From Rhodamnia argentea (Eukaryota; Streptophyta; Magnoliopsida; Myrtales; Myrtaceae), in assembly GCF_020921035.1 (NCBI RefSeq), contig NC_063160.1, forward strand, positions 19,689,595-19,753,594: a stretch of 64,000 bases of DNA, written 5' to 3'. How positions within the stretch are numbered: the stretch's first letter is position 1; each line of letters opens with the position of its first letter. A program made the position numbers and the translations under genes. Below, piece by piece: positions 1-64,000 of the stretch. Under the pieces are notes generated by a model, which was not told the DNA's origin, ran no database searches, and saw only the letters and a list, made by a program, of their open reading frames with translations.

Positions 1-744
1 TTAAGCATCCACTAGTTCCAACAGATGAATCCCTAGTGAACATTAGCTGATCGCGAAGGGTTGAAACAGATGAGGAAAGACCTAATACTACCATGCACAC
101 AATGACTCCAAGCAAATTATATCCCCTCATTATCTAGAGAAACTATAACATGCTGCCTACACCAACGTGCAAGGGTTGTCAATCGGTCAAAACGATAAGT
201 GTCTGCACCAATGCGAGCCCGTGATCACAGGGCACCACGCAGCTATTCCAGGAAACTTATCAAGACATGCTTGTACTTCATTCCCATATGAAAGCCAACG
301 CTCAATCTACTCGATATGAATGCATTCAAGTGCCGTCAGCTCCTCCCCAACCATAAACACAGCCAGAGCACAAAAGAAGAAAGACCCTTCGTTCGACAGC
401 TTCCAGAACATTACTTAAGAAACCTCCTCTCAAGAGATCAACTTAATCATCGAACGGGCTCATAAGACAGCAGAATCTCCGAAAATGAACATCAAGACAC
501 GCCAAACATCTAAACCTACACAGTACCAAAAGAGAACGGGAAACATGAGCATAAGAGGCTGTCGATAGCAAAGTAATCTAAATCCAGACTCGGACCCTCC
601 CGCACCAACTCATCTGAGAAAAACCAAATCGATTGCAAACCAATCGCGCCAAGACAATTATCGCCTTGAAGGAACAAGCGTGAAGCAATGGTTTTCTGAT
701 TAAGCTTTGGAAATCTAGAGAACAAAGAGGAAGATGGGGGCTAC

Positions 745-806
745 CATGCGCGAGAACCAGGGCCGTAGTTCTTGGGGTGAGAGCTCCAGACATTAGAGTG
801 ACCCAT
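745..806 (-). CDS. RPS29: 40S ribosomal protein S29 (eS29), first coding exon only
   Basis: Reading leftwards from the ATG at 806-804, the exon encodes [20 protein letters not shown], the near-invariant start of plant eS29. It stops after the first two bases (TG) of the next codon, at a GT donor (744-743). In the family the next residue is a zinc-binding Cys (TGY), so the split codon fits. eS29 is a roughly 56-residue zinc-binding protein of the small ribosomal subunit head. The remaining ~35 residues, with the zinc-binding cysteines, are not found in 1-744, so the first intron must run off the left edge of the window. The start is certain from family conservation; only the paralogue and the downstream exon are unknown. 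Confidence 0.9.
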
Positions 807-917
807 TGCCTCTTCTTCCTCTTCTTCTTCTTCGAGAACTCGAGCGATCGCCGACACCAAGAGCGCACAAGCTGAGCAGGAACCGCAGAGAAGTGAGGGG
901 AAGGAGGCGACGCCCGT

Positions 918-950
918 CTATATATACGGGCAACCGGTCAAAAACCCTAG
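918..950 (-). promoter_or_regulatory. RPS29 core promoter: TATA box plus telo-box
   Basis: On the minus strand a TATA motif (GTATATATAG, 927-918) lies about 110 bp upstream of the RPS29 ATG. Just upstream of it is CTAGGGTTT (950-942), the reverse form of the telo-box AAACCCTAG. Telo-boxes are known to be enriched in plant ribosomal-protein promoters, so position and gene identity agree. The start of transcription itself is inferred. Confidence 0.6.
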
Positions 951-1147
951 TTGACTGCATTTAGCGGTGTTTTTTGGTTTAATTTTCCTTTTTATTTTTT
1001 CGACCAATTTTTTCCTTTTTCGTTTTTTTTGGGCCATCGTGCAAAGTAAAATCGAGTAACCGTGGTCTTGTGACTTTTACCTAATAAAAACTCCTTTCGT
1101 CCTCTTTCTTTTGCTACATTCCATATTGTTAGTCAAGACCTAAGTAA

Positions 1148-1356
1148 GGGTGAGTTTGGTTCGACATTTAGAAGTAGCATTTGGCCCCGAATGCTCATTT
1201 GAAAAATGTTGAACCGTTTGGCAAGCATTTCGAAGGAGCATTTGGCCAAATATTCCTCTTGGGAAGGTTGAAAGCCCAATGCTAGAAGCCCCAACATTAG
1301 CTTTCAGCATTTGCATTCCCCCAAAGCTCTTTCCAAATGTCGAACCAAACCCACCC
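1148..1356. mobile_element. Tourist-like (PIF/Harbinger) MITE, 209 bp
   Basis: The left end GGGTGAGTTTGGTTCGACAT is matched in inverted orientation at the right end (GGGTGGGTTTGGTTCGACAT), giving terminal inverted repeats of about 22 bp with one mismatch. The element is flanked by TAA on both sides (1145-1147 and 1357-1359), the 3-bp TTA/TAA target duplication of PIF/Harbinger elements. Inside are several GCATTTGG/CCAAATGC-like stretches that extend the imperfect palindrome. It has no coding capacity. Confidence 0.85.
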
Positions 1357-1359
1357 TAA

Positions 1360-2790
1360 GTCTCTGTACTAGCTCAAGCGAGGTCTCATCCGGCCCTCGG
1401 ATCCCTCGGACGTGAAGAAATTTAGAGAGTATTGCCTAACATCAAAGAATAAAAAGATATGATTAGCAACTTAAATGATGATGACGAGGAAGGTAGACCC
1501 CACGTCATCTTCGAACGGCTACTACCGAATAGGGTCATATAGTAGCGTCCCCTTTCTAGGGTGAATCATCGAAGTTGTGGCTCCTGCATCGTTGGCCTGT
1601 GCTTCGCACGATATTTATAATTGACTTGTCGGCCACGTACCCTTAATTATAGACGCGTCCTTTTCTTTTGCCGCATCCCATATTATTAGTTTGAAATTAA
1701 GGTATTTTATATGAAGCCCTCGAACTAACCTCGTATCTTAGCTTTCCATTTAATTGATTAATTTATCAAGAGATTCGTATTAAAAAGCAGTCAGCCATCC
1801 GCTTGGTTTTAGTGCTTTGTCCCACTTGAAAAGTAGTATACGATGTTTTGTTTTTTGGTCCAATAGTATACGAAGTTTAAGTAACTAGAATTGTGTGGGA
1901 TTATACGAATCCAAGCTTCCAGGATACATAGGTACTAGTAAAATAATTGTAATTTATGTTTACCTTTAATTACATAGTGTTTTCACCATGCAATCTAAGT
2001 CCTTTTTTTTTTACCACTCAAAAGTTAGGTAGCCCCCCCTTTTTTTTTGGTCGGAGGTGCACCAAATTGAAATAGAAACATTTTATGGTAAAAAAATTAC
2101 GAATAACTAGTATTCACCATTGTTCATGTGTGTCGAAAATATCAAGAAATTAGGAGTAACATCAAATATAAGGAGATCGTGAACACGAAAGACGTTTACT
2201 TTGCCAAATAGTCGCTGTATCGATTCGCATCACGAAACGAGCGCATATTATCTTATCTCGATATAAATAGTGACCTATAATATTCGTGAACACGATAGAA
2301 AGACAAGATAGATTTGAAGATTGAAAACAAGAACTTGATAACATTAAACATAGTATTTTTTTTTTTTCCGTATCAATAGGCCTTCTGATAGTCTTCCCAT
2401 CTGCTCTCAATCAACGGAATCGGTAGAAGATACAACGAGAACGGACCAAAGTACATTTCTACTTAATCGAATTGTTGAGCTTAGAAGTAAATAAAAGTGG
2501 ACTTTATTCAAGATGGAAAATCGAATCGATATCGAAATTTAAGAGCGAAAAATGAAATTCTTAATTTTTTTTATGTACAAACTAAATTTTTTAGCAATTA
2601 CTTGCTGAAGAAATGATTTAGAACACTTCTTTTTCCTACACCATTGTCTTTTTTTTTTCCCGATATTAAATTCCCGAAAAGATTAACAAAAAGAAAAAGG
2701 AAATAAAAAGAGAGGGACAGCCGCCGCAGACACACACGGTCCCTCGCGACCCCTCGAAATAGCGCACGTGTGCTTTTGTTTTTGCTTTTT
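1360..2790. other. Intergenic region, no gene seen
   Basis: AT-rich DNA between the divergent RPS29 and TADA1-like genes, with poly-T runs near 2005-2050, 2354 and 2645. No open frame here resembles a known protein. The last few hundred bases presumably carry the TADA1-like promoter. Confidence 0.5.
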
Positions 2791-3016
2791 CCCCTAGCGA
2801 GAATTGTCCAAGACTTCGAGAGACGCACTTCCCAATCCTCGACAATCCTCGGATGATCGAATCGGTGTGTCCCAGCCACAACCCAACACCAGCACAAGCC
2901 CAAAAAGAAGGCCACAGCATCCCCATCGATCGCTCGTCGCCGTCGCATCAATTCCAATCAATCCAAGTCACGCGATTTCGCGGTCAAATCAAAATTCGTG
3001 ACCTTCTCGCATCCAG

Positions 3017-3347
3017 GTGCGTCTCCTGATCGGAAAGGGTTTTCTTTTTCTTTGCTGGGAATGGGATTTCCTCCCGATTGGGCCTTGCTTGCTCTTTCAA
3101 CGTATTTGCTGGAATCAATCATTGCCATTTGACTTCATCGGTGGGTCGGTCTTCTAATTCTTGAGTAGAGCGCAACTCCAAGTTTCCATTTTTAATGCCC
3201 AGTTTGGATTGCACTTGTTTAGCTTCTCTGTGTAATCTTTGGAGTTAGCTTATGCGATGCATGATCACTAGATTCTTGATTCGGGTTTTGCCCTCAATGT
3301 GAAAGTTTCTGATGTAAGTTCGTTGCTTCTGTTTCGGTGCTTTGTAG
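3017..3347 (+). other. Probable 5'UTR intron of the TADA1-like gene
   Basis: A CAG|GTGCGT donor follows a C-rich leader (exon end 3016), and a T-rich tract ending TTTGTAG (3341-3347) gives the acceptor. The sequence between is T-rich and lacks coding potential, as is usual for leader introns of plant genes. Inferred from splice motifs only. Confidence 0.5.
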
Positions 3348-3393
3348 GGACAGAATTTTTGTCTGGGAATTAGGGTTTTGGTCGAGATTTGGG

Positions 3394-3435
3394 ATGGCTA
3401 GTTCGAACGTAAGGATTAAGCTGGAAAAGGTCTGA
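3394..3435 (+). CDS. Upstream ORF of 13 codons in the TADA1-like leader
   Basis: ATG at 3394 opens a 13-codon frame (MASSNVRIKLEKV) closed by TGA at 3433-3435, 49 nt before the main ATG. It is the only ATG between the inferred leader acceptor and the main start. The context GGGATGG is fair. It could reduce translation of the main frame; conservation of the peptide is unknown. Confidence 0.45.
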   Translation: MASSNVRIKLEKV

Positions 3436-3484
3436 ATTTTGACACTTGAGCTTGTTTTGGAGATTGAGCGATTCGGGAACGCAA

Positions 3485-4549
3485 ATGGGGCACAACAAGC
3501 AGTGCGGCCGGGTCGATACATTAGAGTTGAAGGCGATGATCGTCCGACGAATTGGGCATCAGCGAGCAGAGAAGTACTTTGATCAGCTGAAAAAGTTGTT
3601 CTCTTCCTCAATTAGCAAGTCAGAGTTTAATAGGTTGTGTATGCAGACGGTCGGGAGGGAAACAATCCCGCTACACAATCAACTCATCAGGTCAATCCTC
3701 AAGAATGCTTGCCTTGCGCAATCACCGCCCTGTGGAAATGCTAGAGCTAACCTCAGCATCGAACCCGTGAAAGGGCATCAAAAGAGTGGTCCCCAGTCGT
3801 TACATGGTTTTGCAATTCCTCCTTCGCCTCGCAAGATAAGGTCTCTAGGCAATCGCAGTTGCAAATTCAGGGATCGCCCGAGCCCTCTTGGGCCATTGGG
3901 GAAGCCTCAAATTGTTGCATCCGAGGCATTGGTTCATAAAACCCTAGAACAACAGAGTCCGACGGAGTTACAGTCTCTTGGTAGCAAACCTCCAGCAGAA
4001 ATTGCATCAGTGGAAGATGGTGAAGAGGTCGAGCAGTTGGCTGGAAGTCCAGGCGTTCAAAGCAGGAGCCCGGTTACCGCTCCTCTTGGTATTTCTGTAA
4101 ATTTTGGTGGAGCAGGTAAATCTATTTTCAGTCCATCTCCGTTTGGTAGGTACAATGCTGAGACCTGCTTAAACAGAAGCGAGCTACCCGATACGAGTTC
4201 CTTGAGAAGCATCATGGAGCGCAAGTTGGAGATGGAGGGCATCAAGGTCTCGGTGAACTGTGCGAACCTCTTGAATAATGCGGTAGATGCGTATTTAAAA
4301 AGGTTGATTGGGCCTTGTATGAGTCTAGCTGGGTCTAAGCATGGATATCAGCATTCTGGACGATGGGATGATCGTATTGTAAATTGTAGAAGTGGGATGG
4401 GACCTGGGAGAAGCGTGCAGAATCCAGTGAATTCTGTTTGTGCGTCGGTGTTGGATTTACGTCCTGCAATGGAGTTGAACCCTGAAATACTTGGAGAAAA
4501 TTGGTCTGTCCAGCTAGAGAAAATCTCTTCACGTGCTTTCTGCGGGTGA
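3485..4549 (+). CDS. SAGA complex transcriptional adaptor TADA1/HFI1-like protein
   Basis: An intronless frame of 354 residues. Residues about 8-75 carry the SAGA-Tad1 N-terminal signature (DTLELKAMIV, KYFDQLKKLF, SKSEFNRLCM, HNQLIRSILKNA), as in Arabidopsis At2g24530-type proteins. A conserved C-terminal stretch (about 240-285, with MEGIKVSVNCANLLNNAVDA and YLKRLIGPCM) is the histone-fold-like part. In the yeast and animal families this subunit scaffolds the SAGA histone acetyltransferase coactivator in the nucleus. I chose the ATG at 3485 rather than a longer non-ATG frame because homology starts there. The middle is a low-complexity Ser/Pro linker, as in relatives. A leader intron and a uORF precede it. 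Confidence 0.85.
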   Translation: MGHNKQCGRVDTLELKAMIVRRIGHQRAEKYFDQLKKLFSSSISKSEFNRLCMQTVGRETIPLHNQLIRSILKNACLAQSPPCGNARANLSIEPVKGHQKSGPQSLHGFAIPPSPRKIRSLGNRSCKFRDRPSPLGPLGKPQIVASEALVHKTLEQQSPTELQSLGSKPPAEIASVEDGEEVEQLAGSPGVQSRSPVTAPLGISVNFGGAGKSIFSPSPFGRYNAETCLNRSELPDTSSLRSIMERKLEMEGIKVSVNCANLLNNAVDAYLKRLIGPCMSLAGSKHGYQHSGRWDDRIVNCRSGMGPGRSVQNPVNSVCASVLDLRPAMELNPEILGENWSVQLEKISSRAFCG

Positions 4550-5866
4550 ATACAGATCCTGGTCCGATGTTTATCGTCAAAAGAGATTGGTATTTATGAG
4601 CTGAGAATTTTGTTAAAAGTGATGATGGAGCTTGTTGATTTTATTCTCCATTGGAGGTTTTGGTAGAAAGTTTTGGTCTGGCAGTGAGTTTACCGGCTTG
4701 GACAAATGCAGTAACTGATTAGTTCCAGATGCTGTGGAGATCATACTAGCTCTGGTCTACTTCCTTATCTTTTTTCTTTTTCTTTTTTTTCTTTCTTGTC
4801 GTCGTCGCCGAAAGCAGGGCATTGTCGTTAATTTTTAACCCATTAGAAAATGTAAATATTTGGGCACAATCAGGATAGTCAGGAAATTAGCAACATTGGT
4901 GTGCTTTTTATTTGTTTATGGTTCTTCCCCTTTCCTTGTACCTCAATTGATATACCAGTTGAACATTATACAGCAGAGAATCTATGTAGCTCAGACCGGC
5001 ATGGTTGCAATTGGTGTAATCGATCTTTCTTCCCCTGCTAGTGAAAATTTTGTTCCTCGAGATTTGACTGTATCCTTCTTATTCTGCCCAGTTTCTGTCT
5101 CTCCGAATTGCACGAGCTGTCATTTGAACTATGCATAAGCGTCCCTATTATGATTCCTTTCCTTGGAAGGAATGACAATCTTCTGGAGAGAAAATAGATT
5201 ATGGATGTTCGCAGCTCGTCGAGAGCGCAATAGTATGCTGATGAATTCAATCTATCTTGAAAAATTCCAGAATTTCCCAAGGTAATGCAGATGATGTTCA
5301 TTCAAGTCGGCAGCAACGGGCCGACGCTCCTGTCGCTCAGAGGAAGACCTACATTGTATTCGGCATTGCAGCACTAGATAGCTCGTGGCATTTTCAAAAG
5401 CGATTAGAATGCGAGGCAGGAGATTCTGGTCAGTGATCATAAAAGAAAACTAACCAAATATCGAACGTAAATGTGCTCTGAAATAGCTCGATTATAGGTG
5501 GGCTAGTTTTTCCAACAATATGCACCAAAAATGAGGAACGGAACTAAACTAGGCAGAGAAATTTTCAGGAAAGAATGCCCTAACAGCTTCATTGAGTAGT
5601 GCTTTACAATAATCTGCGATGCTAAACTGCTACATCTCATGCAAGTAATTGACTAATATGATGAAAAAGTTTGCTAGACAAAGCGGTTGTTCCTTAAACT
5701 AGAAGAATAATCAGGGTGGTTCCTTTTCTCTTGAACCATATGCTCTCTGCTCCAAAGAAGATCCCATTGTTGCATCATTGAGTCCTAAAGACTGCACAGG
5801 ACAAAGATTTCATGTACTGTCAGTAGCAACCTGCTGATGGCTGTAACATGAAGTAAAATCCAGAGC
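4550..5866. other. Convergent 3' regions, no gene seen
   Basis: This stretch separates the 3' ends of the TADA1-like (plus) and Mpv17-like (minus) genes. It contains T-rich tracts near 4770-4800 and short open frames without recognisable homology. Both 3'UTRs must lie here, but poly(A) sites cannot be placed with confidence. Confidence 0.5.
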
Positions 5867-8154
5867 CTATTGTGGAGGAGAAATGGCAGCTCCTGTAGTT
5901 AGCTTAGCAGTTGAATCCACTTTGCGTAAACTAGCCATGTATGTCAGATATATGGTCCATACATATGAGAACGAGTTGCTCACAAGAGGCTGCATGAAAC
6001 AAAACAGCCAATGAAGAACAGTTGCAATGGAAGATTAAAAAAAAAGAGAGAAGAGGATTCGGGAAATAGTGACCTAATCCAAATTTTGAAGTGAAAGGAG
6101 AAATATAACACAAGGCAGAAGAAATGTCATACCTGTAAATGAACAGGGGTAAATCTTAACGTGATGAAATCACATAAGGGCCAGTAGATAAATCCATTCA
6201 CCAATGTTGGAATCAAGTCCCGCTTCAATCGAGCAACAATCTGTGTCCCATTCTCACCTGAGCATGGGCATCATGGAAATGTCTTAGATATCAATGCGGC
6301 ACAATTATCTTAAACACAATTTGAAACTTGCAATAACTTTTTGCAGAAGAAAAGTTCTTGCTATCCACAATTAGAAGTCTAAGTATCGTTCAAGCGAAGA
6401 AGGTGCACAGGAAAGGCCATTTTTATTCCATCCAACTGAATAAAACAAATTGAACCTCTGATAAATTCAAATTTGGTAATGTCAGCGAAATCCTTTGAGA
6501 GAGCTGTCCAATACAAGTCAAGCAGAAGAAAAGAAAACCAATGCTTGGAAATTTCTACTTTTTCAAGTGCTTGCTAAGATGTTTTTAAGAACTTGCATTA
6601 AGAAACATAGCCATTCAACCCACTTTTCATTGGTTCTCTAGCTCTAAGATTTTGTACTACTTTGGAATCACTATCAATCAAGCACATTACAGTTGTACAT
6701 TTTGCCATGCTATTTCCTCTTATTTCAACAATTTGTTGTCTCCTAAAGTCTCTTGGACTAGAAGCAGAGGGAAAGCAGATGTACAGTCATTTTACAGTTA
6801 ACTACTCACCTGCCTACCCCTAGCCAGATTTATAGGCATTCTATTTCTCGTCCACAGTCCATGTTAACAACATTGGCAGGGCTACGACGCTTGATGCTGA
6901 TAGATAAAAGCTCGAGAATGCGCATATAATGAGACGTTGCCGTGGCTCATCCAATCTCGTCAATTTACTTGCCACCTCCCCTCCTCATCTTGTTTCTTAT
7001 TAACCAGGACAGAATCTTTGACAATTTCGAAAAATACAAGGCTCCACCAAAAATCACGAACTTTTTATCATCATCATAAATTGTATCTTGTTATAAATTA
7101 TGTGCTCCAAAGTAGAAAATGCTGAAAAGACTTTTACCAGCAACTCAATAACACAAACGTTTTGCAAAAGAAGCGAGTTTACGATAAATTCTAAATGGCA
7201 GATATAAGTCATTAACAATACGATTACCATGAGTAACCATCTTTTGGCTGGTAAGAGACATTGAAGTACTAGATAAACATCTAGTGGAAAATGTTCAGTA
7301 CCTTGTAGACCGGCATTCACGCAAAAGAAAACCACGGTCATAGCGGGTCCGTAAAGTGTCTCCCCCATGACCATTTTCTTCAATGTGGAGGCAAGATCCT
7401 GCTTTGGAAAAAGTCTCGACATGCAATTGAACCAAAAATGCAGCGATGGCCCTAAAATCAACAGACCATATCCAGCCATCCGCAATGTCCTCACAAGATC
7501 ATAAGATTCTGAAGATGGCTTTGAAATCGTCTGAAGACAAGAATACTTGTTAAGTAAAAATAAGCAACAGAATGCAAGATTGGACAGGCTAGTATAAACA
7601 ACTGTAACGGATGGTGTACCTTTTTTTAATTGGAGGACATCTTGCAAGCAATAAAAGTGGACTATCAAAATTAAAATAGACCACCCCGATGGACAGGCGA
7701 ACAAGCAATCGAAACAAGAATTCAGCACGATACTAACATGACAGAGAAGCATAAACAGCATTTTCAAACTCCATCGAGAATCCACACAATTGCAAGGGCG
7801 TCCACGAGAATAACATACCTGAGAAGACAAATCTGCAGCTGTGTAAATAAGGCAACAACTGACGCTCTTGGTGAAAATGGGTCGGGACTTGACCATACCC
7901 AGATACCAACCCACGAACCCGACCCGAGAAGAAGCAGACGAGGAGGAGAAAGAAGCCGGAGAGGGACGAAACCCCCTCACTTTTCTCGGGAAACGATGGG
8001 GACGGAAGCAAGCGCTGGCCGACGCTGGGTTCACGGGGGAATGGCGGCCGGTTCTTGGAATCGAACACTCTGTGGTCACAAAATGCGCGATCGTTTGCTT
8101 GCGGAGGAGCAAGAAGGGGTTGATGGGGTTCTTCCGCCGGAGGAGACTGGTCAT
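5867..8154 (-). CDS. Mpv17/PMP22 family membrane protein
   Basis: Four exons on the minus strand (8154-7819, 7530-7302, 6257-6133, 5989-5867) join in frame to 270 residues. All splice sites are GT-AG. The first ~85 residues are basic and Ser-rich (MTSLLRRKNPINPF), suggesting an organellar, probably mitochondrial, targeting sequence. The core has the family hallmarks WYLGMVKSRPIFTKSV, GPSLHFWF, GETLYGPAMTVVFF and, in exon 3, NGFIYWPLCDFITLRF, spread over four predicted membrane segments. The last exon gives YVWTIYLTYMASL. Family members (Sym1, Mpv17, PMP22) are small channel-like proteins of the mitochondrial or peroxisomal membrane; substrate is unknown. The N-terminal extension favours the Sym1-like plant subgroup. 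Confidence 0.9.
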
Positions 8155-8290
8155 TTTTCGTTTCTGGGTTCCGATCTTTCTTGGGGATGACGACGGAACT
8201 TCACGAATACCTTCGTTGGAGGAGGCTTTGTTGGGTCAAGAAACCGCGACAGCGTTTGGGTTCTTTCGAGGGTTTCTGGTTTGGGGGGCT

Positions 8291-8323
<33 letters not shown>

Positions 8324-8363
8324 GGAGGGAAAGAAGGAACGAGGAGTCGCCGCCAAATATATA
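8291..8363 (-). promoter_or_regulatory. Mpv17-like core promoter and CT-rich leader
   Basis: On the minus strand a TATA motif (CCTATATATTTG, around 8365-8354) lies about 200 bp upstream of the ATG at 8154. It is followed by a CT dinucleotide tract (GA on the plus strand, about 8291-8327), which would fall in the 5' leader. CT/GA tracts near transcription starts are common in plant genes. Position only; not tested. Confidence 0.5.
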
Positions 8364-8475
8364 GGAAGGCAAGAAACGCGAGCGCTTGAAAATTGGGCCT
8401 TCCTTTCCTTGGATTTAAAAGAGGGTGTTGGCCACTGTTCACCGTTGTGTACTCGCTCGAGTATGGAATTGGTTT

Positions 8476-8478
<3 letters not shown>

Positions 8479-8507
<29 letters not shown>
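8479..8507. repeat. (CT)n microsatellite
   Basis: About 14 uninterrupted CT units, upstream of the Mpv17-like gene. Confidence 0.95.
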
Positions 8508-8509
<2 letters not shown>

Positions 8510-8510
<1 letters not shown>

Positions 8511-10509
8511 AATTTAAAAAAGTCGTGTTTCAATGGCTTATGCAAATTTCGACATCGACAAATTATGGGCAAAGGGATTATTGGAATTTTACTTTGGAAC
8601 AATATAAAAAATGCCAAAATTGAAATTGAAAGAATTACTAAAAAGCATCGTATACCATGAAGGCTGATATTCGTCGTCCAAATTATCACGGCATCATTTT
8701 TGATAATTTTCTCCAATCGCAATTTTCAGATTCCTATTTTATAAGCTACTTGATTGAATATCAACGTATTTGCCTCATTTTCGTTTCTTAGATATGAACA
8801 TTGGGATATAAGGCAGATGCACTTCCTAGATATTTTGATACACTCAGATTCATTATAACCTGAAACGCACAGCATATAAACCAAATAAGAATATGTTAAC
8901 AACTTTAATAAAATCAGAACCTGTGACAAAAAAAAAAATCAAAACCGCAATACATTTAAAAGTTTGACCTAGACCACCCCCCCTAAATGAAGACTGCCGA
9001 CCGAGGCGAGTACCCAATATTGGTACGCGCTCCAGTGGGGCCGACATGGGCCGGTCCAAGACGCAATGGAATTACGACCTTTCCGGGAGTTTAGGTGGGA
9101 CATCGCTTTATCGACACGAGTTCAATGCGGCCGCTAATCCCATCGCCACGTGTCCCCAGTTCCCGACACGTTGAGCTCGGACTCTGGTGACTGATCGCTT
9201 CTTTGCAGTATTGCGCCCCACCCCCCCAATCTTTTACTAATATCGTCCACGCCCCACAACCAATTGAAATATCAAATTGCAGTCCTCCTCCTTCTCGCCA
9301 TGCTCACTCTCATTGAAATACGAATATCGGTCTGTTCCGATGGAAACTTCTCCCGCGGTGACTCGTCCTTCGCTTTTTAATTAAAGGAGAACAGATCCCG
9401 TGACGACTCCGAATAGGAATAATTCGAGCAAACAGGATAATCAGCAGCTTCAATTTCGATAATATCGTACAAACACAAATCGTGTTGAAATTTAATCGAC
9501 GACAAGAATTGAAAAGTATAATTATTGCAAGTGAACCAAACGTAGACAAACCTTGCTGGAATTTAATTAACAACAAAGCTCAACCCGTAATGATATTATG
9601 CCGGAATTTAATTGACGATGCGAAATCGAAAGTTACAATTACGAACGATAAAGTGCAGCACATGAAAATAAAGGTGGATGCATTTGCTTGATTTGTTTAG
9701 GGAGCCTTCCAAGATTACGACGTAGCTATTTAAAAAGCCTACAATCGATAGTTATCTACGGAGGTTATAAATGGAGGTTAAAAACGGATGTGAAAAACAG
9801 AGGTTACAAACAAAAATTGCAACTGAAAGTAAAAAAAAAAAAAAAAGGAAGCTACCTACGAAGGTTACAAACGGTCGTCGATAGTTTCTTCACTCTACTA
9901 TCTTGACGGTTTCGATTTCATCGACTCTATTATCTTGACGATTGCTTTATTTCACTAATTGATGGCTACTTTTTTTATGGTTGCATTTAAGATTATCGAC
10001 TCTACTTTTTATCGATTCCTTCAAATCGTCGATTCATCGCGTTGTCGATAAATTTTATTCGCAAATGACCAAATTCCGATCTCGCCGACCAAGCCTATCA
10101 CGTGTCCATAATAACTAAAAAACGGTCATTCTTTGTGCAAACACAGTCGGGAGATTGTGTACGTTCAATGGAAAAGCGTATATCGACATTGTTTCTGGGA
10201 GATTTTTTCATCGACATTTAGTGCTGTTTAAATATATGATTTCATCAAAGAAAGTTGTTTGCTAAATGAAAGCATTGCTATACTTACCCAACACACTGCA
10301 CAGTACATAGTGTTAGCACTCACGCAGCCTAAAAATGTCGGAATACATTACCAAGCGCTGTACTTTTATTCTGCTAACTTGCAGGTACATTCCGACTATT
10401 AACACACCAACCATAATGTTGCTGTATATGTCTCTGAGATTGACTGATCTTGACGAGTTTTGAATTGCCACCCTGACCAGCTTAAAATGCAAGCAAGCCA
10501 CAGCCTTCA
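8510..10509. other. Intergenic region, no gene seen
   Basis: AT-rich DNA between the 5' end of the Mpv17-like gene and the 3' end of the LRR gene. It has homopolymer A tracts (8928-8938, 9831-9845) and several short frames with no recognisable homology. The region 9680-9960 has loosely repeated ATCGAC/TTACAAA motifs but no clear unit. Confidence 0.5.
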
Positions 10510-12550
10510 TCAGCATCCAAAGTCGTATGGCACCAGTCCTTTTAGCTCCGGTCCGTTGAGCCGGTTGTTCTCGAAGCTGAGACAAAGACGCGAGCTCATT
10601 AGCGCATTAAATCGCTGTAACGGAGTCATATATGACAATGCTAGTACGGAAGCTAGCAACAAAGTCGAGAAGGAGCAATCCATCGCCGATGAATTTGTCA
10701 TCTTGCAGCTATAATGATAGTACCCCGGCCCGTAGGGGGGATACTAAGGTGGACGATGATATCATGGGAATGCTTGAGATTTATCGCGAAAATCAAACAG
10801 CAATCCTTGTCGAGAATTCACTGGCTCGAGCTTCTCTCGGCTTGCAGTTTACTCCTTTTGTCTTCTCATTAACAAAGAAAAGACTAAACAAGCACAGCAC
10901 TTGAAAAAAAAAACAGTTATGGTTACTCTCCTCCTCCTAGGAAAATAAACGGGCCTTCTTCGTGATTATCTGTGCTATAAATTAGTCACCAGGAAACTAA
11001 ACTAGGCCAGCAGATCATGCATGCTGCTAAAAAGAACCACGTCACATGATCGCAACGAGCTACAAGTTCGAATGACTATGTCCGATTAATTGACGGTGAA
11101 TAAGATTGTCAATTAACCAACTAATGAACTTCGTGATCCAAAGGTAAAGATGCCATTCATAAATTCACGCTAGTACTGAGCAAGATCAGAGCATGCGCGC
11201 TGCTGAAGTTCTGTTTTTTCCGCCCAGTCAGGAAATTAATTTGCCCCTACCATGCATAAGATAAATGAAAAAATTAAGTCATCAAACCTTTCCATTGGGA
11301 AACTGGCGAATGGACCATCCACGGGAATTGTTCCACAGAGATCATTATTAGAAACATCACTGCAGAAGGCAAGAGATTAGGGAGAAACTCTAAACGGACA
11401 TATCATCGGAACTTCAGCACCACAATGGTAAGGTGTTGATATTTCTACTTACAGGACTTTGAGGTTAGAGAGGGTAGTGAGTTCCTTCGGTATCGGTCCC
11501 GTGAGCTTATTGTTGTCCAGACGGCTGAACCACAAACATGAACATCAAATATCAACTCGATGTTGGAATTCAAGACACATGACAGCATCAGTTAATAAAG
11601 ACAAAGAAGCTCACAGGAATCTAAGCGACTTCAGCTTAGCAAAGGCCTTTGGGATTTGTCCTTCCAATTTGTTGCCATACAAATCCATGCTAACCAGTTT
11701 TTTCAAATTACCCCACTCCTTTGGAATTTTCCCCACCAGACCATTCATGTAAAGCTCCCTGCACCATATTCCCATAAAGCACACATCTTTACTGTATAAA
11801 CTTGACAAAAAAGAAAACGAAAGTGCCTCCAGTTCCTTCAGAATCCATAAATTTTGCACAAGATCACTCAAGTTCATCAAACACAACACAAAACACACTG
11901 AGATGAAAGTAGAGGGAGACACTACAGAGAAGGATCACATACAAGTATCGCAGATGCTTGAGCTGGCCAAGCTCTGGCCCTAAAGTCCCAGAGACATTAG
12001 AATTACCCAAATCCCTGACAGAAATTCAGAACGATTATCGATTTGTAGAATTCACAATCAAAGCGGAGAATCACAAGACGAGAAAATACAAGATCAGCAA
12101 AGGGAAATTGAACCAGAAGGACTTACAATCTAATCACATGATTGTTGGAGTCACAAGTGACATGGAACCAAGTGCAGGGATTGACCAGAGTCGGGTCCCA
12201 GCTCTGAAGCACGTTGTTCGGATCTGAGAGCCTGGTTCTCAGAGCATGCAAAGCGTTTCCTTCAAGGAAAAAAAACAAAAGAGCAAGAAAGAAACAAACG
12301 ACACCCAGAATCAGAATTCATCTGAGATTGAAATTAAGGTATGGGAGAGATCGGAAGGTGCTTCCTTTTCGAAGCAACAACAGAAAGAGAGGCGCCAAAA
12401 TGACTGGGAAATTCATCAGATTGCAAAATTTGAGAGCCAAGGCATGATGGTGAGCGAGTGGGAATGAGTACCTTCCGAATTGGTTGAGAGTGCCGGGCTC
12501 AGAGACAAGAAGACGGGAAGGAGCAAACAGGAGAGAGAGAACAGACCCAT
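10510..12550 (-). CDS. Small secreted SERK-like leucine-rich repeat protein (LRR1-type)
   Basis: Seven exons (12550-12472, 12259-12127, 12014-11943, 11758-11615, 11524-11453, 11359-11288, 10576-10510) join to 212 residues. Residues 1-24 are a signal peptide ([20 protein letters not shown]). Then comes an LRRNT with the [17 protein letters not shown] motif, five LRRs, and the end [15 protein letters not shown]. There is no transmembrane or kinase domain, so this is the short form related to Arabidopsis At5g21090 and the pepper/rice LRR1 proteins, reported as apoplastic or membrane-associated defence proteins. Exons 3, 5 and 6 are each 72 nt and exon 4 is 144 nt, one LRR per 72 nt, all bounded by phase-2 introns. 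The exon pattern matches the SERK ectodomain plan. Confidence 0.9.
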
Positions 12551-12783
12551 CTTGCAGAGACTCGGAGAGGGAGAGGGAGAGAATCCCTAAACCTTAAAGC
12601 AAAACAAGAACGGGTGAGAGGAGGGAAGAGAGAGAGAGAGCGTCTAATATGGGGGTCAGCAAGACTCTGGAAAAGCTTGGAAATCAGAGTTTGACAGTTC
12701 AAAACTGAAGACTTCCATAATTGTTTTTTGGGGTTCTTTTGGTGGCTTAAGAAAAATGAAGACTTTCAGAGTCGAAAAGGACG

Positions 12784-12806
12784 GTGGCACTGGCACTGGC
12801 ACTGGC
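12784..12806. repeat. Short GGCACT hexamer repeat
   Basis: Nearly four tandem units of TGGCAC/GGCACT upstream of the LRR gene leader. Confidence 0.8.
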
Positions 12807-13194
12807 AGAGGCACGCATCTGGCGTGATCTTTACTCCCCCATAAGCGTTTTCTGCGTTGACTCTGACCCGCGTTCATATACGGCGGCTCAACAAACTGCT
12901 TAGGAATGGAAAAAAAAAAAGAAAAACAAAACAAACTGCTTTGGGCTGTGTTACTTTGTGCAAAACGCACAAATGACGGATTACATGCGAATCAACGGTT
13001 GAGATTGATTGTACCGTCCTCGTAAAGAAGTATTTTCCATCCCAAAAATACCATCATTCTTTTTCTTTGTTTATGGTTTAAGTTTCCATAAATTCAACTT
13101 CTGTCTCAGCTTGCTAATCAAAATAAAATCTTGAGGAGATAATTCTGTAATTCCAGAAATTTATTATGCCGAAGCATTTAGATGATTTTCTGAT

Positions 13195-13382
13195 GAGAGG
13201 GAGAAATTGCTGCTGCTACGCAACAAGAACAGATTAACGCCTACGTAGCCCGTAGAGAAAGCAACGGAAAGGAAGCTTCATGAAGCATGGGGGTGGGTCT
13301 AGGTGTAGGGAATTCCATGAAACCGCATCTCTCGAAACTCAATCAAGAAAAGGCAAGTTATCGATCCTTTTCACTTTGACGT
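13195..13382 (+). pseudogene. Inverted, decayed copy of the coiled-coil gene's penultimate exon end
   Basis: This plus-strand segment matches the minus-strand coding sequence at 13930-13742 over about 188 bp, at roughly four of five positions. It covers the equivalents of EREK, HEAWG and the MKPHLSKLEREK end, the splice donor (AAAAGGCAAGTTA) and about 30 bp of intron. It carries frameshifts and stops, so it is not coding. It lies about 220 bp beyond the gene's stop codon in opposite orientation. See findings for the possible foldback. Confidence 0.8.
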
Positions 13383-13602
13383 TCCCCATTGTCACAATCA
13401 TTGGGAAATTGGAATGGTCCTTGGAACATTAACCGTCAAACGAACTCATGGCAATAGTCTCAACTGTACATAGCTATCACACAACAACGCTTAACACGTC
13501 CCGTGGACGAGATTATGCTTGAAGTTTGAATCTTCTCCTAGCTCCGTCTTTACATTTATAGCTAGAAAAATCCCTCTGAAATGGTTGAATTTTGGACGAA
13601 GG

Positions 13603-16600
13603 TTATAACTCCTGCAGAGTCCTTTTTCTTTCCTCCTCTTCAGCCTTAATCCACGCTGCCTGTAGAGAGAAACGGACATTAAAGAAAGAGAGAGATCATA
13701 TTTCTGGAAATTATCCATGTTCTGCTCTAGTGCAACGGGCCACGTCAAAATGAAAAAGATCAGTAACTTGCCTTTTCTCGTTCGAGTTTCGACAGATGCG
13801 GTTTCATCGAATTCCCTAAACTTAGACCTCCCCATGCTTCGTGAAGCTCCCGCTCCCTTGCTTCTCTACGGGTTACATAGTCTTTATTAATTTGTTCTTG
13901 TTGTGTAGCAGCAGCAATCTTCTCCCTCTCTAGCCTTGATTTATGTTTAACCAAGATCTGGTGCAGACCACCCTCGGCATTCACTGGCAAGTGCGCATCG
14001 CTTCTCGTTTTTACAGAGAACCCTTCTTCTGACTTTGTCCTCATCTTCTCCTTCTCCAATCTTGAGACATGTTTCACCAAAATTTCGTCCAAACTCTCAC
14101 AATCATCAAGATTATGTCCATATTGTTTCTTTTGGTGCTTCTGATACTCATAATTGCTCCTTGAGGATAATGCTTGTAATTTTTCTCTCTCCAATCTGTG
14201 TAGTGGCTTGACTAGGATCTTGTCTAGACTTTCTTCTGTCTCTTCTCTTGCAATATTGCTCACATCCAGATTCTCTTTCCCAATAGTTTCACAATCTCGG
14301 ACTGAATTTACATCGACTTCTTCTGATTCTTTGTCTGAACTACTCATTTCACATCCTTCAACTGAGCGATTCTTCCTCCCGTTCTTCGCTTCTTCGACTT
14401 CCCTCTCCAGCCTTGAGACATGCTTCACCAAAACCTGATCCAAGCTTGGAACTCCAGAAGCGTCTTTGGCCAGACCAAGGACCCCATTTTGACCCTTCAA
14501 AGTTGGCTCATATTCTTCTCCACAATTTCTCTTCATCTCCACAATCTCCTTCTCGAGTTTTGAAGAATGCTTGACTAGCATGCTTCCAAAGTCAGGAACA
14601 GACTCGGAAGACGGAGCATTAACACCCGCATTTCTGCAATCCTTTTCCAAAGAACGATTTTGAGTGCCAGTAATTTCCGAGCTGACCTCACCAGTTATAC
14701 ATGTGCTACCCACCGTCTCATTTCCAAGATTCTTTCGACTCTTGGCCTTCTCTACCTCTATTTCAAGCTTCGACTTATGCTTGACTAAGAACTTGTCCAA
14801 ACTTGGCAGTTCTGGTGCTTGGTTCTTTCTCGCCTGTGCAGATAGGAAACTTTGATAATTGTAATTTTTGGCGGATCCTGCACCTGAAGAAGACATTCTC
14901 CTGGAGATAAAAACAACTGGAGTGTTGGAAAATCCAGCAGCACCACCTGAAGATGACATTCTCCTGGAGATAGAAACAGCTGAAGCATTGGAAAACCCAG
15001 CAGCAGCACCAGGATCCTTACTGTTCTCGATTTCAGCTAAGGCAACATTTAAACCACGGGTCGCAACTATAGTAGCAAGAGAAGAAAGTTCCCCTTCCTG
15101 CAAACGTTTGAGTCTCTCAACCATCATTTCCACCAGCTTTTCCATAGTGAGCTTTTCCAAGGACTGCCTCCTTTTGTTTCTCCTCTGTCTTGTTCCTTCA
15201 AGTGGCTTGCTAGCATTCAAATCCAAAGAGCTAATAGCATTCTTCTGTGATGCTGTTTCAAAATCTGACCCTGATCCCGAATCATATTCTGATGAAAATT
15301 CCTTTAACTCCTGATTAGCCTCACCTGTGTCTGGGTTCTGGCTGATCTTTTGCAGCAAGTCCCTGAATTCATCTTTACTAAACGATGGGCAATTGGCAAG
15401 CCTAATGAATGCACTTTTCACGGCTGCTGCCACTTCTCGGTCTACCTCAAATGCAGTTTCAAAAGAGGCTGTAACTGTATGAGTAGTAGAACCTCCTTCA
15501 TTTACAGAAGAAGCTTGTATTTTAGTAGACTGCCGAGAGCAATTTGGTGTATCGTACATGATCACTCCCATAGCTGTTGCTGCTTCAAAAGCTTCAGCAG
15601 CATTCTTCTCTGCTGTCTGCAGCAAAGATTTCGCTTCTTTACTCTGAATCCTGTAAACAAAAAATGAAGCAACTAGTCAGTCAGTTGTCAATGAACTAAG
15701 AATAGGGTCCTGAAAGCCCTACGGGACCCAAGCCGAATATAATGTAGTAAACAAGTACTCCAAATGCGTCAAAAGCTAGTAAAATGATGTCACCTATTAC
15801 TGAGAAAGTTGCACACATTAACTTGTAATCTTTTATTTCCAATTCCCAAAGCACTAGTTTTATTGATGCCCTTCTCAGTACCACATAATACAATCGAGAA
15901 ACCCAAGCGTTTATACTCCTTACCTGGCTGCTTGTAGTATTCGACTCCAGGATGCTTCCACCAATGCAGCTTTTCGAGCCTCCATTGCCCGGTGTGCAGC
16001 GTCTCTTGCCGCCATCTTTTCTCTAAGTACCCTCGAGTAATGTGGATTCGCATCATCTAAAGTCTGATCGAGACTTAAGTTCATGCCATCTCTTTCCTGA
16101 ATTAAACTAACTCAGTGGAAATTCCATTGAAAGGTGATGCCTACTCGGGGGAAATACAGGATGAATATTACCTGAAGCATTTTTATCTTCCTCTCTAAGT
16201 AGGAGTCCACCTTCTTGCGCGGAAACCAATTGATAGGAGACGTCTTACGGTGTGGAGGCTTCTTAATCAGTGAAGTGAATCGGTTGAGGGCTGTTATTGA
16301 TTGCCTTGTTTCCTTCAAGAGTTTATTCTGCATTAAGGGTTTGATTATCATCACATAATCGAATAAAAGCAATGAAAGAAACTGAGAGAAGATCCTTATT
16401 ATACGCAATCTGGGATTTGAGGATCAATCTGGGATCGGATACAACCAGACCACCTTCCACCGTGTTAAAAGAATACGAAGTGGAAAATCAAGCATTTTCT
16501 CGCAGATTTATCCCAAAGAGTCAAATGAAGCGTGAAGCTTTGAACAGGGGATTACTTAACATATCAGTCCAACAAGCAAACAAAACTCAATTAGCATAGA

Positions 16601-17123
16601 GGTGTCACTTCAGGGAAAAGTGGGTGGTAAAAGATACATTGCGAAGGCAGCCTCCTTCGAGATTCCAAGAGTATTGTCGTATTCTAGTCCCTCTGTTTGT
16701 CAAAAACCCATGAGATCGAAGCTTGAACTTCCAAACACGAAGAATCACACATTTCCTATAGAACAAAAACCAAATGCGGTACCCAGATCCTAAGGACATA
16801 TAGCCCCTCTGTGAATTTCTGCACTACAGTACACACTCTGATATAGAACCTAAAATCACACTAAACAACCTCCTAGGTTTTGCTCGCTTAGCACATTCCT
16901 CAGACGACAGAGAAAATCAAAACTCGAAGCGGCAATTCCTAAATCCCAACCGCTTATTCTTGAAATCGCAACAAATAAACCCTGAATGCAATAGGAAAAG
17001 CCTAACCTTTCCCGGTTTCGAGGCCGATGTATTGATCTCAACTGGGAGTGGGACGCCTTCCTTCTCTTCCGAACCAAGACCACGATCGGCATTTTGCTTG
17101 TCGGAGACTGAAATGCAACCCAT
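13603..17123 (-). CDS. Plant coiled-coil protein with repeated LVKH-RLEREK motifs
   Basis: Five exons (17123-17007, 16327-16172, 16096-15924, 15650-13772, 13659-13603) join in frame to 793 residues. The N-terminus MGC could be myristoylated/palmitoylated if this ATG is used; an in-frame ATG at 17144 would add seven residues. Residues 40-150 are basic and helical (INWFPRKKVDSYLERKIKML, ANPHYSRVLREKMAARDAA). The large exon carries six motifs of the form LD-x-x-LVKH-x-S-RLE-x-E (near residues 437, 507, 556, 628, 674 and 714) and a seventh degenerate one near 765. Near residues 363-406 a 21-codon unit is tandemly duplicated. The last intron has a GC donor (AAG|GCAAGT). I recognise this as a plant-specific conserved protein but cannot name it or give a function. 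Confidence 0.8.
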
Positions 17124-17144
17124 GTCGAAACATCCCAAGTCCAT

Positions 17145-18960
17145 GCTTGGTTTGCCCGAATCTGGCAGAAGATTGCTAGCACAGAGAGGACGCAGAATCC
17201 GAAATGACTCGAGGAAAATGAGGGATTGAATCGGCGACTGAAAAGCAAAGAATTTTCGCAGATGTCTCCGCAGATTGAAGAAATGAACAGCGTTTCGGTT
17301 TTCATTTCTTGAAAGTAGCCGTTATAAGGGAAGGTGCTTTTGTCTCAACGGTCATTTTAGCCTAGCGGAGGTACCATACGCTACGGTCGCGTCCCATTGG
17401 TCCTGGTTTGGGCCGCATGGTTTGACCAATCAACTATTAGAATGACCCATAGCCACCCAAACCAGGGTCCATTTAAGAGTGATCGTTATAAAATATTTTT
17501 GTAAAAATGATTATTATTAGGGCTTAAAATAATAAATCAATAAAAAAAAATTCACTATTGATAGTAACTTTTATTTAAAAAATTTGGTAGAGAATAAAAT
17601 ATTATTTTTATTTATTTATTTTGATAGGTGATACAAAGTACAATTTTTTAAAAAATAAATTTTTCATAAAACACACGAACCACTTATATCAAATTAGAAC
17701 ATGACTACTACACTGCAGCGTATACGTGGGAGAAAATTTTAAATACAAGTTGCTCTCATTTTTTCAAATAAGAATTTGAAGTGGACCTTATTTCTTATAA
17801 GGGATCGACTAAGAGTATTTTGGTCATTTTATTTTTATTTTTTAATTTTCTCATTTCTTTTTTCTTCCTCTATTTCAATCGATGATGTCTTGTCAGCCGC
17901 GACGAGGCATCTCTCATGGCCGTCGAGGGCAGCCTCGCCTGGGCAAGGCAAGGTTGCCCTTGAGGCCGTGAAGAGGAGATTGGAAAGCTAGAAAATTTCA
18001 AGTAAGAAACAGAGCAAAGATACAAAGGAAAGAATCCAATCGCATAGAGCAAGCACAACATAGGACAAGAGTGAAGAAGAAGAGCGTACATGGAAAGAAG
18101 TGTCTGAAGATTGATTTGAAAGTTCAAGCCGTGAAGTCGCGGAGGATTGAAGAGGGTGTCCGATAGGAGCGATGATGGAGTTAAATCTTGTACAGCTTCG
18201 AAAACCTAGCTATCGATGTTCACTTCAAACCATGAGTTTCGTCATTGAGAGAAGAAATTATTGGCGAACTCGTGTCTAGAAGCTTTGATATGCGGAGCTC
18301 CTCGATAGAGCGAGTTCTTCAATCACTGTTAATCCTACGACGGCCACAAGGATCACCAACAGCCCTTATTCGCCTCACCCGGTGGCTAGCTAGGACGGTG
18401 ACCCTCATCGGCCGAAACAAAGGAATATATATATATAATGACAAGAATGCCTTTGGTCGGACATTTCTTCTAAATATGCCGTTATTTGACACAATGTCCA
18501 TTTCATATGCTTATTTGAGAAAATAAAAACACTTTAGACCCTTATTTGAAATTTTTTCCATATATGGCATAGCGTTGAAATCTATAAGTGGAAAATAAAA
18601 GCCTACATCTAATTTAGGCCTTATTTCTTTCGCTAAAATGAAATAACTCGAAAAAGATAAAAACAAATTATCATTTATATCGCTTATAAAAGTAAATGAA
18701 CAAAAAATATATTCGTTTCACCATCTACAAAAATATTTTAAAATAAATTATTATTTATAATAAAAATATTTTTTATCACTTAAATATTTGAAGTGGTACA
18801 AGCATTCGATTTTCGAAAAATGAATATTATCAAACAGGCAGGTGCAGGGAAATTTTTGCAAATTCTTTTAATTCGTGGATTGGCATGTGCGTATAAATTT
18901 TTTTTTTTTTTTTATATTTCCATTCGTCTCCTTTACATCCAAATCCACTTAACCAAACCA
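17145..18960. other. Intergenic region with a GAGGC-rich repeat
   Basis: DNA between the divergent coiled-coil and RING genes. 17480-17780 is extremely AT-rich. 17890-17990 is a GC-rich patch with short inverted GCCTCGCC/GGCAAGG-type words, looking like part of a dispersed repeat. A short (TA)n tract lies at 18425-18438. No coding sequence was recognised. Confidence 0.45.
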
Positions 18961-18988
18961 GACGAATTTGCATTTCGCAACTCGCCAT

Positions 18989-19011
18989 CTCTCTCTCTCT
19001 CTCTCTCTCTC
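18989..19011. repeat. (CT)n microsatellite in the leader of the RING gene
   Basis: About 11 CT units roughly 95 bp upstream of the RING gene ATG, probably within the 5' leader. Confidence 0.9.
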
Positions 19012-19103
19012 CCCTGCACGGCACCACCAAATCCTCAGGTAGAGAGCCCGCGTCGGCGCCCTCTTCTGCTGGGCTTCGCGGATTCAGTACCCGCGCACTT
19101 TGC

Positions 19104-22100
19104 ATGACGAGCGCTTCGGAGCTGTTCTACAGCAGGAGATCTCGTCTGAACCGCACTTCGGCGGCGGCAACTGCGGTGGTTGATCAGGGATTAGGGTTCG
19201 ACCACCCCCCCGATCGGAACCCTCACCCTCGCCGCCACCATCACGCTCACAGGCATGACTTGGACGGCTGCGATCCTCTCCGGCGGTCCCCGCACGCGCG
19301 CCTTCGGGTCTCCCACTCTGTAAGGCTGTCGATCTTAATTGAAGGAATTTTTGGGTCTTCCCTTTGGGTTACTGAGGCTCGTGTCGATAAATATTAAAGG
19401 AAAAAGGTGCCTCAATCAGTTCTAGTTTTCGCTTTGTTAGATGTGAGGGGGATAATTGGGCGGAATACTCCTGGAAAATGCAAAGATAAAAACATGGTGG
19501 GATCTTTCCTGCTCTTTCTTCCGGTGAGGCTTGAAAAGGTAAAGATAAAGGCATTTTAATTTAACTATAATATCAATAGGCATGTTTCCAGGCGACAAAA
19601 TTTAGTCAAAATTCGGACATCGCGACGACTTTCTTGAACTTTTGGTTGGTTTTAGTGTCGGTGAAGGAGTTCTGGCGAATATGAGTACAGAAGGAACAAC
19701 CGAGCAGATGTAGGGCGGTTTTTTTTCTCCTTTTAAGAACTAAAGTTCCTGTTATTTTGGTGAGGATAAAGTTGAACATGGAAAGTGAACTTGTGGGTAA
19801 CTTTTAAATTTCTAACCTGTTGGTTGAGGCTGAATTTTTAACTAAACAGCCAAAGGATGCGTAACATCTACCGATTAAGATGATTACGTTCTGTCTTCAG
19901 CCTGTAATTAAAGTAAAGGGGTCATATATAGTGAATTCGGATAGCACATAGATTGATGTGATCTGCTGAATCAATTTAAAGGAATCCTGAAACTGTTCTG
20001 GGCCTTCTTTGAGCTTGTGGACGACTTTGTTAATGGTGGCAGTTCTCAGGCAAAGCCTTCATTTTTTCACATTTAATTTGGACAGGTTGACGTGTCTGCA
20101 CTAACTAAAATTTATTAATCACTTAAAGTTAGGATGGACAGTTCTTCAAGTCACTACTGAGCTGGAAAGCGATAGATCTATGATTACAGATGCATTTTTA
20201 ATGCAAAGCTGTCGAGTGCATTATGATCCAGTGGAACCAGTAGGGGGAGAATATAGGCTTTATATTTCAACCAATAGGGAAGTCCACTGTAATATAATTG
20301 GATAGGCATGTCCATGACTGGATGCTCTTTATTAGCCGAAGACAGTTTGGACGGTAGTTTACCTACGTCAGTATATGTGAGAAGGAATGGGGTGACAAGA
20401 TGAAAGGCTAGCTGAGCTTATTAATGGGAATGGTAACATGCATTTAAGCAGAGGTTTTTGACAATTAAATTCTTTGTTATTTCATGGAACAAAATAGATT
20501 CCATAGGGGTCTGAAATCTGTGCATATCTGCTAGATGTTGGCATCTCTGGTTTTCCCTTTGAGTGAACTTGAGGGTGGCTAAGAGAAAAGAAACTGATGA
20601 TGGAGAGATCAGCTGCAACTGTTGTGGCATGTCTAACTATCTACCGATCCATTTGGTTATTTATGCGTTTCTACTGCTTTCTTAATTCCTCAACCTTTTA
20701 ACTTCACTGCATTGTTTTTGTAATTGTGATCATCCACCTAAGCAATTATTGTGTTGCGTGTCACAAAAATAAATGTTCATCTTTCATGTTTCCTTTGGCA
20801 TGGTTTAGGAACGTGTGTCGAATTGGGTAGGGCAAGGTACTTCTGCTTCTGGCAATAGCATGAATGTGCACCCTCCGAGCAGTGTAAGGAGACCTGATAT
20901 TTCGACAAATGAAAGGCTTCCTGGTTCTGTGCTGCTTGCTAGGGAAAGACTTCTTGAAAGGCTCAGAGGAGTCTCTCTTTCTGGAAACAGGTAGATCTTG
21001 AAGTCGGTTTAAGTTCCTGTATTTCATGAGGCGTTTTATTGACACATCGATTTTCTTTACTTCTATACCTGCCTTTTGGGACATGGCGGTGGGGAAGAAG
21101 TCATGAATGGCTAAATTCTAACATTCTTTCTCTTTCAATTTTTTTCTGGAACTATTTTATGTGGGTCTTAACCTGTACGTGAGTTCATTTTCTGGATCTT
21201 AATTATGCATCAAGCAGGCTTAATGTTCCTTATTCAATGTCACTGAGTTAAGTCCTGCTCCAGTATTGCCTTTCATGTCTTTCCTGTCAACTAAGCTTAT
21301 AACTGAATAACTAGATAGTAACTGTAGTCCTGATTAAGTTGCATGGTTGTACCAGCTAATATCTTGTGGATCGTTACATGGGGAATCTTATGTCCCCCAC
21401 AAACCACAGTAAATTTTCCCTTACTCTGCCTGTGGTGCTATTAACGCTTCTTTTTCCACTGTGAAGCTAGGTACCGTTCCCTTGATAATATTTCTGAACA
21501 AGCAAGAGCTTTTGTTCTGACATTCTTGTTGCCTTTTCAGCAAATACAGAGCTAGCCACCTCCGCTGAGTTTAGCAGTCCTGTCCTATTCCATGAATTAT
21601 CTCTTTTCTGTTTTTTTCTCCTTTTTCTTCATTTTTCATCTGTAATGTTGCACTTGCTATATATTGCGACTGGAATTGCTGCTCCGTTAGTCTGGCCGCA
21701 CTTGGGCCATTTTGAGGACTTTTACGGCCACTGCCACTTCAAATGCTGTTGATAACATTCTCGCCTTCTGTGTTCTGTAGGCGAAGCAGCAGAGAGTCCT
21801 CCTCCACAAACCATCAAGAAAATATGTACGATGATCATTGGAGGCTGGCCGATATAAGTGATTGGGGAGTTGAAACTTCGATGCAGCCTTCAACTGTAAG
21901 TTCTCATGTTATTGGATTGTCCTTGCCACCAGAACCAATCACGACAATGAGCATGAAGAAGCCGCCTGGCCTGAGTCAGGATGCGATAGACCATTTGCAG
22001 CAGGAATTCTTTGGTTGTGCAGATAAGGGTGCACAAGGATTTGTGGACGGGGTCAAGCAAGAATGCTGTATCTGTCTCGAGAGTTTTTTGGAAGGCGATA

Positions 22101-22225
22101 GACTTACGTGTTTGCCCTGTGAGCACAAATTCCACTCTGCTTGCTTGGTTCCGTGGGTCCGGACTTGCGGCGACTGCCCATATTGTCGTGAAGCCATAAC
22201 TGTAAGTACTAGCCAAACGGGATGA
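19104..22225 (+). CDS. RHY1A: RING-H2 E3 ubiquitin ligase, RHY1A-like
   Basis: Three exons (19104-19319, 20809-20990, 21781-22225) with GT-AG introns give 280 residues. The start MTSASELFYSRRSR followed by a His/Arg-rich patch matches my memory of plant RHY1A proteins. The C-terminus (about 228-268) is a canonical RING-H2: C-x2-C-x14-C-x-H-x2-H-x2-C-x10-C-x2-C, with KKPPGLSQDAI ahead of it, typical of this subgroup. No transmembrane segment is visible, so the protein is probably soluble. RING-H2 proteins recruit an E2 to ubiquitinate targets; the target is unknown. A GTAAGT inside exon 3 (21896) is probably not used because the frame and homology continue. Intron 1 is about 1.5 kb. Confidence 0.85.
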
Positions 22226-24186
22226 GAGGAAATAGTGTGGGTAATTAGATTTCAATTTTCTTAGCTCTTTCCTTGCTTGCCTGCCGGTTCTTCCACTTGA
22301 AAGTACGGGGAGAGTTTGACCTGTAGTTGATGATTCCGTATCATTCTGTGTTTGTGTGAAGGGATTGTATCACATAGCAACTCTCGAACACTTTGATGAT
22401 GTGGACATTTTTCCCAGATTATTTATTGCTTGACCTATACGTAGGAAAAGATGTACTGTCCGTCGGTATCTGTTAGGTACACAATTACTTGGAAATTTGA
22501 TGGAATCAATAGCTGAATTTCTTCCCATCTCAGTGAGGAGAAAGGGTGAAAGCAGAAAAGGGCATTTAATGAAAATTCACCACATCGATAGTTCTGTTAC
22601 AGCAAGATGATTGACTTTTGAAATTACGACGATACTGTAAGGTCAAGATCCAAGAATGTTGCTAGGGGAAGTTCATTTCTGCGAACTTAGCGACCCTGAC
22701 GTCGTCTTCGTTGAAATTGTTAAAACAACCGGCAGAATGAGCACAATGGATCATTTGTAGTTCACCAAATTCAGATTTTCAAAGTTAGAAGTCAAACTAA
22801 GAAGGTTAAATGCACAGTATCTTTGAATTAGGAATGTGTTGCTTATAAGTCGATTTAAAGATATTGTGCGAAGCACTCCGATGATTCATTTCAGGCGCGA
22901 GAAGTTACTATATAATCCTATCCGGCGGTAGCTATCCGAAAATGACGTGGAGTTTACCTTCCTACCATTATCCTTTAAATTGAGAGAAAATATTTTTATT
23001 CTTTTCATCGCTAGGAATACCTTGCAAATTTTACGTTTCAGAATTCAGACAAAGCAGTTTAAGAACTTTATTCGAGTCCGAAAGTTTAATTGGCGTACCG
23101 AAATAAAACAATTGAGCTACAAAAGCATTGATTCTCGAGAACACAAAATAGCGTAAAAGCTAAGAATGGCATCGGCAGCGCATCTTTAACAAGATCCATC
23201 ATCCAAGAACCAGTCAAAATATCAGAACAGAGAACTGAAAAAGTGAAAAGTGAATCAAAGTCGTGATGAACCCAAAGATTAAGTTAAGAGAAATCTTTGG
23301 TATAAACAGTTGCAGCGACCTGCCTAGGAGAAGAGGTCGAGAGAATTGACAAAATCTTCCCCAAAATGTGTAGACAACTTCACTTAGGGGCGATTCTTTT
23401 TAAGTAGAACAAGAAATGGATGATGGGATTCTCCATCTTAATACTTCAAAACTGGTGTGATAAGGAAAGCTTAAAGGAGTATATATTTAAGGTCTCATAG
23501 AAAGCTGAAAGAATTTATTTAATGATGAAAACTAGAATGGGTTGACATCACGAAAAATCCTAAATTAATATACATGTGACGAATTCACGCTAATCTAATT
23601 TGGGTCATCAAAAATTCCAAATTGGTATACACTTAACATATTTATCTTTCGTTAGCTTCCATTAATTTTATCGTGAGTTCTTGAACTAAATGATACGTGG
23701 CACATGACAAGTCCATGGGAAAATTCGAGAGATTAACACGTAGACTTTCGGGCAAATCTGAAAAAGACAAAAAAAAGAAAAAATACCAAAAAACCATAAG
23801 GAATAAAAGAATTGCTTCCCGACCTTTTTTTTAACTTTAAATTGGTATTTGTGCCGATTACCACTGTATTGAATTAACGCGTACGCTCCACAGTGTACAA
23901 AAACACAAGCGAGCCAGTCTTCTCTCTCTCCTCTTAAACGCGTCTTCTTCCCCACGACTTTCCTCCGCCCCTTTCTCCACGTTCCTCCCAAGAAAGAAAC
24001 CCCCCTCCTTCTCGACTCACGATCACACTCATCCTCTTTTCACAAGGAAAAACCGACCCCGACCCTCCTCACCTAGCGAATAAAAATCCGGCCTTTGTCC
24101 ATTTCTACGCAGTCCCAGAACAAGAAACGGGGGGGAGAGATAGGGAGAGAGAGGCGGGTGGGTGGGTGGGGTGATTGCTGAGTACG
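22226..24186. other. Intergenic region, no gene seen
   Basis: Contains the 3'UTR of the RING gene, then AT-rich DNA. From about 23900 it becomes C/T-rich, probably the promoter and leader of the PP2C gene. A G-rich stretch with GGTG repeats sits at 24150-24170, just before the PP2C start. Confidence 0.5.
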
Positions 24187-27100
24187 ATGATGCTGAGATC
24201 GTGTTACCGGCCATTGGAGAGGTGCTTGGGGAGGTTCGGTGGTGGTAATGGAGATGGCCTCTTGTGGCACATGGACTTGAAGCCTCATGCTTCTGGTGAC
24301 TACTCCATCGCCGTGGTTCAAGCCAATTCAAACTTGGAAGACCAAGGCCAGGTTTTCGCTTCCCCTTCGGTTACCTACGTCGGGGTCTACGACGGGCATG
24401 GTGGACCTGAGGCTTCTAGATTCGTCAACAAGAATCTTTTCCCTTATATTCGCAGTAAATTCTCTTCACGCCCACGTGTACTTTTTGTCCGTTTGTTTTC
24501 TTCATTTTTGGAGATGTTTCTTTTCAGGCTTTGTGACGGTATGGGTGTGTTTTGGTTTGTTGTTAATGGGGTTTGCTATAAAAAAGGTCTTGAATTGTGA
24601 ATTCCATTGTAGCGCGGAAAGAACTTTTGGCAGGAATGGATTGCCCACGAGTTATATTCGTGATCTTTTGAGCCTTATATATATATAGTAAGTGTCAAAT
24701 TCTTGCTTTGTTATTGGCCGACGTGAACATTGATCGCATATTGAGTTGTCTCTTAATCTGAATGGCGGCTATTGGATAGGGCTTGGTTCTTTCTTTTTCC
24801 CCTATTGGAGGAGGCTCATAAAATCAGTTTTGTGAGAACTTTGCTCACTCCTTTGGTATTGGCAGTCCAATCTTTCTTTAGTTGCTTTAATATGATTTGA
24901 TTAGTTTGAGGATTTTGATTTACTGAATTTGTTATATCACTCCAATTTGCCAGAGTTGGTTTCTTTTAAGTTAATGAGCGTAATGAAAAGAGAGAATGCA
25001 TCATAAACAAGATGTTTCGTATGGTGTTTTGTGGAAACCACGTTAAATTGTTACCTTCCTCCCTCTTTTATGGCACCAAAGACGAGAGGAGTTGAACTGA
25101 GTCATATTTTCCTTTCCCTGTAGAATTCGCTAGAGAGCAAGGTGGATTATCGACAGAAGCAATAAAGAAAGCCTTTGACGCTACTGAAGAAGAGTTTTTG
25201 CATTTTGTGAAGAGGTCATTTCCTGCACGTCCACAGATCGCTTCAGTTGGATCATGCTGTTTGGTTGGGGTTATTTCGAATGATGTTCTATATGTGGCCA
25301 ATCTGGGGGACTCTAGAGCTGTACTTGGCAGGAGAGTTACAGAGGGAGGGAACAAGCCAGTGGCAGAGCGATTGTCCACAGATCATAATGTCGCCGTTGA
25401 AGAGGTAAGGAAGGAGGTTGAGGCGCTTCACCCTGATGATTCACATATAGTGGTGTACACACGTGGAGTTTGGAGGATCAAGGGCATTATACAGGTACAA
25501 CGTGCATAGTTTTCTTCGTTTTTCAATGGTTACTGAAGTTATCGAGACTTGTGACTTACCCATGCTGGATGCTAGTGAATGAATAAAAGCATTTTGCTGG
25601 TTTTCGGTTTTCCAATAGGATTGTTGCCTTGCTTCACTTACTCTGAATTTGATTGAATGAATCCAAGCTGCGGAGTAGGTCATTTGATCCTCTAGAGATA
25701 AGTTTCTGATGGTGTCATGAGCAAGCAGTGTTACAGCCATGAGCATTGCAGCGTTATAGCTTCAGCTTGTGTGTCTGTGTTCCCACATGTTTAGTAGACT
25801 TTCAGACCTATACCCCTGATTTTGTTTGAGCTGTTTGTCTCTGAAAGGGGATTGACTGCAGTGTTCTTTTAGTTGTTGTTATCGGCTTTTTTTATTTTAT
25901 TTTAATATCATTCTCATTGTTTCATGTTGCTATCACAATTTCCTAAACATAATGTTTGATAGTTCCATCTTCCAAGTTGAACTTTGTATGGGGCAGGAAG
26001 AAGAAGGCAATCCCTGTTTCCTTCTTTGATGTCCTTTATGGGAGATAAAGGAGATCAAAACTTGTCCCCCATCGGGCCACTGCTTTTCGTTTGGAATTGG
26101 TACCACTCTTGTCCGTATAGCCCGACTGCATGTGCATGTATAGATGAATTATTCATACATTGTGCTGAATGAAAAACTTTTGTTGGATTAGGCTGGTTGT
26201 TGGTGGTGAAAATGTGAATGAACCTCCGGCAGTGTTTATGCATGATAAATGGCTCTAATTTGGATCCTAGCCTGCTAGATGAGTAATGGTAGGAATAAAC
26301 ATGTTCCTTGTACCTCACAAAGCTGGAGGTTTACCATACAAGCGTAAGCGAATTCCTGAGCAGAGTAATGAAGAGATTCACAGAATAGAGAAACATTGCA
26401 ATGCATTTGTTTGTGTTTCTTGTTTCTTTTATGTGTGATAATTGTGTGTGCATTGGAGAAAATATATACAGCAGTACGTGCTGGAGAGGTCTTGTTCTAA
26501 GAGGGGCATTTCTTGTGAATTGTTCCAGGAATTGCATGCTGTGCCTCTATTTGAACAGTCTCATGTGCCTTGAGTCAAGGGCAAGAGGCCTTGGATGCGT
26601 TAAATGTTCATGAAAATCCCTTGAAACATACGGTGATCTTGGGGACGATATGTGCATATGTCCCCTGACAGCTTAGTAATGAAAGTAGATTGGTATTCTG
26701 GAAGTACTGGCTGTATTGCATCTTTCCCAACTCTAATTCACAGACCAATGCATGATATTTGAATCATCTGATAGTCTTCATATACCTTGCAGAAGGCAAT
26801 CTTTGCTTTTCTTGGAAACTTTGTTTGGACGTTAAAAAGATCAGAAAGATTCTGAGGGCATTTTTTCTTTGAATATGCAGGTCTCAAGATCTATCGGGGA
26901 CGTGTATTTGAAGAAACCAGAAATGAACAGGGACCCATTATTTCAGCAATTTGCAAGCCCTATTCCTTTGAAACGGCCAGTAATGACAGCAGAACCTTCC
27001 ATCATAAAAAGGAAACTTAAATCAGAAGATTTATTCCTTATATTTGCATCAGATGGCCTCTGGGAACAGTTAAGCGATCAAGCAGTTGTGGAAATCGTCT

Positions 27101-27811
27101 TCAAGAGCCCTAGAGCTGTAAGTTGTTTTGTTTATTTGCCGTTCATTCTTACTGTCCATGGGCTTACATATTAAGAGAAACAAACACATACTTGCTGTCG
27201 CATGTTCTATCGCTGCTTCCGTTTTGGCCATTCCCAAGTGAATATCTGCATCGAATTAGGTAGTGAGAAAGAGAATCTCTGTCCAGACCACGTGAGAAAG
27301 CCATAACTGATTGCTTCCTGTTGGTGTTTTTGTCAAGATCATTGGGCAAAGAGGATCTCGGTGTTAAATTTGCAGTCAATTGATGTTAAAAAAAAAAAGT
27401 TGGTGGGCATTTCCTCAAGTATTGAGTAGAGATGTCTGTTTTCTTTGTGTTGCAAGCTATATAGGTTAGACGAAACCCTGAAGATGGTATTTCAAAGCTG
27501 CTTAATTTTTTTTCTTTTTTTGTCCCATTTCACAGGGGATAGCCAAGCGATTAGTGAGAGCGGCCCTTCAGGAGGCTGCGAAAAAGAGAGAGATGAGGTA
27601 CGACGACATCACAAAAATCGAGAGAGGAATAAGACGGCATTTCCACGATGATATTACCGTGATTGTTGTTTATCTCGATCACCATAAAGAATTGCCTCTC
27701 AGTACATTAAAGCACAGCGTGATGAGTTGTACAAGCGCACCAGCCGACATTTTCTCCCTCAGTGCAGATGAAGCAGGAGGGGATCTCCTTCAAGCAATGT
27801 CCAAAGCATAG
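24187..27811 (+). CDS. Protein phosphatase 2C, clade D
   Basis: Four exons (24187-24454, 25124-25494, 26881-27117, 27536-27811) join to 383 residues. Metal-binding and catalytic PP2C motifs are in order: VYDGHGG (Asp69), [36 protein letters not shown] and [11 protein letters not shown]. The N-terminal [20 protein letters not shown] and the [10 protein letters not shown] stretch place it in clade D (Arabidopsis PP2C.D/APD group). Members of that clade dephosphorylate plasma-membrane H+-ATPases and are inhibited by SAUR proteins in growth control; that role is family knowledge, not shown here. Two adjacent ATGs (24187 and 24190) could start the protein. Confidence 0.93.
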
Positions 27812-29358
27812 AGTTACCCCAGAAAAAAATGCTTCTAGTGACAACTGACTTTTTGTTTGTTCATATTTATGTCGATAAGTTTTGCGACAGAGGAAGAAAA
27901 TACTGAAGCTGGAGGAACTTGGTCAATGAGAAAAATCGCAAGGAACTAGTGTAAATAGTTCTCTTTTGGTGTTTTCCTTTTACCCTTTTGAGGAGGAAAG
28001 CTGGTTTTGGTTTTTTGAGTGAAGTTCCTACCGGACTTGGGCTTGTTCTTGTTCTTGTTCAACACTATGGTTCTTTAAGATAGATTCTTTTTGGAGGGGG
28101 AGAAGTATGACGGTGACATTGGAGCATCATTTTTGTTCGCTGCTTAGCAACCTTGTTGGGGAATATGCTGTTCTGAGTGTTCTCGATTATTGAATTGGAT
28201 TTGATTCGGTCACTGCATGGCCATGCTTGTTCTGCAGATCAAACTCTACTGTCCAGTCTTTCAAAAGGAGGAAACTCTTCAACACTTGCGTGAGCCCAAC
28301 AATCAATCCAACCTTACAACAGAGGTAGTGGGCCTAATAAAAATGCTTTAGTTGTCATTATTTTATACAAATGCTGTCTTGTCTTAAAAGTTGTTAAGGA
28401 GAATACATATTTAGCCATGGTATATGGCGGTGAATGTCGAATGAGTGTCTTTTGAAGCTGGTAGATAAAGAAAAAAAAGTTTATAAAAGTGATCACTGGT
28501 TAAAAAATGGAGCAATTTATGATCGGGCATTTTTTTTTAAGGGACATGCCATCACGATTTTGTATACATTATCCCGATATAATTGCGACAATTTTCATTG
28601 AAAATCTATTTATGAATCCAGTCATAACAGGCCAATTTGAGCCGGCAAGATGGCAGATGTTACATAACTGGGTTATGGAGAATTATACATTGGCCCCTTC
28701 GATTTTTGATTCGTGATGAAATATCTACCTTCAACCTTGAATTTAAATTCAAAGAGAATTTGATCACAACATATCTATTAGTGCGCTGCTTCTTGGATGA
28801 ATTGCGCTATATGAAATTACTCTCGATGATATGGATTTAGGGATAAGCCTCGCACAATTGGAAAATCGATTACTAGGGTGTATTTATTTTGGAAAAAACT
28901 TGCTAGGAAATCATATTTTAGGAAAATGTCTTTTTTTTTCCTTTTTTCAGGTTAGGAAATTCATTTTTCTATAACTAATTATGCATATGTTCTTTGATTG
29001 TAAATGATTTTTCGTTAGCTTGAAAGTCATTAATTCATGGAAAATTATTTTACTTAAACAAACGCGTAATTATCTCCATCATGCACACGGCACATGGCGC
29101 ACAAAGTGTGGATTGTACAGTAATATAGGATAAGATAGAACCAGAGGAGAGAAAAAAAAAAAACGAACGCGTAATTATATTTGATTAAACTGTGAATAAA
29201 TGGAAAATTGTCAAAATTGACAATTAGTCTGAGACATCTGCCAGTCACGTGATCCAATTCCATTTGAATTGGGACTTCAGCTTCGGAAGTCGCTAATCAG
29301 ACAAAAGGAACCATTTTCATGTTCTGCGTAAACAAAACAGAGAAGCTCTGATCTTGCG
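27812..29358. other. Intergenic region; possible small MITE
   Basis: Contains the PP2C 3'UTR and AT-rich DNA. The segment from about 28877 (GTGTATTTATTTTGG) to 29062 (AAACAAACGC) looks like a degenerate element with weakly inverted ends, but I cannot define a target duplication. No coding sequence was recognised. Confidence 0.35.
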
Positions 29359-29360
29359 TA

Positions 29361-29383
29361 GAGAGAGAGAGAGAGAGAGAGAG
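29361..29383. repeat. (GA)n tract immediately before the SWS1 start codon
   Basis: About 11 GA units running directly into the ATG at 29384, so it lies in the 5' leader. Confidence 0.9.
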
Positions 29384-30309
29384 ATGGGTGTGAGCATGGT
29401 GGTCGCAGATTCTGTTTGGAAGAAGATCGAGTCGGCGAAATCAGGTGCTTCTCTCTCTACATTTCGATCCTCGCTTCATGGTTTTCCTCGATCATTTACA
29501 TGTCCGACGACTTGATTTTCCTGACTTTCCGTTTTCTCTTCTTCTTGTGCGCCCGATGCTCCGAACGGGGACAGTCACGGACGAGCAGCTGTCGATGTCA
29601 GTCTCTCCGACCCTCTTTTGTGTGTTCGAATTCGACCCCATCAAAGCAATTCCCTTTTTCTGTGTTTCATGATTCGAGGATTAGAACCGGTTCGTCTGTT
29701 CCGACGAATGCAGCTTGCATTTCTTGTTCGGCAAGAACTTGGAGCGAGCGACGAGGATAGTGGACCAACGAGGCGTGAAGAGGATCTCCGGCGAGCCCAG
29801 TGGGCGCTCCATCTTCCAGGTTTACTGTCGATCCTCGCCTTTCTTCCTCACCCGTTATTAGGTCTTGAAATTCGCAGGCAAACTAGGCAGTGTGGTATTA
29901 GAGTTGGTGATTGAATCGACTTGCCATACTAGGATAGCTCTCTTTGAGTAATCAAGAAAGATGCTTGTCTGTGTTTTAATGGATAATTGTGCGGTTTACG
30001 ATGAAACAGGTCGTTGGAGAATCTCGGAGAAAGGAAGAGTACTTGTGTTTCCCGGAACATTATTGTGGCTGTTACTCATTCTTTTACGACATTGTCAATA
30101 GAGGCGAACAGCTCTGTGTGAGTGAGATTAGTCTCCTTTTTTGCCGGTTCCTTCTTGTGAAATTTTTCATGCTCTTCCTATGAACATCTTCATCTTTTCT
30201 TCTTCAGTGTAAACACCAACTAGCTGCTAGACTCGCTGCGTCGCTCGGAGCTTGCACTGAAGTTAGAGTATCCGATGAGCAGCTGGCCGTCTTATTTTCC
30301 AAACTCTGA
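29384..30309 (+). CDS. SWS1: SWIM zinc-finger protein SWS1/ZSWIM7
   Basis: Five small exons (29384-29444, 29575-29596, 29714-29819, 30010-30117, 30208-30309) join in frame to 132 residues. Key stretches are VTDEQLS, FLFGKNLERATRIVDQRGVK, ISGEPSGRSIFQV and EEYLCFPEHYCGCYSFFYD. The SWIM ligands are C82-x-C84, then C100-x-H102 (CKH), with intron 4 falling between Cys99 and Cys100. Length and sequence match ZSWIM7/SWS1, the Shu-complex subunit that works with RAD51 paralogues in homologous recombination in the nucleus. Exon 2 is only 22 nt. The reading frame supports this structure, because skipping it breaks the frame and the conserved VTDEQLS motif. Confidence 0.9.
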
Positions 30310-32305
30310 GCATGCTGTTGAAGAGGTGAATGCATCCGAGTACATCAGCCAGGTATTTCCATGATGTTCCGAAAGACCGCAGGGTCAATAATGATCCTCA
30401 TTGCAGGAGAGTGACATTTGGGGATTGCAATTTAGAATTAGCAACAATGCCCTGCTCACTTTTATGGTCTATGCAGCTTTTGCAGTTGTGATTTTTCAAG
30501 CTTGGATTCGATTGAGCTAATACGGGTTCTCATTTTAACTAGAGGAGAACAGGTTCTTGCGGCATGCGCGCAATAACAGCACCATCTAGCACAGGCTCTC
30601 CTTATATGCAGAATCGAGTCGTGTCAGGCTTATGGGGAGTAGCCGCAGAAGGAATTTTGCATGCCGGCGCTCTCTCAAACTTTGGACTAGTTGGAGAAGT
30701 GCAAGCTTATTTTAGCCTTCTGCAACTCCTTGGCCTCATAAGGTGTCCCAGTCAATGTATGGAGCTTTCTCTATGAATTGTTGACTGCAGGCGCTCGACA
30801 GATATAGAGGAAGTGAGCTTGTGGTCCGGCAATAAGTTGTAAAGATGGTTTAAGTTTGACAATTACATTATTCACATATAAGTTTCATACCAACTTCATG
30901 ATCTGTCGTTCTAGGTATTCAAATGCCTCTATAAATGTTTACTATTTAGCAATGCTATGTCAAAATCATTTTGGCTGTGGCTGATACTACGAATGGGATC
31001 TTAAGCTGAAGGAAGCACCTGATGAGTCGAAGAACAGATGTTGAATACCCGAGCATCATTCAAGAACTATTTTCTGTACATTTATGGTCATGATACAGCA
31101 ATCTCTTGGTTTTTCCCACCTAAACAAAGTTACACTACAATCGATTGTACTGTCTTCTCTGACGGATCTTCTCATCCATCCACACTGAATCTTCGTCCTT
31201 GGAGTCCCACCAATAGCTTGTCCAAGAAAGCCAAACTGCTCAGAGCAAAACTTGGTCAATATACCATCATTTATTGACAGTGATAGTGCACACATTCAAA
31301 GCACTCGGTAAAAATTACATTGTGGATTCAAAGATACAGCAATGCTCAGTACGCAAACTATGGTACGCAAACGTGCTGTGAAGATGTGGGCCAATCTTCC
31401 ATACAACTTTTTTTTTTATTTTAATTAGGCCACCCCCAGAACAAAGAGAAATTATGAAAAAAGAAAAGAAAAGATGGAGTTGTTTAACATCCTGTTCAGT
31501 ATAAATCAGTATCAGAGCAAGCCATGCAAGATTTCAAATTTGCAACATTGGTATCAGAGAAAACCCAAACGGTTAATTTGAGTAGCCATCCTGAACCAGT
31601 GACTGCAACCTGAATGTTCAGTAGAAAGTGCTCTAGGCCAATTGCTTCCCAATCAGAAACTTTCCTTAAATGCACTTTGAGATAAAAAAATATGAAAGTT
31701 CTATGTAATTCTTACCAGAGACATTGTTTTGCAAGGTAAATAATTCGCTGGAGCAGTTGCCATCAATAAGAGCCCAAGTTCTGCAAATGCAGGTAAAGAA
31801 ACTGTGTTCGACTAACTAACCAGGTTATTTTCACTCGCTTCTTTATAGAGAAATGATTATCTTAATGTCAGAAGAAAGCTACAAAAAAATGTCATTTATC
31901 AAGCATGTATAATCTTCTTGGATTTCTAGAATGATCGTGCAAGATTAAAATAAATATGGCTACAGACATCACAAGCTAAGCAGATGGATCCAATTTCATG
32001 TCATTACTTAGAAGGGATTATGCATACCTTGAAACAGATGTGTCACTGAGCTTATCCCTCAAAGCTTGCTACCTTCATAGCATCCAAAGAGTGTCTCAAC
32101 TTTAAGCATGATGCCTTAGTACATTCAAGCCGCTTTCCTTCTTTCCGGCTTCTTTCCGGGGATTATGGAGCAACACCAACTATACACAGTAGTATCTTAA
32201 ATCCTTACATCTCAATTAGGAAGAAGGCATATAGCACTTCCACGAACTTATAGCTCCAAATTAGTACTGACGTTCAAGCAGCATCGGAAAAGGGGTTCAT
32301 CCCTA
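30310..32305. other. 3' regions of SWS1 and the PPR gene, no further gene seen
   Basis: SWS1 (plus) and the PPR gene (minus) converge here. Open frames in the stretch lack recognisable domains. An unusually long 3'UTR or non-coding transcript cannot be excluded. Confidence 0.5.
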
Positions 32306-34783
32306 CTACGACCATTTCTTTGTAATTCGCTCCAATAACCTCTGTTCCTCATCTTTAGAGATGTGGGCATCAAGAGTATGTAGGTTAGTAATGAACATGC
32401 TGGCCTCCTCTCTCCTATTGAGCTTGCAGTATCCATCTATGATTGAGTTATACGTGTTTTGATTTGGTCGACAGTCATGCTTGATCATGTAACGAACCAC
32501 ATCAATAGCCTCCACGAACATTGAGTCAGCTGCATAGCTTGCAATGAAGGTGTTGTAAGTGATTACATCTGGATCAAGCCCAAAATCCTTCAACTCAGAA
32601 AATATTCGCGAAGCTTCTCTCATACGACCATTTCTACAGAAGGCAAAAATAACTGTGTTGAAGGAAATAATATCAGGCTTTATTCCCTTTGCCGAAATAT
32701 CCCTTAAGAGTTCCTCTGCTTTTTCAAAATTTTGTGAGCGGCTGTACATGTACATCAAGCTATTGTAAGTAGTCAAGCTAGGGGTAAAGCCACTTTCCTC
32801 CATATAGTTCAAGATCTCATTGGTCTTTGCAACCATCTGCCTCCTGCCATATATGGAGACCATTGCATTTAGAGTAGGTATGTCTGGTGAAAACCCTCTC
32901 TTCTTAAGCTCCAAGAATGCATGTTCTGTTTCCACTGTAAGATCACATTTACTGTTAACTAATACAAGGGTCTTAAGAAGGACCGCACGAGGTTCGATTG
33001 CACCAGAGAAGATTTCTTCTGCAAGAACACACATTCGCTCAATTTGCTTTCCATTAGCATAAGCATGAAGCAAAGAACAGTAAGTTAGCTCATTGGGTTT
33101 ACAACAACCGTTCTTCATCTCTTCCAAAACCCTCTCAGACTGTTCCCAGAGACCTCCTCGAGCCAATGCAGCCAAAACAGCATTATAGGTGGAAAGATCT
33201 GGATTGACACCAGCTTCAAGCATTCTCTTGTAAACAGCCATGGCTTGGTCAAACGATCCACACCGGCTGTACGAACTAATTAAGGTGTTGAAAGTGTCCC
33301 TTTCAGGTACAAATCCTGCCCTCTTCATTTCCTTAAAAACTCCAGAAACTTCAGTGTCCATCCCATTTTGCCCAAACACTGCAAGAAGTGTATTCCACGT
33401 GACAATATCTGGTTTGCATTTACATAGTTTTATCTCTTCAAAGATCTTCATCATTTGTGCAAAATTCCCCCGGTTGCCGTGCATCTTAATAAGAGCATTG
33501 AAAGTGCAAATATTTGGTTTGCATCCTGCATCTCTCATCTCATCAAAAACCCTTGTAGCAAAATCATCCTTCCCGGCTTTCTCATATCCTGACAGGAGAG
33601 TAGTGTAGGTAAAAACGTCAGGTTTTATGCCTCTCTCAACCATCTGATTCTTAAGTTCCATAGCCTCATCCAATAGACCATCTCTAGCATGAGCGCATAT
33701 CAAAGAGTTATAAGTCACGATAGTAGGCAAAAAGCCATTGAGCTCCATCTCTTTTAAAACCTGCATAGCTTCTTTATGCCGTCGAGATTTCCCATAAACG
33801 TCTAGTAATGCATTGAATGTAACCTTATCAGGACTAAACCCTGCCAATTTCATCTCCTTAAAAAAGCAAGCAGCTTCTTCATACAAAGACCCGCGGCGAC
33901 AACAACTGATGAGCGTGTTATAAGTATACAAATCCGGGGCCATTCCAGAACTTTTCATCCCCTCGATCAAGCCAATAATCTTGTTCCACGGCATTCCCAT
34001 TTTCCCATACACATTCAGAGCCACATTGTATGTAATCAGAGTGGGCTTACAACCCTCTTCCTCCATTTTCTTAAATACCATCACTGCATCTCTGTACCTC
34101 CCGTTGCTAGCAAACGCAGTTATCAACGCGGTATAGGCATAAACATCTATATCAAATTCGTCCTTGCGAAGACCGTGCAACAAAGCATCAGCAGCAGCAA
34201 CTTTGCCTTCTTTTCCAAGGATATTGACAACCACAGCAATGACGGAGCCAGTCAAAGCCAGTGCATAGCCTTTCCGACTCCTAACCCAGTCAACCACACT
34301 CAACGCCAAGTCACCTTTCTTGTTATACCCTAAACCCTTAACAATACCAAGAAGCTCCATAGACAAAAACTCAAGACTAAAGAGACCATCTTCATGATAC
34401 AATTCGATCAACCGAACCAAATAGGCGTCGAGTTGAGCTGCGTCAAATGACGGGTCAATGAGTTTTTGGATAAAGGCCTGACCTTGAGGGGAGAGACTTT
34501 GGTGTGTCCACGGTTTTCCACGGTTGGCGTCATGGGACCTGCCTATCCGGGTCCGCTCTCTAAAGTTTGAAGCTGAAATTCGGTTTTGGGATTGGGACTG
34601 GGACTGAGCGAGACGGTCCAAAGAATCTGAGGAGCAAAAGTTTTGGTGGAGGACGTCTTGAAGACGTGGGGTGAGTGGTGGTGAAGGTGAAGGTTGGGGA
34701 TGATAGCTGATGTGGTTAGGGAAGATGGGTTTTGGAGATGGAGGGCTTGGCAGGATAAGAGGAAGAGCTATTTTTTCAGCCAT
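32306..34783 (-). CDS. Pentatricopeptide repeat protein, P class (At5g02860 type)
   Basis: An intronless frame of 825 residues starts with MAEKIALPLILPSPPSPKP, a Pro/Ser-rich probable plastid transit sequence. It continues with RTRIGRSHDANRGKPW and about 17 tandem 35-residue PPR motifs from about residue 200 (for example DVYAYTALITAFASNGRY, PDVFTYTTLLSGYEKAG). It ends NRREEASMF...ERITKKWS. No E, DYW or SMR domain is present, so it is a P-class PPR. These bind specific organelle RNAs to aid stability, splicing or translation. Sequence and length match Arabidopsis At5g02860 closely. The family is usually intronless, consistent here. The RNA target is unknown. An inverted fragment of its 5' end lies at 36488-36738. 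Confidence 0.95.
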   Translation of the reverse strand: MAEKIALPLILPSPPSPKPIFPNHISYHPQPSPSPPLTPRLQDVLHQNFCSSDSLDRLAQSQSQSQNRISASNFRERTRIGRSHDANRGKPWTHQSLSPQGQAFIQKLIDPSFDAAQLDAYLVRLIELYHEDGLFSLEFLSMELLGIVKGLGYNKKGDLALSVVDWVRSRKGYALALTGSVIAVVVNILGKEGKVAAADALLHGLRKDEFDIDVYAYTALITAFASNGRYRDAVMVFKKMEEEGCKPTLITYNVALNVYGKMGMPWNKIIGLIEGMKSSGMAPDLYTYNTLISCCRRGSLYEEAACFFKEMKLAGFSPDKVTFNALLDVYGKSRRHKEAMQVLKEMELNGFLPTIVTYNSLICAHARDGLLDEAMELKNQMVERGIKPDVFTYTTLLSGYEKAGKDDFATRVFDEMRDAGCKPNICTFNALIKMHGNRGNFAQMMKIFEEIKLCKCKPDIVTWNTLLAVFGQNGMDTEVSGVFKEMKRAGFVPERDTFNTLISSYSRCGSFDQAMAVYKRMLEAGVNPDLSTYNAVLAALARGGLWEQSERVLEEMKNGCCKPNELTYCSLLHAYANGKQIERMCVLAEEIFSGAIEPRAVLLKTLVLVNSKCDLTVETEHAFLELKKRGFSPDIPTLNAMVSIYGRRQMVAKTNEILNYMEESGFTPSLTTYNSLMYMYSRSQNFEKAEELLRDISAKGIKPDIISFNTVIFAFCRNGRMREASRIFSELKDFGLDPDVITYNTFIASYAADSMFVEAIDVVRYMIKHDCRPNQNTYNSIIDGYCKLNRREEASMFITNLHTLDAHISKDEEQRLLERITKKWS

Positions 34784-35387
34784 TTCATGCAGAGAGGGAG
34801 AGAGAGAGAAATCAGAATGCTGCGTCCATTCCCTGGCTTGGTTAGGGAAGACGAAGAAGATTGTTTATGCTATAGTCGACTCGTGGTTTTTCTCTGGATT
34901 TGGGCTTTTGAAATCTCGCCGAGTCAATAGTATTCCCCAAACTCTATGCTTTGAATTTCAGGAAATATCTGGGCTTTTGAGCGGGAGAAATTGTTGGGTT
35001 TCTACGAAAGAGTCTCGGGAGCCAGGATGCATGCCAGTTTTATAAGACCAGGTGGAGTGGCACAAGATCCGCCTCTTGGCTTATGCCGAGATATTGATTC
35101 CTCCACACAACAATTTGCTTATGGCATCGACGAATTAGAAGAGATAGTCAACCGGCAACATCACTGGACTGTCACTGCACAGCAAGCAAAGGATTGGGGA
35201 TTCAGTGGTGTAGTAATTAAAATTTTTCAGAAAACAGCTTGAATTCTCGGCCTTCGTTTAATTTCGCAAAAAAAATTGAATAAGTAACTGGTTGATATGG
35301 AAGGCGCGCAGCAACAATTAGGATATTCTAAGCTAGGCGACCCAACCCCAGAGCATACGTAGAACAAGCAATCTTGATGAACAACCT

Positions 35388-36220
35388 TTACGCGAAGCGG
35401 AATCCGAGAAAGGGACAGGACAGAAAGAGGAAATAGACACTCACCGGTACAGTGGGAGCGGCCGACGAACGCCTTCAAATTTAAAGTGGAAAGCCCGCGG
35501 TGCTGCTCTTACCTTGGTCGGTTCGGTCGCGGGTATATGCAGGAACGGTCACGGCCTCATCACGGATGGTTTCGGAAAGGAGATCCGCGCCCCTTCCGCC
35601 CTTTGTCGCCCGTGAGGGAGGCACCGTCGAGGCTGAAGAGCTGAACTGAGTTGTGGTGGAAGTGTTGCGGGCGCGCGACTGTCAACAGATAATCTATCAG
35701 CGGTGGATTGCTTAAAGGGCCGAAAGGAAACTCCATGGGCCGCTCGGTCTGCCCAGGCTTACCCCATGAAACGGGCCGATTCTACTGTGTATATATATAA
35801 ACAGGCTAGTTCAGAAAATGGCCGTTCTAGTCCCACTCCAATCTTTTGGAATGGGTCCACAAAATAGGTTTTATGGAACCAATTCATCCTTGAAATCGAT
35901 CATTCGTACTTTTAAATTTGTTGTGTTTCTTTGTTTCCCTATTCATGAAACAATCCGCCGGATCTTACAAATATTTTTGGATCGTAACTAAAGAATCGGT
36001 TGTGGCATATGAAGGAAGACGATCGGTTCTCTGACTGTAGAATCCGAATGAGACCCGACACAAAATCACCCCATTGCTGTTGTGTGGTACATGCATGATA
36101 TTTGAGGGATTTTAGGACCAATTTTGGCTTGTTTTCGTCCGAGGAGGTATCATCACTGAGATATAAATTGGGCAAGCTGAGAATAATGTATCGAACGCGT
36201 TTTCAAAAAAGTTGAAAAAC
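35388..36220. repeat. Copy A of an ~830-bp dispersed duplication
   Basis: Nearly identical to 41576-42406 in the same orientation, differing by scattered substitutions and small indels. Both copies start at TTACGCGAAG and end at GTTGAAAAAC. The unit carries, on the minus strand, a promoter-like region, a first coding exon and a splice donor of an unidentified gene. The two copies flank the COQ5 gene about 6.2 kb apart. Confidence 0.95.
35513..35736 (-). pseudogene. First-exon fragment of an unidentified gene, copy A (frameshifted)
   Basis: ATG at 35736 opens MEFPFGPLSNPPLIDYLL and continues through LFSLDGASL, but one extra C relative to copy B (in CGCCCGTGAG, near 35610) shifts the frame. 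A consensus donor (AAG|GTAAGA) follows at 35513. No downstream exon is found nearby. I do not recognise the protein. Confidence 0.6.
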
Positions 36221-36223
36221 TAA

Positions 36224-36439
36224 GGCTTCGTTTGTTCTGCTGAAAAATGAATGATTTAAAAAATATTTTCCTCAAAATGATCGCTTGTATCTCTTATAAA
36301 AATTAAAGAAGTAATGTTATTTGCGTTATTCACGAAAATATTTAGACATAAATTGTTATCAATAATGACAATTTCATTCACTAGCTAATTATTTCAAGCA
36401 GTTATTTATTTATTTTTTTGCAAAAAAAAAAACGAAGCC
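36224..36439. mobile_element. Possible small MITE abutting copy A
   Basis: GGCTTCGTTT at the left and AAACGAAGCC at the right form inverted ends around about 200 bp of AT-rich non-coding DNA. The left end falls at the border of copy A. No convincing target duplication was seen, so the call is tentative. Confidence 0.4.
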
Positions 36440-36487
36440 CGAGAATTCGAGGAGTTTTCTGACAAATTTTAATTACCAGTAGACCGA

Positions 36488-36738
36488 AGATATTTCCTGA
36501 AATTCAAAGCTTAGAATTTGGGGAATACAATTCACACGGCGAGATTCCAAGAGCCCAAATCCACAGGAAGCTATGAGTCGACTATGGCATAAACTAATCT
36601 TCTTCGTCTTTCCGAACCAAGCCAAGCGAATTGACACAGCATTCTGATTTCTCTCTCTCCCGCTCTGTATGAAATGGCTGAAAAAATAGCTCTTCCTCTT
36701 ATCCTGCCAAACCCGTCTTCCCTAACCACATCAGCTAC
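36488..36738 (+). pseudogene. Inverted copy of the PPR gene's leader and start codon
   Basis: This plus-strand segment matches the reverse complement of 34700-34970: 5'UTR, start codon and first codons of the PPR gene. The copied ATG (36674) reads MAEKIALPLILPNP, then loses about 15 nt relative to the gene and stops after 24 codons. It lies in opposite orientation about 1.5 kb upstream of the gene, with copy A between. It cannot encode PPR motifs. Confidence 0.85.
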
Positions 36739-36759
36739 TATGCCTTGAGCCAAATTTTT

Positions 36760-37351
36760 ATAATGAAATCTCACAATTGCATCTCAAAGTACTTGTTGGT
36801 CAAGTGATTACGTTGTTATTTCTTTATGTTGAAAATTATGGTTCAACTCTTGATGGATGCAAAAGTTTTTATTGCAACTTATAGAGGCTTTGGAACCGAT
36901 TAAGAACCGATTCCATCAATCCGGTTGGCCAGTAAAATCGGCACATTCAACCTCAAACTTGTAAACCAAACCTCTAATCAAACTTGCAAACCGAATCTGT
37001 CCTGGACCGCTTCTAGGTTTGCAGAACTCGAAACCAGATAGGTTCTTCCTAAAACCGATCTTGAACTGGTCGGTCCAGATTGATTCGGTCTGATTCTGGG
37101 GTAGAATTGAAAGCAAAGAACAGGACTCTCTACAGGGGCCATTGAAAGCATTCAATTGAACGCTAGCACTCATCTTAGATACAGAGACAAGAAAGCACTC
37201 AGAATCATTTCATGTCATGGACATAATGTTCTGAACGATACATATAGCAAAGAAATCTTGTGGACTGTAAACCTGACCCTACAGATTAGCAAATCAATTC
37301 CTTTTCCACCGTAGCCAAAATCTTTTCCAACAAAATTTCATTTGTGTCTGA
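36760..37351. other. Non-coding spacer upstream of the COQ5 stop
   Basis: Contains GGTTT/AACCG-rich words (36890-37090) typical of degenerate repeats and presumably the COQ5 3'UTR. No gene seen. Confidence 0.4.
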
Positions 37352-40277
<2,926 letters not shown>

Positions 40278-41161
40278 GGCAACTGCAAAAGATTGACCAT
40301 AAAAACCACAATGTAAGCCCTAAAAAATTTTGGGTCCTTCATGAAGTTAGCAAAATTCATAAGCTGAAACAACACTACAACAACCCAGTGCACGACAAGA
40401 GGTAAAACCAATCAGAAAGATCAATGTATTCATGCGTGACCCAGAGCATACCAAGAGGAAACTTCCATGGGAAAGATCAACGCATCCATGAGCAGGCAAC
40501 AATCATGAAGAAACTGATACCAAATTGGTGAGGAAGAAGAAGACCTAAAAATACCTTTCCCGGCGAAGATAGAAACTGACTAGACTGAGTTTCAAGCAGC
40601 TAGTTGTTGGAGAGGGACTACTACAACTACAGGTTTTCTCATTCAAAAAGACTTAGGAATTGAACCACATTGAAGGAAAAAATAAACACTACCCACGCCC
40701 CGAAAACCAGATAGCCTGTAGAAGGAAATGTTGTCAGTTTACGCAGATGGTGAGTGGACCAAGTGATTAAGAGATTAACGCCAATCAAACTTGGGCTTTC
40801 GCGATTCTACAACCATGAGGCTACACGTGGAGACATAGTCGTGACGAAAGTACTTGTCTATGAATTCAAAAACCCTCACGGTGAAGGTTCACATCGAGAT
40901 CCAACATCAAGTAATTAAGCGGTTTCATAGTTACCATTATTCAGATACCCAGAAACCAATGAACTGCATGCATATGCATCTCTGTAGCTATTTCGCTATT
41001 CTTCATGCTCATAAACATTAACGGCCAGCAATTAAATAGATCCACCACATAGGTATGCACCGACCATTACATTCCAAGAAATGGCATCAAATCAAACAAC
41101 CTCTCTGCAGCAATAACATTACCGCATTTCACATAAACATCAAGAACAGAGTTTGCCAACA

Positions 41162-41579
41162 CGGAATCAACATGAATTGGGTTTCCGATGATCCACCCAT
41201 GAACACCTTTTCCCAATTAAGAAAATTATGTTAACACAGTGAGATCAACAAACACATGGTATCTGATTGATCCAATTAAGAAGCACAGGACATGAAGAAC
41301 ACTAGTCAACCATTCATAAGACTTGATCTAATTAAGAAGCAGCAGAATCACCCAATGTCCAAAATGAACCGATGATCCAACTGCAAATACAAGCTCAATT
41401 ACCTCCCAAACAACACATTCAACTGTAAATTTTTCAATGAGGTTCAAGTGCTCTTGAATCACTCCGTAATAACAAATTGATTCTCTGAACGAACAAAGAC
41501 CCAGATGTTAGCCATTAGTCAAAATCAAGGAATGGGTCCTGGGTAGATGGGGTAGAAATCGTGACTCGTGAACAATTAC
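41162..41579. repeat. Direct repeat S, left copy (flanks copy B)
   Basis: From CGGAATCAACATG to GAACAATTA this non-coding segment is repeated almost exactly at 42406-42902. Copy B of the 830-bp duplication sits precisely between the two. Confidence 0.9.
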
Positions 41580-42406
41580 GCGAAGTGGAATCCGAGAAAG
41601 GGGCAGGACAGAAAGAGGAAATAGACACTCACCGGTACAGTGGGAGCGGCCGACGAACGCCTTCAAATTTAAAGTGGATAGCCCGCGGTGCTGCTCCTAC
41701 CTTGGTCGGTTCGGTCGCGGGTATATGCAGGAACGGTCACGGCCTCATCACGGATGGTTTCGCAAAGGAGATCCGCGCCCCTTCCGCCCTTTGTCGCCGT
41801 GAGGGAGGCACCGTCGAGGCTGAAGAGCTGAACTGAGTTGTGGTTGAAGTGTTCTGGGCGGCCGACTGTCAACAGACAATCTATCAGCGGTGGATTGCTT
41901 ATCGGGCCGAAAGGAAAATCCATGGGCCGCTCGGTCTGCCCAGGCTTACCCCATGAAGCGGGCCGATTCTACTGTGTGTATATATAAACAGGCTAGTTCA
42001 GAAAATGGCCGTTCTAGTCCCACTCCAATCTTTTGGAATGGGTCCACAAAATAGGTTTATGGAACCAATTCATCCTTGAAATCGATCGTTCGTACTTTTA
42101 AATTTGTTGTGTTTCTTTGTTTCCCTATTCACGGAACAATCCGCCGGATCTTACAAATATTTTTGGATCGTAACTAAAGAATCGGTTGTGGCATATGAAG
42201 GAAGACGATCGGTTCTCTGACTGTAGAATCCGAATGAGACCCGACACAAAATCACCCCATTGTTGTTGTGTGGTACATGGATGATATTTGAGGGATTTTA
42301 GGACCAATTTTGGCTTGTTTTCGTCCGAGGAGGTATCATCACTGAGATATAAATTGGGCAAGCTGAGAATAATGTGTCGAACGCGTTTTCAAAAAAGTTG
42401 AAAAAC
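41576..42406. repeat. Copy B of the ~830-bp dispersed duplication
   Basis: Same unit as 35388-36220. Relative to copy A it has single-base differences and keeps the first-exon frame intact on the minus strand. The minus-strand 78-codon frame at 42361-42125 is also kept in copy A with two residue changes, but I do not recognise it, and recent duplication alone could explain the similarity. Confidence 0.95.
41701..41923 (-). pseudogene. First-exon fragment of an unidentified gene, copy B (open)
   Basis: ATG at 41923 opens 74 codons (MDFPFGPISNPPLIDCLL, RPEHFNHNSVQLFSLDGASL, VPAYTRDRTDQ) up to a donor AAG|GTAGGA at 41701. It looks like a genuine first coding exon, but no later exon follows before the S repeat and COQ5 leader. 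It is therefore most likely a captured gene fragment. Function unknown. Confidence 0.55.
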
Positions 42407-42902
42407 GGAATCAACATGAATTGGGTTTCCGATGATCCACCCATGAACACCTTTTCCCAGTTAAGAAAATTATGTTAACACAGTGAGCTCAACATACACA
42501 AGGTATCTGATTGATCCAATTAAGAAGCACAGGACATGAAGAACACTAGTCAACCATTCATAAGACTTGATCTAATTAAGAAGCAGCAGAATCACCCAAT
42601 GCCCAAAATGAACCAATGATCCAACTGCAAATACAAGCTCAATTACCTCCCAAACAACACATTCAACTGTAAATTTTTCAAAGAGGTTCAAGTGCTCTTG
42701 AATCACTCCGTAATAACAAATTGATTCTCTGAACGAACAAAGACCCAGATGTTAGTATGGAGTGATTCAAGTGCTTTTGAATCACTCCGTAATAACAAAT
42801 TGATTCTCTGAACGAACAAAGACCCAGATGTTAGCCATTAGTCAAACTCAAGGAATGGGTCCTGGGTAGATGGGGTAGAAATCGTGACTCATGAACAATT
42901 AG
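42406..42902. repeat. Direct repeat S, right copy, with an internal ~80-bp duplication
   Basis: Repeats 41162-41579. Within it the segment ending CACTCCGTAATAACAAATTG and GACCCAGATGTTAG occurs twice in tandem (42704-42754 and 42785-42836), explaining its greater length. After GAACAATTA it continues into unique sequence, whereas the left copy continues into copy B. Confidence 0.9.
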
Positions 42903-43445
42903 GCGAGAACTTTAGAGACGGCTTCGATTCGAAACCATAGCGAACCCTACAGACGGCGTCTGCACGAACTCGCAAATAGAGTCGGTCACTCGTGTACCAA
43001 GCCTCTGCATGAATCATTGGATACCAAGCATAACTGAAGCTACCAATCCAACCCTTCAAATCGAGCCCCGCAAATTGTTTGGAAAGTACCTGCATACCTC
43101 GCGATTTCAAGACTTGTTGCTCGAGATCTTCACCGGCGACAAGAGGGTCGAGTCATCCCAGCCATACGAGGCGTCGCGTCGGGACGAGGAGGACAGTCGG
43201 GGGGCGATTGGAGTGGGTCGGTGGTTGTGCTCCGGGGTTTGCGGAACGATGGAAGAGCGCCGCGGCGTGATGTTTCAGAACCGAGCACGAGCAGTGAGCG
43301 CGAATGATGGAGATGGCGTCGGGGCGGGGGGGGCGGCTTGGGCTTTTAATTTTCGGGTCTGGATTAGGGTATTGTTGGGCCGGGTCGGGTCGGGTCGGGT
43401 GGGGGTGCGGGTGGGCCGGCGTGGACTTTTTGACACCCCTAGTAG
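42903..43445. other. GC-rich promoter-like region; possible untranslated exon on the minus strand
   Basis: Becomes GC-rich from 43120, with a (CGGGT)n stretch at 43376-43402. On the minus strand GCGAG|GTATGC (43100-43096) is a fair donor after a GC-rich run, so this could be a distal leader exon of COQ5 or of an unrelated transcript. Not resolvable here. Confidence 0.3.
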
Positions 43446-43746
43446 TGGTGGCCACGATTCGGAACCAGCCTGTTTCGATTCGCGGCCACCTGTGAACCGA
43501 AACTAGAACCTTAAGAGGCGGTTACGGTTCCGATTTTGAACCGGAGGTTCCGGGCCTATTCAAGGCCCGGTTTCGGTTCAAAATCGAAATGGAACCACCG
43601 ATTCGGGTTCCGATTCCGATTTTTAATTTTAATTTTTACATAATAAATTATCATATATAAATTATAATCAAGTTGTACGTTGTAATTAAATTTAGGGGGA
43701 AAAAAAGGAAGGTGAAATGGGCTTGAACTTAATGAATTATCACTAA

Positions 43747-44290
43747 GCGCCTACATATTTTATTGGAGATAGAAAAATCAAAACCCATGTAGTTCTTTTA
43801 CCATTGATAGATGCAACTTACCTCATCGTCAATCATCGCTACCCGTTCCGATACCTGTGACGGTGGTATCTCCATCATCATCGAAGAAATCGGCTTCATT
43901 ATTGCGGTCAATCTCTTGTTGTCAATGTTTAGCCTTTGTCCAATCACCGACACAAGCTTGAGCCTCCATTGAATTCGGATGTAATCTTGAACGTCGGTCT
44001 TTCAAAATATTACCTTCGGCGCCTACATATTTTATTGGAGATAGAAAAATCAAAACCCATGTAGTTCTTTTACCATTGATAGATGCAACTTACCTCATCG
44101 TCAATCATCGCTACCCGTTCCGATACCCGTGACGGTGGTATCTCCATCATCATCGAAGAAATCGGCTTCATTATTGCGATCAATCTCTTGTTGTCAATGT
44201 TTAGCCTTTGTTCAATCACCGACACAAGCTTGAGCCTCCACCGAATTCGGATGTAATCTTGAACGTCGGTCTTTCAAAATATTACCTTCA
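43747..44290. repeat. 272-bp tandem duplication inside the hAT element
   Basis: 43747-44018 and 44019-44290 are almost identical head-to-tail copies. The right copy overlaps the end of the transposase's C-terminal domain. Confidence 0.95.
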
Positions 44291-46253
44291 GAGCTAAATA
44301 CTTGTTCAATCGCAACCGTTGAATAAGGAGGTGCTAAAACCTGTCTTGCAATGAGAGCAAGAATTGGGAATTAGGTTGAATGCATCTTCTACTACTCTAA
44401 ATTTTGAAATCAGTGCTGCTTTCGAAATCACTAAACTCAAAAGAAATGGTTAAATAAATCTTTATTTCAGAAATATTACATGTTGCTCCATTTTTTTCTT
44501 TTTTTGCCTATTCATCAACATTTTGTACCCTCTATTAATGCTACCTAGGTCCCCGCTTTGTCTCATTATGTTGGGAAGATCTACCATCATCTATTAGATT
44601 ATATCTACTACAAAATTCATTATACAATTCTACTATTGCGTCTTTAGCTGCTGCTTGTATAGCTCTAACATTTACCGTTGTATTCAAATGTAAACATTCA
44701 TAATACATATTCATATAATCACATAAACCATCTAATCCTATACATGGATCGAAAACAAAAGCAACCAAATAAATAAGAGGAATGTCGGTATAATAATGCA
44801 ACCATTTTGTTCGCATTGTTATAATAGTCAGAGCTAATTGATCATCTTTTTCATATTCTTCAAAAACACCAGCAATATTAACACACTCTATTATAAATAA
44901 ATGAGTGATATGATAATAAATATCGGATAAAGTATAAGTTGCATCGTTAAAAACTTTTAAAAAATCTTTTTTTTTTGTTGCAAATATCTTACTCTCGTGG
45001 GAATAAATTAGTTTCAGAAACATAATTCGAAATAAACGTACATAATAAATTTTTAAGTGCAAAAGATTGATTAAACAACTCATATGTAGAATTTCGACGA
45101 GTTCGAACATCTTTTGAAATTTTTTTTTATTTTCTTTTATTTGCTTTACAAAATATGCCCAATTCTCTTATAATTTGGGAATGTTTTCATAAAAATTGAA
45201 TTGCTCTCTTTATTAGGTTGAGAAAAACATCAAAAGTTTGTAAATCATCTTGTACACATAAATTTAAAACATGGCAAGCACATCTAATATGAAAAAATTG
45301 TCCAACAAAAGCGAGTTTACAAATCTTTTCTACATCGGGAATGGAAGCGGTATTTGCCGCGGCATTATCGAAACCAACCGAAAAAATTTTATTAATCAAA
45401 TCGTATTCTTCTAAAACTTGTCTAATTACTTTATAAATATTATTGGCCGTATGCCTATCATAAAAAACTTGAAATGCAATAGCTATTTTTTGAATATTCC
45501 AATCGTCACATATTCAATGATATGTGATACCCATATAAGAATGAGTTTACAATGATCACTCCAAATGTCTCTAGCTATATGCACACGTCCATCAAAATTC
45601 ATAAAAAAAATTTTCAAATCTTTTTTTCCTTTTTTATAAAGCTCAATAATTTGGCGTTTAAGCGTATTTCTTGAAACAAATTGTACTTGCGGAGAACATG
45701 CAATGTTTATAAAATAATTAAAACAAAAATTTTCACCAAAATTAAACGGTAAACGTTCAATGATGGCAAATCTAGCTAATTCTTCTTTATAAACTTTTTT
45801 ATTGTAACGAAATAAATGAGAAGTGTTAGGATTGACGTATTCGGAAATTTGTTGTTGGTTGGTATCGATCTCCACTTGCGTTGCATGTTTCAACCTCGGA
45901 TGTCATTTAAATGTTCCATAGCCGCCTTCACTTGTAAATTTGTATATTACCCCACAATAGTTATATTTTACCCGATACTTATTTTCGCCTAAATGTTCAT
46001 TTGTGAAGTTTTCCCATATGTTGGATGTACCCTCCCGTTTCAGCTCCTTTCTTATTGAAATTTCTTCGACATTGATAGAAGGATGGAGACTTTCTTGCGT
46101 TGAGACGTGCTCGACATTGGGAATAACGTTGATATTATCATCATCGTCTATTCAATATGCAAAATCACGAGAATCATATTCATGAAGATAATTGGATTGC
46201 CCCATCCGAATCGGGCTTTTTTCCCTGTCACCAACTCTGCTTCCACTTGCCAT
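44150..46253 (-). pseudogene. Broken hAT transposase (BED finger and hATC dimerisation domain)
   Basis: The frame opens at 46253 (MASGSRVGDREKSP), with a BED-type finger region (SNIWENFT, NKYRVKYNYCG) in which the expected first Cys of the C-x2-C pair appears to be Tyr. RNase-H-fold pieces follow (DGRVHIARDIWSDH, FDNAAANTASI, RCACHVLNL). Near 44340-44200 comes the hATC motif (LAPPYSTVAIEQVFSSEGN, RRSRLHPNSVEAQACVG). Stop codons (for example after DFAY and before HPRLKH) and frameshifts break it repeatedly, so it cannot make active transposase. Confidence 0.85.
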
Positions 46254-46680
46254 TTTTTTTTAGAGAATTGAGCGGAAAGCGAATTTAAAAAATTGAGAGA
46301 ATTGAGCCAGGATTGAGAGAATTGAAAAAATTTGAGAGAAATTGTGAGAAAAAATGAAATATAGAAAGGGGTATTTATAAAGATTTAGGATAGTTTTAAT
46401 AAATTAAAAAAATAAAAAATAATAAAAGGGGAGGAGCCGCCGCTTGCAACGGTCAAAATGTCAGGAAAGAATTTAATTTTTTTTTTAGCCATTGGGCAAT
46501 GAGCCGGTTCGGAACCGGCCCGAGACCGTCGGTTCCAAGTCGGTTCCAAATGTTTAGGAACCGTAACCAGCCCGCATGGGCCGGGCTGGTTCCGATTCGG
46601 AACTTGTGGGCCCGGTTAACGGGCCCAAACCGGCCTGTGGCCACCACCTAGGCCCGTCGATTGCAAAATTCCAAAAGGAC

Positions 46681-46934
46681 GAAGTGGGAGCTTCGGAGAA
46701 GCAGGTGGAATGAAGTGAGTTTCGGCGGTCTCCGGCGTCATCGCATGCGACAGTCGGCCTGGGCCGGGACGATAGCGGAAGAAGACGATGATGAGTTCGA
46801 GCTTCATGAAGTGGGAGCTTCGGAGAAGCAGGTGGAATGAAGCGAGTTTCAGCGGTCTCCGGCGTCACTGCATGTGACGGTCGGCCTGGGCCGGGACGAT
46901 AGCGGAAGAAGACGATGATGAGTTCGAGCTTCAT
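46681..46934. repeat. 127-bp tandem duplication
   Basis: 46681-46807 and 46808-46934 are head-to-tail copies starting GAAGTGGGAGCTTCGG, differing at only a few positions. It lies just outside the right end of the hAT element. It is GC-rich and leaves a frame open on the minus strand, but I recognise no protein. Confidence 0.95.
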
Positions 46935-49900
46935 GAAGTGCGCGAGCCCATTTCTAAATACTGGTGGGCCCAATTTGTTTGGATAAAAAAGGGCTCGGAC
47001 TATATAAAGTGGGACGCACAGGGAATCGCCAAATTAAGGGCCCAACGTGAAAAGAATTATATCCTTCGACGACGGTGACACACCAAAAAAACCGACCAAT
47101 AGAAATAGAGAGCTCAAAATTATGAAGGAAAAGTTAATCGAGATGGTTGACCCAAAAAACAAAAGAACGAAAAAAAAAAAAGTCAGTCGAGATGCATATT
47201 ACAAGAGCAACAATATGATTGATTGATTACATCACATTAGTAGTAAACCACTATTTTTGTAGAATGATTTTTCTTTCTTGAGATGATCATAAGTTTCAAG
47301 TCGTAACGAAAGTATTTGTAATAGACCACGAATTGCAAGACCGGCCCTCTTGTCATGGTAAGTTATGCAATTGCGTTCTTGGGTGGAATCGGCGTGGTCT
47401 ACTAAAACCAATGAGTTGTTTTAAGGAGAACATCACAAAGGAAAAGAGAAAATGTCGTTCCTTGTAATGTAGCTCCAAGATGAAACCAAAACAAAGTGTT
47501 TTTTTTCTAATGAATAAAAAGATTGTCTTCAACGATGTAAAATGGTGCCAGTAAATTGGTGCAATGCCCGGCACGTGTCTAAGCAGAAGAGTCTTGCCCA
47601 AATGGAAAAAAAAAAAAAGAGTGAAGCCTCACTGGGATTTCTCCAGCGTTGGGACTAGCAGAGCCTTCGTCAATGCGAAGTCATTGTCACTTCTTACAAG
47701 GATCATTAATATCCTCGACCCCAAGAAGTCGAGAAAACCTGTCTGGCCGACACTTCTTTCATTTATACTCGCGCACGGGAAGAGTCAAACAAACTTAAAC
47801 TACTCATCGTGTAAGCCAGGATTAAGAACATCTCCACCTTTTCTGCAGCGATGCTGGAAGATGGAAAAACAGAGCATCAGCGAAGTGGGTGCCTACAAGT
47901 CAATGCATATAAGACTTGGAAAGCAAAAGAGTGGTGGTGGTCCGCATCGGTTTTCAGTGAGTCAAGAATGGCAAGTGCCCAGCTAAAACCCACGATCTTT
48001 AATTGCGAAGCCAGGACGCCCACGAGCGTTCTTGGAGTTAGCATCTCTGTTGTCCCTTTGAAGCTTGCCAAGGCTGAACATATTGGGGGTCGACAAAGCA
48101 GGTCAAAATCTAAACCTTGAATGGAAATATTACTCTGCAATCTCATGTTTCAAGGCACATACCGCATCTAGATCCACAAACTTTCGGCGAGTGCCGGCTA
48201 GTCCGCCTTTCGAGCCCCTACGAGTTCGGCTCCGAACAAAAGAAGCAACATTTGATAGCTTTCCAGTTCCACTGTACATGAATGCATAATTGTTTCTGTG
48301 TCAACCCAGAAAATAGGATGAAGGTGACCCTTCTGATTTGTACGTATCAAGAGATGCCATTGCCATTGCCATTTTTGTAGAAGTGTGAGTAGGTGGAGAG
48401 CTCAATGAAGGTCCCCCACGTCCACTTTTTGTCATCATTCTCGGACTATTAGCTAGCTGGCGTTTGAAGAATTTAGTTGTTTTCACGACTAATGAATCAA
48501 GCCCCAGATTTTCTTTTCCCTTCCCTTGACCAAACAAGGGAAAGAGCTAATGAATATGGAGGGCCTCCACAACCTTATTCTTCTCGACTTGTCTGCTTCA
48601 TTGGATTTAATATCAAGTCAAGCGCATCACTGAGAAGGGAGTGAAATATGTGCCTGGAGGCAAGAGAAGATAACATGTGTATCGTGTCCCTTCGATCCTT
48701 TAATGCCTGGACCTTCTCATGTGAAGATGATAGCTGGGACATGGAGAAGACCTTTTTTCTTCTGCGCATCTCTAGTTGTAGCTGGGAAGCACACTATGCG
48801 TCTAGTTTAGCGAATGTTTTGCTCGATGTAATGTAGCAATTTAAATGGGCTATGAAGAGTGCTTGACAAAAAGCGTCGGTTGTGTTGGACGATACCGCAA
48901 AACCATCATTTTGAAGGACACAACATGGGTTATGACTTATTAGATGTTTTAGCCACTGGACAAGCATCTATCAAGAGCACTTGCCCATAGGTTCTGGAGT
49001 TTCTCCAGTTCACACTTCGCAAACAGGTTGATTGCATGTTAAATGACAGAACTAATAACATTACTTACTAGACATCTTTTTGTCCGTCCCCTGTTTTGCC
49101 GCTAGTTCATCACATCCTGTCCCCCGAAAAACCAATATTTGGCCTTCTCCTTCACTCAAAATCGCATCATTGGAGATAAGTTTCGAGCCAGGACGAGAGA
49201 GATAGTCCCGGGGCTATGGGGTTTTGTTGTGCAGACTCTTATGTACCCAGTGGCTTCCAATTACTGTAAGACGTCATGCACAAGAATTAGCTTGAAAAAC
49301 ACAAGGCTACATGCAGCCAAACCAGAGACACACACCACAGCAGCTTATCACCCCACGTTGTGGTCCAATGAGCAGAGGGACTTTCAACAAAAGTAAAGAA
49401 CCTTTGACAAATGGTCGCAGGGAGCGACCCCCCCTCCCCCGTGGTCCATTGAAGACATCTCCCATCTGGGAACAGAAAAAAGAGAAAAGCTACCCCCAGC
49501 CTTCTTCACCGTGAGAGAATGGTAAAGAATATCACGCGTGTGGACATGGCTCAACTTACTGAGATTGTTCCAAAAACACTCTTCACCATAGGATAAACAT
49601 CTCTGACAGGAAAAAACAAGCAAATAAATAGAACATTCACTTAAGTTTTTCTACAGATTAAGCCGACCAACAATAAAGGTGAAGACTAAAGAAGGAGTAG
49701 AGCTGGAACTCCCTATAACGAGCCATTTCATACAGTGAATTACAATGCCTTCGTTCACACCTTTCAGTTTCAACAACTGTGCTAAAAGAAAACAACAATA
49801 CAATCAGAACCCTAACAATCTTACCTGGCAAGTGGGGAATTCACTTCCACCAGCCAGGCACCAGACACACAAAAATCCTTCAAAAGTCTACCACATGACA

Positions 49901-50331
49901 GTAAAAACCTCAAGACCCTAAAACTAACGGAACAGAATTAGTTTTGGAATCCTAGGGCGGATAGCAGTTTCCTTGTTACCACTACCGCCACTCGTCTAAG
50001 GAAAGGAATACCCCAGAACATAGTCGAAGGCCAATGGCTCCGCCACATCAAAGCATTACCATTCGGCTTTCTTGAATGGAAGGTAAACTAAAAAACAACC
50101 TCCATTGCTCTATTCCTACCCGGAATGTTGAGCTCCAACTCCCTAGTTGGATTCTGCACCAAAGAGTATAAAGATTCATCTAGGCCCAGGTCACAACCCT
50201 TTGAATGATTATGCTCTATTTACAGTCTAATAGAGGCATATAAAAAATCTACCTACCTCCTACCTAATATACCCTAGTTTGTCAGCCAACTAAAACTATC
50301 AACAATTGCCCTATTCTCATCCTAACAGTCA
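46935..50331. other. Intergenic region, no gene recognised
   Basis: Mixed-composition DNA with open frames up to 140 codons (47564-47986, plus) and A tracts at 47170 and 47605, but no domain or splice pattern I can support. Old gene fragments are possible. From about 49700 it includes the DUF620 3'UTR. Confidence 0.4.
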
Positions 50332-52482
50332 CTATACTTCCATTCTCCAAGTCACATTATCGGTGCAGCTATCATCTGCCTTCTCTAATGCCGCAACTTT
50401 GGCCCGATATGCAGAGAGCGCAAGTGCGCTCTTTTCCCTTTCATCTGGATGAAACTCAGAAATGTCACTAATAGATCCAGATCGCAAATCTGCCGGAGGG
50501 ATGAAACAGTCTTCTGAGAGACCCGGCACATTAAACGCAACCTCTTCGATCGTCCAACTTTCCTCCATCCTCGTTTTGGTATGGCTCATCGCAGTCTCCC
50601 CAAACCTGAAAAGGGTCACCACGGAATGCCCAGAATGGGCAATCATGATACCATCCACAGGTCTGTAATCATGAAGGAATGAGTTGATTGTTGTTTCCCA
50701 ATAAACAGCATCTCCGCCACCACATTGAATCCGAGTCAGATGAGAATCCTCCAGGTAAAGAAGAAGTCCTGTTTTCTGGCTAAAATAACCAAATAAGGCG
50801 TGCCTTATGATCTCTGCAGGGCCATCACTCCGGGCCTTTAATGTTTGAGGGTCAGCACAGAGCTTCAAGATAAAGCAATCTTCGCCATTAAGTTTCTTCT
50901 CGCCTACGCACCTCGCATCAGCAAACAGACTCACAGTGGTTCTAGGGTCGAGACCCTGTAAACAGAATTATGGCCAAAAGAAGAATTAGCATGGCAAGAC
51001 CACTAACATCACACAGTCACACCAGCAGAGAAAAAGGAGAAAAAAACATAACAATATCGCGAAATAGGTTTCACCTGAAGTGCGCGGCGCAAAGGCCTAA
51101 CAGGGCCTTTCGCCGTGTGCGCACCAAGCCATGGTGTGTGTCGCCAAACAAGTTTGCCATTGCAGCCAGCATGAACTTTACTTCCTCCAACTGCAAGCTC
51201 CACATACCACATATCTGGATCCATCTGCCACAGCACAAAACCACCTGCGTGTGCAGAATTCCTATTCTTGATCACCTTCGAAGCAGTTTCGAACTCCGAA
51301 GTGGTCATCCTCACCTTTCCCATTGCATAGGCATTTTTAACAGAGTTCTGGAGCATCTGCCCGCCAGAAGCGGCCGTGTACTGTTGCAGAATGTATTGCG
51401 CAGAAGAAGTTTCCTGAGACACAACCCACGATAAGAAGTCAGATTTAGTTTCACAGAGTCGAAGTAGTTTCCGCATGAATGGTTAATAGCTCCAAAAAGC
51501 AAACAAATCAATCCCCTCGTCGAACAATTCGACATAAACAAAACGTCTACACAAACAGCCCCAATTTGTTAGAACCCATCGAAATAAGAAAACGACATCA
51601 GGTTTCTCAGTTTGCATTTGGCATGTATAGCTTCTTAACCATCTACTAAAATTGCATGAACACGGATCACAGTGGGAACAAGATTATGAAAGATCAGTCT
51701 CCAGTCGCTGCTCAGTGGAGATGCAAGTCGTTTCGGTGACAAAGTTCTTATCTCTTAAGTGCAAAGTCGAGATTCTAAAACAACAGTATCCCATCACTCA
51801 ATGCTAACAGTAACAACTAACAACAGATACAGTTAACAAAAGAAACCGAACATTAATGCATAGCAAGAACAGTGGAAAAGACCGATCCCAGTCAGATTCC
51901 CTCGCTAACTGTTGACCTCTACAAAACCTTTCCTATCTGTGCTCGATCGTAAACCGAACCGCTTTGACACCACCAAGAGCGGAGCCAAAAGAAAAGAAAA
52001 GAAAAAGAACAGGGGAGAGAGAGACCGGGGGTGGGGAGGGGTCTCACAATGGGAGTGTCCTTGATACTGAGAAGAGGCAGAGGGTCGAGAGAGCTGACGT
52101 GGACCGGCGCGAGAGGCGCGCCGAGCACCCCGAGCAACACCCTCAGATCAGACCTCCGGCACGCCGCAGAGCTCACCGACGGCGCTCTGTAAAGCTGGCC
52201 TTTCACCCACTGGCCCAGGGCCGACCCGTTGTTCCTCCTCGGGTCGCCCGTCTCGCCCCCGTCCGGATCCGGGCCCTCCATCAACGGCGCAAGCGCCCCA
52301 CCCACGGGCCTCAAGCTCCCGGATCTCCAAACCACCGGGTCGGGTGGGGAGGTGAGGGCGCCGCCGGTCTTCTTCCGGCGGAGCAGGCCCGACATGGGAG
52401 ACCCGCCCCGGGAACGGGACGGGGACAGGGTCCGGATCACTTCTTGCTTGAGGGACGAGAAGAAACCGTGCTTCTTCTCCAT
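50332..52482 (-). CDS. DUF620 family protein
   Basis: Three exons (52482-52048, 51413-51075, 50955-50332) join in frame to 465 residues, the usual length for plant DUF620 proteins. The N-terminus MEKKHGFFSSLKQEVIRTLS and LLRRKK are typical. The core contains QYTAASGG, MGKVRMTTSEFE, GGFVLWQMDPDMWYVELAVG and WRHTPWLGAHTAKGPVRPLR. The last exon carries GLDPRTTVSLFADARC and RIQCGGGDAVYWETTINSFL. No catalytic motif is known for the family, so function is unassigned. Pro/Gly/Arg-rich residues 35-100 are probably disordered. A GA tract and a long AT tract lie in the leader/promoter. Confidence 0.93.
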
Positions 52483-52589
52483 GTTCGAACAGAGAGATGG
52501 TGCGCGCTTGCAGCAACAAGAGAAGAGAGAAAGAACTAGAGGGAGAAAGTGAGCGAGAGGGAGAAAAAGGAGGGAGGAGTTATCTTCAT

Positions 52590-52610
52590 GAGAGAGAGAG
52601 AGAGAGAGAG
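52590..52610. repeat. (GA)n tract in the DUF620 leader
   Basis: About 10 GA units (CT on the sense strand) about 110 bp upstream of the DUF620 ATG. Confidence 0.9.
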
Positions 52611-52744
52611 GAGTTGCAGGAAAGCGCAGCGGAAGTGGGAACAATACTTCCGTTTTTGAAGTGTGTGCGAGGGACCGAGCGGGGCAAAGGCAGCGTGCGT
52701 GCGAGTGCCACCGTGTGAAAACAAAGCAGGAGAAGCCGGCTTCA

Positions 52745-52749
<5 letters not shown>

Positions 52750-52795
<46 letters not shown>
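52750..52795. repeat. (AT)n microsatellite, ~23 units
   Basis: A pure AT run followed by a T tract, about 270 bp upstream of the DUF620 ATG. Probably highly length-polymorphic. Confidence 0.97.
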
Positions 52796-52799
<4 letters not shown>

Positions 52800-52804
<5 letters not shown>

Positions 52805-54650
52805 TTTGCCTTTCTATTTTTCGTTTGGCTAAAAGTAACAGATAAAATAATAATGTCGCTCCAGTATAGACAGTAAAAAAAAAAAAATCAGAATTAAAAT
52901 CAAAACACCCATAAAAGCTGGGATATCCCACAAGCCTAACCATAGCAATAGCCCTTAGAATAGCAATATAAATCAGCATGGTTTTTGTGGACATAAAGTT
53001 TGATTTTGATTGAGGCGAAGCAATTAATTAATAGCGAGCATGAGCAGTTTGTAAAGAGCTAAACAATCGAGCGAGAACCCGCTGAATTGAGCATGAAATT
53101 CTAAAGAAATTCACACGTCCGATTCTTCGGGGAGCATCGATCGAGCGAAAAAAATTGAAAATTCAAACGATCTGGCAATATGATGAGATGTTGATGTCAC
53201 GATAATTGCTTCAGAGTTTTTCTTTTTCGGACCTTTTACGAGTTGATATCTAATTTATGCAGAACGACCAAATATTTTTCTAATAATTTGGGTTGGGTGG
53301 CGTCTACATTCTAGGATATTTGGTGCATTATTTGCCCCGCATGCAGTTTTGAATCGGAACGGCCACAATGCAATTCCACCACGAAAACTCGCGCGGTTCC
53401 AGCTCCCGGTGCGTACTCGCTCACATCGTGGCTAATCTCGCGATTTATTTGAGCGGCCGATGGGACCCCGGGAGCAACGCGCGTGCAGCGACGCGCTGTC
53501 ATCAAACTAGGGAGAGTGGCGTCGATTGCTCTCTTTACTCGCAGCGCGTGAGGCCGTTTTGGCCGTAGGCCCATAGCTACTGTTTAAATGTCCTTTCTAC
53601 CCCTCCCCCTCCCCCTCCCCCGTTGGTGCGCTCCAGCTAAGCCCCGTGGTCAGTCAAGCACGTTCTCGGCAGTCAACGGGATCATAACTCTACAGCCCTG
53701 GTAAAATAATACATTATACGAAACATTAGGATTTTATATTTTATATTATTTTTTTTCGTAGACGTCTAAGAATAGATCGATAGGCTCGCGAATGTAATCG
53801 AATTCCCTAAATTCGCCTCGATGATTTTTCTTGTAAAATGAGACATAACAATTAATAAGTACCAAAGTTACCGTTAAATTCCGGTAAATAAGCAAAAGCC
53901 CATGGAGAGTCAATTTCCAATTTCCCAATTACCTCTTCAGCTGAGGTCGAGCAAGATAAGTCGCGCTCGATCGGCTCCGAACCACACTTCAAGCAACGAG
54001 CCCCGAGTCAAGTTTGAGCGCGGGCATTGAAATGACTCGACGCGACTCGACTCGACTTATGCACTGACTTTCAAGTACCCTTGGTGTCCAAAATTCCACG
54101 ACTTCCCGTCTTTTCATATAACGTAATCGAACAATCTTGAGGACGCAAATAAGAACAGAAGCCGATCGATCAGAAGCGCGAGATCCCAAAATAGACGGAC
54201 AAACAACGTGCGCTCGAATCTCATTTTATTGGGCGGCATGTCAGTTTGCGATTTGGCATTGGCCATTGGCATTTTAGAAATATGGCGGAAATAGACGGCG
54301 GGACATGCACGTCATCTTCTGTGGGAGGAGGACGACGGTCCGACGGATCGACTGTCCTTCAACGAAGAAGACGACGAGCATCGACCATGCGATGACGAAA
54401 GGCTTGCAAAGAAGAAAGAAAGAAAAAGAAAAAGCGCCTCCCTTTCTGAAAAAGGAGGCCGTGTGCCCATCTTCCGAACGCGTTTTTCCTTCTTTTGAGC
54501 TCGTTGCTGGGGTTTCCCACTTCAAATGCGAATCGTTTCCAGCTATCTCTCAGCGGAAATTCTTATCCCCCGCGCAACTTGCTTCGATTAGAATCCAAAC
54601 GGCACAGGGATTCTCCAAAAGCAACGATTTCTACACCTTCTTTTCCAATC
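52800..54650. other. Intergenic region, no gene recognised
   Basis: Contains a CCCCCT tract (53598-53621), GC-rich DNA at 53380-53570 and AT-rich DNA at 53700-53900. Nothing coding is recognisable before 54656. Confidence 0.4.
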
Positions 54651-54655
54651 CGAAA

Positions 54656-54755
54656 ATGACAACTCCTCCTTTGGAGAAGAATCCCACTCTCGTGCATCGA
54701 AAGTGTGTAGAGCCCTTCAATTCGTTTTTCCACCCTTGGGATGCATCGGCTCAAG
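54656..54755 (+). other. Possible first coding exon of an unidentified gene, cut off by a retroelement
   Basis: ATG at 54656 (MTTPPLEKNPTLVHRK) follows a T/C-rich leader-like stretch and runs 100 nt to a good donor (CAAG|GTGCGT). No later exon is found before the copia element at 55091 or after it. It may be a spurious frame or the remnant of an interrupted gene. No homology recognised. Confidence 0.2.
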
Positions 54756-55090
54756 GTGCGTCGTATTTGGGAAGTGGTCCTCGATCAAGCATAATACCGT
54801 CGTCAAAGTATCTCACATCACTTGTTTGTGCCATACATCATTTTGCTCTGTTTGATTCGTTTCGTCGATGCAGAAATTTTAGTGCCAAATAGCTCGGCAC
54901 TCGACCTCAAAAGAAACGACTTATTGATCCATCGCTTTAAGTTTGAATGCAGTAGATTTCATGTTCAAATCACTATGTTGTCTTCTATTTTTTCTTTTGA
55001 GTGGCAGTCACCATGGCTCTTATCTATAATATCTTTTAGGCCTGTGTGTATCGTCCCACGAAACGCATCTTTACTCCATGTACATGGGTT

Positions 55091-55238
55091 ACGTTAGATA
55101 TATTGTATATATTAGGATTATAATTTTTCCTTTAGTGTATGTATTTACGTTTATACCATTTTTTGTATGTATACTTATATCGGCCTTGTGCATAATTATA
55201 AATCAAACATTCCATTATTCACTTCTCTAAATTTATCA
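55091..55238 (+). repeat. 5' LTR of the copia element
   Basis: 148 bp, ending TTTATCA next to the primer site. Its first bases (ACGTTAG) are degraded relative to TGTTAG in the 3' LTR. Confidence 0.9.
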
Positions 55239-55250
55239 TGGTATCAGAGC
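55239..55250 (+). other. Primer binding site
   Basis: TGGTATCAGAGC directly follows the LTR and matches the 3' end of plant initiator methionine tRNA, the usual copia primer. Confidence 0.9.
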
Positions 55251-55460
55251 CGTGGTTTGCTTTTCTTGTGAGTACTGTACACTAATCCACGACTACGGCG
55301 GTCCCGACGTTGTCTTCATCAATCTGACTTCGCGATTATCCGACTTTGTCTCGCCCGATCTTCTTCGTCTTTAGCCTTGTTCTCGCGATCGACCTCGGGT
55401 TCTATCTTCTTCACTCATATATATATTTGCTTCCACTTTGATTTATTGATATCAGAATCA

Positions 55461-58400
55461 ATGGCTAATAGTGATCGAATTGATCGCATTGATGTTAAGT
55501 TGGATGGTTCTAATTACGTTATTTGGAAACCCTCGGTGATGGCTGCTCTTGTTTATCGTGATTTATACGAGCATGTTGATGGCACTCGTTCTTGTCCTAC
55601 ATCTTTGTCCGATAATGCTGATCCTAAACCCAATCTTGATCAAATTACGCGATGCGAATATGAAATTAGGGCTTGGCATGTTGCTGATCGGAAAGCATGG
55701 GCAATATTATTTGGTTCTATTAGCCATGATCTTCGCCCCCAATTTACTCGGATTGTTGGTGCAAAACAGTTATGGGATCAAATTGCTGAGATGTTTATGC
55801 AAACAAGTTCCGTTCGTGTTTATCGGTTTATGAAGTGCCACTCGGGGTACATGATCAATTCGTGAATTTTTTTAATTATATGACATCTCTTTGGTCCCAA
55901 CTTGATGTATTGGCTCATCCAGCATGTCCCACGTGTGCTGGTTGCATTACTTGTGCTGCATTTAAACTTGAAGATTAGAACAAGAATCATCTTTACGAAT
56001 TTTTTATGCAACTCTCACCGGATTTTGAGGGGGTTCGAAGTCAGATTCTCTATCGCTATCTTGCACCATCTCTTTCTGATGCAGTCAAAGAACTTCAGGC
56101 TGAGGAAACCAGACAAGGAATTCTTGGTGCTCCTCCATCTCTAGATCTCTCTGCAATACTAGCCACCCCACAGCCTGATTTCCGGTCTGGCTCCTCTCGG
56201 TGTGGTTTCCGGTCCGCCTCCTCTCAACGTGATTTTCGGTCTGGCTAGTCTCGGCGTAGTTCTCAACGTGGTTCTATGCGTGGCTCCTAGTGTGCCTCTT
56301 CTCGGCAAGGTTCGCGTTTTAATTGTAACTTCTGTTAGCAAAATGGACATGCTGAGGATCGATGTTTTCCGAAGATGCGTGATCTTCCCGATGCATCCTC
56401 ACGCTCGGTTGCACCTGTCTCTTCTCCATCCGCAGATCGTGCCACTCCATCCTCGTCTTCGGATGATCGTCTTACTAATATTGAGGCTCGGCTTTCTTGT
56501 TTAGCTCAACTTCATCTTGGTTCTTCCGGTGCATCCTCTACTTTTGCTACTGCATTTGCCGCACAATCCTCACGTGATAGTTTTTCTTGGATTCTTGATT
56601 CTGGGGCTGTTCATCACATGACCGCCTTTGCTCATCATCTCACTCAGGAGACTACACTCAAAAATCCGGAAGGGTTCTTTATAGCTGATGGATCCTCTAT
56701 TACTGCTACTATGCAATGCTTTCTTACTATCCCCGGCAGCTTTAACGTGCCTAATGTGTTGCATATACCGAATTTAGCCCCGAATCTTTTATCCGTTGGG
56801 CAACTTGCTGATGTGGGTTATACGGTGACATTTCTTGTTGATTCTTGTGTTGTATAGGATCGCACGAGTGGCCGGACAATTGGCGGGGGTAGTAGACATT
56901 GAGGATTGTATACGATGCAGCATCTCCGGCTTCCCTCACTTCAACATGTTCTCATTGTCTTCAACCTTGATTGTTGGCACCAGCGTCTAGGTTATATATC
57001 CGCTTCCCATTTGTCTTTTCTACGTCAGCAGGGTGTGCTTGGGCCTATTTTATCTATTGTTATGCGTCCTTGTACTAGTTGTCCTTTAGCTAAGTAATCT
57101 GCACCTTTTTTTTTTTTCGTTAGTTCTTCTATTTCTCCTCCTTGTTTTGATTTAGTACATTCAGATGTTTGGGGTCTTGCCCCCCCAAATTTCTAAAAGT
57201 GGCTTCAAGTATTATGTATCGTTTATTGATGATTATTCTCGTTATACCTGGGTTTATTTCATACGCTCTCGTGATGGATTTCTCTCTATCTATAAAAACT
57301 TTACAACCATGATCTCTACTAAATTCTCTAAAACTACTAAATTTTTTCGTTCTGATTTGGGTGGGGAGTATCTTTCAACAACTTTTCGTTCTTTCTTAAC
57401 TTCTTAGGGAACTTTACCTCGCTTGTCATGTCCGGGTGTTCCTGCTCAAAATGGTCTTGCTGAGCGAAAACATTGTCATATTCTAGTTACTACTCGTGCT
57501 TTCTTGTTGTCCAATTACGTTCCTCTTGAATTTTGGACCGAAGCACTTTCTGCTGATGTCTATCTCATAATCGACTTCCTTCTCTTGTCCTCTCCAAAGC
57601 CACCCCTTACCAACGTCTTTTCTCATTACCACTTACTTATTACCAACTTCGTGTTTTTGGCTGTACGTGTTACATGCTTCTTCCACCCCATGAGCGTACC
57701 AAACTCTTTGTAAGGTCGGTTCGGTGTGCTTTCTTGGGCTACGGCCACGAACATAAAGGATACAGGTGCTATGATCCTTTTTCACGGCGTATTCGTATCT
57801 CTCGTAGTGTTCAATTCTTTGAGCACCTACCGTTCTTTTTTGCCGCCTCTACTTCTTCATAGTTCTCTCCATCTGTTTTTATAGATTTTCCTTTTGATTC
57901 ATCTATTGTTCCTCGTATTATATCTTATCTATCGGACCCAGTGCCACCACCTTCTCTTGTTATGCTTCCTCCCTCGTCTACTTCACCCGCCACTTCGATG
58001 CCTCTTGACAATTCTCGCCCACCGTCCCCTCGGCGGAATCCTTCGTGAGATCACCGTCCTCCGGCTAGGTACGTAGTTGCTACAAGTTATTCTAATGAGT
58101 TTGGTTCCTTTATGGCTGTTGTCCATACTTTGCGGGAACCATCACATTATTGTATGGCCGTACAACATGCCGAATGGTGTGATGCTATGTCCGAGGAATT
58201 TCTGCTCTTGAGCGCACCGGTACATGAGATCTTGTGCTTCTTCTACTAGGGAAGTCCTTGATATCTTATTGTTGGATCTATAAAATCAAGACTCACTCTA
58301 ATGGTAGTATTGAGCGCTATAAAGCGCGTCTCGTTGCATGTGATTTTGATCGGGAGTATGGAATTGATTATGAGGAGACCTTTGCTCCTGTTGCCAAAAT

Positions 58401-59618
58401 GGCTTCTGTTCGTACTCTTCTTGTAGTCGCATCTATTCGTAATTGGCCTCTTTTTCAGCTTGATGTGAATAATGCTTTTTTTCATGGGGTCCTTTAGGAG
58501 GAACTCTATATGCAACCACCTCCTAGTCCGGCTCATTCTCCTGGTTAGATTTGTCGTTTTCGTCGGGCCTTTTATGGTCTCAAACAGGCTCCTCAAGCTT
58601 GGTTTGAACGTTTTGCAGATGTTGTTCGGTTAACTGGTTTGTTCGGAGTGAGAATGATCATGCTATGTTCACTCACACTTCTCCGATTGGTTGTACTATT
58701 CTGTTACTCTATGTTGATGATGTGATTGTTACTAGGGATGACTCTGCTCATATTGCTTATACTAAGCAACATCTTCACCGTCGGTTTGATATGAAGGATC
58801 CGGATTTGTTACGTTATTTTCTCTGTATTGAGGTTGCTCATGATCGATGTGGTATTCTTCTCTCCCAGCAGAAGAACATCATCGACTTTTTAGCTCGTGC
58901 TCGGTTATCTGATACTCGTACTACGGCTACTCCCGTCGAACTTCATTTACAATTTCGTTCGGATGATGGTGAGCCTCTATCCGATGTCACTTGCTATCGG
59001 GCTCTTGTTGGCGGTCTTGTCTATCTTACGACTACTCGTCCCGATATCGCCCATGCTATTCATCTTGTCGGTCGGTTTGTAGCGGCTCCTCGTACAGTTC
59101 ATTATGCTACTGTACTCCGGATTCTGCGATATCTTCATGGTACTACGACATGCTCAGTTTTTCTTCCATCAATTTCCTCACTTGCTCTTCGTGCTTACTC
59201 GATGCTTGATTGGGCTTCGGATGTTATTGATCGCAAGTCTATTACGGGATTTTGTGTCTTTTCGGGTGATTCTCTGATTTCTTGGTGTGCCAAGAAGCAA
59301 CCTGTCGTGTCTCGCTCTTCTATTGAGTCTGAGTATCGTGCTATGGCCGACACTACGATTAAGGTTATTTGGCTTCGTCGTCTCCTTACCGATCTCGGTG
59401 TTGCCTCCTCTAATTCTATTCCTCTTCATTGTGACAACAAGAGTGCTATTCACATTGCTACAAATTCGATTTTTCATGAGCATACCAAGTACATTGACAT
59501 TGATTGTCATATCACGCATAATCAGCTCCAAGCACGTATCATTTCTCTTCCCTTTGTAGCCTCTGTAGCCCAACTTGCCGACTTATTCACTAAATCTTAC
59601 ATCACAACGATTTGCTGA
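55461..59618 (+). pseudogene. Degenerate copia gag-pol
   Basis: Gag starts at ATG 55461 and includes a CCHC zinc knuckle (about 56325-56370) with a stop inside it. Protease has the LDSGA active site (about 56596). Integrase spans about 57150-57480 with its D, D and E positions visible. Reverse transcriptase has LYVDD at about 58705, and RNase H runs about 59180-59500. Stops include TAG at 55976, 56246, 56288, 56336, 56855, 57405, 57860, 58495 and 58546, TAA at 57095 and TGA at 56900, plus frameshifts (about 55850, 57170, 57570, 58230). It cannot be translated as a polyprotein. Confidence 0.9.
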
Positions 59619-59655
59619 TCTTCTTTCCAAACTTTCGTTAGTTGACCCACCTTGA

Positions 59656-59667
59656 GTTTGAGGGGGG
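59656..59667 (+). other. Polypurine tract
   Basis: The purine-rich run ending in GAGGGGGG sits directly before the 3' LTR, the normal plus-strand priming site. Confidence 0.85.
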
Positions 59668-59815
59668 TGTTAGATATATTGTATATATATTAGGACTAGG
59701 GTTTTTCCTTTAGTGTATGTATTTACGTTTATATCTTTCTTTGTATGTATGCTTATATCGGCCTTGTGCCTAATTGTAAATTAAACATTCCATTATTCAC
59801 TTCTCTAAATCTATC
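59668..59815 (+). repeat. 3' LTR of the copia element
   Basis: 148 bp starting TGTTAGATATATTG. It is followed directly by the GGGTT target duplication. Confidence 0.9.
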
Positions 59816-59820
59816 GGGTT

Positions 59821-62800
59821 CAAGGTGATTTGCATGCATATGCATGAGGTCTATTCCAACGGACAAAACCTAGGACATGCTCAAAATAAATCGAAGTCTG
59901 AATAAAAATCAAGAGCATATTATTTTTTTTTTTTTGGGAAAATTGTAATGTAAGGCGCTTTCCTTGATGTCCCGATCATTCTTAATCTTAAGCTTAAGCG
60001 ATATGTGTATATGAATGATTGAAATAGGTTGAGACACCAATAAAATACTCTATTCCAAGTCTATTCATGATATGGATAGGATTGTACATCTTCTTCGTAA
60101 ATTGATCGATCTATTGCCCAAAACATGGTTCGGAGCTCCAGCGAACTTGGCAAGACGCCAAGCGCATGATCCAGTCTACTCGACATGTTGTTGCATGTAT
60201 ATGTTGTCGAGTGAATATCAACGTTGTCAATCGAAGCACGGAAGTTAATTAACTGCTATTGGAATTTCTTTCCCCCTTTTTTTTTTTTTTCATTCTTGTA
60301 ATATGTGGGAGCATCTCATGTGTCATGCTCAAACCTCATGTACACCATTTGGACTGTTGTTGCCCCAGGATTCACGTCAGTTCCCATGAGTCCCATCATG
60401 GATTGAGCTCGATTATTAGAACAAAGAAATATCTTAACTAGGTTGTCCACATCCCACCCAAACAAATTCTCTATTACTATCATGCGAGTGTGCATGATCA
60501 ATCATGGGACCATGGGTGGGCCAACAGATTGATGCTGATCCATACTTTCTTTTGCGGTGTGTATGTTGAGGCATGATGGCCCGCATTGATAGTAACCCCC
60601 ACAGGAAAAGAAAGGAAGAAAAAAAAAAAAATCAAGCACAGTGACAAAAATCGAGGGTTGCTTAAAGAAAAAGGCATTCAAGTCAAGAAGAAGCTCTTGT
60701 TTCATCCTATTGTCAGTTCTACATGTCATGGAAACCTGCTTCTGATGTGCTCTCGGCTAGCAATGAGAGATTTCCTTGAGAAATTAAGTAGGAATAGGTG
60801 GAGGGAGACCGCACGTGTATGAACGACGAGTTGGCCTGTAGAATTTGACGGACTGGGCGAGCGCACGGGTGGAATAAGTTGAGGGGCAAAACTCGACTCT
60901 GATGCCATGTTAGGGAGTGGAACAAGACCGCATACCTCATGATCGACTTCACTATTACGATGTAAAGTGCCAAAATCCAAGGGTTTTGGTTCTTTTTAGG
61001 CTATCGAATTTGCTATTTGGGTGCCTTCTCTCAGGGCTCATTTGCTGTGTCTTGCCACTGTGCTCTTGTAGTTAAAAGAGTTCATTCATTTACTCAAAGG
61101 AATTGCTATCCGACATGCTCTTGTTTTGACCAAAAGTGGAGACATTCCTGTTCCCAGACGCGTTCCTCGTCACAGACCAGGACATCAAAACACAGTGAAA
61201 GTTAGGTATGCAAATACACAGATGATGGAGCTACACAAAAAGGGTTTTGTCCTCGAGTCCGAAATGATGATGGCACTGAAAGGTCTCTCGCCACACCACA
61301 CCAACCTTCCTCTTTACGACTTTGAGCTCATCTGCACGTGCAGTGCTTCCCATCCTCTTTTTCAAAGTGTACGTCTTATTTCGCTTTTTATCTGTTTTAA
61401 CCAAGTGACAGATCAAGAGCTCGTTAATCTCGCGCATTGGATAAGACAATGATATGAGCAAGAGGAAGAAAGGGTGCATAGGCTAAAGGCGCAAGCTTAC
61501 CTGCATTTGATCTGCATGACATGAGCTCATTCGTCTCTTCGATATACTAAGCTCAGGCGCGACTTTAAGCTTTGCGAGATCTTACAGATCGCGATTATCT
61601 GAGCTACGGTTTGTTTGGTCTGATCATAATTAAGTCTGCAAGTTAATATGGAATGCGAAAGTGGGACTGTCCAACACTCTTGTGAAAAGAACCAGCTGAG
61701 AGAGATGGAGACCACCAAAAGGGAACCGAAAACGTTGGACAGTGAAACACAACTTTATTCCGACCAAAAAAAAAAAGACCACAACTTTATAGCCTTTACT
61801 CCCGTCAAGATGAGATAGAAAAGTGCAGCAAAAATAACAGAGATGTCTCCTACGTTACTCGTAATATGTAAGGAAGAGGAAGAGGAGGTCTCCCTCCCTC
61901 TTTTTTACCATATGGAGACCCGATATTCACCTTATTTCACTCGATGGTGACAAACCATCCCTTATTTTATAGCCAAATCAATCTCTAGATATCGTTTTAA
62001 AGAGGTGTTTAACTTTTTCAAAATGTCTTAGTCTGCTCAATTCCTCCTCTCCTCTTTCTGCTTTTCACATGATAATGTCTCCAAAAAGATCTCTCTCTCT
62101 CTCTCTCTTCTCCACTCTCTCTCTCTCTACCAGTCTTTGGAGCCAATGGGATGGCAAAAGTGGAGCCATGGGGTACTGCCAACACCATGTAATAAAAGCA
62201 CACAGTTGTGGATGCCTACGGATATACTTAACTATGTGCTTGGTTGTGCATCAATGTCTTTATACATACACTACTTAAGCAAGGGAGCTTACGCTTGAAT
62301 CTTCTCTGGTTCAGCTCTGAATACCTGGAGCGAAGAAAGCCATCATCATGGCTCCTGACCCATTGTGCTCCTGCAGCTGCAGTTAAAATCGTCTTCAACA
62401 AGTGGGCTCGTTCGTTGCTTAACTACCCCAACTTTTTGACCAACGTACTTCACTTGATTTGAAGTCGAATTTGATGCCAGACCAAGTCCTAGAAAAGGTC
62501 TTGTATGAGTTTATGGTTTGATGGGTCTTGTTTCGACGTCGATAGCCGACGTATGCTGGAGATGGAAGCGGTTTACATGAATCCATCAAAAGGAATTTTC
62601 GAGTGCTGAAGACGTCGTATTTACCTGAATCCCGTCTCTTATACAAAGGGAGCGGATGCGCAAAGACGGAAGCGGTTTGCGTGAATCTGTACTTTAGTCA
62701 TTACGAAGGTTCGACTACTCCGTGTTTTTGAAGAAAATCAAAGAGAAATTAGAGGCGCATTTGAATCTCATTTGAAAAATGATTTTAATGTCATGAAATC

Positions 62801-62966
62801 ATCTCATGCTAAAAAAAATAAATTTGTAAATTATTTTTTCATTTCTTGTTTCTTGTTTCTTTTTCTTTCTCCCTCCACTAGCGACTGCCGTGTTCAAGTT
62901 CGCCGGCTCATCTCTGTAGCCGGTAGGAAGAAGAAAAAGGAAAAACTAAAATGAATTATGTAAATT
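59821..62966. other. Intergenic region, no gene recognised
   Basis: Includes poly-T/poly-A tracts (59924, 60278, 60620, 61770), a CT tract (62089-62108) and frames up to 108 codons without recognisable domains. An LTR-element border is present at 60895-60912. Confidence 0.4.
60895..60912 (-). mobile_element. LTR/primer-site border of a retroelement remnant
   Basis: On the minus strand the sequence reads TAACA followed by TGGCATCAGAGTC, the form of an LTR end next to a methionine-tRNA primer site. An LTR would then lie to the right (from 60908 upward) and an internal region to the left. No partner LTR or coding region was found, so it is probably a solo fragment. Confidence 0.45.
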
Positions 62967-62983
62967 AAAATACTAAAAAAGTT

Positions 62984-63166
62984 TTTTTTTTATATCCGAG
63001 GTTTCTCACGTGCAATTGACTATTTCTCGAGGTGGTGGGATTTTTTTGTCAATACCACCAGATAAGTCCCCCAAGAAGTGATTGGTGGGAGTTGAACCTG
63101 GGACTTCATCGGTTTAACTGTCTAAGACTCAGACGTTTCACCAACTCGTCGGACGCCTCATTGGCA
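62984..63166 (-). mobile_element. tRNA-derived SINE, ~183 bp
   Basis: Read on the minus strand, the element starts near GAGGCGTCCGACGAGTTGG, carries a Pol III B-box (GGTTCAACTCC at about 63100) and an A-box-like GACGAGTTGG about 55 bp before it, and ends in an A tract (T run at 62982-62991 on the plus strand). It is flanked by AAAATACTAAAAAAGTT (62967-62983) and AAAATACTAAAAAGTT (63167-63182), a near-perfect 16-17-bp target duplication. This is the full SINE layout. The family is not identified. Confidence 0.8.
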
Positions 63167-63182
63167 AAAATACTAAAAAGTT

Positions 63183-64000
63183 CGAGATGAACAATTTTGG
63201 AAAGTATCTTCACCTATTTAGATTTATGAATTCACTTAACTTTATGCATAAATTTGTCACTGATCAGAAAGTATCTTCCGTCGACTAAATCATTTTTGGG
63301 GAACCAAACGAGCGAAAGTCAGGGAAACACTTTCACCGGAACAAACGCAGCCTCAAAGGCCCAACAACATGATCAGGTTTTAGCCGTGTTGTTAATTGGG
63401 CCTTCAAAGAAAACTGAAGTTAGACAACCCCATCAAACGAATGAAATGAAGTGAATCAATTCCTTCGTTAACGAGATCAACTCAACTTGCAGAGTGTAGG
63501 TGCCAAATCCTTTGATTTAACAGATGAGATCGAATGTGGCACGGTCGAGCTCTTCGAGTTCGTGGGTTGTAGTAGTTTGCAAGCCTTCGACATGGGCTGC
63601 AGGCTGCTATCGTCCTTCCGATCGTTTTATCAATCGTGAAAACTCGTTTGCTTTTCAAGAGTACATGAATCTCCACTCTGCAATCAACGGCATCCATTTT
63701 GTCGCATCATAGGGAAGAGGCTTGAATTTTCATTAGGGTTTTACTTGCGTAACAGTCTTGAGTGACCGTGAAAACAACAGTATATTATGGGTCCTAAAGG
63801 AGTGGACTTTTCAATAGATATTAGTTAATTATTATTATTTTTCTATGGCCCAAAACAGATTGTTAATCTTACAGCCAGTCAAAGACCGTTACATAACTTG
63901 TTTATAGAGGCGTCAATATAGGTCTTTTTTTTTAACCCACTTTTATTCACTTGCGTCACAATTGGATTCAATAGATTAAAAAAAAAGGATCAAATATAAG
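63183..64000. other. Window end, no gene recognised
   Basis: Short open frames on both strands (for example 63524-63712, plus, and 63482-63697, minus) have no recognisable domains. The last 250 bp are AT-rich. Confidence 0.4.

Follow-up and report, generated by a model that had tools for sequence, protein, structure and literature searches.

An inverted copy of an exon end and its splice donor beside the parent gene in Rhodamnia argentea, predicted to fold back over that donor

A coiled-coil-like gene on the minus strand of Rhodamnia argentea contig NC_063160.1 is followed by an inverted copy of the end of its own penultimate exon and the beginning of its last intron, and RNA containing both copies is predicted to fold into a long stem that buries the GC splice donor of that intron. 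The repeat lies in the window (the whole stretch of 64,000 nucleotides that was analysed, whose numbering is used throughout), and it is real and far beyond chance. It is probably an old, local, partial inverted duplication that has been drifting ever since, with no more than a modest influence on splicing or siRNA production.

Comparison of the window with itself by blastn aligns the plus strand of 13195-13391 with the minus strand of 13733-13930 at 83.6% identity over 201 columns (E 2.65e-52). This confirms and extends the sequence-only reading, which had matched 13195-13382 to 13742-13930 with roughly four positions in five agreeing; the geometry that it described, with arms of about 188 nt and a loop of about 360 nt holding the last exon, stands in outline, the arms now measuring 197 and 198 nt and the loop 341 nt. 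Arm 1, the parental arm (13733-13930, minus strand), combines the end of the penultimate exon (159 nt, 13930-13772), through which the open reading frame runs on, with the opening 39 nt of the last intron. Arm 2 (13195-13391, plus strand) is its inverted copy and begins 211 nt past the stop codon. The loop (13392-13732, minus strand) holds the remainder of the last intron, the last coding exon, the stop codon and the sequence beyond. In a global alignment of the arms, 168 of the 194 ungapped columns are identical; the 26 substitutions comprise 16 transitions and 10 transversions, and seven further columns fall into four gaps (1, 3, 1 and 2 nt in arm 2 relative to the exon). When translated, arm 2 matches residues 577-625 of the gene's protein at 67% identity, with one stop.

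The gene model is predicted from the DNA. The large coding exon (13775-15649, minus strand), which served as a protein query of 625 aa, would encode a coiled-coil-like protein; its two Pfam matches both fall under their cut-offs, and none lies above. The last intron, read at 13771-13660, would be a GC-AG intron of 112 nt, and its donor (AAG/GCAAGT, 13766-13774, minus strand) sits in arm 1, as had been claimed. GC-AG splicing yields a conceptual translation that passes from ...LSKLEREK directly into AAWIKAEEEERKRTLQEL and ends at the TAA stop codon (13605-13603, minus strand) that closes the last coding exon. A neighbouring GT, the one alternative donor tested, leads to a stop at most five codons past the junction and was rejected. 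The protein carries a recurring short motif of the type LVKHxSRLExE (13775-15649), seen partly as short DNA repeats around 13917-14446, and a short tandem duplication in the same exon at 14881-15010 (14881-14947/14944-15010, 88%) makes the segment ISRRMSSSG occur twice. An LRR-type gene lies downstream on the same strand (Pfam LRRNT_2, E 2.1e-11, plus LRR matches).

How would a transcript containing both arms fold? Minus-strand RNA from 13940 to 13190, the fold of which had been proposed as a check, reached -374.4 kcal/mol, compared with a mean of -206.3 (sd 5.85) for 20 dinucleotide shuffles, which makes it a very stable foldback. Accessibility of the donor was taken as the unpaired probability at its nine positions in a model transcript from 14200 to 13140. 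This value was 0.0008 with arm 2 present and 0.75 both when the RNA stopped before arm 2 and when arm 2 was removed, while shuffling of arm 2 (n=12) gave a mean of 0.68 (range 0.52-0.77). The stem includes three uninterrupted Watson-Crick stretches of at least 12, the longest of which (15 nt, approximately 13778-13764) spans the donor; with G:U pairs allowed, a stretch of 21 nt within the intron part becomes the longest. The 159-nt exon part of arm 1 still pairs back onto arm 2 once the transcript is spliced as predicted. All of these are equilibrium predictions for bare RNA, with kinetics, proteins and ribosomes outside the model. The predicted fold hides a splice site, as expected of an RNA structure that controls splicing. 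The proposed foldback over the donor thus held up in silico, whereas the consequences suggested for splicing, small RNAs and MIRNA birth received no positive evidence.

If polyadenylation occurred before 13391, the far arm would lie outside the transcript, there would be no foldback, and the copy would only be a fragment between two genes, upstream of the LRR gene. A scan for 11 poly(A) hexamers on the minus strand of 13640-12601 found a single AATAAA, a candidate poly(A) signal at 13160-13165, about 30 nt past arm 2; the other hexamers found were TATAAA at 13560, ATAAAT at 13559 and 13164, ATAATA at 13167 and AAAATA at 13036. Since the only AATAAA in about 1 kb sits just past the far arm, a 3'UTR that spans arm 2 and continues to 13195 is plausible. 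From the stop codon to this signal is 437 nt, or 240 nt once the 197-nt copy is subtracted, a distance that would suit an ordinary 3'UTR that took an insertion. Insertion into an existing 3'UTR fits these distances but is not proof, because plant poly(A) signals are degenerate and the TATAAA at 13560, which follows the stop codon by about 43 nt, would permit the transcript to end before arm 2. A 3'UTR that takes in arm 2 would also have to exceed 437 nt. On the other side, the sole AATAAA and the 240-nt spacing argue against an early end, and a far arm left untranscribed appears doubtful, though by no means negligible. This outcome overlaps with the reading of the copy as neutral, and the likelihoods given here to the separate readings therefore do not sum to one.

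Could the repeat be mobile? A search of the genome DNA (346.7 Mb, 74 contigs) with 188 bases of the copy gave at least two matches, both at this locus, and a protein search of the genome with the 625-aa exon gave at least two, the gene itself and arm 2, with no paralogue of the coiled-coil gene found. These counts are lower bounds, so the term "single copy" is valid only at the sensitivity of the searches. Inverted arms with a short spacer have the outline of a MITE, and palindromic repeats occur nearby; a MITE or other terminal-inverted-repeat transposable element might have captured the exon. However, such an element would be expected to form a repeated family, and the copy was found at just these two places (again a lower bound). 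In addition, one arm belongs to an in-frame exon of the gene itself, and no target-site duplication is visible by eye at 13195 or 13391, where old junctions may have decayed. A transposon origin is thus unsupported, the copy search having matched only two places, and is highly improbable.

A survey of inverted repeats covered 263.6 kb of contiguous sequence with the window in it, and took in matches of 60 columns or more with E not above 1e-8 and a gap of no more than 3000. Of the 11 inverted matches listed, two are 150 columns or longer and 80% or more identical, and both of these lie in the window; three of the 11 minus-strand self-matches overlap themselves as palindromes. Among the four pairs listed (71-77%) in five stretches (50 kb) of five other contigs, none reaches 80%. 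Local inverted duplication of gene ends may recur in this region, although two cases in one window, from a small and mostly local survey, are a small sample. The second inverted duplication (34704-34970/36488-36737, 84% over 269 columns; the best local piece has 227 identities in 248 ungapped columns) copies the 5' end, with the start codon, of a neighbouring minus-strand gene whose protein begins MAEKIALPLILPSPPSP, by eye presumably a PPR protein, and has a further block at 35213-35298/36391-36476. One copy of a direct repeat (35378-36220/41569-42406, 96.8% over 843 columns) lies between its arms. Other direct repeats, some of them tandem, with 95-99% identity occur at 41158-42906, 43747-44303 and 46681-46940, and one pair about 4.4 kb apart (55093-55237/59669-59815) is 90% identical over 147 columns.

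The content of the copy constrains its origin. Its 39 nt of last-intron sequence rule out a spliced mRNA as the source; given that the parental arm is exon for 159 nt and intron for 39 nt, genomic DNA or an unspliced transcript must have served as template. Arm 2 is ruled out as the ancestral arm, since the exon frame stays open and the copy differs from it by the four small gaps, and a tail-to-tail duplication of the whole gene is unsupported, the blastn similarity stopping at 13195/13930 and 13391/13733. The GC donor is present in both arms and is thus probably older than the duplication. Differences between the arms number 6/52, 3/51 and 10/50 at the three codon positions (9/103 for positions 1 and 2 together) and 7/39 in the intron proper, a pattern consistent with drift along the whole copy and coding constraint on the parent. 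With only 26 differences the tests have low power, and neither the excess at position 3 (p = 0.066) nor that of the intron over positions 1 and 2 (p = 0.16) is significant. The corrected distance at positions 1 and 2 is 0.093; at plant substitution rates of about 7e-9 to 2.5e-9 per site per year, and if change fell mostly in the copy, its age would very roughly be 13-37 million years.

If the hairpin were a functional element, its maintenance might be expected to leave a signal between the arms, and none emerged, at low power. There was no bias towards changes that preserve pairing (G:U in nine of the 16 transitions, A:C in seven, p = 0.80), and no special conservation of the donor stretch: a run of at least 15 identical columns arose in 99.5% of 5000 shuffles, so the identical block over the donor is unremarkable. 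A stem of such stability could nevertheless matter and leave no mark of this kind, and from a single genome neutral persistence cannot be told apart from maintenance.

Why, then, has the copy persisted beside its parent? The likeliest course of events is that a partial inverted duplication left a copy of the exon end, along with 39 nt of intron, about 211 nt past the stop codon, and that the copy then decayed roughly like neutral sequence. In transcripts running past 13195 the arms would pair, forming a stem of about 195 bp over the GC donor. In most transcripts the small last intron would presumably be spliced, or the stem opened by ribosomes or helicases, so that the gene works. The modest effects might be some retention of the last intron, which is predicted to exchange the final 18 residues for ASY and a stop, and possibly a low level of siRNAs made by Dicer-like enzymes. 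A stronger role in splicing can be imagined, in which the stem forms while the last intron is still in place, conceals its donor and determines how transcripts divide between spliced and intron-retained forms, perhaps in response to temperature or the speed of transcription. Such a working switch in cis would draw on the loss of donor accessibility that depends on arm 2 and its sequence, and retention would alter the C-terminal 18 residues only. Set against it are the lack of any excess of pairing-preserving changes, the ordinary conservation around the donor, and a folding model that leaves aside co-transcriptional splicing and proteins; we regard it as rather unlikely.

Small RNAs offer another role. 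The stem could be a proto-MIRNA or siRNA hairpin, cut by Dicer-like enzymes into small RNAs against its own gene, in competition with mRNA output. As expected of such a locus, its arms arose through inverted duplication of a coding sequence, a process documented as giving rise to young MIRNA and siRNA loci in plants (PMC1790633, PMC12825306), and the exon part would find its partner in arm 2 even after splicing. However, mismatches and gaps are spread along the stem, the protein search offered no paralogue as a second target, and a MIRNA gene would be a locus apart from its parent, whereas here one arm is the parent's working exon. A search of Rfam over 12500-14500 (E up to 1) produced two matches that lie under their gathering scores and are not miRNAs; a match to a known family is not required of a new one. 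On balance this role, too, is unlikely, but like the splicing switch it is a live alternative. The two roles might also be joined: the gene would have produced for itself an arm antisense to its GC donor, a putative competitor of U1 and at the same time a Dicer substrate, so that the same arm would act as a splicing brake and as a source of self-targeting siRNAs in cis, before a separate MIRNA locus arises. This combination seems quite improbable.

The preferred reading, a drifting local duplication, can be set beside several known systems. Evidence for an origin by inverted duplication of protein-coding sequence is given for 16 young MIRNA loci in PMC1790633, and the model of Allen et al. 2004 is cited in PMC3237417. 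Those Arabidopsis loci share self-complementary arms of such origin with the present case, but were compared with separate protein-coding genes, while here one arm is the parent's working exon. Endogenous inverted repeats are described as generic substrates of siRNA-generating Dicers in PMC12825306, which also notes the miR838 hairpin in intron 14 of DCL1, where Dicer processing gives nonproductive transcript fragments. That hairpin and the one predicted here both lie inside a pre-mRNA; the former stays within one intron and yields a known miRNA, whereas the latter would span exon, intron and 3' flank. In rice Ghd2, a MITE in the 3'UTR represses translation (PMC5338036). The inverted-repeat structure in a 3'UTR, here a predicted one, is common to both, but the Ghd2 element is a transposon, and here the second arm consists of exon and intron from the gene itself, with no further copy found in the genome. 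The chalcone synthase repeats of the soybean I locus, which spawn endogenous RNA interference (PMC6710647), are likewise gene repeats at one locus, but belong to a gene family, in contrast to a 198-bp fragment for which no paralogue was found. Hairpin transgenes and the relation of RNA structure to splicing are treated in PMC4238362 and PMC7404189, respectively, and small-RNA clusters near genes, with no general effect on expression, in PMC1820830. Among the papers listed, titles and abstract openings, a weak basis, described no case in which the 3' flank of a gene contains its splice donor in inverted copy. Formation of circular RNA through flanking repeats was also considered; the far arm comes after the last exon as read from the sequence.

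Inverted duplication of a gene segment is known raw material for young MIRNA and siRNA loci in plants, and models of the birth of young MIRNA genes begin with it. What appears unusual here is that the copy stays beside its parent gene and would cover its splice donor. Lying next to the parent, probably within its transcript and over the donor at about 16% divergence, it would offer a natural experiment on the fate of such foldbacks, whether they do harm, are neutral or undergo processing. At present the locus is chiefly a clean, testable example; if processing of its RNA proved true, splice control and the birth of small RNAs would be joined at one gene.
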